Virus record (IMG/VR): IMGVR_UViG_3300036834_000018
Span: 1 to 42,763 of that record
Source of the DNA: a virus
DNA length: 42,763 nucleotides
Reading direction: 5' to 3' (one strand)
This document shows, in pieces, positions 1-42,763 of the stretch. The notes below the pieces were generated by a model. That model was not told the DNA's origin. It saw nothing but the letters and a program-made list of their open reading frames with translations, and ran no database searches. Position 1 is the first letter of the stretch, and every line of letters begins with the position of its first letter. Position numbers and translations under genes: made by a program.

Positions 1-127
1 CGTAGATAACAAATGTTTGCTCTGCATCAAACTTCGCTAATGTCTCTTTGCCATATTCATCACGACCAATCCATTCATATGCTCTACCTAATCCGAACGT
101 ATCACGCCCCATTAATTGATTGTGATA
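1..127. repeat. terminal direct repeat, left copy (circular overlap)
   Basis: These 127 bases are identical to the last 127 of the window. The portal reading frame stays open when one copy is dropped and the ends are joined, so this is overlap of a circular molecule and not a biological terminal repeat. Unit length is 42,636 bp. Confidence 0.97.
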
Positions 128-553
128 GTCTTCGTTAGATTGGCTTGCAAATGTATTGATGCGTTCTGCAATTGTCTTCTCGCCGCTATACTTCAACGGA
201 TTTCCAAGCAAGACACCTAGCTTAAACGAAACAACGAAGTTTGCAAAGTCGCTTGCGATGCGGTTGTCCGCTCTGCCTTCAGGTTTGCTTGGTCGGTATT
301 TGATGTTATTGTCTGCCAACATGTATCGTTTGAGCTGCTTTAATCGGGGAACTTGCTTCGTTTGGTGATGTCGGATAAATCCAACAATCATCTTCCAAAC
401 ATCTTCATGTTCGAAATCAATTAGTTGCTCTATTTTGTTAGTACGTTGATTTAGCATCTCTCTTTTAGGCAACTGACTAACTGGCACCTTGTAAACAAGG
501 TTCGCTTCTTCATCGAATCGTCGTTGCCCTAGAAGCTGAATATTCTGTTCCAC
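1..553 (-). CDS. portal protein, N-terminal part (continues at the window end)
   Basis: This is the first 184 codons of an SPP1 gp6-type portal, the dodecameric ring at the capsid vertex through which DNA enters and leaves. The frame has no ATG near its beginning. I chose GTG at 553, which has AGAGGTG five bases upstream and yields MEQNIQLLGQRRFDEEANLV. The stretch with residues KQLKRYMLADN followed by NRIASDFANFVV is typical of the SPP1 portal N-terminus. Translation runs through base 1 and resumes at base 42636, giving 549 residues in all, a normal length for the family. The large terminase ends only 10 bases upstream, so terminase and portal are one transcription unit. A fragment beginning at the internal methionine near base 112 is an artefact of the linear cut. 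Confidence 0.93.
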   Translation of the reverse strand, partial: MEQNIQLLGQRRFDEEANLVYKVPVSQLPKREMLNQRTNKIEQLIDFEHEDVWKMIVGFIRHHQTKQVPRLKQLKRYMLADNNIKYRPSKPEGRADNRIASDFANFVVSFKLGVLLGNPLKYSGEKTIAERINTFASQSNEDYHNQLMGRDTFGLGRAYEWIGRDEYGKETLAKFDAEQTFVIY

Positions 554-563
554 TGTATCACCT

Positions 564-1976
564 CTACAATCCTAGTTTTTTGAATGTGTCTATGGTCTTC
601 ATGACATCAATTTTTTCTGTTGTGTTCATGCTCATCGTTTCGGCGATGCCTGTTGTAGCATCTGGAGCATCGTCATGTTTGTTCTTTCCTTCTCGTTGGT
701 ATGTAGTCATTGCCTTGTAGTAATCAGGAAATCTTGTTCTCCAATCACTAGGCATCCGCACATATTGTTCAATCCAGTGGCTGTTGGAATAGATTCTCGC
801 TTCTTTATTGGCGCTTTGAAAGAAATCGGATATTGCAGCTGCGCATTTCCCTTTTACTTTCTCTCTTACCGAACGAGCAAAAGACCGACCGCCGTTGTTG
901 CGCTCGATACGTGATGTATTCACTTTGAAGTTAATCAACTGATTCGCAACTGCACTCTCCGTGTATTCCATAGGTTGTTGCGTATAAATAACGTCTAAAA
1001 CATCTTGATAGCCATCTAACGTTTCGCCCCAAACAATCGAACAAAGGTAGTCCTTACCAGTATCGGCGGTATCACAATAATGCCAAATCTTCTTATAGTT
1101 AGATCTATTGCTATAAGTCTTGAACTCTCCGTACAATCTCCCTTTAATATCGATAGGCTCTTGTTGGTAGTTTGCGCTAGCGATGTCGGCACCCATTGTT
1201 TTAACTTTACGTTGATAATCCTCGTAGGAAAGGACCTCTTCACAAAGCATCCGATCGTTCTTTTCATCATATGCTTGAAAGTTGATGTGCTTAACCTTAT
1301 ATCCGCTAAGAGGTAGTTCCTTCAACGCTCTTCCTGCCAAATCATTGCTATGCCATCTAGTCATGTTGATAATAATCTTACCATTGCTTTCCAAGCGGGA
1401 TAGCATAGTGTTTACAAACCATTCCCAATGCTTATCCAAAACTGCAGCATTATTAGCTTCATCTGCATTCTTGATTACGTCATCAATGATGATGATATCT
1501 GCACCAAAACCAGTAGCTGTACCAGTAGGCGATGTAGCCAGGTAGTTATTATAGCCATCTTCCAAACTCCAAAGATTCATTGCGCCATCACCATATTTGA
1601 TTTTTGCGTCGAATATATCGGCGTACACTATCATATCTTTGTCGGCTTTTATCTCTTGGATCGTGTTCCTCACATTCTTAGAAAATACGGTCGATAGAGT
1701 TTCGTTGTATGAACCAGTCATAATCTTTTTGCTGTGATCATTTCCTAGTACCCATTCAACAAACCGCCCAAGCGTTAATGACTTGCCGTGTCTTGGCGGC
1801 ATATTAAGCACCAGAACATCATGCTCATTATCATTTAGGAATGACTGGAACTCTCCACAAACTGAAACAAGGTAATCTCTATCTGATTTATAAAACGATG
1901 GCATAATCAAGTGACAATAATCGAAGAAATATCGCTTTGCTAACTCAATCTTGGCACCTAGAGCGATTTTATCCAT
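564..1976 (-). CDS. terL: terminase large subunit
   Basis: This is the packaging motor ATPase and headful nuclease, which pumps DNA through the portal. The Walker A motif PPRHGKS lies at about residues 60-66 and a hydrophobic Walker B with two acidic residues, IIIIDD, at about 161-166. The C-terminal nuclease half carries an aspartate in HYCDTADTG and a late HDDAPDA motif. I start at ATG 1976, whose ATGGATAA overlaps the small-subunit stop and suggests translational coupling; a TTG 45 bases upstream has no ribosome site. The protein is 470 residues, normal for phages of this group. Confidence 0.95.
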   Translation of the reverse strand: MDKIALGAKIELAKRYFFDYCHLIMPSFYKSDRDYLVSVCGEFQSFLNDNEHDVLVLNMPPRHGKSLTLGRFVEWVLGNDHSKKIMTGSYNETLSTVFSKNVRNTIQEIKADKDMIVYADIFDAKIKYGDGAMNLWSLEDGYNNYLATSPTGTATGFGADIIIIDDVIKNADEANNAAVLDKHWEWFVNTMLSRLESNGKIIINMTRWHSNDLAGRALKELPLSGYKVKHINFQAYDEKNDRMLCEEVLSYEDYQRKVKTMGADIASANYQQEPIDIKGRLYGEFKTYSNRSNYKKIWHYCDTADTGKDYLCSIVWGETLDGYQDVLDVIYTQQPMEYTESAVANQLINFKVNTSRIERNNGGRSFARSVREKVKGKCAAAISDFFQSANKEARIYSNSHWIEQYVRMPSDWRTRFPDYYKAMTTYQREGKNKHDDAPDATTGIAETMSMNTTEKIDVMKTIDTFKKLGL

Positions 1977-2430
1977 CCCGACTCGCCAACTTTCGCAATT
2001 CTTCTTCGGAAAGATTAGCAAAAGGATTGCTCACCGTCATGTTGCCAGATACCTCGGTTTCTTTTTTATCACGCCATTCATCTGGCTTGCGATTCTTCAA
2101 CCAGAATATTTGAGCAGTAGTGTCTGGCGCTTGCTTTTTAGTGATAACTTTTGTCACTCTCATGCCATCTTCAGTCAGCTCTTGGGTAGTTTCTTTGAAT
2201 TCGTATCCCAATGCTCGTTTAAGCAACGCATTCTCGACCTGCCGATCAACTACTTCTTTTCCTCTTTTTAAGGACTCCGATAACACCGAGTATTTCTTTT
2301 TCCACTCATGAAGAGTTGACTCAGCAATGTTCATGTTATACGCTACTTGTTTGTCGGTAAGGCCATCACGAGCCCAACCTTCGATTTTCAATAACCCTTC
2401 TTCAGTTAGCCACTCTGTGTATTTTGCCAT
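1969..2430 (-). CDS. terS: terminase small subunit
   Basis: This 153-residue protein is expected to bind the packaging start site and hand the DNA to the large subunit. Its N-terminal third reads as a helix-turn-helix (GLTDKQVAYNMNIAESTLHEWKKKY, shown here as the region of residues 24-48), and the middle holds the RGKEVVDRQVENALLKRA helix common in Gram-positive small terminases. The C-terminus, rich in acidic residues, overlaps terL by eight bases. GAGGTC precedes the ATG. Function rests on position and HTH pattern. Confidence 0.9.
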   Translation of the reverse strand: MAKYTEWLTEEGLLKIEGWARDGLTDKQVAYNMNIAESTLHEWKKKYSVLSESLKRGKEVVDRQVENALLKRALGYEFKETTQELTEDGMRVTKVITKKQAPDTTAQIFWLKNRKPDEWRDKKETEVSGNMTVSNPFANLSEEELRKLASRDG

Positions 2431-2445
2431 GACCTCACCTTCTTT

Positions 2446-2772
2446 CTAAAATTTCTTCTTAACTAGCGTTGCTCCTTCTCGCTCATACTGTTTAATGAAT
2501 TCTTCAACGTTTGTTTTAGTGCGGGATATTACAGTGACCTCTATATACAACAACTGTTTCCAAGTGTCTTTCGTGTCTCCACGCACAATCTCCACATTCA
2601 CATAGTTCCCACTCCATACTGGCTTAATCTCGTTGCTGATCAACCTTCCCTCTTTATCGTATACAGGGTTCTCGGTGAAGTATCTATCGTTCTCTCCCTC
2701 AATCGCCTTCTTGTATGCTTCAGCGAATTCAGGTTCTACATTAACCGTTAGTAACGCTTCATAGAATTTCAT
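2446..2772 (-). CDS. hypothetical phage protein, 108 aa
   Basis: I do not recognise a family. The protein is soluble and highly charged, with an ending rich in lysine (REGATLVKKKF). It begins in an ATGA overlap with the stop of the preceding gene and ends 15 bases before terS, so it belongs to the pre-terminase cluster. This position often holds accessory DNA-packaging or regulatory genes, but nothing in the sequence identifies a role. Confidence 0.75.
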   Translation of the reverse strand: MKFYEALLTVNVEPEFAEAYKKAIEGENDRYFTENPVYDKEGRLISNEIKPVWSGNYVNVEIVRGDTKDTWKQLLYIEVTVISRTKTNVEEFIKQYEREGATLVKKKF

Positions 2773-3077
2773 AGACGAGCATCTCCAGACTTGGGGTAAA
2801 CTACACTGGTTACTTTTTTGCCGTTGATTAATAAATTAACTTTTAATAAATCCGAAATCTTTTTTTCTCTTTCTTTAGCAGTTGCATTTAATGCACTGTC
2901 CAAGAATCCATCTGCTTTCTTTTTCACTTCTGGCGAGTATACGACTTCAAGGGCTAGTTTATTAGTAACATCATCGTACTCAACCAATTCAAGATTTATC
3001 GATTGGACTTCACTTAAGTCTAATTGCTCAAAAGCACTAAAAGCATTTCTCAACATAATTCGTTTTTCTTCGTTCAC
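2769..3077 (-). CDS. hypothetical phage protein, 102 aa
   Basis: The start is GTG at 3077, with GGAGG eight bases upstream, overlapping the stop of the gene before it as GTGA. The protein is acidic and helical in appearance, with no recognised domain, cysteine pair or membrane segment. It is translationally coupled on both sides (GTGA and ATGA overlaps), so the three small genes before terS are made together. Confidence 0.72.
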   Translation of the reverse strand: MNEEKRIMLRNAFSAFEQLDLSEVQSINLELVEYDDVTNKLALEVVYSPEVKKKADGFLDSALNATAKEREKKISDLLKVNLLINGKKVTSVVYPKSGDARL

Positions 3078-3295
3078 ATTCCATACCTCCTTAATCTCTC
3101 CACAATATGCGAATCACTCTTCCACCCATGCCCAATGTATATCAGCCTATGCCGATCGATATACTCGTCACTAAATTGCCCATAGCATTCAAGCAATGTG
3201 TGCTTTGGTTTCAACTCCGCTTGTCGGATGTTCTTATGATTTAGTATTCCTACTGACAGCTGAATGTAATAGTAATATCTCGGCTTAGATGTCAT
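3074..3295 (-). CDS. hypothetical phage protein, 73 aa
   Basis: This small basic protein begins with a tyrosine-rich stretch (PRYYYYIQL). Its ATG lies inside the end of the HNH endonuclease gene, an 11-base overlap (ATGACATCTAA). Without the endonuclease it would probably have followed the phosphoesterase gene directly, because the last codons of the endonuclease resemble those of the phosphoesterase. No family recognised. Confidence 0.68.
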   Translation of the reverse strand: MTSKPRYYYYIQLSVGILNHKNIRQAELKPKHTLLECYGQFSDEYIDRHRLIYIGHGWKSDSHIVERLRRYGM

Positions 3296-3863
3296 ACGTC
3301 ACCCTCAACCTTTCACTATCATATTCAAAACGATATCCGTAATGTGTTTTTTGCCTCTTCTTAAGAACTTGATTAATTCCAGCAACAGGCACTCCTAGCT
3401 CTCTTGCACATTCAACTTGTGATGGGAATCTCTTTGATCTTCCATCTGGATAAATACAAATAATTTTTGTTTTTGCTCTTTGTGTACGAGCTATATAATT
3501 CGGATGTTTTTTTGTTCGCTCGATCTTTGTGCCATAACTGTTATTGTAAGAATGTGTGCACCATTCTAAATTTTCTGCTCGGTTATCTGATTTATTTTCA
3601 TTTTTATGATTAACTTCTTTTAGTTTTTCAGGATTAGGCAAGAAACACTCCGCTACAATTCTGTGAATATAAAAATTCTTTCTTGTACCTTCTTTTTTTA
3701 ATTGAACATACTTATATCCATTCCCGTTGTCTTGAGGTCGTTTTATCCCTTCCGGTACATAAACTCCATCCGAATTAGTTCTTTCAAGGTATTTTATCCT
3801 GCCCAAACTGCTTACTTTATAAATTCCTTCATATCCCTTAATGTCTTTCCAAATTTCCTTCAT
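3285..3863 (-). CDS. HNH homing endonuclease with NUMOD4 and NUMOD1-like domains
   Basis: This is a free-standing homing endonuclease of 192 residues. The N-terminus (WKDIKGYEGIYKVSSLGRIK) is a NUMOD4 DNA-binding module. The middle (IHRIVAECFLPNP, then EVNHKNENKSDNRAENLEW) is the HNH nuclease with its zinc- and catalysis-type His and Asn residues. The third part (CIYPDGRSKRFPSQVECARELGV) is a NUMOD1-like helix-turn-helix. The last 14 codons (FEYDSERLRVTYDI) resemble the end of the adjacent phosphoesterase (FEFNNDELKVTYDV) in protein and in DNA, a likely scar of the insertion. A ribosome site AAAGGAG precedes the ATG at 3863. Confidence 0.92.
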   Translation of the reverse strand: MKEIWKDIKGYEGIYKVSSLGRIKYLERTNSDGVYVPEGIKRPQDNGNGYKYVQLKKEGTRKNFYIHRIVAECFLPNPEKLKEVNHKNENKSDNRAENLEWCTHSYNNSYGTKIERTKKHPNYIARTQRAKTKIICIYPDGRSKRFPSQVECARELGVPVAGINQVLKKRQKTHYGYRFEYDSERLRVTYDI

Positions 3864-3904
3864 AACTACTGTCTCCTTTAGTTATTCGTCTCTAAGCAAA
3901 ATAA

Positions 3905-3954
3905 GCACAAACAGGAGTGAGACGACTCTCTTCGGGAGCTACCCTAGTTTGTGC
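3905..3954 (-). other. hairpin between phosphoesterase and HNH gene
   Basis: GCACAAAC at 3905-3912 is the exact reverse complement of GTTTGTGC at 3947-3954. The 34-base interior can pair further (AGG with CCT, and GAGA with TCTC). It sits in the only non-coding stretch between the two genes and could be part of the mobile endonuclease element or a leader that limits its expression. No T-run follows it on the minus strand, so it is not a simple terminator. Confidence 0.6.
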
Positions 3955-3962
3955 AAAATTAA

Positions 3963-3991
3963 AAGGCTACCTACACATCGTAAGTAACCTT
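3963..3991 (-). terminator. terminator overlapping the phosphoesterase stop codon
   Basis: The arms AAGGCTACCTAC (3963-3974) and GTAAGTAACCTT (3980-3991) pair over 12 bases with two G-U pairs. On the minus strand the hairpin is followed by TTTTAATTTT. The stem contains the stop codon and encodes the last residues of the phosphoesterase. Confidence 0.8.
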
Positions 3992-5197
3992 CAATTCATC
4001 ATTATTAAATTCAAATATCTGTAATTTCTTTCTGCTGGTTGTATAGCCATTCTTTACTTCGTAGTAGTCACTTTTCTTCAGTGTAGAAAGCTGCCTAACA
4101 GTTACGCCGTCTTTGTCTTGGACAGGAACTGTAACTTCCTTTTTCTCACTATGAAAATGACCTACAAAGTATTCTCTTGTTTTGGCAATACCCCACAGGT
4201 GTGGAAACTCAGTTGCTAAGAGCATAGGTAAGTTTTTCCTAGCTAAATCACCATGAGCTATACCTATAAGAACATTGTCTAGCATATAAGCTTTTCGGTG
4301 AGCTAAACTACAATCAAATTCTATTTCATTTCCTTTTAAAATAGCTTGTAGATACTGCATGAACATATAGGAGATACTCAAATCGTGATTGCCAGGAACG
4401 TAATATACTCGAACTTCCTTTGAGTGCCTCAAGGCTTCATGTACCATCGGTTCAATGTACTGCTTCAAATCCTCAACAGCCTTAACCATGTCAACCTCGT
4501 CAACTAGTGTTCCTTTTGTTGTAAACGGATTGACCATGCTGTCGTTATGAACTAAATCCCCAATAATATTAAAAGAAATCGTTTTGTAACCCTTATTAAT
4601 AATCTCAATAATTTCATCTTGAGCTGGCTTCATGTACTCGTAGTCAACAATCCCCATGTGAACATCAGTTAAATTAATGACTAAATTTCTGATACCCGTT
4701 TTAATTGGATCAACTTTTATAGGCTTTATTCCTTTTTTGATCGCTGCTACGATATCCTTGGAGTTGCTTTGCATCTTTGGCTTCACCACAAACTTCAACT
4801 GCTGATTCCATTTCTGGATATCCGCTGTAGTGGTTGTCCACTCATTGGTGGTTACTTGAGATATTTCCCACTCTTGCGGATCATAACCTTTGTAATTGAG
4901 AATGTCTTCTGGCGTTTTTCTGTCCTTCTGGTAGAAAGCCATCTTCACATCGAATTCAGCTTGAGAAACAGTGCCATCAATGTTATATCGTTTGTTTTCG
5001 TTGATTGATTGACCATCTACGGTGCGAGGTGGCGTTACTTTGTTCAATCGTTGACGTTTGCTCTTTACACTAATCTTGGTAAACTCTCTCCCGTACTCGT
5101 TTGACAATATGATCGCTATTTCTTTATTGGTATAACCTTCATTGATTAAGTCTTTGAGCCTATCAATTTCTTGTTCTGTCCAGTTTATGTTTGCCAC
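3971..5197 (-). CDS. calcineurin-like metallophosphoesterase with N-terminal Myb/SANT-like HTH
   Basis: This 408-residue protein joins a DNA-binding-like N-terminus (residues 5-52: WTEQEIDRLKDLI, GYTNKEIAIIL, KRQRLNKV) to a metallophosphoesterase domain (about 170-360). All metal-site motifs are present: TDVHMG (D178, H180), GDLVHND (D214), GNHD (N270, H271), AHGD (H315) and GHFH (H347, H349). It should hydrolyse phosphoesters using two metal ions; the substrate is unknown. Such genes are common next to phage terminases. The only start is GTG at 5197, and its ribosome site is weak because GAGG abuts it. The stop lies in a terminator stem. Confidence 0.87.
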   Translation of the reverse strand: MANINWTEQEIDRLKDLINEGYTNKEIAIILSNEYGREFTKISVKSKRQRLNKVTPPRTVDGQSINENKRYNIDGTVSQAEFDVKMAFYQKDRKTPEDILNYKGYDPQEWEISQVTTNEWTTTTADIQKWNQQLKFVVKPKMQSNSKDIVAAIKKGIKPIKVDPIKTGIRNLVINLTDVHMGIVDYEYMKPAQDEIIEIINKGYKTISFNIIGDLVHNDSMVNPFTTKGTLVDEVDMVKAVEDLKQYIEPMVHEALRHSKEVRVYYVPGNHDLSISYMFMQYLQAILKGNEIEFDCSLAHRKAYMLDNVLIGIAHGDLARKNLPMLLATEFPHLWGIAKTREYFVGHFHSEKKEVTVPVQDKDGVTVRQLSTLKKSDYYEVKNGYTTSRKKLQIFEFNNDELKVTYDV

Positions 5198-5217
5198 CTC
5201 GCTTTATCCAAAATAAA

Positions 5218-5240
5218 AAGCCACTCTCAATGAGTGACTT
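5218..5240 (-). terminator. terminator downstream of the tRNA-like genes
   Basis: AAGCCACTC (5218-5226) pairs with GAGTGACTT (5232-5240) around a five-base loop, with one G-U pair. On the minus strand the stem is followed by TTTTATTTT. It would end the transcript that carries the two tRNA-like genes, just before the phosphoesterase. Confidence 0.82.
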
Positions 5241-5250
5241 AGATATGTAC

Positions 5251-5288
5251 GTCCCCGCTTGGGACACATTGCTAAGAGGTATGCGGGG
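5251..5288 (-). other. alternative hairpins (possible attenuator or tRNA 3' trailer structure)
   Basis: Two mutually exclusive pairings are visible. GTCCC (5251-5255) pairs with GGGAC (5261-5265). CCCCGC (5253-5258) pairs with GCGGGG (5283-5288). They share bases 5253-5255. The element lies between the tRNA-like gene and its terminator. No function can be assigned from sequence. Confidence 0.5.
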
Positions 5289-5322
5289 TTCTATCAGTTT
5301 TTTGGGATTACTGTGAACCCTA

Positions 5323-5395
5323 TTGACATGACCGGACTCGAACCGGCGACCTCTTGGCTATTCACCAAACGCTCTAGCCGCTGAGCTACACGCCA
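5323..5395 (-). tRNA. tRNA-like gene, type I, positional anticodon AAT without U33
   Basis: The 73-base fold is complete. The acceptor is TGGCGTG with CATGTCA (two G-U pairs), the D stem GCTC/GAGC, the anticodon stem TTTGG/CCAAG and the T stem GCCGG/CCGGT with loop TTCGAGT. The anticodon loop is TGAATAG, so the nearly universal U33 is G and the positional anticodon (5362-5360) would be AAU, formally isoleucine but almost never used in bacteria. No CCA is encoded. It may be a decayed tRNA or a tRNA mimic. Confidence 0.75.
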
Positions 5396-5397
5396 CG

Positions 5398-5499
5398 ACT
5401 TATAAAGATTACAATTAGGATGGTACGGATTATCAGTCCGATCATATTACGTCCGACTTAACTAGTATACGGAGTCAACCTAACGTTTCTAATGCGTTA
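5398..5499 (-). other. spacer between tRNA-like genes with an anticodon-arm-like stem-loop
   Basis: The spacer contains CGGA-CTGATAA-TCCG on the minus strand (about 5425-5441), a stem with a seven-base loop that has U33 and anticodon GAU. I could not build convincing acceptor, D or T stems around it, so I do not call a third tRNA. It may be a remnant. Confidence 0.35.
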
Positions 5500-5591
5500 T
5501 GTCACTGGCAAGGATTTGCACCTTGCATGGCACCTAAGTCCCTAAAATCGGAATGCCTTTCTGAAGCGTCTACCTATTCCGCCACAGTGAC
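5500..5591 (-). tRNA. type II (leucine-like) tRNA-like gene with degenerate anticodon arm
   Basis: A perfect seven-pair acceptor (GTCACTG with CAGTGAC) and a leucine-type D arm (TGGCGGAATAGGTAGACGC) are clear. The T stem CAAGG/CCTTG is perfect, but its loop is TGCAAAT with G in place of U55. The best anticodon stem (TCAGA/TCCGA) has a mismatch and a loop AAGGCAT lacking U33. The alternative TTCC-GATTTTA-GGGA also lacks U33. The region between D and T arms is about nine bases longer than usual. Amino acid identity cannot be assigned. Confidence 0.6.
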
Positions 5592-5665
5592 TATCGCCCA
5601 CAGAATAATTTTTACGTATCAAAAGGAGATTGAATGCCGTTGTGCGTTTCTGTTTGTGGGCGATA
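5592..5665 (-). repeat. perfect inverted repeat abutting the 5' end of the type II tRNA-like gene
   Basis: TATCGCCCACA (5592-5602) and TGTGGGCGATA (5655-5665) are exact reverse complements 52 bases apart. In the minus-strand transcript the hairpin ends exactly at the first base of the tRNA-like gene, where RNase P would cut. Pairing continues imperfectly inward (CAGAA with TTCTG). Confidence 0.7.
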
Positions 5666-5669
5666 TCTG

Positions 5670-5700
5670 ATAATACTATTTTACCCCTCTTGACACAGGG
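5670..5700 (-). promoter_or_regulatory. candidate late promoter region
   Basis: On the minus strand TAAAAT (5683-5678) and TATTAT (5675-5670) are possible -10 hexamers. No good -35 is present at 17 bases. The site lies directly after the DUF722 regulator gene and before the late unit, where an activator-dependent late promoter is expected. This is inferred from position. Confidence 0.35.
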
Positions 5701-5724
5701 AAAACTACACGTTTCTTTCCCAAA

Positions 5725-6138
5725 TTAATTGATTTCGCCTATCTTTCTGCCAAAGTCGAGTAAAACTTTTTGTCTAATACGATAGATTGGCGTTCTCGCA
5801 TATCCATGCTTCTTGCCGAAACTTACCCAATCCATCCAACTGTCTTCTCCCCAGTACTTAGTTTCTATCAACTGTCTTATTTCCGCGCTTTGATCGCTTA
5901 AAGTTTCTTTGACTGCCTTTTTCCACAGTTCTCGATTCATAATGTACGGATCAGACATTTCCTTGATTACTTGCGACTCAATCGGATTGCTCATGATATT
6001 ACTTCGACCGCCACCGATATTTTCATCGACTTCTCGAAGCTTCAGCTCCTCTTTTCGAATAGCAATCTCTTTGTTATATGCATGGTAGTTAGCAAACTTT
6101 CTATCTAGCTCATTGATTAATGAATCATTCTTACTCAA
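5725..6138 (-). CDS. DUF722-family late transcription regulator (RinA/ArpU-like role)
   Basis: The 137-residue protein carries the DUF722 signature DENIGGGRSN (residues 39-48), followed by an acidic helical region and a C-terminal helix-turn-helix (YARTPIYRIRQKVLLDFGRKIGE). DUF722 proteins occupy the end of the early operon in many Lactococcus and Enterococcus phages and are thought to switch on late genes, like RinA. The start is TTG at 6138, with GAGGAGG eight bases upstream; no other usable start exists. Its likely target lies just downstream at about 5670-5700. Confidence 0.85.
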   Translation of the reverse strand: MSKNDSLINELDRKFANYHAYNKEIAIRKEELKLREVDENIGGGRSNIMSNPIESQVIKEMSDPYIMNRELWKKAVKETLSDQSAEIRQLIETKYWGEDSWMDWVSFGKKHGYARTPIYRIRQKVLLDFGRKIGEIN

Positions 6139-6234
6139 TCACTTGCCCTCCTCTTTATCTTCCTTACCAAAAATCACACTTGCAACCACTGTCGCTATGA
6201 CTGCGAGAAAAATTGCTACTGCAAAGTCCATCAT
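6139..6234 (-). CDS. small single-pass membrane protein, 31 aa
   Basis: This short gene has an excellent ribosome site (GGAGG, four bases before ATG at 6234). It encodes MMDFAVAIFLAVIATVVASV followed by IFGKEDKEEGK: one membrane helix with a short charged tail. Its stop lies three bases from the TTG of the DUF722 gene, so the two are coupled. Too short for family assignment. Confidence 0.7.
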   Translation of the reverse strand: MMDFAVAIFLAVIATVVASVIFGKEDKEEGK

Positions 6235-6245
6235 TTACCCTCCGT

Positions 6246-6488
6246 TTACAAGATAGCTTTGATTTTCTTCAGCTGCTTTCTTTTTATTCTTGATTTTTTT
6301 GTCCTACGATAAATTTGATGATATTTCTTGACCATTGGATCTCTTGATTGTTTAATTTCGATATTTATAACAGCTTCATCCATTGATGCACCGAAAAGTC
6401 TAAAAGCATTCGATGTACTGTTTACTATTTCTTCAATCGATCCTTGGGCCCAAGTAAGCAATTTTTGACTCATTTCATCTGATGCCAT
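6246..6488 (-). CDS. hypothetical phage protein, 80 aa
   Basis: GGGAGG precedes the ATG at 6488. The first 50 residues look helical, and the last 30 are strongly basic (RRTKKSRIKRKQLKKIKAI), suggesting nucleic-acid contact. No family recognised. It sits in the tight run of small genes leading to the late regulator. Confidence 0.68.
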   Translation of the reverse strand: MASDEMSQKLLTWAQGSIEEIVNSTSNAFRLFGASMDEAVINIEIKQSRDPMVKKYHQIYRRTKKSRIKRKQLKKIKAIL

Positions 6489-6490
6489 TT

Positions 6491-6682
6491 TTATCCTCCC
6501 GCTTCCATCGCTTCCCTAGTTAAAGGATCATTAATAATAATCTTGTACTTCATCTGCTGATGCTGCAGCTGTTCTTGTAACTGCTCAATTTGCTTCTGTT
6601 GGTCCACTATTGTATAGGATAGCCAACTTAGGCCTGCGATCATCAGCAGCAGTATTATGATGATAGAATAATCAACTTTCAT
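6491..6682 (-). CDS. small membrane protein with coiled-coil tail, 63 aa
   Basis: Residues 6-25 form a single hydrophobic helix (SIIIILLLMIAGLSWLSYTI). Residues 27-45 are a glutamine-rich coiled coil (DQQKQIEQLQEQLQHQQ). The likely topology is N-in with a cytoplasmic or extracellular coiled coil. It overlaps the previous gene by 11 bases. Function unknown. Confidence 0.7.
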   Translation of the reverse strand: MKVDYSIIIILLLMIAGLSWLSYTIVDQQKQIEQLQEQLQHQQMKYKIIINDPLTREAMEAGG

Positions 6683-6929
6683 TGGCTTGCTCCTCGAAAG
6701 TTACGAACAAGGCTACAGAATCATCCATCTTCATGTAGTTTGCATCTTCTTCAGCTTCATCAATGTAGTTTTCAATAATGTATACACAACCCAAAACTTC
6801 AAATGATTTTACCTCTCGATTTAGATATTCTGGTGGAACATAATTGTAAGTTGCTCGTTTCCCTTCATCATTAATAAAAGCTATATTGTGCTTATGACCA
6901 GTCATAGTCATTAAATCATCTACTGTCAT
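6672..6929 (-). CDS. hypothetical phage protein, 85 aa
   Basis: This acidic protein has a central run ENYIDEAEEDANYM. No domain or membrane segment is seen. The ATG at 6929 is preceded by GGAGGGATAAG, a good ribosome site. It lies between two other small genes in the early operon. Confidence 0.68.
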   Translation of the reverse strand: MTVDDLMTMTGHKHNIAFINDEGKRATYNYVPPEYLNREVKSFEVLGCVYIIENYIDEAEEDANYMKMDDSVALFVTFEEQANES

Positions 6930-6975
6930 TCTTATCCCTCCTGTTTGCTATCGCTGACGATTGCGAAGTCAGTTT

Positions 6976-7482
6976 TCATTTTTCCTTTTCTAACTCAATG
7001 CAAAGCCCTAGATAATCTGGATAATCAATTTCCTCTAGCATTTCGGCGTGATCTTCCAAACCTCGATCTAAGTTTAAATAAATAATATCTTCAATCGTTT
7101 GAATTCTCTTTACGTTATTGATGCCAAAAAAGGTTACCAATTCGAATCTAAAACCACTACTAGCATGTGAATTGTTTTTGAAAATATCCCCATACTCTTC
7201 TAAAATTAATTTTGCAGTTTTGCTAGTTTTTTTAAATGGTCTAAATCCTTGAATATCGCCCTTTTTCAATTCAGAATCGAATTGTTTTTCAGCTTCAGTT
7301 CCAACTCTAATACCTATTTGACTTTCGCTCCAAACGCCTAAAGCTTGATCCGTTAACGGGTACTTATTAGAAATTTCAGCAAGTGCTTTATTGAGTTCTG
7401 CGTTAGCCACTTTTCTTTCTTTATACAGACGATTTAAATCACATTCTTCTTTAACTTTGTAAACTGGTTTTTGTAGTACCAT
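6976..7482 (-). CDS. hypothetical phage protein, 168 aa
   Basis: This medium-sized soluble protein has no recognised domain. Its middle region contains many phenylalanines and lysines, and its end is acidic. GGAGGAAAATAAA precedes the ATG at 7482. It is flanked by short intergenic gaps in the early operon, so it is probably expressed with the replication genes. Confidence 0.7.
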   Translation of the reverse strand: MVLQKPVYKVKEECDLNRLYKERKVANAELNKALAEISNKYPLTDQALGVWSESQIGIRVGTEAEKQFDSELKKGDIQGFRPFKKTSKTAKLILEEYGDIFKNNSHASSGFRFELVTFFGINNVKRIQTIEDIIYLNLDRGLEDHAEMLEEIDYPDYLGLCIELEKEK

Positions 7483-7515
7483 TTTATTTTCCTCCTAGTT
7501 GGTAATTTCTTCCGA

Positions 7516-7830
7516 TTACTGACTCAATATCTCGACCGTTGCACCTGCAAAATTGCCTTTCTTCAAAGGTATCTGCAATCTGCATGCTCGATCCAATGTC
7601 CATTTATTCAGCCCTGACATCTCTGCGGCTTCACGCTGTGTGCTGAATTCTTTGACTTCACCATCTGGAAAAGTAAATCTGACTGGCGTTGAGTTGTATC
7701 TGTTCTGTTTTGGTCGATCGTAACTCTTTCCCCACAAAGCCTTTCTCAAAACTCTGATTTCGTCTTCATCAGCACCCGGCGTATTAACTAACTTTTCCAA
7801 CCGATACAAATCTTCTTTGTTAGCCATCAT
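7516..7830 (-). CDS. hypothetical protein with NUMOD1-like HTH, 104 aa
   Basis: Residues 47-85 (VRFTFPDGEVKEFSTQREAA, then EMSGLNKWTLDRACR) match the pattern of a NUMOD1-type DNA-binding module as found on homing endonucleases, but no nuclease motif is present. It may be a stand-alone DNA-binding protein or the remnant of an HNH endonuclease. The stop of the gene upstream overlaps its ATGATG start. Confidence 0.65.
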   Translation of the reverse strand: MMANKEDLYRLEKLVNTPGADEDEIRVLRKALWGKSYDRPKQNRYNSTPVRFTFPDGEVKEFSTQREAAEMSGLNKWTLDRACRLQIPLKKGNFAGATVEILSQ

Positions 7831-8060
7831 TCCACCCTCTTCATATCTCGCAATTTAACAACTGTCCGATCGCTGCCAAACGTCACAATAGCTGAGTTCT
7901 CAAGAACTTTGACACACACTGCTTTGAAAGGTTTTGTAAAACGTTCAGTCACGCACCAATACTCGATGCCTGCTTTTACTCTCCGTTGCTTTCTGACTAC
8001 ACGTGGCGGTGGGCTATACTTACCGTCTTGCACGCCTGTTACTGTGTCTGCTAGTTTCAT
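7827..8060 (-). CDS. hypothetical phage protein, 77 aa
   Basis: This small, very basic protein (many Arg and Lys, with PPPRVVRKQRRVK near the N-terminus) has a possible beta-rich SH3-like end (AVCVKVLENSAIVTFGSDRTVVKL). It is coupled by ATGA-type overlaps to both neighbours. Role unknown. Confidence 0.65.
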   Translation of the reverse strand: MKLADTVTGVQDGKYSPPPRVVRKQRRVKAGIEYWCVTERFTKPFKAVCVKVLENSAIVTFGSDRTVVKLRDMKRVE

Positions 8061-8629
8061 TTGACTTCCTCCACTTCTAGCGACTCTTTTTTGGCTAATA
8101 ATCTAAAATTAGAATAAAAATAGTCGAGGTCATTGTCGGGACCGCCTTCATCATCCACTGAATAAAACTCGTCTTTTATCCCATTCACAAGAAGCACACC
8201 GCTCTCGCTAACTGATTCAACAATATAAATTTTCGCTTCGTGTTTGCCTTTTCTAATAACCAAATCGCCTTGAGATAAAGGGAAAACGGGAGGTTTCTCC
8301 ACTTCATAACCAAATATCCATGCTTTAGCAGTCAGTTCATCATTTTCGTTGTCTACAACCCAATTTTGAAAATCTTCCGAGCCAACACCTTCGCCATTGG
8401 AGATTTCATAATATCCATCTAGGCAATCAGCAAGTGTAGCTTTTTCTTTGCATTGCTTGATCCATATAGCTACAAACTTAGGCACCGTCACTTTTTGTTT
8501 TTCGTCTAACTGCTCAATCAGCTCTCTAACCTTATCAATTTTTACGTATCTATCTTTTTCACCAGTGTTATGGTCGGTACACCACGCACCCCAAGCTTTT
8601 ACACTATTAATCAATTCTTGTTTGTTCAT
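8057..8629 (-). CDS. DUF1642-like phage protein, 190 aa
   Basis: The start is ATG at 8629, with GGAGG seven bases upstream; a longer frame begins 51 bases earlier without a ribosome site. The motif IAIWIKQCKEKATLADCLD and the WIFGYEVEKPP stretch resemble DUF1642, a family found only in early regions of Gram-positive phages and of unknown function. The C-terminal third describes a small beta domain. The gene overlaps the end of the preceding small gene by 23 bases. Confidence 0.72.
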   Translation of the reverse strand: MNKQELINSVKAWGAWCTDHNTGEKDRYVKIDKVRELIEQLDEKQKVTVPKFVAIWIKQCKEKATLADCLDGYYEISNGEGVGSEDFQNWVVDNENDELTAKAWIFGYEVEKPPVFPLSQGDLVIRKGKHEAKIYIVESVSESGVLLVNGIKDEFYSVDDEGGPDNDLDYFYSNFRLLAKKESLEVEEVK

Positions 8630-8768
8630 CTTTGCTCCTCCGTTCCATTTCTTCACGAATCCATTTTTCACGGAAATCAAATCGCCTTTGCACGCTGCGT
8701 ATGATTTTTAGTTGAGCTATTAACTCCGCATCTGACAGTTTGCGTATGCTTTCTTGTGTTGGTGTCAT
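8607..8768 (-). CDS. small charged protein, 53 aa
   Basis: The ATG at 8768 shares one base with the stop of the VRR-NUC gene (TAATG). The frame reads MTPTQESIRKLSDAELIAQL and then a long Arg/Lys/Glu helix. Its reading frame ends 23 bases inside the DUF1642-like gene, whose ribosome site it contains. Such coupling supports a real gene. The protein is probably one helical hairpin; function unknown. Confidence 0.65.
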   Translation of the reverse strand: MTPTQESIRKLSDAELIAQLKIIRSVQRRFDFREKWIREEMERRSKDEQTRID

Positions 8769-9100
8769 TAAAAACCCCACCCTACTATTTTTTCTTCCAC
8801 GATCATCAATGCATCCATCGCACTTCTAGCAATGCCATGAACAATACCGTCTTTTTGCAGGACTTTATGAAAGGTAATTTGTTCTGGTCTTGCTTTGCCT
8901 TTTGCGTTCTTTACTTCGATATAGAAAACTGTTTGATCGTTCGGGTTGTAGCCATAAATATCAAAATGCCCTTTTGGCAACAGCTTAATCACGCCACCAG
9001 AATCTGTTCTAACTTTGCCGGCATTCGTGCGAAAAGCTTTATAGCCTTTTTTCGATAACTCGATTAATATTTCGTTTTGGATTGATTGTTCAGATTGCAT
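8768..9100 (-). CDS. VRR-NUC domain nuclease
   Basis: This 110-residue single-domain nuclease of the PD-(D/E)xK fold shows D47 in GHFDIYG and E62-V-K64 in FYIEVKN, the VRR-NUC catalytic set. Stand-alone phage versions are considered structure-specific (Holliday-junction-type) nucleases that act with the phage primase-helicase and recombination proteins. The ribosome site AGGAGG precedes ATG 9100. It lies directly downstream of the candidate origin. Confidence 0.88.
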   Translation of the reverse strand: MQSEQSIQNEILIELSKKGYKAFRTNAGKVRTDSGGVIKLLPKGHFDIYGYNPNDQTVFYIEVKNAKGKARPEQITFHKVLQKDGIVHGIARSAMDALMIVEEKIVGWGF

Positions 9101-9119
9101 GTTTGGACCTCCTAATAAA

Positions 9120-9391
9120 GTGAATAGTCAGCCTAAACTATTCACCTGCCTTCGGACTTACTCCCCCAATGGATACAGCTTGATAAGGTGAACAGTAGTG
9201 CATAGTTTGACCCAAATTCCTATTCTTTTATATATTTTTCCTTTATTACTTTTTTATTTACTCTTTTATATTAACTATTCACTACTATTCACTTTATATA
9301 AAAAAAGTAATATAAATATAGTAATAGCAAGGGTTTGAAGGAGTGAATAGTTTAGAACTCAACTATTCACTTACCCTTCACTACTATGCAC
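9120..9391. repeat. iteron-like 9-bp repeat array, candidate replication origin
   Basis: The 312-base gap between the primase-helicase and the nuclease gene contains ten copies of GTGAATAGT or its complement, five exact or near-exact and the rest with one to three changes. Forward copies are at 9120, 9188, 9198 and 9343; reverse copies at 9137, 9274, 9284, 9362, 9373 and 9383. Three neighbouring pairs are spaced 10 or 11 bases apart, one helical turn. The core at 9220-9330 is almost pure A+T. This is what an origin bound by an initiator and opened at an AT-rich element looks like. An operator array is the alternative. Confidence 0.7.
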
Positions 9392-9412
9392 TTTTCCGAT
9401 AATTGGTATAGA

Positions 9413-11740
9413 CTAATTAAACAAATTTCGAATTCCACTATTTTCGTAAGGCTGACTTTCCTTAATTAAATCTATACCTTCGTACATAATTCCTTGGTTA
9501 GTTTTCTTTTTGTTAAATTTATTTCCCATTTCTTTACCGAATTTCGTACTATTCATTTCGTACTGACCATTTTCATTTGCCCAAGTTTTGTACGCTTGAT
9601 AAAAATCTTTAGCTTTTACTCGCTTATTTATTCCTCTCTCACAACAATCATTGATAAATGCTGCAGTTACGTCCATTTCTTCTCGATATTCTTTTGAAGC
9701 ATCCTCAACGATTTTTGGTCGTTTCAAACCCTCTCTCTGCCACATCAGACAACCTTCTACTATCCAATTCAAAATCCCGACTGATTCACGCTTAAGTTTG
9801 TATTTAAGGTTCTTGTCTTTCTTGTGATCAGGAATCTGTATGGTAAAAGGGATTAAATTCATTCTTCGCCATATACCGTCATCTGTACCTCGAATGATCG
9901 GTTTGTGGTTCGTTGCTAACCAAAGCTTGAATTCTGGTGTAAATTCAAATTCTTTTCCGTATAAAAAGCGAGCAGTTACTTTATCCCCACCAGTCAACTG
10001 TTTGACCAAACCTTCATCCATACGCACGCCTTCATTAGGCTCAGATGATGTCACCAACCTAGCGCCTTTCAAACGCGCTATATCTGTATTAGCTCCACCA
10101 TTTGCTTTTCTAACCATAATCGTGTCTGCTTGCATGTTTGTCGCATAACTGCCCATGATATATGAGATAGTATCTAGAAACACAGATTTACCATTGCTAC
10201 CAGCGCCGAACAGCACGAACATACTCTGCTCTCTTGTGGACCCAGTGAGTGAGTAACCAACGGCCTTTTGAACATATCTAATCAACTCTTGGTCGTTATC
10301 AAATATTTGATTTAAAAATTCAGTCCATTGCGGTGCATCGATTTTATCTGTATATTCAATATTTGCTATTCGTGTAAACTTTTTGTCTATGTTGTGTTCG
10401 TGCAATACTCCGCTAATCAAATCTAAATATCCATTTTGTGTATTTAGAAGTGTTGTGTCGCTATCAAATTCATCTGGTAAAACCGATACACGGTGCATGA
10501 TTTGTTCTCTCATAGCTTTCTTTGCAGAATTCCCACGGGAACGCTTGATATGTTTCCTAAAGGCTTCTTCAATTTTTTCTGGATCTTCACAGTCGGCAGG
10601 GATATAAACTTTCTCATTTTTCATCATGTCAACTGTGGTATCGATCATTTTTGATATTTCACCTGTATCATCAATCTTCCAACTCTTACCATCGTAGAAA
10701 TAAAATTCTTTATTAATGTATGAGTATCTAACTAAGGTTCCATACACATCCATAAATCTTTCTGCATTCCCAGTGTCATCATAGGAATAAAACTTATCTT
10801 CTTTCTTTTCTTCAAACTCTTTGATATATATTTTGAATCCGTGTGACTGGCTAGGTGTATAAGTGTTTTCACATTCGTGAATTGCTTTGTTTAATAAATT
10901 CCCACCGTACGTTGAATTTGGCGGTCTGCGTTCATCAAACTTTTGTCTAAATAAAGACGAATCTCTGAAAATGCTGTCCATCTTCTCATAATCTCTACCG
11001 GTCCAAAACGCCAACATGTTCGCGAAAGCAATATCAGCTTCGGATTGAGAATCATAAAACGCTTCCCAACCACCCTCCATAAATACTTTGAATTTGGCGC
11101 CTTGCTTACTTTCGTATGCTTTTTGTACTATCTCGCTTTCTGATAGGTCTATCTTTGATTCAGAAGCGTTTTGATTGTTAAATTGGATAATCTTATCGTC
11201 ACCGATATAACGGTTGTAAAGCAGTTTTAGAGTGGTTTCTGATGGTTCAATGACTTGGTTATATTTGCGATCGACAGTGTTGCCTGTCATAACGAAAAAT
11301 CTACCCGAATCATACATTTCAACATTGCCTTTTCTACGCCTATGTCCTGGCAACTTTCCTTTACAGATAATGTGGATACCGTTACCTGATTGAGAGTATT
11401 CAGCATAAGATTTAATCGATGTTACAAACTCGTACATCATATTTGTTTCAATATCGCCTTGTAAATATCGTTGAATTTCACCTTCGATATTATCAATGTC
11501 AATTCCGAAGTAAGGTTTTTTGAAATAAAAACCTAATCCATTACAGTTATATTTTTCTATTGCAGAGAGTGCGGTCTGATAATCAGACCACGTACTCTCA
11601 TCATTTGATTTACCATTGTTTCCAGTGTGTGGATCGACTGGTATTTTGGTGTGTTTTTTTCTCTCTTCGTTCCATACCAATCGATATACACACCATTGTT
11701 TTTGCTGCTTTAGTTCTTCTGGAATGTGTTCATACGCCAC
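9413..11740 (-). CDS. PrimPol-D5 primase-helicase
   Basis: This 775-residue replication enzyme starts with an archaeo-eukaryotic primase/PrimPol domain (D81 and D83 in FGIDIDN, H123 in GNGIHII). It continues through a D5-type region and ends in a superfamily 3 helicase with Walker A GAGSNGKS (K518). Proteins with this layout synthesise primers and unwind the origin in many Gram-positive temperate phages. The start is GTG at 11740 behind GGGAG; no ATG fits. The iteron array begins 22 bases after its stop. Confidence 0.92.
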   Translation of the reverse strand: MAYEHIPEELKQQKQWCVYRLVWNEERKKHTKIPVDPHTGNNGKSNDESTWSDYQTALSAIEKYNCNGLGFYFKKPYFGIDIDNIEGEIQRYLQGDIETNMMYEFVTSIKSYAEYSQSGNGIHIICKGKLPGHRRRKGNVEMYDSGRFFVMTGNTVDRKYNQVIEPSETTLKLLYNRYIGDDKIIQFNNQNASESKIDLSESEIVQKAYESKQGAKFKVFMEGGWEAFYDSQSEADIAFANMLAFWTGRDYEKMDSIFRDSSLFRQKFDERRPPNSTYGGNLLNKAIHECENTYTPSQSHGFKIYIKEFEEKKEDKFYSYDDTGNAERFMDVYGTLVRYSYINKEFYFYDGKSWKIDDTGEISKMIDTTVDMMKNEKVYIPADCEDPEKIEEAFRKHIKRSRGNSAKKAMREQIMHRVSVLPDEFDSDTTLLNTQNGYLDLISGVLHEHNIDKKFTRIANIEYTDKIDAPQWTEFLNQIFDNDQELIRYVQKAVGYSLTGSTREQSMFVLFGAGSNGKSVFLDTISYIMGSYATNMQADTIMVRKANGGANTDIARLKGARLVTSSEPNEGVRMDEGLVKQLTGGDKVTARFLYGKEFEFTPEFKLWLATNHKPIIRGTDDGIWRRMNLIPFTIQIPDHKKDKNLKYKLKRESVGILNWIVEGCLMWQREGLKRPKIVEDASKEYREEMDVTAAFINDCCERGINKRVKAKDFYQAYKTWANENGQYEMNSTKFGKEMGNKFNKKKTNQGIMYEGIDLIKESQPYENSGIRNLFN

Positions 11741-11760
11741 ACACTTTCAACTCCCTTTAA

Positions 11761-12264
11761 TTAGAATGGAAGATCATCATCGCTAATATCGATGCTTCCG
11801 CCTGCAAAATCATTCGGTTTACTGCTATCTTTGAATTGATGTTGAATATTTGGGAAAGCCGACTGTTCCCACCGTTTTACATTCAAGTTGTCATAAGTTT
11901 TTCCGTTAAATTCTGATTGCTCGTTTTTAACGGTCACCTTAGCGGTTTTCATAAAGAAATCTTGTAATAAGTCGTCAATACTTCCATATGATTTCCCTTC
12001 GTCTAAGCGAAAAGCCCAACCTAAAGTGTTAAACATTTGGAAATTGTATTTGCCTGTGTCTTTTTTCTTCCAAATTTTATGAAAGATATGTTGATTTTGG
12101 TGCTTTTGTTGCACATCGTTACGGATGATCAAATCTAATTGTGCGTATTCTGTTCCGCTTTTTGTTGCATCTTCAGTTGCGATATTTACGATCACTTCAT
12201 AAACTCCGTCTGTAATTCCGCCGCATTCAAATTTGTCGTTGAAATCTAAGTTAAATCCTGTCAT
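11761..12264 (-). CDS. DUF669 protein, probable single-stranded-DNA-binding partner
   Basis: This 167-residue protein fits the DUF669 family (GFNLDFNDKFECGGITDGVYEV; later DLIIRNDVQQKH and FNTLGWAF). It ends in an acidic tail, SIDISDDDLPF, of the kind that single-stranded-DNA-binding proteins use to recruit partners. DUF669 genes sit next to Sak4-type annealing proteins and primases in phages. The role as an SSB is inferred from tail and context. Confidence 0.85.
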   Translation of the reverse strand: MTGFNLDFNDKFECGGITDGVYEVIVNIATEDATKSGTEYAQLDLIIRNDVQQKHQNQHIFHKIWKKKDTGKYNFQMFNTLGWAFRLDEGKSYGSIDDLLQDFFMKTAKVTVKNEQSEFNGKTYDNLNVKRWEQSAFPNIQHQFKDSSKPNDFAGGSIDISDDDLPF

Positions 12265-12287
12265 AGTTAATTACCTCTTTCTGTTTT

Positions 12288-13628
12288 TTATAGTAGGTTT
12301 AGTCTTTTGGCTTGAAAGAATGCCCAGCCTTTTTTATAACCTTTAGCATCAGCCATTTTGTATAAATCGCTGACACTCTCAGCTTCTTCTGGTTCCATTG
12401 CTGCATACTTTCCTGTATCTAGATTGATTTTTATTTCTTGTAGTTCTGCACCTTCGATTGTTTCAAGGTTTGCAGAACGCTCTTCTTTCGGTATCTCATG
12501 CCCACAATAAGGACAAATATTTCCAACTTCACTTGCATAAGTTCCAAAGCAGTTAGGACATTCCTTAATAGGTATGACATCCTCTTTCTTTCGGCTTTTT
12601 TTATTTGCCAAGCTCCATTGCCTTGGCATATCTGGCAAACCATGTTCGTTCACGTTACCTACGTGATCAATGATTGTAGATATTTTATTTGGTTTGTAAC
12701 GCATCCCTCTCATGGCTTGCTGGATGAACAGCGAGAGCGATTTAGTGGGCCTTAGCATTATGACTGTCGAGCAATCTGGAACATCGAATCCCTCACCGAT
12801 TAAATCAACATTTGTCAGAATTTTAATATCGTGATTACGAAATTTTTCAATAATTGAATCACGTTCCTGTTTATTCGTTTTTCCGTCAATATGTGCTGCT
12901 TGGTATCCTGATTCGATAAATAAATCTCTAGTCTTTTCGCTAGACTCTATACTGTGGCAATATACGATCGCTTGCTCACCTTCAGCTAGTTTTTTATAAT
13001 GCCTGATAACATCACCGTATATAGCTTTTTGTTCCAATGCTTTATCTATACTGCCTTTTGAGAATTCAGACATAGAATTCATTTTTAAAACTGAAGTATC
13101 GATCAACGCTGGTGCATAGTATTTAAATGGAGTTAGTCGTTTATTTTCAATCAACCATTTAACTGATACTCCCTCTATCAACAAATCGTTGACATCTCCC
13201 AAACCGCTACCGTTTAATCTGACTGGTGTTGCGGTAAAGCCTATTCGTTGGACATCTGAATAGTATTCGTAAATTTTTTTATAGCTACTAGCTAAACTGT
13301 GATGGTTTTCATCCGTTATGATCAGCTTAGGTTTCTTTATTTTTCCTAGTTTTCTCACAATCGTTTGGACCATTCCGAAAACTACAAATCTCATATCCAC
13401 ACCATGTGTTTCAAAGGTGCTTTTTATTTGGTCAATTAATTCCTTTCTGTGGACCAAGAACAACACCTGATTGCCCTTTAATGTTGTCTTACGAGCGATT
13501 TCTGCAATCACCACTGATTTACCAGAGCCGCATGGAGAAACGATACAAGGGGCACGATAGCCATTGATAAAAGACTCTCTAGCCCTCTTTATCAAATCTT
13601 CCTGATAGTCGTATAATTCAAAGGTCAA
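12288..13628 (-). CDS. superfamily 2 DNA/RNA helicase (DEAD/DEAH-type) with zinc ribbon
   Basis: The 446-residue protein has motif I PCGSGKS (residues 32-38), motif II DENH (106-109, with Asn at the usual Ala/Cys position), motif III GFTATP (130-135) and the motif VI region QQAMRGMRY. A four-cysteine ribbon (CPNC...CPYC) follows the core. Phage SF2 helicases of this type unwind forks or recombination intermediates. The start is TTG at 13628, overlapping the Sak4 stop as TTGA. Confidence 0.9.
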   Translation of the reverse strand: MTFELYDYQEDLIKRARESFINGYRAPCIVSPCGSGKSVVIAEIARKTTLKGNQVLFLVHRKELIDQIKSTFETHGVDMRFVVFGMVQTIVRKLGKIKKPKLIITDENHHSLASSYKKIYEYYSDVQRIGFTATPVRLNGSGLGDVNDLLIEGVSVKWLIENKRLTPFKYYAPALIDTSVLKMNSMSEFSKGSIDKALEQKAIYGDVIRHYKKLAEGEQAIVYCHSIESSEKTRDLFIESGYQAAHIDGKTNKQERDSIIEKFRNHDIKILTNVDLIGEGFDVPDCSTVIMLRPTKSLSLFIQQAMRGMRYKPNKISTIIDHVGNVNEHGLPDMPRQWSLANKKSRKKEDVIPIKECPNCFGTYASEVGNICPYCGHEIPKEERSANLETIEGAELQEIKINLDTGKYAAMEPEEAESVSDLYKMADAKGYKKGWAFFQAKRLNLL

Positions 13629-14338
13629 TCATCATCACTTCCGATTTTGATAAATTCATTCACTAAGCATCCTTTCCTATCATCCAACCTATTTTTGGCA
13701 TAAACGCCTTGTGTGGGCTTTAGGACTAAACCTCTAGTTTCGTTACCTTCCTCGTCTTTTTTTGTGATTAATCTACCGACAACGTCACACAATCCAAGAA
13801 AATTGTTTAAAATCTTTGTTCTTATCTCTGGCATGGACCTTGTGAAAAATTGTCCGTTTTGCTCGGTGTATGTGTCAGTTGTTTCCCAAGCGGTCAAAAT
13901 AACCCTGCAGTCCATACTATTCAAAGCCCTAAGACTTCTTAAATTCATAAAATCAACTCTTTGGTAATCTGCTTGAGAAGGCACTCCGTTGTTTTTCCCA
14001 ATTTTCCCCAAGTTTTCGAGCTGCGCCTTAAATAGCTCTGACAAATTGTCTAAACATATATTGTCAAACTGCTTTTCGTATGCCGCTTTGTTTTTAATTA
14101 GATCGGCTACAACATCTAACCATTCCTGCCAAATATTCGAGGAGTCTAATCGCCAAACTTCGATATTTTCTTTGTTCGGATGTTTCGCCAGAGTGGATGA
14201 AGAGCCATCCACATCTAAAACTAATGTTTTGCCAGGCAAGAAACCTAATGCGTACGTCTTCCCCATTCCAGGGTTGGCATAAATCATATATGTGCCTTTA
14301 TCTACTGATAATTCTTTTGCCTGTAGTTTTTTTACCAT
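13625..14338 (-). CDS. Sak4-like RecA-fold ATPase (phage recombinase)
   Basis: This 237-residue P-loop protein has Walker A ANPGMGKT (21-28), a Walker B-like VLDVDGS near 40 and NICLDNLSEL near 92. It belongs to the AAA_24/Sak4 group, which stimulates single-strand annealing with the phage SSB. Its place between Gp157 and the helicase-DUF669 pair supports a recombination role. The ATG at 14338 shares one base with the stop of the Gp157 gene. Confidence 0.85.
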   Translation of the reverse strand: MVKKLQAKELSVDKGTYMIYANPGMGKTYALGFLPGKTLVLDVDGSSSTLAKHPNKENIEVWRLDSSNIWQEWLDVVADLIKNKAAYEKQFDNICLDNLSELFKAQLENLGKIGKNNGVPSQADYQRVDFMNLRSLRALNSMDCRVILTAWETTDTYTEQNGQFFTRSMPEIRTKILNNFLGLCDVVGRLITKKDEEGNETRGLVLKPTQGVYAKNRLDDRKGCLVNEFIKIGSDDD

Positions 14339-14808
14339 TAGCGTATCCTCAAACTTTCTGATTGCTTGATCTCGACACCAGGAACATCTTCTTCTGCTTT
14401 CTTGATTGCTGTTTTATCAAAATCGATAGTTATTTTTTTGAATTTATCTGGTATCAATGATTCGTCAATAATCTCGACGCTAGGTTGATTTTTTTGAATG
14501 TTAAAACTAAATAAATCTGTTTTAAATTTCGTTTTGCCAATTTCCACCATTGCATTTTGTAAGCTTAATTTCATTCGCTTGACGTTATTGTCGACTGCTT
14601 GCTTACGCTCTTTCATTCGCTTGATTTCTTCATCAAATGATTTGCTTGAAGCTTCTTGATTGCGGATCAACTTAGCATAACCGTCTGCTTTTTCTTCAAT
14701 AGCTAGGTCAATTGATTCCAACGTGTCAATAATCGCTGCATTTTCTGAATCATATTCCAGCATGTCTGCAACTTGATTAAATGCACCAGTTAATTCATAT
14801 AGTTTCAT
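14338..14808 (-). CDS. Siphovirus Gp157 family protein
   Basis: The 156-residue protein is largely helical and coiled coil (KEEKADGYAKLIRNQE...IKRMKERKQAVDNNVKRMK) with the Gp157 ending NQPSVEII...IPDKF. Gp157 of Streptococcus thermophilus phage Sfi21 has been linked to phage resistance when expressed in the host; its natural role is probably in recombination together with Sak4. Family assignment is from pattern and neighbours. Confidence 0.85.
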   Translation of the reverse strand: MKLYELTGAFNQVADMLEYDSENAAIIDTLESIDLAIEEKADGYAKLIRNQEASSKSFDEEIKRMKERKQAVDNNVKRMKLSLQNAMVEIGKTKFKTDLFSFNIQKNQPSVEIIDESLIPDKFKKITIDFDKTAIKKAEEDVPGVEIKQSESLRIR

Positions 14809-15045
14809 TTAAAGGGCCTCCTTCAATTTCTCGATTACTTGCTCTAACCCCTGAATCAGTTCTTCTCGATCGAACTCCGCTGATTCTTCAATAGTTTCAA
14901 ATTGTATACGGACATCCTCGTCGTCGCTGTCCTGATAAACACCTACTCGATCGTTCTTCTTATCAATATCGAAAACGATTGATCCATAAGGTTTGTATCC
15001 GTCAATTAGATGAATACGCCCGATTGTGTCGATAGCTATTCTCAT
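14809..15045 (-). CDS. hypothetical phage protein, 78 aa
   Basis: This small acidic protein has a beta-rich start (MRIAIDTIGRIHLIDG) and a helical end (LIQGLEQVIEKLKEAL). AAGGAGATTATACC precedes the ATG. It ends one base before the Gp157 gene. No family recognised. Confidence 0.68.
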   Translation of the reverse strand: MRIAIDTIGRIHLIDGYKPYGSIVFDIDKKNDRVGVYQDSDDEDVRIQFETIEESAEFDREELIQGLEQVIEKLKEAL

Positions 15046-15074
15046 GGTATAATCTCCTTAGATGAATTTTTTTT

Positions 15075-15103
15075 AAGACTCTATGCTTGCCGGCCGGAGT
15101 CTT
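15075..15103 (+). terminator. terminator facing against the early operon
   Basis: AAGACTC (15075-15081) and GAGTCTT (15097-15103) frame a GC-rich loop with CCGGCCGG. On the plus strand it runs into TTTTTTT; on the minus strand an A-run follows, so it works only for rightward transcripts. It covers the stop codon of the 63-aa gene and would block antisense transcription into the early operon. Confidence 0.65.
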
Positions 15104-15272
15104 TTTTTATGTCTATTAATTTTTGCGAGTAAATGGATATCCTCTTTCTAATCCTGTTCGCCTGCTTAATAATTTCCTCGTTTTGAGTGGCTCTTTCTAG
15201 TTTGCGGAGCTTCGCCAATTCTTTTCTTGCGCCGTTTTTTGCATCAAGATATAAAAAATATTCTTCATTCAA
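15081..15272 (-). CDS. hypothetical phage protein, 63 aa
   Basis: This basic helical protein starts at TTG 15272 (overlap TTGA with the gene before) behind AGGAGGGG. A competing ATG frame of 23 codons is too short to be preferred. The stop lies in the antisense terminator hairpin. No family recognised. Confidence 0.6.
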   Translation of the reverse strand: MNEEYFLYLDAKNGARKELAKLRKLERATQNEEIIKQANRIRKRISIYSQKLIDIKKDSGRQA

Positions 15273-15394
15273 ATAATTCCCCTCCTTTTCTTCATGCGCT
15301 CAATGTTTTGCTTTGCTAAAATAAATGGTTTCTCATATTTATAACCACGATCAGCAATGATTTTTCCGATACGTAGCGCTTCAGCTCTAGTCAT
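15269..15394 (-). CDS. small basic protein, 41 aa
   Basis: The frame reads MTRAEALRIGKIIADRGYKY and then EKPFILAKQNIERMKKRRGII. The ATG at 15394 lies inside the end of the preceding gene behind AAGGTGA, and the stop overlaps the next start. It resembles the small basic proteins typical of phage early operons. Function unknown. Confidence 0.6.
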   Translation of the reverse strand: MTRAEALRIGKIIADRGYKYEKPFILAKQNIERMKKRRGII

Positions 15395-15575
15395 ACCGTC
15401 TCACCTTCCTTTTGCTCTTGTACTTGAGGAATACTCCATATGGTCCAGTATCAGCGCTTAAGAAAACCGGTCCTTTCTTTGCGACAAGGTTGATGTCGCC
15501 ATCCACCGTCTCTAAATTGAGAAATACTGGTGTTTCTGTAATTCTTAGATACCAGATGCAGAATTTCTTGATCAT
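15387..15575 (-). CDS. hypothetical phage protein, 62 aa
   Basis: The start is ATG at 15575, with AAGGAGG seven bases upstream; the frame is open further upstream without a ribosome site. It encodes MIKKFCIWYLRITETPVFLN and a beta-rich body with a basic end (YKSKRKVRRYD). Its ATGA overlaps the stop of the gene before. Confidence 0.62.
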   Translation of the reverse strand: MIKKFCIWYLRITETPVFLNLETVDGDINLVAKKGPVFLSADTGPYGVFLKYKSKRKVRRYD

Positions 15576-15694
15576 AGTTTTTCCTCCTTGAAGTATCGAT
15601 CGATTAAAGCTAGTGCTTCTTCTTTTGTAGAGACGGTATGCCACGTTGTCGATCCGCTATCTTCCTCAACTGAGATAGTGATTGATTTGATCAT
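15572..15694 (-). CDS. small hypothetical protein, 40 aa
   Basis: The frame reads MIKSITISVEEDSGSTTWHT and continues to KEEALALIDRYFKEEKL. Its last codons carry the ribosome site of the next gene, and the stop overlaps that gene's ATG. The starting ATG lies eight bases after the previous stop. A beta-alpha pattern is plausible; no family recognised. Confidence 0.6.
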   Translation of the reverse strand: MIKSITISVEEDSGSTTWHTVSTKEEALALIDRYFKEEKL

Positions 15695-15701
15695 TTTTTA
15701 T

Positions 15702-15926
15702 TCACCCTTTCTCAATATTCGCTTTAGATGCTCGAATCATTTTTAAATCAAAAGGTGCTCCATCGCACACCGATTCATAAACTGAATAGAACCTTATGTG
15801 ACGTAAGATAGTTTTTGCGATATCTAGATCACTAGCTGTATCTGTGTACTCTTTCAAAAGAGAAAGCTCTACCTTTAAACCACCAACGGTTAATCGATAT
15901 CTATTCTTAGCTTTTCTTGCCATCAT
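15702..15926 (-). CDS. hypothetical phage protein, 74 aa
   Basis: A basic N-terminus (MMARKAKNRYRLTVGGLKVE) precedes a helical body. The ATGATG start overlaps the stop of the coiled-coil gene. No membrane segment or recognised domain. One of the coupled small genes of the early operon. Confidence 0.65.
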   Translation of the reverse strand: MMARKAKNRYRLTVGGLKVELSLLKEYTDTASDLDIAKTILRHIRFYSVYESVCDGAPFDLKMIRASKANIEKG

Positions 15927-16354
15927 TTCCCCAACTCCCCTACTTTCTGATCCGTATACTGCCGTAACTCGCTCACACGCTGTTCTAACTGCTCCTTGTC
16001 GTTTTGCACTGTGGATAGTTGTTGGCGCAAGCTATCGGCTTCCTGTTGCTTTGTAGCGATCTCCTGTTGCTTAGCTTCAATCTCTCGCTGCTTGGCTTCG
16101 ATTTCCTTCTGCTTGTCTGATTTAATTTGCTCAATTTCGGCTTTCAACTGCTCCTGTGTGCGAGTGTTGTCGGATAGCTGTGATTCGAGTTCTGACACAC
16201 GTTGCGATTTCGTTTGTCCGTATTGCAAGACTGTGTTGAAATTTTCCTTGATCGTGTCCAAATCTTGGAATGCGTTGCTTGCTGCGTAGCCGATAACTCC
16301 GCTACCTAGCGCTAGTCCGATGATTGCTGTTGTTTTTGCTAGTTTGTTTTTCAA
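15923..16354 (-). CDS. membrane-anchored coiled-coil protein, 143 aa
   Basis: Residues 7-26 form a membrane helix or uncleaved signal anchor (TAIIGLALGSGVIGYAASNA). The rest (about 45-140) is one long coiled coil with repeated units around KQREIEAK and KQQEIATK. No cysteine or catalytic pattern. The start is TTG at 16354 behind AAAGGAG. A spacer or tether at the host membrane is the simplest reading. Confidence 0.7.
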   Translation of the reverse strand: MKNKLAKTTAIIGLALGSGVIGYAASNAFQDLDTIKENFNTVLQYGQTKSQRVSELESQLSDNTRTQEQLKAEIEQIKSDKQKEIEAKQREIEAKQQEIATKQQEADSLRQQLSTVQNDKEQLEQRVSELRQYTDQKVGELGK

Positions 16355-16377
16355 TGTGTTTGCTCCTTTGGTATAAT
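16348..16377 (+). promoter_or_regulatory. plus-strand promoter for the 16.4-kb membrane gene
   Basis: An extended -10, TGGTATAAT (16369-16377), follows a partial -35 (TTTTCA, 16348-16353) at 18 bases. It lies over the start of the divergent coiled-coil gene and drives only the membrane gene. Confidence 0.65.
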
Positions 16378-16402
16378 TGTTTAAAAACTGGTGGTGCTCT
16401 TT

Positions 16403-16792
16403 TTGAAGAAAATCGGAAAATATTTAGTGCTTACAATAATATTAGTTTGTTCAACATTTCCACTTTTGCTAATCCAACTATTGATTAAAGATTATTTTGT
16501 CCAAGATGCATTCCTATATGAACTGTTACAAGTTAACTGGTGGAATTTAGTCACAGTTTTATCATCATATAATTTAGGAGTTCTTTTAACGTTGTATATC
16601 GCTAAGATCACATCAATTCTCATTTTCAAGAAGGACCCCATTGGTTTCGATCAATCAAGATTTTCAGGAGTAGCACTGTCAGTCTCAACCATTTACGCCC
16701 TGATGTGGACTTTGAATACTGAACAATTTATGACTGTCACAGCTTTTATTTCATTCGTTGCTTTATTTTCTATCCTTTATAAGAGAGAGTAA
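16403..16792 (+). CDS. polytopic membrane protein on the opposite strand, 129 aa
   Basis: This gene runs against its neighbours, with its own promoter and terminator, as a moron does. I prefer TTG at 16403, eight bases after GGTGG, over GTG at 16391, because the latter would leave almost no leader. The protein has about four hydrophobic segments (near residues 5-25, 45-65, 85-105 and 110-125) and no known domain. A lysogenic-conversion or superinfection-exclusion role is only an inference from orientation, promoter and membrane character. Confidence 0.7.
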   Translation: MKKIGKYLVLTIILVCSTFPLLLIQLLIKDYFVQDAFLYELLQVNWWNLVTVLSSYNLGVLLTLYIAKITSILIFKKDPIGFDQSRFSGVALSVSTIYALMWTLNTEQFMTVTAFISFVALFSILYKRE

Positions 16793-16864
16793 CCACCTTG
16801 TTATAGATGGAAAAGAAAACAAAATAATTAGAAATACGATCAATCCAACAATGTTTATCACCCT

Positions 16865-16894
16865 AGCCCCTCCTTCCGTGTGGGGTTATTTTTT
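16865..16894 (+). terminator. terminator after the plus-strand membrane gene
   Basis: AGCCCC (16865-16870) pairs with GGGGTT (16882-16887) and is followed by TTATTTTTTAT on the plus strand. The T-run reaches the stop codon of the convergent minus-strand gene. Confidence 0.6.
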
Positions 16895-17081
16895 ATCCAA
16901 TGCTCCAGTTGCAATCGTTCACTTCATCAATACCCAACAAATCTGCAATAGCATAAATGTGCTCTTTCATAAGCTCTTGAAAGTCCTCGTAAGTTGCTGG
17001 TTTTCCGTCTACTTGTAAATTTGATGATTCGGCATACTCCATTGCACTTTTCAGCGCATCTTTGACGTTCTCAAATTCCAT
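16893..17081 (-). CDS. hypothetical phage protein, 62 aa
   Basis: This small acidic helical protein (MEFENVKDALKSAMEYAESS) starts one base from the stop of the ORF6C gene. No family recognised. It is the last gene before the plus-strand membrane insertion. Confidence 0.65.
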   Translation of the reverse strand: MEFENVKDALKSAMEYAESSNLQVDGKPATYEDFQELMKEHIYAIADLLGIDEVNDCNWSIG

Positions 17082-17596
17082 TATTTATCCTCCAATTCCA
17101 TTACGTTCAAAACCGCCGGTGTAGGTTGAAGATCCATTAAACTAAAGTGATCGTAAGTCAGTACATTCAAGTAGGCTAAAGCTTCGTCGTAATCAACTCG
17201 TTTAATTGATGTGTAACGGACAACGTTCATGCGTTTCTTAAGCTTAGAGTGGATACGGCTCATGAACATACCTTTCCAAGCTTTAAATAGATTGCCGCTG
17301 TATGTTTTACCTTGTCGCTTTTGATGTTCTTCGGTTAAGCTGATGGCAAGTTTGCTGACAATTGAGCGCAATTCCTTTTGCTCTTCATACGTGATAGTGA
17401 CTTGCTCAGACATTTTTTCATATAACGAGCGGCTTTCGTTGACGTGCTCTTTTACTTCGTCTTTCAGCTCAATCATTTCTTCTTTGACATTTCCCATTTC
17501 ACGCAACAAACCTACCAGCGCTTCACTTTGTTTGCCTTGCGTTTCCAATGTGTGGATTAATGCGATCGTGTTGTTTTCCATTAATTGATTACCCAT
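17081..17596 (-). CDS. ORF6C-domain phage regulatory protein
   Basis: The last 70 residues (MSRIHSKLKKRMNVVRYTSI, then RVDYDEALAYLNV) match ORF6C, the C-terminal domain of phage antirepressor and regulator proteins. The N-terminal 100 residues form a coiled coil instead of the more common ORF6N or Bro-N DNA-binding domain. It may regulate the switch, but without a DNA-binding domain its mode of action is open. GGAGG precedes ATG 17596, inside the end of the DUF3102 gene. Confidence 0.8.
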   Translation of the reverse strand: MGNQLMENNTIALIHTLETQGKQSEALVGLLREMGNVKEEMIELKDEVKEHVNESRSLYEKMSEQVTITYEEQKELRSIVSKLAISLTEEHQKRQGKTYSGNLFKAWKGMFMSRIHSKLKKRMNVVRYTSIKRVDYDEALAYLNVLTYDHFSLMDLQPTPAVLNVMELEDK

Positions 17597-18492
17597 GCTA
17601 CTTCTCCTCCGATTTCTTGTTTGATTTGTTTTAGTAATTTTTCAACTCTGGAAATTGAATCCGTGAGTTTTTGCTTTGTCTCATCGTTCGCACCAGCGAT
17701 TGCTTGCGAATCGTATACCGTTACCGCTTGTTCTTTAACAAATTGATTCATATTGATAATGAGCTTATGAACACTGATATCAGCATCACGTTTCAACCGT
17801 TTTAGTTGCGCTTGTTCTATTTCATCATTTTCAATCTTCGCTTTTTCGTGTAACGCTTTTTCGGAATCTGCTATACGTTGTTTCAAAGCTTCCTGTTCAG
17901 CTTTAAGCGCTTGGTTTTCTCTGGTGATTTCATCAACGATCTTTGTAGATTGCTTAAGCTGCTGATAGTCGTCTGGAACCTTTTCGACAATGACTTCTTT
18001 TTCAACTACTTCCGTTTCTTGCTCATTCAGATCATCAATCATCTGTGCTTGCAGTTTGATTTGCTCATCCTTAGCTTTTAGCTGTTTCTCAAGCTTTCTG
18101 TATTCTTTGGTGGTTTTTATATCACCTGAGAGCACCATTTCTACCGCTTCTGGTTTAGCTGACGGTTTAGATATTTCTGTTTTGAGTGTGGTTGGTAGTT
18201 CCTGGAACATTTCGATTTGTTTGTATTCGTCCATCTGATGGACAAATTTAGCTTGATTGATGTAGTTATAAACAGTTTGTTTTTTCAATCCAATCGAATT
18301 GAACCATTTCTCGAATGTACCTGTTTTGAAACTAGCTAGTTTTTCTTGTGCCTCAATTAACTTCTCTCCCAATTGAATTGAACTATTTAACACGATTGAT
18401 TGTAGTTCCTGTTCTTTTAGTTTTAAAAATTGTGCAGTGGTATCATCTACTATTGAATAGTCGAAATTTGTTGAAACTTGGTTCAATGTCAT
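17581..18492 (-). CDS. DUF3102 / KfrA-like coiled-coil DNA-binding protein
   Basis: Residues 35-85 (SIQLGEKLIEAQEKLASFKT, then FEKWFNSIGLKKQTVYNYI) match DUF3102, an HTH-like domain of phage and plasmid proteins. A 130-residue coiled coil follows and ends in a short C-terminal domain. This layout resembles plasmid KfrA-type proteins. A role in early gene control or DNA organisation is likely but unproven. AAAGGAG sits close to ATG 18492. Confidence 0.8.
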   Translation of the reverse strand: MTLNQVSTNFDYSIVDDTTAQFLKLKEQELQSIVLNSSIQLGEKLIEAQEKLASFKTGTFEKWFNSIGLKKQTVYNYINQAKFVHQMDEYKQIEMFQELPTTLKTEISKPSAKPEAVEMVLSGDIKTTKEYRKLEKQLKAKDEQIKLQAQMIDDLNEQETEVVEKEVIVEKVPDDYQQLKQSTKIVDEITRENQALKAEQEALKQRIADSEKALHEKAKIENDEIEQAQLKRLKRDADISVHKLIINMNQFVKEQAVTVYDSQAIAGANDETKQKLTDSISRVEKLLKQIKQEIGGEVAWVIN

Positions 18493-18502
18493 TCTCCTTT
18501 CT

Positions 18503-18550
18503 GTTGTATAATTTCCTTATCAGTGTGACAGGCTGAAATAATTGATAAGG
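18503..18550 (+). promoter_or_regulatory. promoter and ribosome-site hairpin of the 69-aa plus-strand gene
   Basis: TGTTGTATAAT contains TATAAT at 18507-18512. CCTTATCA (18515-18522) and TGATAAGG (18543-18550) are exact inverted repeats; the right arm includes the first bases of the AAGGAGG ribosome site. The hairpin could mask that site in the mRNA or be an operator. Confidence 0.6.
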
Positions 18551-18561
18551 AGGCAGAGCTT

Positions 18562-18771
18562 ATGTCTTTAACGAATGAACAACGCGCTCATGATTTAGCA
18601 ATCGCTTCATTAGAGATAATGTACGATCAAGAAAAAACTAAATTGCTAAGCATTGCGAAAAACGAGTCAAGACGAGGAAATGATATTACGGTAGATATCG
18701 ATTTTGACCCCTATATCGAGTATCAAAAGTTATACGGTTTGATAATCAAAGAAATCAACAAAGACTTTTAG
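18562..18771 (+). CDS. small plus-strand protein, 69 aa
   Basis: AAGGAGG lies seven bases before the ATG. The protein is soluble and charged (MSLTNEQRAHDLAIASLEIM near the start) and helical in appearance. It is divergent from the DUF3102 gene and converges on the 70-aa gene, overlapping its end by four bases. Like the 16.4-kb gene it has its own promoter and may be expressed in the lysogen. No family recognised. Confidence 0.72.
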   Translation: MSLTNEQRAHDLAIASLEIMYDQEKTKLLSIAKNESRRGNDITVDIDFDPYIEYQKLYGLIIKEINKDF

Positions 18772-18980
18772 ACAGGTTTACCAGCAATTGTCAAACCGCC
18801 AGTAAATTTTAGCTGCTCATTATCGCCAAGTACTCCAATGTTTGGCTGCGGGTAAACGGTAACAGTGGCTACAATGTCATACTTTTCATTTAGAACTTCT
18901 AGGTCGGCTAGGAGTTCTTTTGCTTTTTCAAACGTACCAACTTGCGAGTTAATTGTGATTTCGGTTTTTCCGTTATCCAT
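18768..18980 (-). CDS. hypothetical phage protein, 70 aa
   Basis: This short protein looks beta-alpha-beta (TEITINSQVGTFEKAKELLA, then VATVTVYPQ). The ATG at 18980 is preceded by GAAGGGAAG. No family recognised. It is part of the leftward early operon after cro. Confidence 0.65.
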   Translation of the reverse strand: MDNGKTEITINSQVGTFEKAKELLADLEVLNEKYDIVATVTVYPQPNIGVLGDNEQLKFTGGLTIAGKPV

Positions 18981-19012
18981 TATTTTTCTTCCCTTCTTTT
19001 CTTGGCATTAAC

Positions 19013-19228
19013 TCAAAAATCATTTTTCAATTCCACTTTAGATCCTAGCGCCGAATTAATTTCCTCAACGAGCTGATTACATAGATCCCCATCTAATGTC
19101 CATTCATAATTGCCACTTTTGACATGACCGATTAGCCTATATAATTGATTTGCTAGAGAAGTCATTTCTGCCGCTTTTTCCAGAAGCTGGTCGGCGATTT
19201 TCTCTAGTTCTTTTTCTTTATCATTCAT
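19013..19228 (-). CDS. hypothetical phage protein, 71 aa
   Basis: I start at ATG 19228, with AAGGAGG seven bases upstream; the longer open frame lacks a ribosome site. The first half is a coiled coil (EKELEKIADQLLEKAAEMTS). It may be an oligomeric regulator, but no domain is recognised. Confidence 0.65.
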   Translation of the reverse strand: MNDKEKELEKIADQLLEKAAEMTSLANQLYRLIGHVKSGNYEWTLDGDLCNQLVEEINSALGSKVELKNDF

Positions 19229-19244
19229 TTTGGTTCCTCCTTCT

Positions 19245-19487
19245 CTATCGTTTGTATTTGTTCGATGTTCTCCAGACCAAGAATTCATCAAATAATTTAA
19301 TATTGATAATTGGCAGATTAGAAGTGACTAATCTATATCCATCTTTAAAGTCTTTGTGTTCTTTAAATTCCCTGAGTAACTTTTGAAATAACGATTTATG
19401 GTTTTGATAACCAAAGTAGATAACCGCTTCGTCCTTAGCCATCCACGCTTGTTTTACTTCAATTGTTCTCGCTAATGTGACTTGCAT
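19245..19487 (-). CDS. DUF771-like excisionase-type protein, 80 aa
   Basis: The pattern of residues 8-40 (TIEVKQAWMAKDEAVIYFGY, then SLFQKLL) resembles DUF771, small MerR- or Xis-like HTH proteins that follow cro in Lactococcus and Enterococcus phages. It may act as excisionase or early regulator. An operator lies in its leader. Assignment is by pattern and place. Confidence 0.6.
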   Translation of the reverse strand: MQVTLARTIEVKQAWMAKDEAVIYFGYQNHKSLFQKLLREFKEHKDFKDGYRLVTSNLPIINIKLFDEFLVWRTSNKYKR

Positions 19488-19500
19488 ATTCTCACCTCTT

Positions 19501-19517
19501 CCGTACTTAAAGTGCGG
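19501..19517. promoter_or_regulatory. operator-like palindrome downstream of cro
   Basis: CCGTACTTAAAGTGCGG is nearly the reverse complement of CCGCACCAAAAGTACGG in the cro promoter. It lies between cro and the next gene, so a bound repressor would block transcription after cro. Confidence 0.75.
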
Positions 19518-19533
19518 TATGCTGCAAAAAAAA

Positions 19534-19731
19534 TTAAATGCGGATTAGATCTGCATCAATCTTGAACACATACGCTAAAGCAAAAACAGTAAGTGGTTTG
19601 ATTGGAACTTTATTATTTTCCCAATCAGAAATAGTCTTTGATGTCACCCCTAATTTTTGCGCCAACGCTTCCTGAGTGTAACCAGCATCAATTCTGAATG
19701 ATCTCACAGACATTTGTTTATCCCCCATCAT
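19534..19731 (-). CDS. cro: Cro-type HTH_3 regulator
   Basis: The 65-residue protein is essentially one Xre-family helix-turn-helix (RIDAGYTQEALAQKLGVTSK, then TISDWENNK). It is the first gene leftward from the switch and should oppose the cI repressor during lytic growth. GGAGGTGATTT precedes the double ATG at 19731. Confidence 0.9.
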   Translation of the reverse strand: MMGDKQMSVRSFRIDAGYTQEALAQKLGVTSKTISDWENNKVPIKPLTVFALAYVFKIDADLIRI

Positions 19732-19759
19732 AAATCACCTCCAACTTCTCTGTGAGTTA

Positions 19760-19799
19760 AATATACCGCACCAAAAGTACGGTGTCAACACTTAAAGTA
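19760..19799 (-). promoter_or_regulatory. cro/early promoter with two operators
   Basis: TTGACA (19788-19783) and TATATT (19765-19760) are 17 bases apart. The spacer is itself an operator (CCGCACCAAAAGTACGG, 19766-19782). A second operator half, CACTTAAAGTA (19789-19799), touches the -35. Repressor binding would shut the early operon. Confidence 0.85.
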
Positions 19800-19820
19800 A
19801 ATTATTTTTAATAAAAGTTA

Positions 19821-19849
19821 TTTACAATACATCACTTTAAGTGTAAAAT
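19821..19849 (+). promoter_or_regulatory. cI (repressor maintenance) promoter with operator
   Basis: TTTACA (19821-19826) and TAAAAT (19844-19849) are separated by 17 bases. The spacer ends in the palindrome CACTTTAAGTG (19833-19843), so the repressor can also control itself. Confidence 0.85.
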
Positions 19850-19878
19850 GAATACATAAATCGAAGGAGTTATATAGA

Positions 19879-20517
19879 ATGAAAAAATTACAAACGGCAA
19901 AAGAACAAAGAGAAATATTAGCAAATAATCTCAATTCTCTATTGCGTAGTAAAGGGAAAACGCAGGCTGATGTAATTCGTGAGTTGGGCGTAGCTGAGGC
20001 AACAGTGCGTAGTTGGTTTAATGGAGAGAAGTATCCTAGAATTGATAAATTGCAAATGTTGGCAGATTATTTTAACGTTCCGCGATCCAGAATAACCGAA
20101 GAGCAAACTGATGTCTTGCAAAGAGTATCAAGTATAGTGAAAATCCCAATACTAGGAACGATCACTTGTGGCGAACCAATTCTAGCCGAAGAAAACTTTA
20201 ACGGTTATAGAGAAGAAATCGGTGATTTTCTCCCTACTGGAGAATTATTTTTCTTAAAAACAAAAGGCGATAGTATGGTTCCAACAGTGCCTATTGGTAG
20301 CTACGTATTGATCAGAAAACAAGAGAGCGTGGAAGACGGTGAAATTGCCGCTGTTAGAGTAAACGGTGACGAAGAAGCTACTTTGAAACGAATCAAACGT
20401 CAAGGAAACATCGTTATGTTAGTCGCAGATAATAAGGAATATGATCCCTATATAATTACAGAAGATAATCCTGCAACAATCATTGGAAAAGCTGTCAAGA
20501 TAAGTATTGACCTATAA
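19879..20517 (+). CDS. cI: cI-type repressor, Xre HTH plus S24 autopeptidase
   Basis: The 212-residue lysogeny repressor has an N-terminal Xre HTH (residues 14-68) and a C-terminal S24/LexA-like peptidase. The catalytic pair is Ser132 (in TKGDSMVP) and Lys170 (in EATLKR). The predicted self-cleavage bond is Cys98-Gly99 in GTITCGEP. It should be inactivated after RecA activation by DNA damage, releasing the early operon. GAAGGAG precedes the ATG. Confidence 0.94.
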   Translation: MKKLQTAKEQREILANNLNSLLRSKGKTQADVIRELGVAEATVRSWFNGEKYPRIDKLQMLADYFNVPRSRITEEQTDVLQRVSSIVKIPILGTITCGEPILAEENFNGYREEIGDFLPTGELFFLKTKGDSMVPTVPIGSYVLIRKQESVEDGEIAAVRVNGDEEATLKRIKRQGNIVMLVADNKEYDPYIITEDNPATIIGKAVKISIDL

Positions 20518-20520
20518 AAA

Positions 20521-20554
20521 ACACGCCCTTCTATCTTGGCGGAAGAGGGCGTGT
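20521..20554 (-). terminator. hairpin after cI (terminator mainly for leftward transcripts)
   Basis: ACACGCCCT (20521-20529) and AGGGCGTGT (20546-20554) are perfect arms. The T-run (TTTTTTAT) follows on the minus strand only, so it would stop transcription entering cI from the integrase side; on the plus strand it is only a stable 3' end. Confidence 0.65.
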
Positions 20555-20567
20555 AATGCAATAAACT

Positions 20568-20597
20568 AATAGGCTTATTTGCTATGCCTATTTTATC
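20568..20597 (+). terminator. weak plus-strand terminator before int
   Basis: AATAGGC (20568-20574) and GCCTATT (20586-20592) are exact arms followed by TTATC. It lies 20 bases before the int ribosome site and may separate int from cI expression. Confidence 0.5.
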
Positions 20598-20617
20598 ATG
20601 AAATAGGAGTGAATGTC

Positions 20618-21745
20618 ATGTGGATAGAGAAATTACCTAATGGTAAGTATAAATATTTCGAGAGATACCAAGACCCGTACACAGAGAAATTGAAGAGAGT
20701 ATCAATAACATTAAATTCCAAGTCTAACCAAGCAAAAAAACAAGCGATTTTAGAATTGCAAGAAAAGATTGAAAAGGCTACTAACCAATCAACGCAGAAA
20801 TCTTTACGTTTCGGAGAGGCTGTTGATATTTTTCTGATGGTTTATAAAAGAAAAGTAAAGTCATCCTCTTTTGTTTCTTTCAAATCTACTGAAAAAAAAA
20901 TTAGGTCAGTAATAGGTGAAGAAACTATTATCAAAAATATCGACACAAAATTTCTCAGAATGAAACTTGAGCATATGTTTTATATTGAAAAATATTCTTT
21001 TAATTATGTGAAGAGGGTCAAAGCACTGATAATAGCAATATTAGAAAATGCAAAAGAAGAAGGATATAGTATAGATATACCTAAATTTAGGTTGAATTTA
21101 AAAAAAGAGCAGGCGGAAACTGCGGAAAAGTACCTCGAACACCATGAAGTTAGGAAGATAATCAACGAACTGTCTTCTTACGCTAAAAATATAAGAAAAG
21201 CATACATGGTCGAATTTATGGTGTTAACAGGTTTACGATATGGAGAACTGATCGCTCTAAGGGAAGAGGATTTGTTCGAAGGATACATTAAAGTAACAGG
21301 AACAATCGATTTTAGAAGCGGTCATTATTCTGAAGTAATTAGAACCTCTCCAAAAACGAGCGCAGCATACCGAAATGTATCATTGCCAAATAGAGCAATT
21401 GATATAATAATTACCGTTCTCCAAGAAAATGAGATTTTAAGAACTACTCCAGAGTACAATGATCAAGGATATATTTTCACTAATAAAAAAGGCAACCCTA
21501 TAGATTATCGCACATTCGCCCCAACTCTTAAAAGAGCTGCAAAAGTTTGTATAGACAAACCAGTGACTAGCCATTGGTTAAGACATACCCATATTTCAAT
21601 TCTTGCTGAAATGAATGTCCCGATAAAAACAGTAATGGAACGTGTTGGGCATACAGACGAATCAACGACCCTACGAATCTATACGCATGTAACTAACAGA
21701 ATGCAAACAAATTTAATTGACCAACTCAATACGGTGTATATATGA
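20618..21745 (+). CDS. int: tyrosine recombinase integrase
   Basis: The 375-residue integrase recombines attP with attB for integration and, with an excisionase, for excision. The N-terminus is an AP2-like arm-binding domain (MWIEKLPNGKYKYFERYQDP), followed by a SAM-like core-binding domain (about 62-160). The catalytic residues are R207 (TGLRYGEL), H319 and R322 (HWLRHTH), H345 (GHTDES) and Y355 (RIYTHV). I start at ATG 20618 behind TAGGAGTG; an upstream ATG at 20579 has no ribosome site and lies in the hairpin. Confidence 0.95.
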   Translation: MWIEKLPNGKYKYFERYQDPYTEKLKRVSITLNSKSNQAKKQAILELQEKIEKATNQSTQKSLRFGEAVDIFLMVYKRKVKSSSFVSFKSTEKKIRSVIGEETIIKNIDTKFLRMKLEHMFYIEKYSFNYVKRVKALIIAILENAKEEGYSIDIPKFRLNLKKEQAETAEKYLEHHEVRKIINELSSYAKNIRKAYMVEFMVLTGLRYGELIALREEDLFEGYIKVTGTIDFRSGHYSEVIRTSPKTSAAYRNVSLPNRAIDIIITVLQENEILRTTPEYNDQGYIFTNKKGNPIDYRTFAPTLKRAAKVCIDKPVTSHWLRHTHISILAEMNVPIKTVMERVGHTDESTTLRIYTHVTNRMQTNLIDQLNTVYI

Positions 21746-21748
21746 AAA

Positions 21749-21974
21749 TGCCCCTTTTCTGCCCCTTGAAGAAATAAATTGCAATAAAAAAACCGCTAGA
21801 TTGTTTATCTCTAGCGGCTTTTTTTGCGATTTTAATAGAGTTCCAAGTATTGTTGAAATCACATCAGCAACATTGTATATGGTTATATAAAACCTGATAT
21901 ATAAGCTTTTTACTCTTTATTCGAATATTATGTTTATATAACATTTTACAACCCTTGCCCCTTTTATGCCCCTC
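21749..21974. promoter_or_regulatory. candidate attP with paired integrase arm-type repeats
   Basis: TGCCCCTT occurs at 21749 and 21760, and again at 21956 and (with one change) 21967. Each pair has an 11-base period, and the surrounding bases are similar over about 28 positions. The pairs are 207 bases apart and flank an AT-rich segment after the integrase terminator. This is the usual form of arm sites on either side of an attP core. The core itself cannot be fixed from one sequence. Confidence 0.7.
21786..21825 (+). terminator. strong bidirectional terminator after int
   Basis: CCGCTAGA (21793-21800) and TCTAGCGG (21810-21817) are exact arms, with T7 on the plus side and a matching A7 upstream. 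It ends int transcription and shields it from the other side. Confidence 0.9.
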
Positions 21975-22111
21975 GAAAATATTTTCTTTTGATTCTTATA
22001 TTTTTTGTAACCGATTCCTAAAGTGATTGTAAATAGCTATCGATATTTATATGCTATGTAGTTGATTTCTGATACAATGAAGCTATAAAATTAATGAAAA
22101 GAGGAACGTGT
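21975..22111 (+). promoter_or_regulatory. AT-rich stretch with promoter for the SHOCT gene
   Basis: An extended -10, TGATACAAT (22070-22078), lies 33 bases before the gene. No good -35 is seen. The rest is AT-rich with no other signal found. Confidence 0.5.
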
Positions 22112-22747
22112 ATGGGTTTGTTTAGCAGCAAAGCGGATAAAGAAAAGGCCAAGATTGAAAAAGCGAATCGTAAAGCTGAAAACGAAAAAATACTAGAATA
22201 CTTTAAGAAACACAGTGACTACAAAGCTGGCGACATGTATTTCGATGATAAACATGGAAAATTATTTATAAAGAAATCTTTTACCATGAACAGGTCACAA
22301 GCTGTATACAATTACGATGAACTAATCAGCTACACGCCTATTTTTGAAGGTGGGAAAATCAAAAAACATCATGGCATTACACGTGCAATTTTTGGCGGCG
22401 TTTTAGCTGGTCCTGTTGGTGCTGTTGTAGGAGCTGGAACTGGTGGAAAAGAATTTGATACCATTAAGCGCCTAGGCTTCATCCTACACCTTACTGACAA
22501 TCGCTCTCAAAACTATATGCTTATGATTTCAGAATCAAAATCAAATAGTTTCCTTACGAAGTCGGCGATGGAAGATTACAACAACATAGCTGCTAAACTG
22601 GATCAAATAATTTCTTCAAATACTCAAGAACCTACATCCGCTGGTAGCAACGCCGATGAGTTGAGAAAATTCAAAGGCCTTCTTGATGATGGAATTGTTT
22701 CTCAAGCCGAATTTGATGAAAAGAAAAAAGAATTGTTGGGATTATAA
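22112..22747 (+). CDS. SHOCT-domain protein, possible lysogenic-conversion gene
   Basis: The 211-residue protein starts at ATG 22112 behind GAGG. It begins with a short basic helix, continues with a beta-rich domain, then a glycine-rich hydrophobic segment (GVLAGPVGAVVGAGTGG, about residues 98-114) that may insert in a membrane. It ends in a SHOCT motif (LDDGIVSQAEFDEKKKELLG). SHOCT tails mediate protein contacts. Such genes are common next to att sites of Gram-positive prophages. It shares a transcript with the lipoprotein gene 12 bases downstream. Confidence 0.78.
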   Translation: MGLFSSKADKEKAKIEKANRKAENEKILEYFKKHSDYKAGDMYFDDKHGKLFIKKSFTMNRSQAVYNYDELISYTPIFEGGKIKKHHGITRAIFGGVLAGPVGAVVGAGTGGKEFDTIKRLGFILHLTDNRSQNYMLMISESKSNSFLTKSAMEDYNNIAAKLDQIISSNTQEPTSAGSNADELRKFKGLLDDGIVSQAEFDEKKKELLGL

Positions 22748-22759
22748 AAGGAGAACATT

Positions 22760-23245
22760 ATGAAAAAAATCAGTTGGTTACTTTTTGTTGGTATGTTCCT
22801 ATTGGTTGGTTGTTCTAATGAAAAAACTGTAACGAATAGCTCCTCATCTAGTTCTAGTACTGTTGAATCATCTTCTACCGTTGAATCAACGACGCGGACA
22901 ACTACAGAGGAAACTTCGCAAGAAGAATCTAGCACTGTCGAATCAGTTTCATCTACTCAAGCTAGTTCGTCGGAAATTGTTTATGAAGAATCAAGCGCTC
23001 CTCAGCAAAATGCTGCCCCTGCTTACAGTGAACCAAGCTCAGAAGCTGAAGAACAACCACAGAATAGCGTTGCCGTAGTTGATCCTCAAGCAGGGGTTGC
23101 CGAATATACAATCGTTCAAAAAGGCGAAACTCCAGAAATGATTGCTCAAAGAAGTGGTATTTCAGTAGATCTATTCTTTGAATTAAATGGATTCACGCCT
23201 GATTACTATATGCTTTATCCTGGCGATCAAGTCAGGGTTAAATAA
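22760..23245 (+). CDS. LysM-domain lipoprotein
   Basis: The signal peptide ends in the lipobox LVGC (Cys19), so the protein should be lipid-anchored outside the membrane. About 80 residues of Ser/Thr/Glu-rich linker follow, then a C-terminal LysM domain (about 114-161: YTIVQKGETPEMIAQRSGIS ... YPGDQVRVK) that binds peptidoglycan. Prophage lipoproteins can block DNA entry of related phages, as Ltp of phage TP-J34 does, but a cell-wall or adhesion role is also possible. AAAGGAG precedes the ATG, and a terminator follows. Confidence 0.88.
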   Translation: MKKISWLLFVGMFLLVGCSNEKTVTNSSSSSSSTVESSSTVESTTRTTTEETSQEESSTVESVSSTQASSSEIVYEESSAPQQNAAPAYSEPSSEAEEQPQNSVAVVDPQAGVAEYTIVQKGETPEMIAQRSGISVDLFFELNGFTPDYYMLYPGDQVRVK

Positions 23246-23250
23246 ACTAA

Positions 23251-23271
23251 GTCTGCAAAGCAGGCTTTTTT
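23251..23271 (+). terminator. terminator after the lipoprotein gene
   Basis: GTCTGC and GCAGGC (one G-U pair) around AAA are followed by six T on the plus strand. Confidence 0.8.
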
Positions 23272-23288
23272 CTTTACCTTTTGTTCGC

Positions 23289-23317
23289 TTTACAATAAGA
23301 ACAAACGTTCGTATAAT
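23289..23317 (+). promoter_or_regulatory. promoter with LexA-type SOS box
   Basis: TTTACA (23289-23294), a 17-base spacer and TATAAT (23312-23317) form a near-consensus promoter. The spacer carries AGAACAAACGTTCG (23298-23311), which matches the Gram-positive LexA/DinR box CGAAC-N4-GTTCG at nine of ten defined positions. LexA bound there would block RNA polymerase. Confidence 0.8.
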
Positions 23318-23337
23318 TCTTGCAAGGAGTGATTGAC

Positions 23338-23628
23338 ATGCAAATACCACTTGCAGATAAACGGACGTATGCACTAGAAAGATACTATTACGAGTTCATT
23401 CAACGAATGGGACCAGCTCACTTTCTTTATGAGCAGTTTGTACAAACTATGGAAAATTTTGGGAAACCCTACTTTACCGTTCCCTCAAGCTACAGTGGCT
23501 ATCCAGAGGAAATAGCGTTTGTCTTCAAAATCGAAGGCGAAAACTATATTTTTGATCATGTTCGGACTCAAGATAAAATATTGCGTAAGTATGATCCAAG
23601 CATTAATTACAAGCCCGGTGGAAATTAG
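23338..23628 (+). CDS. small protein behind a LexA-type promoter, 96 aa
   Basis: I start at ATG 23338 with AAGGAG upstream. The protein has an N-terminal helical part rich in Tyr and Phe (TYALERYYYEFIQRMGPAHF) and a beta-rich C-terminus with charged loops. No known family. It is the last gene before the lysis module, convergent with the endolysin, and would lie near the right prophage end. The SOS-type box predicts expression upon DNA damage. Confidence 0.75.
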   Translation: MQIPLADKRTYALERYYYEFIQRMGPAHFLYEQFVQTMENFGKPYFTVPSSYSGYPEEIAFVFKIEGENYIFDHVRTQDKILRKYDPSINYKPGGN

Positions 23629-23642
23629 AGCAACAAAAAAAG

Positions 23643-23670
23643 CCCCCTACTCAAACGAGTAAGGGGTATT
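23643..23670. terminator. bidirectional terminator between the SOS gene and the endolysin
   Basis: CCCCCTACTC and GAGTAAGGGG pair around AAAC with one mismatch; an A-run lies on the left and TATTTGTTT on the right. It serves the two convergent genes. Confidence 0.8.
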
Positions 23671-23673
23671 TGT

Positions 23674-24624
23674 TTACCACGGAAGCTTGTTGTTGTTCAA
23701 TGCTACTTGCAGCGCTTTGACCATGTTAGATACAGGGCTGATAATACCGTCTTGTGTTGTACCAAGTGCCTTCTGCATTGCTTTAATTGTATTCTTTCCA
23801 CACAATCCGTCAACTGCACCATTGTAGTACCCATTTGCTTTCAACCCCTTCTGGATAGCACGAATCAAGTCAGATCCGATCAATGTCGTATCGAATTGAG
23901 CCGAATACAAGTTAGCGTTACATGCTTCTTTGTATTGGTGACTTACTTCGCCATCCTTGTAGGTATCGTGATACTCCTGCAGACGTGTGGTTACAGCAGG
24001 TACCCACTTACCATCAACTGATAATGTTGTAAATTGCTCAACAATGTTCGAGGATGTGTTACCAGATAGCAAGTTGTTCACTTTGTTTTGGACTTGCGTC
24101 GGATCGTATCCTGCAGCTTTTAATGCCGCATTACGTTTGTCTCCATTTCCCCACAAGCCATTGATAACTTCTTTAGCAACTGTATCTACTGATTTGCTGC
24201 CAGTTGTTGTGCTTTCAGTAGCTACAATACGGTAGAAATTGTGCGTTAGACGAGTACTCATATATGAATCGTGGCTATCGGTATGAATCCCATTCCAATA
24301 ATACGAACAATGGATAAAGCTGGTATTGCTTAGGAAAATACCTGTGTGACCACCCGAACCGCTCGATTGACCAGGAGTACCGGCAACAAAAATATCTCCA
24401 CGTTTGACTTCCGAGCGGCTGATTTTCTTTAATTTCGTGCCCACCATGCCAAATAATGTTTCAGTATTCCCCATGGAACCGCTAGGTAAGAATCCGCCAG
24501 CGATCATAGAAAAAAACACTGCAGAAGAACAGTCGTAACTTTTAGGACCCAAACGGTTTGTCATCGAATAGGTTACCTTGCCTTCACGGTCGGTCATCCA
24601 TTTGATCATTTTTTCAATGCTCAT
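23674..24624 (-). CDS. endolysin: Amidase_5 (NlpC/P60-like) with CW_7 and C-terminal binding domain
   Basis: The 316-residue enzyme cleaves host peptidoglycan at lysis. Residues 1-135 are an Amidase_5 domain with Cys32 (SYDCSS) and His93 (GGHTG) as catalytic pair. Residues 145-188 form a CW_7 cell-wall-binding repeat (VDTVAKEVINGLWGNGDKRN). The rest (195-316) contains a peptidoglycan-binding-like segment (LIRAIQKGLKANGYYNGAVD). No signal peptide is present, so release needs the holin. It is the last gene of the late operon. Confidence 0.92.
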   Translation of the reverse strand: MSIEKMIKWMTDREGKVTYSMTNRLGPKSYDCSSAVFFSMIAGGFLPSGSMGNTETLFGMVGTKLKKISRSEVKRGDIFVAGTPGQSSGSGGHTGIFLSNTSFIHCSYYWNGIHTDSHDSYMSTRLTHNFYRIVATESTTTGSKSVDTVAKEVINGLWGNGDKRNAALKAAGYDPTQVQNKVNNLLSGNTSSNIVEQFTTLSVDGKWVPAVTTRLQEYHDTYKDGEVSHQYKEACNANLYSAQFDTTLIGSDLIRAIQKGLKANGYYNGAVDGLCGKNTIKAMQKALGTTQDGIISPVSNMVKALQVALNNNKLPW

Positions 24625-24655
24625 GTTTAACTTCCTTTCTTAGAAAAAGAGCAGC

Positions 24656-24991
24656 TTATTCAGCCACTCCTTGGTCAACGCCATCTTTCATCCCTTTTAC
24701 AGCAGATTCGATTAACAGATTCAGCTCGTCTTCCGTGAACTTAATCCCGTTCTTATTAAATAAGTCTACTAACTGAGCCTTGGCTTCTTGTAACTTAGCA
24801 TCTCCATTTGCTTCTGAGTAAACTTGCTGCACAGCTGACACAACGATCGCCACATAGTTTTTCTTGCTTTCCAACTGAGCTAAGACACCTTTCTTCTTCA
24901 AGTATTCTGAACCCTTTTGGCCAATAAAGGCAGCAACCAAACCAACCACAACAATCAATAAATTTAGCAATGCGTCTTGTAATGCTTCCAT
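24656..24991 (-). CDS. holin, LLH family
   Basis: The 111-residue protein has one N-terminal membrane helix (residues 8-26) and a long charged helical tail (KKNYVAIVVSAVQQVYSEAN ... KGMKDG), the pattern of phage holin LLH (Phage_holin_6_1). It should form the membrane lesion that releases the endolysin. It lies 31 bases before the lysin start. Confidence 0.87.
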   Translation of the reverse strand: MEALQDALLNLLIVVVGLVAAFIGQKGSEYLKKKGVLAQLESKKNYVAIVVSAVQQVYSEANGDAKLQEAKAQLVDLFNKNGIKFTEDELNLLIESAVKGMKDGVDQGVAE

Positions 24992-25399
24992 TTAAATTCC
25001 ACCTTTCAAAATAGTGTTCTCATTTTTCAATGTTTCGTTTTCTCCTTCGAGTTCTTGAATGCGTTCATCACGTTCTTCAACTTGCAACTCAAGAAAACCA
25101 ATTTGTTCCTTGTATGCCGTCACTTGTTTCTCGTGTTCTTCCTTAAACTCCCGAAATTCCGATCTAACCGCTGCTAGCTCATCTTTAAACTCCTTCACTT
25201 GCAACCGATAGCCTTCAATAATATTCCCCATGTTTTGGATATACAAAGCTTCTGCGTTGTTATCCCCTTCTGTTTTCACTTCTTCAACTTTGTTCTTCCC
25301 CTGCACTTTAGCCACTAATTTCGGACCGTATACCGCCGAAAGAAAAACGCCGATAATTGTCATGATTTGCGGAAATCCGCTGGTCCAAAATCTATCCAT
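24992..25399 (-). CDS. membrane-anchored coiled-coil protein of the lysis module, 135 aa
   Basis: A short N-terminal hydrophobic segment (residues 9-28) is followed by a coiled coil over residues 60-130 (FKDELAAVRSEFREFKEEHE and onward). It is coupled by eight bases to the preceding membrane gene and abuts the holin. It could be a holin regulator or antiholin; the family is not recognised. Confidence 0.72.
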   Translation of the reverse strand: MDRFWTSGFPQIMTIIGVFLSAVYGPKLVAKVQGKNKVEEVKTEGDNNAEALYIQNMGNIIEGYRLQVKEFKDELAAVRSEFREFKEEHEKQVTAYKEQIGFLELQVEERDERIQELEGENETLKNENTILKGGI

Positions 25400-25823
25400 C
25401 TACTTCATCCTTTATAATTATTTCCTGTTGATGTGCCTTCAGAATATTTGTGCTCATTAGCGCTATTGTGAAGCAATAAATCCACGATGGATTTGTACCG
25501 CCATCTATGAAAGTGACTAGGAAACAAGAGCCTAAAAGAAGCCATAGAAACAGCAATACGAAGTACAGAGGGAGCTTGAGATACACATTATCAATTATCA
25601 ATCCAAACACTTTCAGAGCGCCGATAATGATAAACATCAAACCAAAATAACGACCACCAATAAATCCGAAGATATTATTGATAGCCGCATATGCGTTTGA
25701 GTATGAAAGTATGTTTGAGTTGAAAAAGTGGTAGAAGCCATAGGCGATTGAACCTAGAGAGAAAGCGAAAGAAGTACTTCGTTTGTTAATATATCCTAGT
25801 GTATATCTAATTAATTCCCACAT
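25392..25823 (-). CDS. multi-pass membrane protein of the lysis module, 143 aa
   Basis: Four hydrophobic segments are visible (about residues 18-35, 52-72, 80-100 and 112-128). The C-terminus (KAHQQEIIIKDEVDG) is cytoplasmic in character. It may be a second holin or a membrane accessory protein, as in many Enterococcus phages. Nothing identifies a finer role. Confidence 0.72.
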   Translation of the reverse strand: MWELIRYTLGYINKRSTSFAFSLGSIAYGFYHFFNSNILSYSNAYAAINNIFGFIGGRYFGLMFIIIGALKVFGLIIDNVYLKLPLYFVLLFLWLLLGSCFLVTFIDGGTNPSWIYCFTIALMSTNILKAHQQEIIIKDEVDG

Positions 25824-25830
25824 ACGTCAC

Positions 25831-25916
25831 CTACTTTCTAAAATAAAAGGAACAAGCATAAGCCTGCTCATCTACCTCCAATTAACAAACCTACTAGCCA
25901 TTCCCAACTCATTCAC
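25831..25916 (-). pseudogene. possible frame-broken small ORF after the baseplate gene (XkdX-like position)
   Basis: GTG at 25916 behind GGGGGG starts a 14-codon frame (MNELGMASRFVNWR) that stops at 25872. One frame over, VDEQAYACSFYFRK continues to 25833. Joined, they would give a short protein of the kind (XkdX) usually found here. Too short to be sure; it may be non-coding. Confidence 0.3.
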
Positions 25917-25943
25917 TGTAATCCCCCCCTTAAGCGACACCCT

Positions 25944-25973
25944 AAAGCGCCCTAGAAGTCACTAGGTCGCTTT
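25944..25973 (-). other. hairpin after the baseplate/esterase gene
   Basis: AAAGCGCCCTAG (25944-25955) and CTAGGTCGCTTT (25962-25973) are 12-base arms with one mismatch. No T-run follows on the minus strand, so it is probably an mRNA 3' structure or a weak terminator. Confidence 0.6.
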
Positions 25974-25985
25974 ATGTGCCAACTA

Positions 25986-28100
25986 TTAACCAACGACCTT
26001 TAGAAACTTATAAACTTGTTCTCCCATCTTGTTATATCCCGTTGTATTAGGATGAACGGCAGGTGTCGAATCTGAATTAATAAAATCGTTATCCGGGTCA
26101 ATTGATAAATTCGACGATACAAGATGAATATTATCGGAGGTATTATTGTCAAAACGCTTTATCAACTCGCTAACAAAATAATCATAGTTACGTTTGTATC
26201 TCCATCTGGTAATTCCCGCACCGTATGCAGAAGCAAAATCATTTTGTTTACCGCTTGGGGGAATAGGAAGCATAATCCCTATTTTAATTGTTCCTGAGTG
26301 AGACTTAACACTGCTAACCATTTCATCGAATTGATTAAGCACCGTAACTACACCACTTCTCAATTCGGTATCTGTTGCGAAATTGAATATATCGTTTGTG
26401 CCCAATGCAATAAATGTATGAGTTAACCCCGTGATACTGTTTTGGCTTGCCCAATACGCAAAATCAAACTTTGAAGTTGACGGGTTCCAAAAAGCATTAG
26501 CAATACCACTCAATGAAGCATTACTTGTGTATGTTGAAGCACTCCAACCACTTCGACCTTCATGGAGATTTGGAGCATTCCCTCTTGTGCCGACTAAAGT
26601 AATTTTGCTAACATCAGTGGAAAACAAATCAAGTATTTTTTGAGTATAAACACCAGCATTTGTATTACTATCTCCAATAAAAACAGCTTTAAAATCAGAG
26701 GTGATGTCAGAAGGTGTTTTAATCTCTAAACTAGTTGACTTAGAATTAACCAATTTCCCTTTTTCATAAAACGATAATTCCAAAGGGACAACTTCTGCTA
26801 CTGAAGGAGTATAAGCATAACGATCATCAAATTGAAATCCTTTTGTTGAAACAACATCAATGTCCTTGTTAAGCGCCTTATTCATTATGTTTTCGTAGTA
26901 CATGTTGTTCGACATTCCAGTTAATGCGTGGATTTTAGAGGGAACATTTATTAGTTGCTCCACTAAATTAGTTTCTAATGGCTTCTGATCCAAATAAAGT
27001 GCTGGAATGAATTGTCTGTAAGGTTCATAATCAGGAACTATTGAACCCTCCACAAGCATCTGAGTGTTTAAATTCGTCAACAAAACAGACATTCTAAGGA
27101 TGGTAGCATTAGCTGGTGCTGTAATGGTAGTTGTTACCTGCGGAGCGTTAGGGTTTGGAATAAAAACCCCGTTAGCATCGTACCAAGCAAAGTGCTGATT
27201 TATATTGTTTCTGGCATAAATTCTTCCACCGGAAACAGGTATTTCTACCCACCCATAATTAGCATTCGTTAATAATGAACCATCCAAATAAGATACATAT
27301 TGACCACTTTTTATAGAAGTTTTATCAAATTTGTTAATCCCTGTTTGCATAAACTCGATTTTTTTTGGAGTGATGGATTTGTCGGGAATTCCTGTGCTTT
27401 GGTATTGTCCTCCTGCTGTCCATGCTGAACCTGACCAGTAATACCACTTACCATCATCAGTAACAACATAAATCCCTGTTGTTCCATTCGGGTATGCGGT
27501 TCGTAGAGCTGATAAAGTTGCGTATGTCCCTTTTGGCGATGCGCTACCCATATTAGCAATTGCTGTCTCTACTTCTGTTTTATCGGCTTTTTGTTGCATA
27601 GTTTGTGCCAACTGTGCAACAAATGTCTTATCTGCTTTTCTATCAATATCCGTTCTAAATTTGTTTGAATCAGCCATAATTGCTACCAAAGCACTAAACT
27701 CTGCTTTTTCAACGATCCCTACCGCTTCACCAGCCAATCTTTGGACTGTTAACTCAAATTCTTTTAAATTTGTTATTTTTCCGTTTTGAATCACCTGAAC
27801 ACTAGCGAACACTTTGCCCGGAGTCATCATGTTTTGCGGGTATTCAATTCTAAATATACTATTTGACGCATCGATTACAGAAAAAGCTGATAAATCAGTC
27901 AGCCCACTAGCTTCATTGTGCCAACGTAAATTTAAGGTTAAACCCGGCACTTCGCCGACTGAACCGTTATTCGTAACTTGTACAGTTAAACTGCGACCCT
28001 TGTAATCCCCTTGAGAAACAAATTGCTTCTGCACAAAACTATCATTTGCTCTATCAATAACTAAATCTACATCTCTAAATTGATCTAGTTCCAAATTCAT
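25986..28100 (-). CDS. baseplate upper protein (BppU N-terminus) fused to an SGNH hydrolase
   Basis: The 704-residue tail protein begins with a BppU_N domain (about 1-150), which docks it to the tail tip as in TP901-1. A helical linker and a small Trp/Tyr-rich module follow (about 190-245). The C-terminal 230 residues are an SGNH esterase: Ser in GDSN (about residue 478), block III GTND, and His in HPN (about 683). It may trim acetyl or ester groups from cell-wall polysaccharide during adsorption. Start choice (GTG 28103, ATG 28100 or TTG 28094) is uncertain; TTG has the best spacing from AGGAG. Confidence 0.9.
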   Translation of the reverse strand: MNLELDQFRDVDLVIDRANDSFVQKQFVSQGDYKGRSLTVQVTNNGSVGEVPGLTLNLRWHNEASGLTDLSAFSVIDASNSIFRIEYPQNMMTPGKVFASVQVIQNGKITNLKEFELTVQRLAGEAVGIVEKAEFSALVAIMADSNKFRTDIDRKADKTFVAQLAQTMQQKADKTEVETAIANMGSASPKGTYATLSALRTAYPNGTTGIYVVTDDGKWYYWSGSAWTAGGQYQSTGIPDKSITPKKIEFMQTGINKFDKTSIKSGQYVSYLDGSLLTNANYGWVEIPVSGGRIYARNNINQHFAWYDANGVFIPNPNAPQVTTTITAPANATILRMSVLLTNLNTQMLVEGSIVPDYEPYRQFIPALYLDQKPLETNLVEQLINVPSKIHALTGMSNNMYYENIMNKALNKDIDVVSTKGFQFDDRYAYTPSVAEVVPLELSFYEKGKLVNSKSTSLEIKTPSDITSDFKAVFIGDSNTNAGVYTQKILDLFSTDVSKITLVGTRGNAPNLHEGRSGWSASTYTSNASLSGIANAFWNPSTSKFDFAYWASQNSITGLTHTFIALGTNDIFNFATDTELRSGVVTVLNQFDEMVSSVKSHSGTIKIGIMLPIPPSGKQNDFASAYGAGITRWRYKRNYDYFVSELIKRFDNNTSDNIHLVSSNLSIDPDNDFINSDSTPAVHPNTTGYNKMGEQVYKFLKVVG

Positions 28101-28105
28101 CACTC

Positions 28106-30964
28106 CTAAAAATTAATGTGTTCTCTTGGATTAATAAAATCACTGTTGGAGGGCCAAGGTCCATTTGTAAAAAATTGGAAGTGTAAATGCGGTCCAGTAC
28201 TTGGACCGGTTGTTCCCATATTACCGATTTGCTGCCCCTGATTGACCGTATCACCTACAGAAACTCTCAGTTGGCTTTGGTGTGCATACCCTGTGTACAG
28301 TCCATCAGAGTGCTTAATAACAACATAGTTTCCATACCAATCGGGGTAACTTCCGGCTATAACTACTTCGCCAGCAGCCGATGCATAAATCGGCGTAGTG
28401 GAAGTTCCATTTACAAGGTCAATCCCGTTATGCAGCTCGTATGATCCAGTAATTGGATGATATCTATAACCGAACTCGCTAGTCACTGTAACTGGCTTGC
28501 TAATCGGTACCACATATCCTGAACTTTCATTTACTTTTACATATTGCCGAATCATAGCAGCGTAGTGGAAGTTCCCACCGTTTACATACAGATATGTTCT
28601 ACCGTCCGCTTGAGATACTGCATTCACATATGGATATGTTGCACCAGTTGTATTTCCTAGCGAAGGAGCAACAACTGTTCTTGAATAAACCTCAGCCAAA
28701 TCGGTGGTATTTACTCCTCCTCTGTTTGATAGCCAAGGGATATAAGCACTTCCAAAGTTGTAACCTTGCATTACTCCCCAGATGTCTACATTCTGATCTT
28801 GACCGTTCTTAATTTGTTGAGCTAGATGTTTACACCCTTGGTTTACCGAAGCTTCACCTGTAAGATAACCGGGACCAGGATAACCTGCTGATTCAGAAGA
28901 CTGCATGATATCATCTGTGCCGTCTGTACCGGGATTTTCTACCATTATCAGAGCATAAGCTAAGCCAATATAATCCGAGATACCGTATAGTTTTGTATAC
29001 TTTTCAAGCCAAGCAACGATATTTGCATTGCCTGTTATGTTGCTGCCGATATTAATTGGATCATATGTTGCGCCACCGGGACCAACGCCACCGCCAGAAC
29101 CGCCGGGGTAAACTTGTTGCCCTTGGATTCTAATTTGACCCTGTACATCTAAGTCGCCCGTTATTCGGACATTTCCTTGATGTGTAACATCTCCACGATA
29201 AATCCCCGACCCATCTCCAAGAAATACCCATCCATATCCTTCTTTTGTCGAGATAAGAATGTACTTTCCATCGCCTTCTGTTTTAATCACAAGCGAGTTA
29301 TCTTCCAGTGGTGTGGGCGTTGACGCTTCTGGAAAAGGATTGCCAGCTGAATCGGTAGTTCCGATGGTTCCAATTTGTCGGTTGGCACCCCAGAACTCCA
29401 TCCCTTTACTGGTTAACTCCATAATCTTTTTGCCGTTCTTCATTGCTTGCAACGATCCTGCTGACAATTTCAAAATCTCACCTAGCTTGTTAAACGATGT
29501 CTCGAAAATATCAGCAATGATAGATCCAGTTTGGATAAAGTCAGCATTGAATTTTCCGTCAATGGTCCAAGCTGTTTTAAATGGGCTAGTGTAGAAATCT
29601 CCATCTATAAACCCAATTCCATCCGAATTTGCAACTAAGAAATGGCTTGAAGTTTGAATTGAATCACCGTCCATCCATACCATTTGAAATGGCTGCCGAC
29701 TTTCTCCTCGCTGAGGATGATTGGTAGGATAATCAGATGGCGACATCAAAATAACCGCACCGCCATGAGCGCCACGGATGATATCTGATTGCCATTTACT
29801 GATTTCAGTTGAATCATAGAATGTCATTTTGGTTTCAGCTAAATTGGTTACGCTATTTTGAACACTTGCTGCTTGCCTAGTACTTGAGGTGTTCAAGTTA
29901 TCGCCTAATCCACATTCTACCTTGTTCCTAATACGATCAATTTTGACGCTGAAAACACGAGTTTTGTAGTGATAGTTCTTGTCTGATCGGTGGATGGTTA
30001 CTGTGTTACCGATTGAATCCCCACCCAGTACAGAAGTTTTGAATTGAATGAGCGGCCGAGAATATTCTACGAGATTCTCATAGGTCGCTTGCAGCAACTC
30101 TTTAGGGTCCTCAATATCCTCCAAAATCAGAACAGTTTCACGTTTACGCTTGCTTCCGTTCTTCATCGGTATGCCGTACAATTTCGTCATTTCAGGGTAT
30201 TCAAGCCAATTCTGTCCTTTAGGTTTATCTAATGGATTACCATTCGATTTTTTCCATTCGATGTCAGTGAATTCAATTCTTCGTCCGTAGCCGTCCCCGA
30301 CTTCTTCACCTTTACCCCGTCCGATAATCGAGGTATATAATTGCGATCGATCTCTTTGACGCACGACTTCAAGCGCATTTGATCCATATACGAATCGTTT
30401 ATTACTAAATATGCCAATCTGCTTATAAATTTCAATCCATTTATCTGTGATTTTGTTCCCATCAATTTTACATTTGAAAACAATCTCGCAGCCGAATGTC
30501 TGTAATTGCTTTAAAGCATCTTTAACGCTTAGATAGTAAAACGTTCCTGAAATTGCTGGAAGCGTAGGATCGACATAACCCACACGCCACTCAGCATTTG
30601 TATAACCAATAATCTGTTCAGCTACTTGTTTGATACTTCGATTGCTAGGGCGCATATCAAGCACGATAAACGAATGCAATTCATCTACCGCAAAGTTAAC
30701 CCCTGTAAAGCTTAAACGTCCTTTAGGGTCGCTATCAGCGGTTATTTTGTACATAGAGAACGAATCATCATTTTCACGAACAGCCATAAAAGCAGCATCT
30801 CGAATTTTCTTATCATCCAATACGCTAACGCTCAAAGTATCGTTCATCAGTTCGCTTTTATCAGCTGTGATTTCTTTCGACTGTATAGACTCAATAATTT
30901 TGCTTTCTCCGCACACTTTTAGCAGTTCTTGTTCATCATTAAGAAAGTAAATGCTTTCGCTCAT
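28106..30964 (-). CDS. Tal tail-tip protein: prophage-tail endopeptidase fold, lysozyme-like and M23 domains
   Basis: The 952-residue tail-tip protein carries a Prophage_tail (gp27-like) domain in its first 380 residues. After a linker with a glycine hinge (VYPGGSGGGVGPGG) comes a lysozyme-like domain (about 640-780; E676 in MVENPG). The C-terminus is an M23 peptidase (about 815-950) with H845 and D849 (HNGID) and H926/H928 (HLHF). Two wall-degrading activities, one for glycan and one for peptide, would open the wall for DNA entry. The ATGA overlap couples it to Dit. Confidence 0.93.
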   Translation of the reverse strand: MSESIYFLNDEQELLKVCGESKIIESIQSKEITADKSELMNDTLSVSVLDDKKIRDAAFMAVRENDDSFSMYKITADSDPKGRLSFTGVNFAVDELHSFIVLDMRPSNRSIKQVAEQIIGYTNAEWRVGYVDPTLPAISGTFYYLSVKDALKQLQTFGCEIVFKCKIDGNKITDKWIEIYKQIGIFSNKRFVYGSNALEVVRQRDRSQLYTSIIGRGKGEEVGDGYGRRIEFTDIEWKKSNGNPLDKPKGQNWLEYPEMTKLYGIPMKNGSKRKRETVLILEDIEDPKELLQATYENLVEYSRPLIQFKTSVLGGDSIGNTVTIHRSDKNYHYKTRVFSVKIDRIRNKVECGLGDNLNTSSTRQAASVQNSVTNLAETKMTFYDSTEISKWQSDIIRGAHGGAVILMSPSDYPTNHPQRGESRQPFQMVWMDGDSIQTSSHFLVANSDGIGFIDGDFYTSPFKTAWTIDGKFNADFIQTGSIIADIFETSFNKLGEILKLSAGSLQAMKNGKKIMELTSKGMEFWGANRQIGTIGTTDSAGNPFPEASTPTPLEDNSLVIKTEGDGKYILISTKEGYGWVFLGDGSGIYRGDVTHQGNVRITGDLDVQGQIRIQGQQVYPGGSGGGVGPGGATYDPINIGSNITGNANIVAWLEKYTKLYGISDYIGLAYALIMVENPGTDGTDDIMQSSESAGYPGPGYLTGEASVNQGCKHLAQQIKNGQDQNVDIWGVMQGYNFGSAYIPWLSNRGGVNTTDLAEVYSRTVVAPSLGNTTGATYPYVNAVSQADGRTYLYVNGGNFHYAAMIRQYVKVNESSGYVVPISKPVTVTSEFGYRYHPITGSYELHNGIDLVNGTSTTPIYASAAGEVVIAGSYPDWYGNYVVIKHSDGLYTGYAHQSQLRVSVGDTVNQGQQIGNMGTTGPSTGPHLHFQFFTNGPWPSNSDFINPREHINF

Positions 30965-31740
30965 AGCGCCACCACCCGATAAAATACTTCAAGAGATCCA
31001 TTGTTTGTCTTAACGACATCTCCTTTTTTGATATAGAAATCTTCGAGTTGTCCGCCCGCCCAATCCAAGATATTGGTTTTATCTACACCGTTCACATACA
31101 CACTACCTTCTTTGTTTCTAAACTCAACGACATCTCCCGCAACGATACTTGCGCCTGTGATCGACATCGAGAGAGAGCCATTGGTTACTTTAACGCTTGT
31201 TGGCGAGCTCAATTTAACTCTTACGACATCAGGGACAATCGTGTATGGAATGTACGTGGCAATTTCGCCATTTGATTTATATTGCTTTGAATACTTTCTT
31301 GGATCAGCACAATAGATATCAAAACTTGAAACGATTCTGTTTGTGTCGCCTGCAACGGTATTAGTAGATGAAAACCGACCGTGATAGGTGTAGTCTAATT
31401 CATCGTTGAATTGAATCGGAACATCTTTTGTTTTATAGAGATACCACATCAAAAGATCAAACTTTTTTTGTAATTTTTCTGGATCGTTATCTTCGAGTTT
31501 GTATTTCACTGTCAGCGTCCTTGAAGGCAAAGTCTGGTTCGTGACAATGCTTCCGACTTGAATTGATTCAGATTCAATACCCACGGAAATTAGTTCTCTG
31601 CCTTCGACTGACAATGTTTGATATCCTTCGATAACCTTCTCAAATAGAATGCCATCATAATACATAGCGGAAGTAGGAATGTACTCCGGTATGTATCGTT
31701 CATTTTTCTGTGTGTCCATAAACGGATACATGTTGTTCAT
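30961..31740 (-). CDS. distal tail protein (Dit, Sipho_tail)
   Basis: This 259-residue protein fits the Sipho_tail family: its first half (ISVGIESESIQVGSIVTNQT, then LPSRTLTVKYKLE) is the ring-forming N-terminal domain. Dit is the hub linking tail tube, Tal and BppU. Its place between tape measure and Tal agrees. Confidence 0.9.
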   Translation of the reverse strand: MNNMYPFMDTQKNERYIPEYIPTSAMYYDGILFEKVIEGYQTLSVEGRELISVGIESESIQVGSIVTNQTLPSRTLTVKYKLEDNDPEKLQKKFDLLMWYLYKTKDVPIQFNDELDYTYHGRFSSTNTVAGDTNRIVSSFDIYCADPRKYSKQYKSNGEIATYIPYTIVPDVVRVKLSSPTSVKVTNGSLSMSITGASIVAGDVVEFRNKEGSVYVNGVDKTNILDWAGGQLEDFYIKKGDVVKTNNGSLEVFYRVVAL

Positions 31741-31750
31741 TTCCTACCTC

Positions 31751-34465
31751 CTAAAATTGTAGTTGTATAGCTGTTTCGCCGCCCTGTGCTTGACTAATGT
31801 CATCCACGAAGGCTTGGAAACTTTGGTTGCCAATTTGAATATTGAATAATGCTGGTTTGTTATTGGTTCCGTAGCTGACTTCATGTTGCACTTTCGACTG
31901 AATTTGGCTATTAACAGCCGAAATTCGGTTTCCGATGTCCATATTTGATGCTTTATCAGCTAGTGTAGAGGATGCTTTATCCACGTATTTCGAACCATCT
32001 AACATACCTTCTGCTAAACCTTGCGAAGTGAACATACCTAATTCAGCCATCACACGTGATGGAGAATGGATATTCAGCACATCTTTGATTTTTCCAGTAA
32101 TAGAACCAGCAACATCTTTGACTGCATTCACTACATCATCAATCTTGCTTCTGATTCCATTTACTAATCCATCAATGATATCTTTCCCGATTTGCAACAG
32201 GTCAATTTGTCTGATGGTGTCAAATGTTTCTTTTACTCTATCTACGGCATTTGAAACGCCGGTTTTCATGTCTTCCCAAGCTTGCGCTGCACCGTCTACG
32301 ATGCTCTTAGCTGTGTTAATGACAGCATTCTTGGTATTTTCCCAAGCAGTCGTGACACCGTCTTTGATCGCATTCCACATATTGATAGTGTTTGTCTTAA
32401 TAGATTCCCACAGATCAATAAAGAATTGCTTCACGCTATTCCAAGTGTCGATCGCCCCTTGTTTCATGCTTTCCCATGTTTCAGATAACCATGTTTTTAA
32501 GGCGTTCCAAGCGTCAATTGTGCCTTGTTTGATATTGGTCCATGTTTCAACAAAGAAAGCTACAATACTGTTAAATGTATCAATCGCAATCGTTTGAATC
32601 GTTGTCCATATATAGGCTAGCGCTGCTTTAATACCATTCCAGATATTTAAGAACGCCATCTGAGTATTAGTTAAGAAGCTATCAAAAATCGCTTGAATGG
32701 AAGCCCATATATTTCCTGCTGCTGTTTGAATATTGGTCCATATCCCGATCATGTTGTTCATCGCTTCTTCCCAACCACCTGAGATTAAAGAAGTCACGAA
32801 TAACACTGGAGCTAGAATGACGTTTTTCATAATTTCAAATATCTGGCCAGCAATCTTCACTAAATTTGTCCAAAGTGTTTTCAGGAAAAAGCTCATATGG
32901 ATAAACGCATTTCGAACACCGTAAACAAGCGTTCCGAAACGGCTCATGATTCCATCTGCAATACCTTTAACGATAGAAGTAACCGTCGATTTAATCCCGT
33001 TCCATAAGTCTGAGAACCACTGTGTGATTCCATCCCAAACCGAAACGACATTATCTACACCATCACTAAATGCTTGCTTTGTTCCTTGCCACATATCGCT
33101 AGCCGAATCTTTGATACCTTGCCAAAGGTCTGCAAACCATTGCTTGGTATTTTGCCATCCCTTTTTGACGCTATCTACTGCTTGTTTACTACCTTCTACT
33201 AAACCATCCCAAGCATTAGAAAAGAATTCTGTCATTCCATTCCAAGCAGAAACGATCCAATCAACAGCAGCGCCGACAACGTTTTGAATCCCTTCCCAAA
33301 GACCAATCCAGAAATTTCTAAAGCCTTCGCTTGTATTCCACAGATAAATGAATCCTGCTACAAGAGCGATAACCGCCGCTATAACGAGTCCGATTGGGTT
33401 TAAGTTCATTAGGACGTTCATCATTTTTTGAGCGCCGTTGTATAGCTCAACTGCTTTTCTAGCAGTACCCATGACACCTTGATAGATACTTATATAACCA
33501 ATTACTGCCATGATTAGTGGTAAGAAAGGCTTAATCGTGTCCCACAGAGTTGTCAAAAAGCTAATTGCCGGTGGAATGCTGTCAGTAATAGCTTTGAAAG
33601 CTACGTTTACTGCCCCTTTTATCTTGTCGAAGTTTTCAGCAATCGATCCAAGACCAGCATTTTGCATTCCTTCATCAATCGCTGTGATCACATTCGCCAA
33701 ACCTTTTACAACTGCTGTTTTGATGTTCGCAAAGGAAGTCCTGATACCAGCCGAGTTCTTTTGGGCTAGTTCAGCAAATCCGCCGACACCTTCATTTAGT
33801 TCGATTAATCGACTGTTAAAATCATCAAAAGTAATATCGCCTTTTTTCAGAGCAGCATATAAGTCATTTGCTGAGTTAACGCCTTGATCACTAAAGGATT
33901 TCGATACTTTATCCATAGCGATTGGCATAGTCTCAAGCAAAGAACGCCAAGACTGAAGATCGACTTCTCCTTTTGAGAGCATTTGTTGGTATTGTTGCGC
34001 CCCTCGGCTTGCATCAGCTGCAGAAGCACCACTGGCCAAGAAAGCGTTGTTCAAGGCTACCGCTGTGTCTGTCCCTTTTTGCAAATCACCCGTTGAAATA
34101 GCTAGCTGTTGAGCGCTAGACACAATTTCATCTAAACTCGTTGGTAATCCGTCTATCCCGTCTGTCAGTTTGTTCATTGACTTGTCGACTTCTTCGGCGG
34201 AATAACCTAACGCTTGCATAACAACCGGGTATTTGTTCAATGTGTCGAAACGATCAATCGCACCCCCTAATGAACTAGTAACTAAGCCGATAGCATTGTC
34301 AATCAATTTAAAAACCCCGATACCTTTAGCGATATCGAGGATAGAAGTATTCGTTTTTTGAGTGCTGCTATCTAAGTTGTTCATAGAATTATCAGCATTC
34401 TTCATGGTAGAAGAAAAATTCTTGTCGACAGCCGAAAGGATCGCTTCAACGCTATATGATTCCAT
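31751..34465 (-). CDS. tape measure protein
   Basis: The 904-residue protein sets tail length. Residues 50-250 match the tape-measure N-terminal domain (LDEIVSSAQQLAISTGDLQK, then ASRGAQQYQQMLSKGEV). Hydrophobic segments at about 310-375 are typical of the part that enters the host membrane. From about 390 to 760 runs a Trp-rich repeat array (WNGI, WDGL, WQGIKDS, IWTNIQ) at about 11-residue steps. The C-terminus (DVLNIHSPSRVMAELG) is the usual ending. Confidence 0.95.
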   Translation of the reverse strand: MESYSVEAILSAVDKNFSSTMKNADNSMNNLDSSTQKTNTSILDIAKGIGVFKLIDNAIGLVTSSLGGAIDRFDTLNKYPVVMQALGYSAEEVDKSMNKLTDGIDGLPTSLDEIVSSAQQLAISTGDLQKGTDTAVALNNAFLASGASAADASRGAQQYQQMLSKGEVDLQSWRSLLETMPIAMDKVSKSFSDQGVNSANDLYAALKKGDITFDDFNSRLIELNEGVGGFAELAQKNSAGIRTSFANIKTAVVKGLANVITAIDEGMQNAGLGSIAENFDKIKGAVNVAFKAITDSIPPAISFLTTLWDTIKPFLPLIMAVIGYISIYQGVMGTARKAVELYNGAQKMMNVLMNLNPIGLVIAAVIALVAGFIYLWNTSEGFRNFWIGLWEGIQNVVGAAVDWIVSAWNGMTEFFSNAWDGLVEGSKQAVDSVKKGWQNTKQWFADLWQGIKDSASDMWQGTKQAFSDGVDNVVSVWDGITQWFSDLWNGIKSTVTSIVKGIADGIMSRFGTLVYGVRNAFIHMSFFLKTLWTNLVKIAGQIFEIMKNVILAPVLFVTSLISGGWEEAMNNMIGIWTNIQTAAGNIWASIQAIFDSFLTNTQMAFLNIWNGIKAALAYIWTTIQTIAIDTFNSIVAFFVETWTNIKQGTIDAWNALKTWLSETWESMKQGAIDTWNSVKQFFIDLWESIKTNTINMWNAIKDGVTTAWENTKNAVINTAKSIVDGAAQAWEDMKTGVSNAVDRVKETFDTIRQIDLLQIGKDIIDGLVNGIRSKIDDVVNAVKDVAGSITGKIKDVLNIHSPSRVMAELGMFTSQGLAEGMLDGSKYVDKASSTLADKASNMDIGNRISAVNSQIQSKVQHEVSYGTNNKPALFNIQIGNQSFQAFVDDISQAQGGETAIQLQF

Positions 34466-34481
34466 AGTTTTCCTCCTTTCC

Positions 34482-34877
34482 TCAGGAGTTAGCTTTCTTC
34501 ATTAGTTTCAAAAGCTTTGTTTGTTTAGGCGTTTGTATTACTTCTTGACCTTCAATTCCAAGAATCTCTTTTTCGAGTTTTTCTTTGTCAAAGAATTTTT
34601 TGAATGTCCTGTATATAGGTACGTCTTTACCCGCTTCCTTCTTTCTATCTTGAACACGAGTGTTAAGCCACGCTTGATAATGCATTGCTTCTTGCTCATC
34701 AAGTCGCTTCAGTTGATATGCTGTCATTCGAATCCCGTATTCATAAGGTGTCATTCGTTCTATTTCTCGAATATCATTTATCCCTAAAAACCTAAGCGAA
34801 TTAATTAGTATAGTTTCGTATACTTCAGATGAGCTTACTGTTTCGATTGATTTCCGTTCATCTGACGCATCGCTAAC
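34482..34877 (-). CDS. tail assembly chaperone, T part made by -1 frameshift
   Basis: This frame is open from the slippery site at 34877 and encodes the T extension (VSDASDERKSIETVSSSEVY onward, 131 residues). Ribosomes slipping back one base on GGGAAAG would make a 234-residue GT protein. The ORF from ATG 34754 alone has no convincing ribosome site, and the region before it is coding in this frame. GT recruits the major tail protein to the tape measure during tail building. Confidence 0.85.
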   Translation of the reverse strand, partial: VSDASDERKSIETVSSSEVYETILINSLRFLGINDIREIERMTPYEYGIRMTAYQLKRLDEQEAMHYQAWLNTRVQDRKKEAGKDVPIYRTFKKFFDKEKLEKEILGIEGQEVIQTPKQTKLLKLMKKANS

Positions 34878-35185
34878 TTTCCCGCATTACTTTCGCTTAA
34901 CTCTTTAATAACCTCATCAAACAAAGCTTCAATATCTTCGTGATCGTCAATGAAATCATCTAATTCTGACTGTTTAATTTTTGGACTCTCAGTCTGATTT
35001 GCCATATAGAGAACGTCTGATAATGTGGCCACGTTCGTTGCTTGCAGTTCAGGTAAAACTCTTGCAACCAAGCCTAGTCCGAATTGAATGCCTTCACGTT
35101 CGAAAGGTTTTCTTTTATCAACTTCTCGAACAAATTTGACGCCGAATTTAAATGAGTAAGCTTTTCCGTTAATTGTTAATTCCAT
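34835..35185 (-). CDS. tail assembly chaperone, G part
   Basis: The 116-residue G protein (MELTINGKAYSFKFGVKFVR) has the beta-then-helical pattern of Gram-positive tail chaperones. Codons 101-103 hold the slippery site. Without slippage translation stops 14 residues later. G and GT together coat the tape measure before tube assembly. Confidence 0.87.
   Translation of the reverse strand: MELTINGKAYSFKFGVKFVREVDKRKPFEREGIQFGLGLVARVLPELQATNVATLSDVLYMANQTESPKIKQSELDDFIDDHEDIEALFDEVIKELSESNAGKLAMRQMNGNQSKQ
34877..34883 (-). other. programmed -1 frameshift site GGGAAAG
   Basis: On the minus strand the G frame reads GCG GGA AAG, giving the heptamer G-GGA-AAG. It is the same heptamer used by phage lambda between G and T. 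The -1 frame is open from here through the T part. Confidence 0.88.
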
Positions 35186-35208
35186 TGATTCATCCTCCTA
35201 CAAATAAA

Positions 35209-35230
35209 AAGCACTCAATAAAGAGTGCTT
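35209..35230 (-). terminator. terminator after the major tail protein gene
   Basis: AAGCACTC (35209-35216) and GAGTGCTT (35223-35230) are exact arms; TTTTTATTTG follows on the minus strand. The hairpin touches the stop codon, so it may lower downstream chaperone expression relative to the tube protein. Confidence 0.82.
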
Positions 35231-35741
35231 AACCTTCAGGTGTTTGTTTTACTGTGTCTGTAAATGCATATTGCACGACTTCCGCTTGTTCATCTGTAAG
35301 AGTTGCATAGCCTTTTTGTTGACGACCAAAAACCCCGAATTCCTGTGATAATTCAAGTGCATCTTCAGCGGCGGGAGTCCAGCCAAAACTTGTCAAATAT
35401 GCTTGAGCGTACTTGGCTTTGTATTTGTCAGCATTTTCACCTGTACCTTTTTCAGCTTTATCAATTTCCCATACTTCAATTACTTCTCCATTATCGAACG
35501 CTTCATCCATTTCATCCACATGAGGATCACCCTTAGCAACAATCGAAGTACCTGTTAATGTGTATTCGATTTCCCCTAAAGTGATAATTCCTCCATCTTT
35601 CGTCGGAGTTGTATCAGCGCTTCTGCTTTTGCTGTTTTCGTGTTCAGTTTGAAATGCCATTTTCCAAGCTGCTTCTTCAGTTGCTTTACTTCTAACTCGA
35701 TATAACAAAATTAAGTCAATACCTTGTTTTGCCTCAGCCAT
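35229..35741 (-). CDS. major tail tube protein
   Basis: The 170-residue protein has the phage major tail pattern (MAEAKQGIDLILLYRVRSKA; then ENSKSRSADTTPTKDGGI). It polymerises into the tail tube. The order (tail terminator upstream, G/GT downstream) and the partial terminator after it agree with a very abundant product. Confidence 0.9.
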   Translation of the reverse strand: MAEAKQGIDLILLYRVRSKATEEAAWKMAFQTEHENSKSRSADTTPTKDGGIITLGEIEYTLTGTSIVAKGDPHVDEMDEAFDNGEVIEVWEIDKAEKGTGENADKYKAKYAQAYLTSFGWTPAAEDALELSQEFGVFGRQQKGYATLTDEQAEVVQYAFTDTVKQTPEG

Positions 35742-36137
35742 TTAAATTCCTCCTATTAATCTAAAATTCAATTCAATAATCGCTCGTTTAAGCGGTGTGT
35801 TTGTGCTTGTATCTGTTACTGTCTGTATGTCGCTTGCATTAGTGTCTAGCGTCCATGAATATCCGTCAGATGTATTTACCTGCATGGCTTGCTCAAACAA
35901 AGCAGAAGCCATCTCAGACACTTGTTTTCGCTTTGTGTGCAACCCCCATATAGAAATGACAATCACGACATTGCCCAAGACATGAGACTTGTTGGTGGAG
36001 TGAAGTGTTTGAGTGTCTTCAAATTCTACAAAAGGGTAGCTAGTAGTACTCGCTGGCTTGTAGTCGTAGGTTTGATACCCCAAAGCAATCGATCGCTTAA
36101 ACATTTCATCAAAAATTGATTGTTCTCTAGCCTTCAT
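35742..36137 (-). CDS. tail terminator / completion protein (gp17-like)
   Basis: This 131-residue protein starts with a helix and continues with a beta region (TSYPFVEFEDTQTLHS, then GNVVIVISIWG), similar to DUF3168 or SPP1 gp17 proteins that cap the tail before head joining. Placement directly before the major tail protein supports this. Confidence 0.8.
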   Translation of the reverse strand: MKAREQSIFDEMFKRSIALGYQTYDYKPASTTSYPFVEFEDTQTLHSTNKSHVLGNVVIVISIWGLHTKRKQVSEMASALFEQAMQVNTSDGYSWTLDTNASDIQTVTDTSTNTPLKRAIIELNFRLIGGI

Positions 36138-36479
36138 CTATTCCACCAACTTATCCATATCAGATTTAAACTGCGCCTTCTGCTTATTGAAAGCTGGTCG
36201 CATAAATGGTTGAGCTGATTGGAACCTTGTTCCGTACTCCAAATAAGGAGCGTAATCTGCGGTAGGTTTCACCTTTCCTGTTAAACCGCCATCGCTCAAA
36301 TCCATGGTTATTGATCGTCTCAAATTACCGGTATCAACTGGCGCTTTACGTTGCGCACCTTGTGTCAATTCAGCTGTATTCTGTTTGACGATCTGCTTCA
36401 CATCTTTCATATTTGCATTAGACTTGAGTTTCATCGTCAATTCGCTAACGCCTTTGAGAGAAACATTCCTTCTAGCCAC
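36138..36479 (-). CDS. HK97 gp10-like head-tail protein
   Basis: The 113-residue protein contains the family's TAELTQGAQRKAPVDTGNLR motif and the ending TRFQSAQPFMRPAFNKQK. It belongs to the connector set (SPP1 gp16.1 position). The start is GTG 36479 behind AGGAGGT. Confidence 0.88.
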   Translation of the reverse strand: MARRNVSLKGVSELTMKLKSNANMKDVKQIVKQNTAELTQGAQRKAPVDTGNLRRSITMDLSDGGLTGKVKPTADYAPYLEYGTRFQSAQPFMRPAFNKQKAQFKSDMDKLVE

Positions 36480-36801
36480 CAGAAGCCACCTCCTGGACGA
36501 TAAAAGTGTTTTTGAGTCGAAGGTTACGCTCAGTGATAATCTCGAACTTCTCCGTTTTGCTCCTTAGTTTATTGAAGATTAAAACGTAATCCCAGTCCTT
36601 GGTATAGGGTCGAAGTAAACGAATAACTTTTGCGCCTTGCTTAATATCTCCGAACAAAACTTTCGAGCGATCAGTTCCCAAATCAGTTACATTAGCAAGC
36701 TTGATTTTTTCGTCTAAAGTCGGTTCTACATGCTCCCCTAACTCCGGATCATAATAGCCATCTTTTTCGATAACGAAAGTTACTTCTGTGTCATATCTCA
36801 T
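36472..36801 (-). CDS. head closure (stopper) protein, gp16-like
   Basis: The 109-residue protein is beta-rich (MRYDTEVTFVIEKDGYYDPE, later KVIRLLRPYTKDWDYVLI). Its size and place between adaptor and gp10-like genes fit the SPP1 gp16 stopper that holds DNA in the head. Overlaps both neighbours. Confidence 0.8.
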   Translation of the reverse strand: MRYDTEVTFVIEKDGYYDPELGEHVEPTLDEKIKLANVTDLGTDRSKVLFGDIKQGAKVIRLLRPYTKDWDYVLIFNKLRSKTEKFEIITERNLRLKNTFIVQEVASGG

Positions 36802-37136
36802 AGGAACCTAGCCACCCCTCTACGAGGAACGTTATTTTCCCTTTGCTTCTCTTTGTATGCTGAAATGTCATCTTCAAACTCATCTAAAAGCTTTCCGTAG
36901 GAGATTGACTCACCTTCTTGTCCATACGAGCTCATACCTTCGTTACCCTTGCGGTTGAATCTCTTGATAGTACATTCAACTACGATATAGTTTAAAGCCG
37001 CAGGAACGGTCTCTAAGAATCCTAAACGCACACATAGTTGGTTTGAGATTCGTTTGATAAAGTCAGTTAGTTGTTTATCGAGTTCTGCATTATCAACTTC
37101 GAGCGATCGCTTTACTTCTTCTAAGGTTTCGTCCAT
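36798..37136 (-). CDS. head-tail connector adaptor, gp15-like
   Basis: The 112-residue protein is mostly helical, with LTDFIKRISNQLCVRLGFLE and VVECTIKRFNRKGNEGMSSY, the pattern of the SPP1 gp15/HK97 gp6 adaptor ring below the portal. It starts 40 bases after the stop of the 68-aa gene. Confidence 0.87.
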   Translation of the reverse strand: MDETLEEVKRSLEVDNAELDKQLTDFIKRISNQLCVRLGFLETVPAALNYIVVECTIKRFNRKGNEGMSSYGQEGESISYGKLLDEFEDDISAYKEKQRENNVPRRGVARFL

Positions 37137-37159
37137 GACTGCCTCCTTTCAAAAATAAA

Positions 37160-37183
37160 AAGGCTAGTCAAATGACTAACCTT
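37160..37183 (-). terminator. terminator after the 68-aa gene
   Basis: AAGGCTAGTCA and TGACTAACCTT pair (one G-U) almost without a loop; TTTTTATTTTT follows on the minus strand. The stop codon lies in the stem. It would reduce transcription from capsid to connector genes. Confidence 0.8.
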
Positions 37184-37382
37184 TCTTTTTAGTTGATTTA
37201 GCTGATTTCTTAACTTGCTCTTTCTCTGCCTTAATCGGTTCTAAGAATCCTCCGCCAAACGCTTCAAGATTTTTCTCAATTTCATCAAAGCGCTCTTTGT
37301 TCAAATCAATCTCTTGACCAACTTTATAAGTTTCTTTCGTGTGAACATCAATGAAAACTTTAGCTACTTTATATTTGGCCAT
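37176..37382 (-). CDS. small capsid-region protein, 68 aa
   Basis: This 68-residue protein has a beta-rich start (MAKYKVAKVFIDVHTKETYK) and a lysine-rich tail (KAEKEQVKKSAKSTKKKG). Small proteins of this form follow the major capsid gene in many related phages and may bind DNA or the capsid interior. No family assigned with certainty. Confidence 0.75.
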   Translation of the reverse strand: MAKYKVAKVFIDVHTKETYKVGQEIDLNKERFDEIEKNLEAFGGGFLEPIKAEKEQVKKSAKSTKKKG

Positions 37383-37392
37383 AGAGGATCAC

Positions 37393-38400
37393 CTACCCTT
37401 CTGCTAATACAGTTGCTTGGAACACGTTGTCCGCTTCAGGGAAGCTAGGAAGTGCAGTTCCAGCTGCTTTTGTCCATGTTCCAACAGGGTCAAGATTTGA
37501 TTCATAAACCATTGCAAAAATGTTTCCAACTTGATAATCATTAGTACCACCAGATAATAGCCGAGATTCTTCTGGCGTTACACCGAAAATAGATTCGCCC
37601 GGATTTTCATCACCGAACATGACAAGTTTATTTTCTGGGAAGTAGCGCTCTTTGACCAACACGCCTTGAGCATTTTCTTTATAGTACTTAGCATCGTATG
37701 TTGCGATTACTGGCAAACCAAATTGTTGTAACAACTGATTTAATGTTCCAGCTGTTGGCAGCAATCCAGCATCTTTGAAGTAAGCTTTGATACCAGCATT
37801 TTGCAAAATAGCATTACGCACTTTAGTCGAAGTTAAGATCCGAGTTGGTGCAGTATCTAGCGTACCTGCCCATGTAGTTAATAATCCGATAACATCGGTA
37901 GAAGAAGCAGCGAAATCAACGGTAGCTTTGTGTTCTGCCGGAACACCATAATCAACAACTAGACCCAATCCGTTTTCATCTAATGTTACGGTTCCGTTTG
38001 CCAATACTTCCATACGCATTTTTTCAACACGTGCATTGACAGAAGAAACCATTGAAAATACATCGTTATATACTTCATTTTCCAAAAATGCTTGTTCTTC
38101 AGCAGTACGAGGATTACGCAATGCAATCAAGTCTTTTTCTTTCAACTGAATTTTGCGTTTGATAAAAGCTAATTCTTGAGCGCTCCGAGAAGCCACACGA
38201 GATGCAATTTCTGCCTCAGTATCAAATGCATGTACGCTTGCGATCGTCGGAATACGAGTGCCTGCTTTTAAAATATCAAATTCAAGTCCTTGCACCTTTC
38301 GTGCTGGAAAAAGTGTTTCACCCAACAAAGCGGGAGCTTGACGATTGTTTACATAGTCTAAGACGTTACGTTGTGAAAATAATTCTGCGATATTTGCCAT
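37393..38400 (-). CDS. major capsid protein (Phage_cap_E)
   Basis: The 335-residue protein begins MANIAELFSQRNVLDYVNNR and contains ILTSTKVRNAIL and the late segment LVMFGDENPGESIFGVTPEE typical of the lambda-gpE/Cap_E family with an HK97 fold. It assembles around the scaffold. Followed closely by the 68-aa gene and a terminator, as expected for the most abundant virion protein. Confidence 0.94.
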   Translation of the reverse strand: MANIAELFSQRNVLDYVNNRQAPALLGETLFPARKVQGLEFDILKAGTRIPTIASVHAFDTEAEIASRVASRSAQELAFIKRKIQLKEKDLIALRNPRTAEEQAFLENEVYNDVFSMVSSVNARVEKMRMEVLANGTVTLDENGLGLVVDYGVPAEHKATVDFAASSTDVIGLLTTWAGTLDTAPTRILTSTKVRNAILQNAGIKAYFKDAGLLPTAGTLNQLLQQFGLPVIATYDAKYYKENAQGVLVKERYFPENKLVMFGDENPGESIFGVTPEESRLLSGGTNDYQVGNIFAMVYESNLDPVGTWTKAAGTALPSFPEADNVFQATVLAEG

Positions 38401-38424
38401 TTATTTTTTCCTCCTATATTCCTA

Positions 38425-38778
38425 TTACTGTCCGCCTGCAGCGGCTGGTAAAGCGATCATTTTTCCTGTTTCATCATAAAGTTTGATTTCACGCATTGCT
38501 GTTTGAGCAGCATCGCTTGGTTTAACTGGTAACCGTTCAATTAGAATGTGTCCATCAACAATTACACCAACTGGCTGTGCTCCATTAGTTACATCAACAT
38601 CATTGATCGTGATTCCTTCTGCCGTTGCATCGTTTGCGGGGAAGATAGAGCCCGCTGGTAAAACACCATTTGTAACTTCCGCATGAGTATCATCAACCTG
38701 TTTTGTGAATGAAATGAATTGTTGAGATTTTAGAAAATTGATTTCTTTGAATGTTTCTGATTTTTTGACATAAACCAT
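38425..38778 (-). CDS. head decoration-type protein, 117 aa
   Basis: The 117-residue protein (LPAGSIFPANDATAEGITIN, then GVIVDGHILIERLPV) is similar in style to capsid decoration or head-fibre proteins that stabilise the capsid from outside, as gpD in lambda and gp12 in SPP1. Its location between scaffold and capsid genes supports this. Confidence 0.8.
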   Translation of the reverse strand: MVYVKKSETFKEINFLKSQQFISFTKQVDDTHAEVTNGVLPAGSIFPANDATAEGITINDVDVTNGAQPVGVIVDGHILIERLPVKPSDAAQTAMREIKLYDETGKMIALPAAAGGQ

Positions 38779-38789
38779 TGATATTCCTC

Positions 38790-39434
38790 CTATTTAATTG
38801 CCCAAGGGTCATTCTCAGGCTTTTTCGTTTGGTTGTTTGCATTTTTTGCTAGCTGTGCACCACGAGAAATTGTTGCACCATTTCCATCTAAAGGAACTTT
38901 TCCACCAAGGCGTTTCTCGTATTCTGCTTTGATTGCTTCACGTTCCGCTTCAACAGATGCTAGATACGTCTTAACGTTGCTTGACGTGGTTTCAGCGTCT
39001 TCTGACACAATTAGTCGAAGCATTTCTTTCGTAGGCGTAGCGCCTTTCTCAGACAGCATTTCGCTTGCTTGTTCCGACATCTTGGATAGCACTTCTTTAC
39101 GTTCGAATTCAGCAATTCGAGCATCTTTCTTCGCCAATTCGTGTTGAATCTTTTCTTCAGCTGTCATTTCGGCATACTTAGCAGCTTCGTTTTTCTCTGC
39201 TTCAGCTTCTTTTTGCCATCTAGACTTCTTACTTTTTACGATTGAATCAACATCTTTGTCGTCTTTGAAACCATACTTTTCTTTGATGAGCGCCAATTGT
39301 TCCTCATTCAATTCTTCAACGTTTAATACAGGTGGAGTTGCTTCTCCCGGGTCGCCTTCTCCTTCTGGATCGGCAAAGAATTGTAGCTTCATCGGCATAA
39401 GAAATTTATTTTTCATCAATAATTTATCTTTCAT
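38790..39434 (-). CDS. scaffolding protein
   Basis: The 214-residue protein is acidic and almost all helix (NEEQLALIKEKYGFKDDKDV onward, then a long coiled coil). It ends in a basic C-terminus that would bind the capsid protein (LAKNANNQTKKPENDPWAIK). This is the DUF4355 pattern. I prefer ATG 39434 behind AAGGAG; TTG 39437 is possible. Confidence 0.88.
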   Translation of the reverse strand: MKDKLLMKNKFLMPMKLQFFADPEGEGDPGEATPPVLNVEELNEEQLALIKEKYGFKDDKDVDSIVKSKKSRWQKEAEAEKNEAAKYAEMTAEEKIQHELAKKDARIAEFERKEVLSKMSEQASEMLSEKGATPTKEMLRLIVSEDAETTSSNVKTYLASVEAEREAIKAEYEKRLGGKVPLDGNGATISRGAQLAKNANNQTKKPENDPWAIK

Positions 39435-39525
39435 CAAATATTTCTCCTTCCATATCTTTTAACGTGGATAAATGCTTGCACTTTCCATAGCTTTTAAAGT
39501 CATCAATGCTTGGACAAAATAAAAA

Positions 39526-39549
39526 GCCGTTAGCGAATGGGCTAGCAAC
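39526..39549 (-). terminator. terminator after the 59-aa gene
   Basis: GCCGTTAGC (39526-39534) pairs with GCTAGCAAC (39541-39549) with one mismatch and two G-U pairs; TTTTTATTTT follows on the minus strand. The stop codon lies in the stem. Confidence 0.72.
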
Positions 39550-39721
39550 CTTGGTTAACTTTGATATATTTGTTCTGGTTTTCTTCGAAATCACACATAA
39601 ACCATTCGAGTGTATCTTGCGCCAGTTCACTGTTGAACAGTGCCTGAAACTTAACTTTCAATAAGTACCAATAAAATGGAATCTTAAACTTAATTTTTAG
39701 TGTAATGCTGTTACTTTCCAT
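39542..39721 (-). CDS. small protein, 59 aa
   Basis: AGGAGCC lies eight bases before the ATG at 39721. The frame gives MESNSITLKIKFKIPFYWYL and ends KYIKVNQGC. It starts three bases after the stop of the 78-aa gene, and its end forms a terminator. A frame on the same strand at 39424-39630 is its shadow. Family unknown. Confidence 0.72.
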   Translation of the reverse strand: MESNSITLKIKFKIPFYWYLLKVKFQALFNSELAQDTLEWFMCDFEENQNKYIKVNQGC

Positions 39722-39723
39722 TT

Positions 39724-39960
39724 TTATCGGCTCCTATACTTTCTGCTTGGCTTGTAAGGTTTTTTAGGCTCTTTCACCCCGAACATGTATGGGTTAGGAT
39801 CGATTATGTTATCTAATCCGTCAACTTTGCAAATAAGCTTGATCGTTACCTCTGAGAAGTTATCTACATTGGAATTGATCACTACATCGGTAACGCCATT
39901 AATCCTAGTCCCATCTATATATAAACCATTATCGATTTTGACTTCATTTAGTTTTGGCAT
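39724..39960 (-). CDS. hypothetical protein, 78 aa
   Basis: The protein has an N-terminal beta part (MPKLNEVKIDNGLYIDGTRI) and a basic, proline-rich tail (VKEPKKPYKPSRKYRSR). GGAGGGAAAACA precedes the ATG. The location between MuF and scaffold genes is often filled by such small proteins. Function unknown. Confidence 0.7.
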   Translation of the reverse strand: MPKLNEVKIDNGLYIDGTRINGVTDVVINSNVDNFSEVTIKLICKVDGLDNIIDPNPYMFGVKEPKKPYKPSRKYRSR

Positions 39961-39972
39961 TGTTTTCCCTCC

Positions 39973-40386
39973 TTAATCCGTTTCAATATATTTGTATAAT
40001 TGATTCCCGATACCGAAGTTTCTGATTTCAAATCCTTCTCGTTGCAAAAATCTTTTATATATCCTTGCTCTGCGATTATCTTCCCAGTGGACTTGAATGT
40101 AAGTGGGGAGAGGGTTGCTTAATGAATGCTTGGCGTATTCCTCAAATTCCCTGATCCTTCTTACAGCCCACACAAAAGGATAGATGCCGTCTTTGCCTGT
40201 CTGGTGCAAAGTATTGTCACTAATCTGCTTACGCTTGTGATACACATTCAGGTAAACATTCGCAACCGCAATATTGTACAAATCATAAAGGCAAAATTCG
40301 ATTTGCACAGTCATGCCGCTTGGCAACCGCTCTTTGGCCATGATTATGATGTCACCGTCTTCGTCTTTATAATCAGTGAATGTCAT
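39973..40386 (-). CDS. hypothetical protein, 137 aa, GNAT-like
   Basis: The order of strands and helices (MVQIEFCLYDLYNIAVANVY region, then PTYIQVHWEDNRRARIYKRF, LQREGFEIRNFG) suggests a small alpha/beta protein with a faint acetyltransferase look in the RIYKRFLQREGFE segment. I cannot assign a function. It starts four bases after MuF. Confidence 0.68.
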   Translation of the reverse strand: MTFTDYKDEDGDIIIMAKERLPSGMTVQIEFCLYDLYNIAVANVYLNVYHKRKQISDNTLHQTGKDGIYPFVWAVRRIREFEEYAKHSLSNPLPTYIQVHWEDNRRARIYKRFLQREGFEIRNFGIGNQLYKYIETD

Positions 40387-40390
40387 AAAT

Positions 40391-41344
40391 TCAAAGCCCT
40401 CTTTCTTTTAGCGACTTTTCAAATGCATCACGATCAACGTATGGTGCGGTTGAGCAACGACAGAACGGATGCATCGGAGCAGCATTTGTTCCTGGTTCCA
40501 TGTCATCAACATCAAATACTTTTCCGTTAAGAGGTAAGCACAAGCGACACGCTGAAGGCTCAGAAATGAATGTGTACTTCGTAATATCAGCATCACGATA
40601 ACTTCGCTCTTGGATGCCAATCTGCACCCTAGTCGTTTCTGTGACCATCAAACGCTCAGTATTGAATCGAGTGTTCTCTTTACCTTTCTCAGTAAGGAAT
40701 CTCGTTAATTCAGATGCCAACTGTTTTGGGTTTCTACCCATCGTCACACTTCGAACAAGCAACTTGTCCAAATCTGCTTTCAATTCTGCTTGATACATCC
40801 AAAGCCGTTCACTAAACGTGGCAAATCCATCCGCTCGAAACGAGCTGTTTATCACTTGCTCCACTAATTTGGCATAACCGCTTTTAGCGATCGTCATTTC
40901 TAGGATGCCTGCTTGGCGTTGCAGTTCTTTTAAGCCAGCACTGGTAAGTTCTCCTGAAAAATACTTGTCCATATCATTAAACGTGGCTATCAGCTCAAGC
41001 CCAATGTTTGCTTTCAGTAATTCCAAGCGATTGACACGCATCGTAAGGTTGTATAGCTTCAATTCCTTGTTTGCTGTAGGTGAGAAGTCTTTTTCTTTAA
41101 CATACTTCTTAGCCTTGCGAGCAAATGCTTTTACATCCATTTCACTAGCACGCTTCATCGCTTCGCTACGAGTGATTTTCTGCCCATTGGAAAAACTATC
41201 CCACTGTGCGTCTATCTCTTTCTGTATCGCATCCTGTGCGTATTGCAGACGCTTCTTGATCTCGTTCATGCGTTTCTTGTCATCTTTAATCTGTTGCTCT
41301 TGCCATGCTTTCTCACGCTTGATGAAGTAATCTTGTGATTTCAC
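40391..41344 (-). CDS. MuF-type minor head protein (SPP1 gp7-like)
   Basis: The 317-residue protein has a long helical N-terminus and a C-terminal Mu-F domain (ERLMVTETTRVQIGIQERSY, C-x2-C in SACRLCLPLNG, then PMHPFCRC). In SPP1 gp7 binds the portal and affects DNA ejection. The start is GTG 41344 behind AAGGAG. Confidence 0.92.
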   Translation of the reverse strand: MKSQDYFIKREKAWQEQQIKDDKKRMNEIKKRLQYAQDAIQKEIDAQWDSFSNGQKITRSEAMKRASEMDVKAFARKAKKYVKEKDFSPTANKELKLYNLTMRVNRLELLKANIGLELIATFNDMDKYFSGELTSAGLKELQRQAGILEMTIAKSGYAKLVEQVINSSFRADGFATFSERLWMYQAELKADLDKLLVRSVTMGRNPKQLASELTRFLTEKGKENTRFNTERLMVTETTRVQIGIQERSYRDADITKYTFISEPSACRLCLPLNGKVFDVDDMEPGTNAAPMHPFCRCSTAPYVDRDAFEKSLKERGL

Positions 41345-41355
41345 CTAATCACTCC

Positions 41356-41586
41356 TTACCAAGAAAATCTGACTAACTCAATTTTTGCATCAATCGTATG
41401 CTTGTCCTCGTAGTCCTCAACGGTAAAGCCGCCATCTTGAAACTCTTTGCGGATATCATCTGTGATTACATCTTTACCATAGAAAACTTCGTTGTAGCCT
41501 TTTTGCATAGCTTCAGCAATAGCATCTTTGATTATTTCGCTATCTTTCTTCTGATACTCGTTCATCATCTGTTGTTTGAGATTCAT
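41356..41586 (-). CDS. hypothetical protein after portal, 76 aa
   Basis: I start at ATG 41586 behind GGAGG, within the last codons of portal; a longer frame has no ribosome site. The acidic-helical protein (NEYQKKDSEIIKDAIAEAMQ) with a beta ending (TIDAKIELVRFSW) is not recognised. It couples portal to MuF. Confidence 0.68.
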   Translation of the reverse strand: MNLKQQMMNEYQKKDSEIIKDAIAEAMQKGYNEVFYGKDVITDDIRKEFQDGGFTVEDYEDKHTIDAKIELVRFSW

Positions 41587-42763
41587 CTTCTTCAACCTCC
41601 GTATCAGTTTCTTTGTCACCATCAAACACACCAGAACCAGCTTGTTTCTTCAATCGCTTCAGTTCTTCTTCAAACGGAACGCCAGTTAATCGCTCAGCCA
41701 TTTCACACAAAGTTTGATCTGATACGATACCAACCATTCCAGCGATAACGCTCATGATTTCTTCGTCAGATTGCGGCACGTTCGGCGTAAATTGGATTTG
41801 TATCTCGTTTACTTTGTTGTATAACTGCTCTTGCTGTTTTTCATCCGAAACAAAAAAGGCTTTGACTGTATCAATCAAGCCTCGTGGTTTATCCAATCCA
41901 TCCAGTCCATCTTTAATGCTCCAAGAGTGTGTAAGCAGCCGTAGGCGGCGCATGATAGCTTTCTTGACCATCCGCTCCTTGTTCTTGCGATCGTTGTCTG
42001 ATCCCCATCCTTTGAAACGGAATCCGATTCCAGACTGGTTGGACCCAATGTTCTCGTCAGTAAAATCAATAAGAGATGTGAAGCGCAAAATGTCAGCAAC
42101 TGTCCGACTATCGTTAGCTTCCATTCCGGCAACGTCATACTCTTTCTTAAGGTAGTACGCATCAGGTTCGGCGCCTGCAACGTTATTGTCGTATATCTTC
42201 TTATCGCCTAATACAAGCATTCTCGCTTGCATCATAGCTTGGAATACTGCTAATTTGCTGTTGTCGCCTTCTTGGTCGTCTGCTGTATCAGGGTTCCCTT
42301 TAATAACCAAGTAAGCTTCCGATGAATCTTGTTGGAAGTTAGCCATTTCTGAGCGTGAAAGGTCGTATGCATCGATTGAATCAAGCACACGCTCGAAGTC
42401 ACTTAAACGTTCTTCGTTGTTGATCCATTCGTTAACTTGAACCGAATCAAAATAACTTTCAACAATATCCTCATTTGGATCTTCAATTCTTGCATTCTCT
42501 AAATCATCATTTTCTGCTACAAGATAATAATTGAATCCGCTGTTTGTGTATAGCTCAACTCGTGTCCATGACTTATCCAAGAATTCTTCTTTGTAATAGT
42601 GGACACCACATACTGAATTACGATCTTTGGTATTGTCGTAGATAACAAATGTTTGCTCTGCATCAAACTTCGCTAATGTCTCTTTGCCATATTCATCACG
42701 ACCAATCCATTCATATGCTCTACCTAATCCGAACGTATCACGCCCCATTAATTGATTGTGATA
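41540..42763 (-). CDS. portal protein, C-terminal part (starts at base 553 of the window)
   Basis: This is codons 185-549 of the SPP1 gp6-type portal (unique bases 41540-42636; the last 127 bases repeat the window start). It includes the stem and crown region (NIGSNQSGIGFRFKGWGSDN and KKAIMRRLRLLTHSWSIKDG) typical of SPP1-like portals. The acidic C-terminus (DGDKETDTEVEEDESQTTDD) is exposed in related rings. It joins to 1-553 without a frame break. Confidence 0.95.
   Translation of the reverse strand, partial: YHNQLMGRDTFGLGRAYEWIGRDEYGKETLAKFDAEQTFVIYDNTKDRNSVCGVHYYKEEFLDKSWTRVELYTNSGFNYYLVAENDDLENARIEDPNEDIVESYFDSVQVNEWINNEERLSDFERVLDSIDAYDLSRSEMANFQQDSSEAYLVIKGNPDTADDQEGDNSKLAVFQAMMQARMLVLGDKKIYDNNVAGAEPDAYYLKKEYDVAGMEANDSRTVADILRFTSLIDFTDENIGSNQSGIGFRFKGWGSDNDRKNKERMVKKAIMRRLRLLTHSWSIKDGLDGLDKPRGLIDTVKAFFVSDEKQQEQLYNKVNEIQIQFTPNVPQSDEEIMSVIAGMVGIVSDQTLCEMAERLTGVPFEEELKRLKKQAGSGVFDGDKETDTEVEEDESQTTDDERVSEER
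42637..42763. repeat. terminal direct repeat, right copy (circular overlap)
   Basis: Identical to bases 1-127. See the left copy: removing one copy closes the circle. Confidence 0.97.

Follow-up and report, generated by a model that had tools for sequence, protein, structure and literature searches.

A DUF5960 gene behind a LexA-type operator in an enterococcal temperate phage and the linkage of its family to umuC-yolD operons

Introduction

When a small gene of a temperate phage lies behind a LexA-type box, the question arises of which regulator controls it and whether its product serves the induction of the phage or the damage response of the host. Such a gene was analyzed here in a window of 42,763 nt, which is an entire virus record with a 127-bp direct repeat at its ends. 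The encoded protein (96 aa) has a sole match in Pfam, DUF5960 (PF19385), a family without described function, of which it is a member above the curated cut-off. An earlier note on this DNA had proposed control by the LexA-type box and a role as a late-acting helper of induction or a host-takeover factor.

The phage and the surroundings of the gene

The end repeat is exact (positions 1–127 and 42637–42763) and is probably the assembly mark of a circular contig. The phage is temperate and belongs to gut enterococci of the Enterococcus gallinarum/casseliflavus group. This assignment is based on the 99% identity of its DUF5960 protein with a protein of the E. gallinarum phage phiEG37K and on close relatives in enterococcal genomes, namely those of E. 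innesii and E. casseliflavus. The features around the gene are as follows:

19879–20517, plus strand: S24-type prophage repressor gene (PF00717, Peptidase_S24, 94.5 bits; Cys-Gly, GDSM, and ATLKR visible in the sequence)
21746–21784, no strand: attP crossover interval, where sibling homology ends
22094–22747, plus strand: SHOCT-domain gene (PF09851, 31.6 bits; phrog_888), between attP and the LexA unit
22760–23245, plus strand: LysM lipoprotein gene (PF01476, 33.7 bits)
23249–23275, plus strand: terminator of the upstream lipoprotein gene, isolating the LexA unit
23324–23329, plus strand: Shine-Dalgarno sequence AAGGAG, recognized from the sequence and kept in siblings
23338–23628, plus strand: DUF5960 gene with ATG start, 96 aa (PF19385, 37.3 bits against a cut-off of 24.1)
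23643–23666, minus strand: terminator stem between the DUF5960 gene and the convergent endolysin gene
23674–24624, minus strand: endolysin gene, its 3' end facing the DUF5960 gene

The LexA unit (23289–23628) extends from the −35 hexamer through the stop codon. A longer reading frame of 102 aa starting at TTG 23320 was rejected, as the Shine-Dalgarno position and conservation favor ATG 23338.

In one sibling prophage record, homology on the int side extends no further than 21743; in other siblings, after other flanks, the homology resumes at 21784 (loci L005 and L012) or 21785 (L022); therefore, attP lies between these points. The DUF5960 gene was previously said to be next to attP, which is a loose description, since the two are about 1.5 kb apart and the SHOCT and LysM genes intervene. 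The placement ahead of the lysis genes does not hold for transcription, as the endolysin gene is convergent and a terminator separates the two. In the prophage, the gene is located close to one end and apart from the immunity region, because attP and the SHOCT and LysM genes precede it and the endolysin gene points toward it. Cargo genes are often located near a prophage end. In the window phage, the DUF5960 gene stands alone between two terminators, with the LysM lipoprotein and endolysin genes as neighbors, and neither umuC nor yolD was found beside it.

Two further observations concern this region. The LysM lipoprotein shows weak similarity to the superinfection-exclusion family phrog_15667 (E = 0.004) and, judging by this match, is possibly an exclusion protein. 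In a locus of another Enterococcus (L098), compared with 22094–23628 of the window, the next gene after the same SHOCT gene is a DUF5960 member of another subfamily, whose LexA leader resembles that of the window; the cargo gene seems to have been exchanged at one phage site.

Promoter and LexA operator

The control region contains the following elements:

23289–23317, plus strand: sigma-70-type promoter TTTACA-17-TATAAT (11 of 12 consensus matches; hexamers nearly invariant in 21 distinct promoters)
23289–23294, plus strand: −35 hexamer TTTACA of the DUF5960 promoter
23298–23311, plus strand: LexA operator AGAACAAACGTTCG, conserved, occupying the 17-nt spacer; an identical box precedes host umuC, yolD-like, and chromosomal DUF5960 genes
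23312–23317, plus strand: −10 hexamer TATAAT of the DUF5960 promoter

With its score, TTTACA/TATAAT is the top promoter-like site of the region. The perfect motif GAACNNNNGTTC (GAAC-N4-GTTC) occurs once in the window. Sites with at most one mismatch number 15, including the perfect one, against 15.1 expected; thus, the motif alone is not significant, and the case for a real box is founded on conservation rather than on motif count. For the window together with its siblings, conservation was assessed in 28 loci that have upstream DNA and a box adjoining the gene, which gave 21 distinct promoter sequences. Both 4-nt half-sites, GAAC and GTTC, show zero variation across these promoters, and the mean minor-base fraction is 0.29 in the central 4 nt, 0.52 in the two nucleotides preceding the box, and 0.38 in the upstream DNA. 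The earlier description of a box filling the spacer of a near-consensus promoter is thereby borne out. Membership in a LexA regulon calls for an operator of the CGAAC-N4-GTTCG type that overlaps the promoter and is kept among relatives, and both features are present here.

In siblings with a two-gene operon that has an extra first gene, the box precedes that gene (−383/−384; L006, L011, L014, L029, and L039–L041). The 106-aa product of this first gene of the LexA operon (L006:1740-2069, MKYNDFKNLLENRL...) had no match in Pfam, NCBIfam, or PADLOC. A second DUF5960 subfamily with perfect or one-mismatch LexA boxes was found in 124 viral stretches, of which 80 were kept (L202–L281); in part of these loci, an additional small gene (MEEFIRK...) comes first, and the box lies at −271/−274. 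In one DUF5960 relative (L067), the box has decayed within an otherwise similar promoter (TTTACAAAACAATTTAACGTTCATATAAT), and this gene has possibly been freed from LexA.

Evidence for control by the host LexA

The lack of LexA in the host had been named as an observation that would speak against this control. The lexA gene is present in the genomes of all three species examined from the host group, and its promoter in the host group carries CGAACATTTGTTTG, a one-mismatch version of the box; the recA promoter likewise has a one-mismatch box, CGAATGTTTGTTCG. In E. casseliflavus, the same −35/box/−10 design precedes umuC (the product has 464 aa and IMS domains), the yolD-like gene, the chromosomal DUF5960 gene, and the prophage DUF5960 gene; among the 15 examined of 25 perfect sites in E. 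casseliflavus, the design is limited to these four. In the E. innesii GAL7 assembly (L194; G003:C8:513962), the lexA frame is broken after about 60 residues and the promoter box is intact; the break is either a real mutation or a sequencing error.

Since the box precedes host umuC, yolD-like, and DUF5960 genes, and in mismatched form lexA and recA, it was assigned to the host LexA. From the conserved operator and the host lexA with the same operator type, control of the DUF5960 gene by host LexA is almost certain, in line with the earlier note.

It is very improbable that the box is instead an operator of the phage's own repressor. The C-terminal half of this repressor is LexA-like (TIGR00498, 88.8 bits, below the cut-off of that model), which would suit such a reading, but its N-terminus is HTH_3 and not the LexA DNA-binding domain, a second perfect copy of the motif is absent from the window, including the cI region, and the motif stands before the host genes listed above.

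The DUF5960 family and its genomic contexts

Searches with the DUF5960 protein in PHROGs, NCBIfam, and PADLOC gave no match, including none of the anti-phage defence models of PADLOC. Homology to YolD or UmuD was not detected (Pfam; no solved relative), and a profile search of solved structures returned nothing usable. The AlphaFold model is of moderate quality (pLDDT 72), and a fold search with it against PDB and viral models gave no match with E ≤ 0.001; the best viral fold match (E = 0.03 over 47 residues) was left unused. No paper naming DUF5960 was found in the literature searched.

In a survey, DUF5960 was present in 50 of 105 genomes from the family of the host and in 62 of 247 from its order. 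Genomic contexts were counted as distinct proteins in loci from part of the matches, after three rows had been moved by hand to a far clade. The SOS branch, in Lactobacillales, comprises 88 such proteins: umuC lies immediately upstream in 34 of them, a LexA box precedes 43 of the remainder, and 11 show neither feature. Thus, 77 of 88 members either occupy the third position of a umuC-yolD-DUF5960 operon or have their own LexA box, with about 1% expected by chance; in control windows of 400 nt, a strict LexA box occurs in 0.9%. Some of the 11 remaining members are start-site miscalls. In the far clade (24 proteins), neither umuC upstream nor a LexA box was found (0/24 each).

The gene order umuC-yolD-DUF5960 is observed in streptococci and enterococci. 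Where these operons could be read far enough upstream (n = 16), a perfect box precedes umuC in nine cases and a one-mismatch box in four more. In the tree, the far clade is split off (support 99/99), and the phage protein nests among chromosomal LexA-boxed copies of the same host group (99/95); the number of columns is small for the number of rows, and the deep forks are unsure. Because the phage protein groups with these chromosomal copies, a host SOS gene is the most likely ancestor of the phage gene.

Close relatives of the gene were found in 39 viral loci. This high prophage frequency, together with the 124 contig stretches carrying the other subfamily, would suit a different SOS function, such as counter-defence or an inhibition of DNA-end processing in the host, by which the phage or rival elements would be protected. 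This reading is unlikely, as the database searches returned no match that would point to it and the chromosomal copies in umuC operons need no such role.

As for an antirepressor or induction helper that inactivates the phage repressor after LexA loss, LexA control and a site outside the immunity region are hallmarks of that class, shared with Tum of phage 186, AntC of N15, and GfoA of Gifsy (PMC3121763, PMC4551915). An antirepressor of this kind would be expected beside a cognate repressor that is not RecA-cleavable; Gifsy repressors are uncleaved, whereas the repressor of the window phage is, by its sequence, of the S24 type with active-site motifs, which agrees with its earlier description as a RecA-sensitive S24 repressor as far as the S24 assignment goes. 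Since a Cys-Gly site and the Ser/Lys residues can be seen in its sequence, it should need no antirepressor. The homologues of the DUF5960 gene are host SOS genes located on chromosomes within umuC-yolD operons, and the gene itself lies at the opposite prophage end, behind its own terminators. An antirepressor is accordingly rated as quite improbable, and a role in lysis is likewise disfavored. The roles proposed by the earlier note, a late induction helper or a host-takeover factor, are unsupported on the same kind of evidence: the nearest non-phage homologues are host chromosomal genes that share the LexA promoter, and umuC-yolD operons are where the family is found in bacteria. LexA control and the S24 repressor thus stand from that interpretation, while its proposed roles and the position before the lysis genes do not.

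Operon partners in siblings and hosts

In most sibling phages, the DUF5960 gene is followed by a gene for an 88-aa "QYEQGYL" protein and then by one for a "SKIRVLK" protein of about 95 aa. In E. casseliflavus (L051), the same pair stands behind a yolD-like gene that has a LexA box, and a diverged pair stands behind umuC-yolD-DUF5960 in another Enterococcus (L173); SKIRVLK-like genes also lie downstream of LexA-boxed DUF5960 genes in L081, L085, L151, and L157. The weak model of the SKIRVLK protein (pLDDT 64) has the order beta-beta-beta-alpha-beta-beta, and its fold matches are rich in OB-fold proteins, all with E ≥ 0.019 and none significant. Based on the strand order and this list of matches, an OB fold is predicted. 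In one chromosomal operon (L172), the gene after DUF5960 looks, by eye, like a SRAP gene (MCGRYLF start).

The two downstream genes of the sibling phages are missing in the window phage, so that its LexA-driven gene could be the nonfunctional remnant of a phage operon that was once longer. Such a remnant is quite doubtful, since the frame, start site, and operator are all intact and relatives of this DUF5960 type retain 77–99% identity in differing phage surroundings.

Small genes under strict LexA control whose function is unknown frequently encode checkpoint factors, which would agree with an SOS-controlled toxin or cell-division inhibitor of the SulA/YneA kind, acting to arrest the damaged cell. 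Inspection of the DUF5960 protein by eye revealed no membrane or secretion signal, and the coupling to umuC-yolD and to an OB-fold-like gene fits DNA transactions better, which leaves a toxin or inhibitor improbable.

Discussion

The sequence data establish the promoter and operator with their conservation, the presence of LexA in the host, and the association of the family with umuC and yolD. On this basis, the reading that we favor, with moderate confidence, is that the prophage carries as cargo a gene under LexA control whose product is an accessory of the host UmuC/YolD-type translesion system, the role being deduced from gene neighborhoods. In the lysogen, LexA would occupy the promoter spacer and block RNA polymerase. 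DNA damage would activate RecA and lead to self-cleavage of LexA, and the 96-aa protein would then be made regardless of the state of the phage repressor. It would most likely work together with the host UmuC-type Y-family polymerase and its small subunit of the YolD type, adding a further accessory to damage tolerance or mutagenesis. As an outcome, the damaged lysogen may survive or mutate more, or the induced phage may be copied across lesions. The prophage thus probably supplies a spare part for the host damage response and not a trigger of its own escape. Membership in one operon indicates a shared pathway and is not proof of a physical complex.

YolD is the small subunit of the YqjW/UvrX mutasomes, and DUF5960 is unnamed in the description of these systems (PMC12926913). 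The UmuC/UvrX-YolD operons (YqjW-YqjX/YolD-RecA mutasomes, PMC12926913) share LexA control with the window gene and have DUF5960 as the third gene in streptococci and enterococci; they differ in that the window gene is alone, without polymerase or YolD, and its product has no YolD homology. Another comparison is HumD of phage P1, a UmuD'-like homologue of UmuD (McLenigan 1999, as cited in PMC4713147). HumD is likewise a phage-borne orphan, and DUF5960 would similarly aid the host error-prone polymerase, whereas it is an unrelated small protein and not a UmuD homologue.

A phage gene under LexA control is of an already known kind. What is new, relative to the literature searched, is DUF5960 as an SOS-linked family that is coupled to umuC-yolD and widespread in enterococcal prophages. 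SOS control and the coupling to umuC-yolD across streptococci and enterococci provide a first functional lead for this unannotated family, and the data suggest that many enterococcal prophages carry SOS-mutagenesis cargo. Levofloxacin induces SOS genes and prophages in E. faecalis (PMC5930301); therefore, prophage SOS cargo could alter the mutation rates of lysogens under antibiotics. More tentatively, DUF5960 may be an undescribed component of Gram-positive translesion mutasomes, beside UmuC, YolD, and RecA, and enterococcal prophages may spread LexA-controlled cassettes, often with an OB-fold partner, that would retune host mutability during antibiotic-induced SOS.
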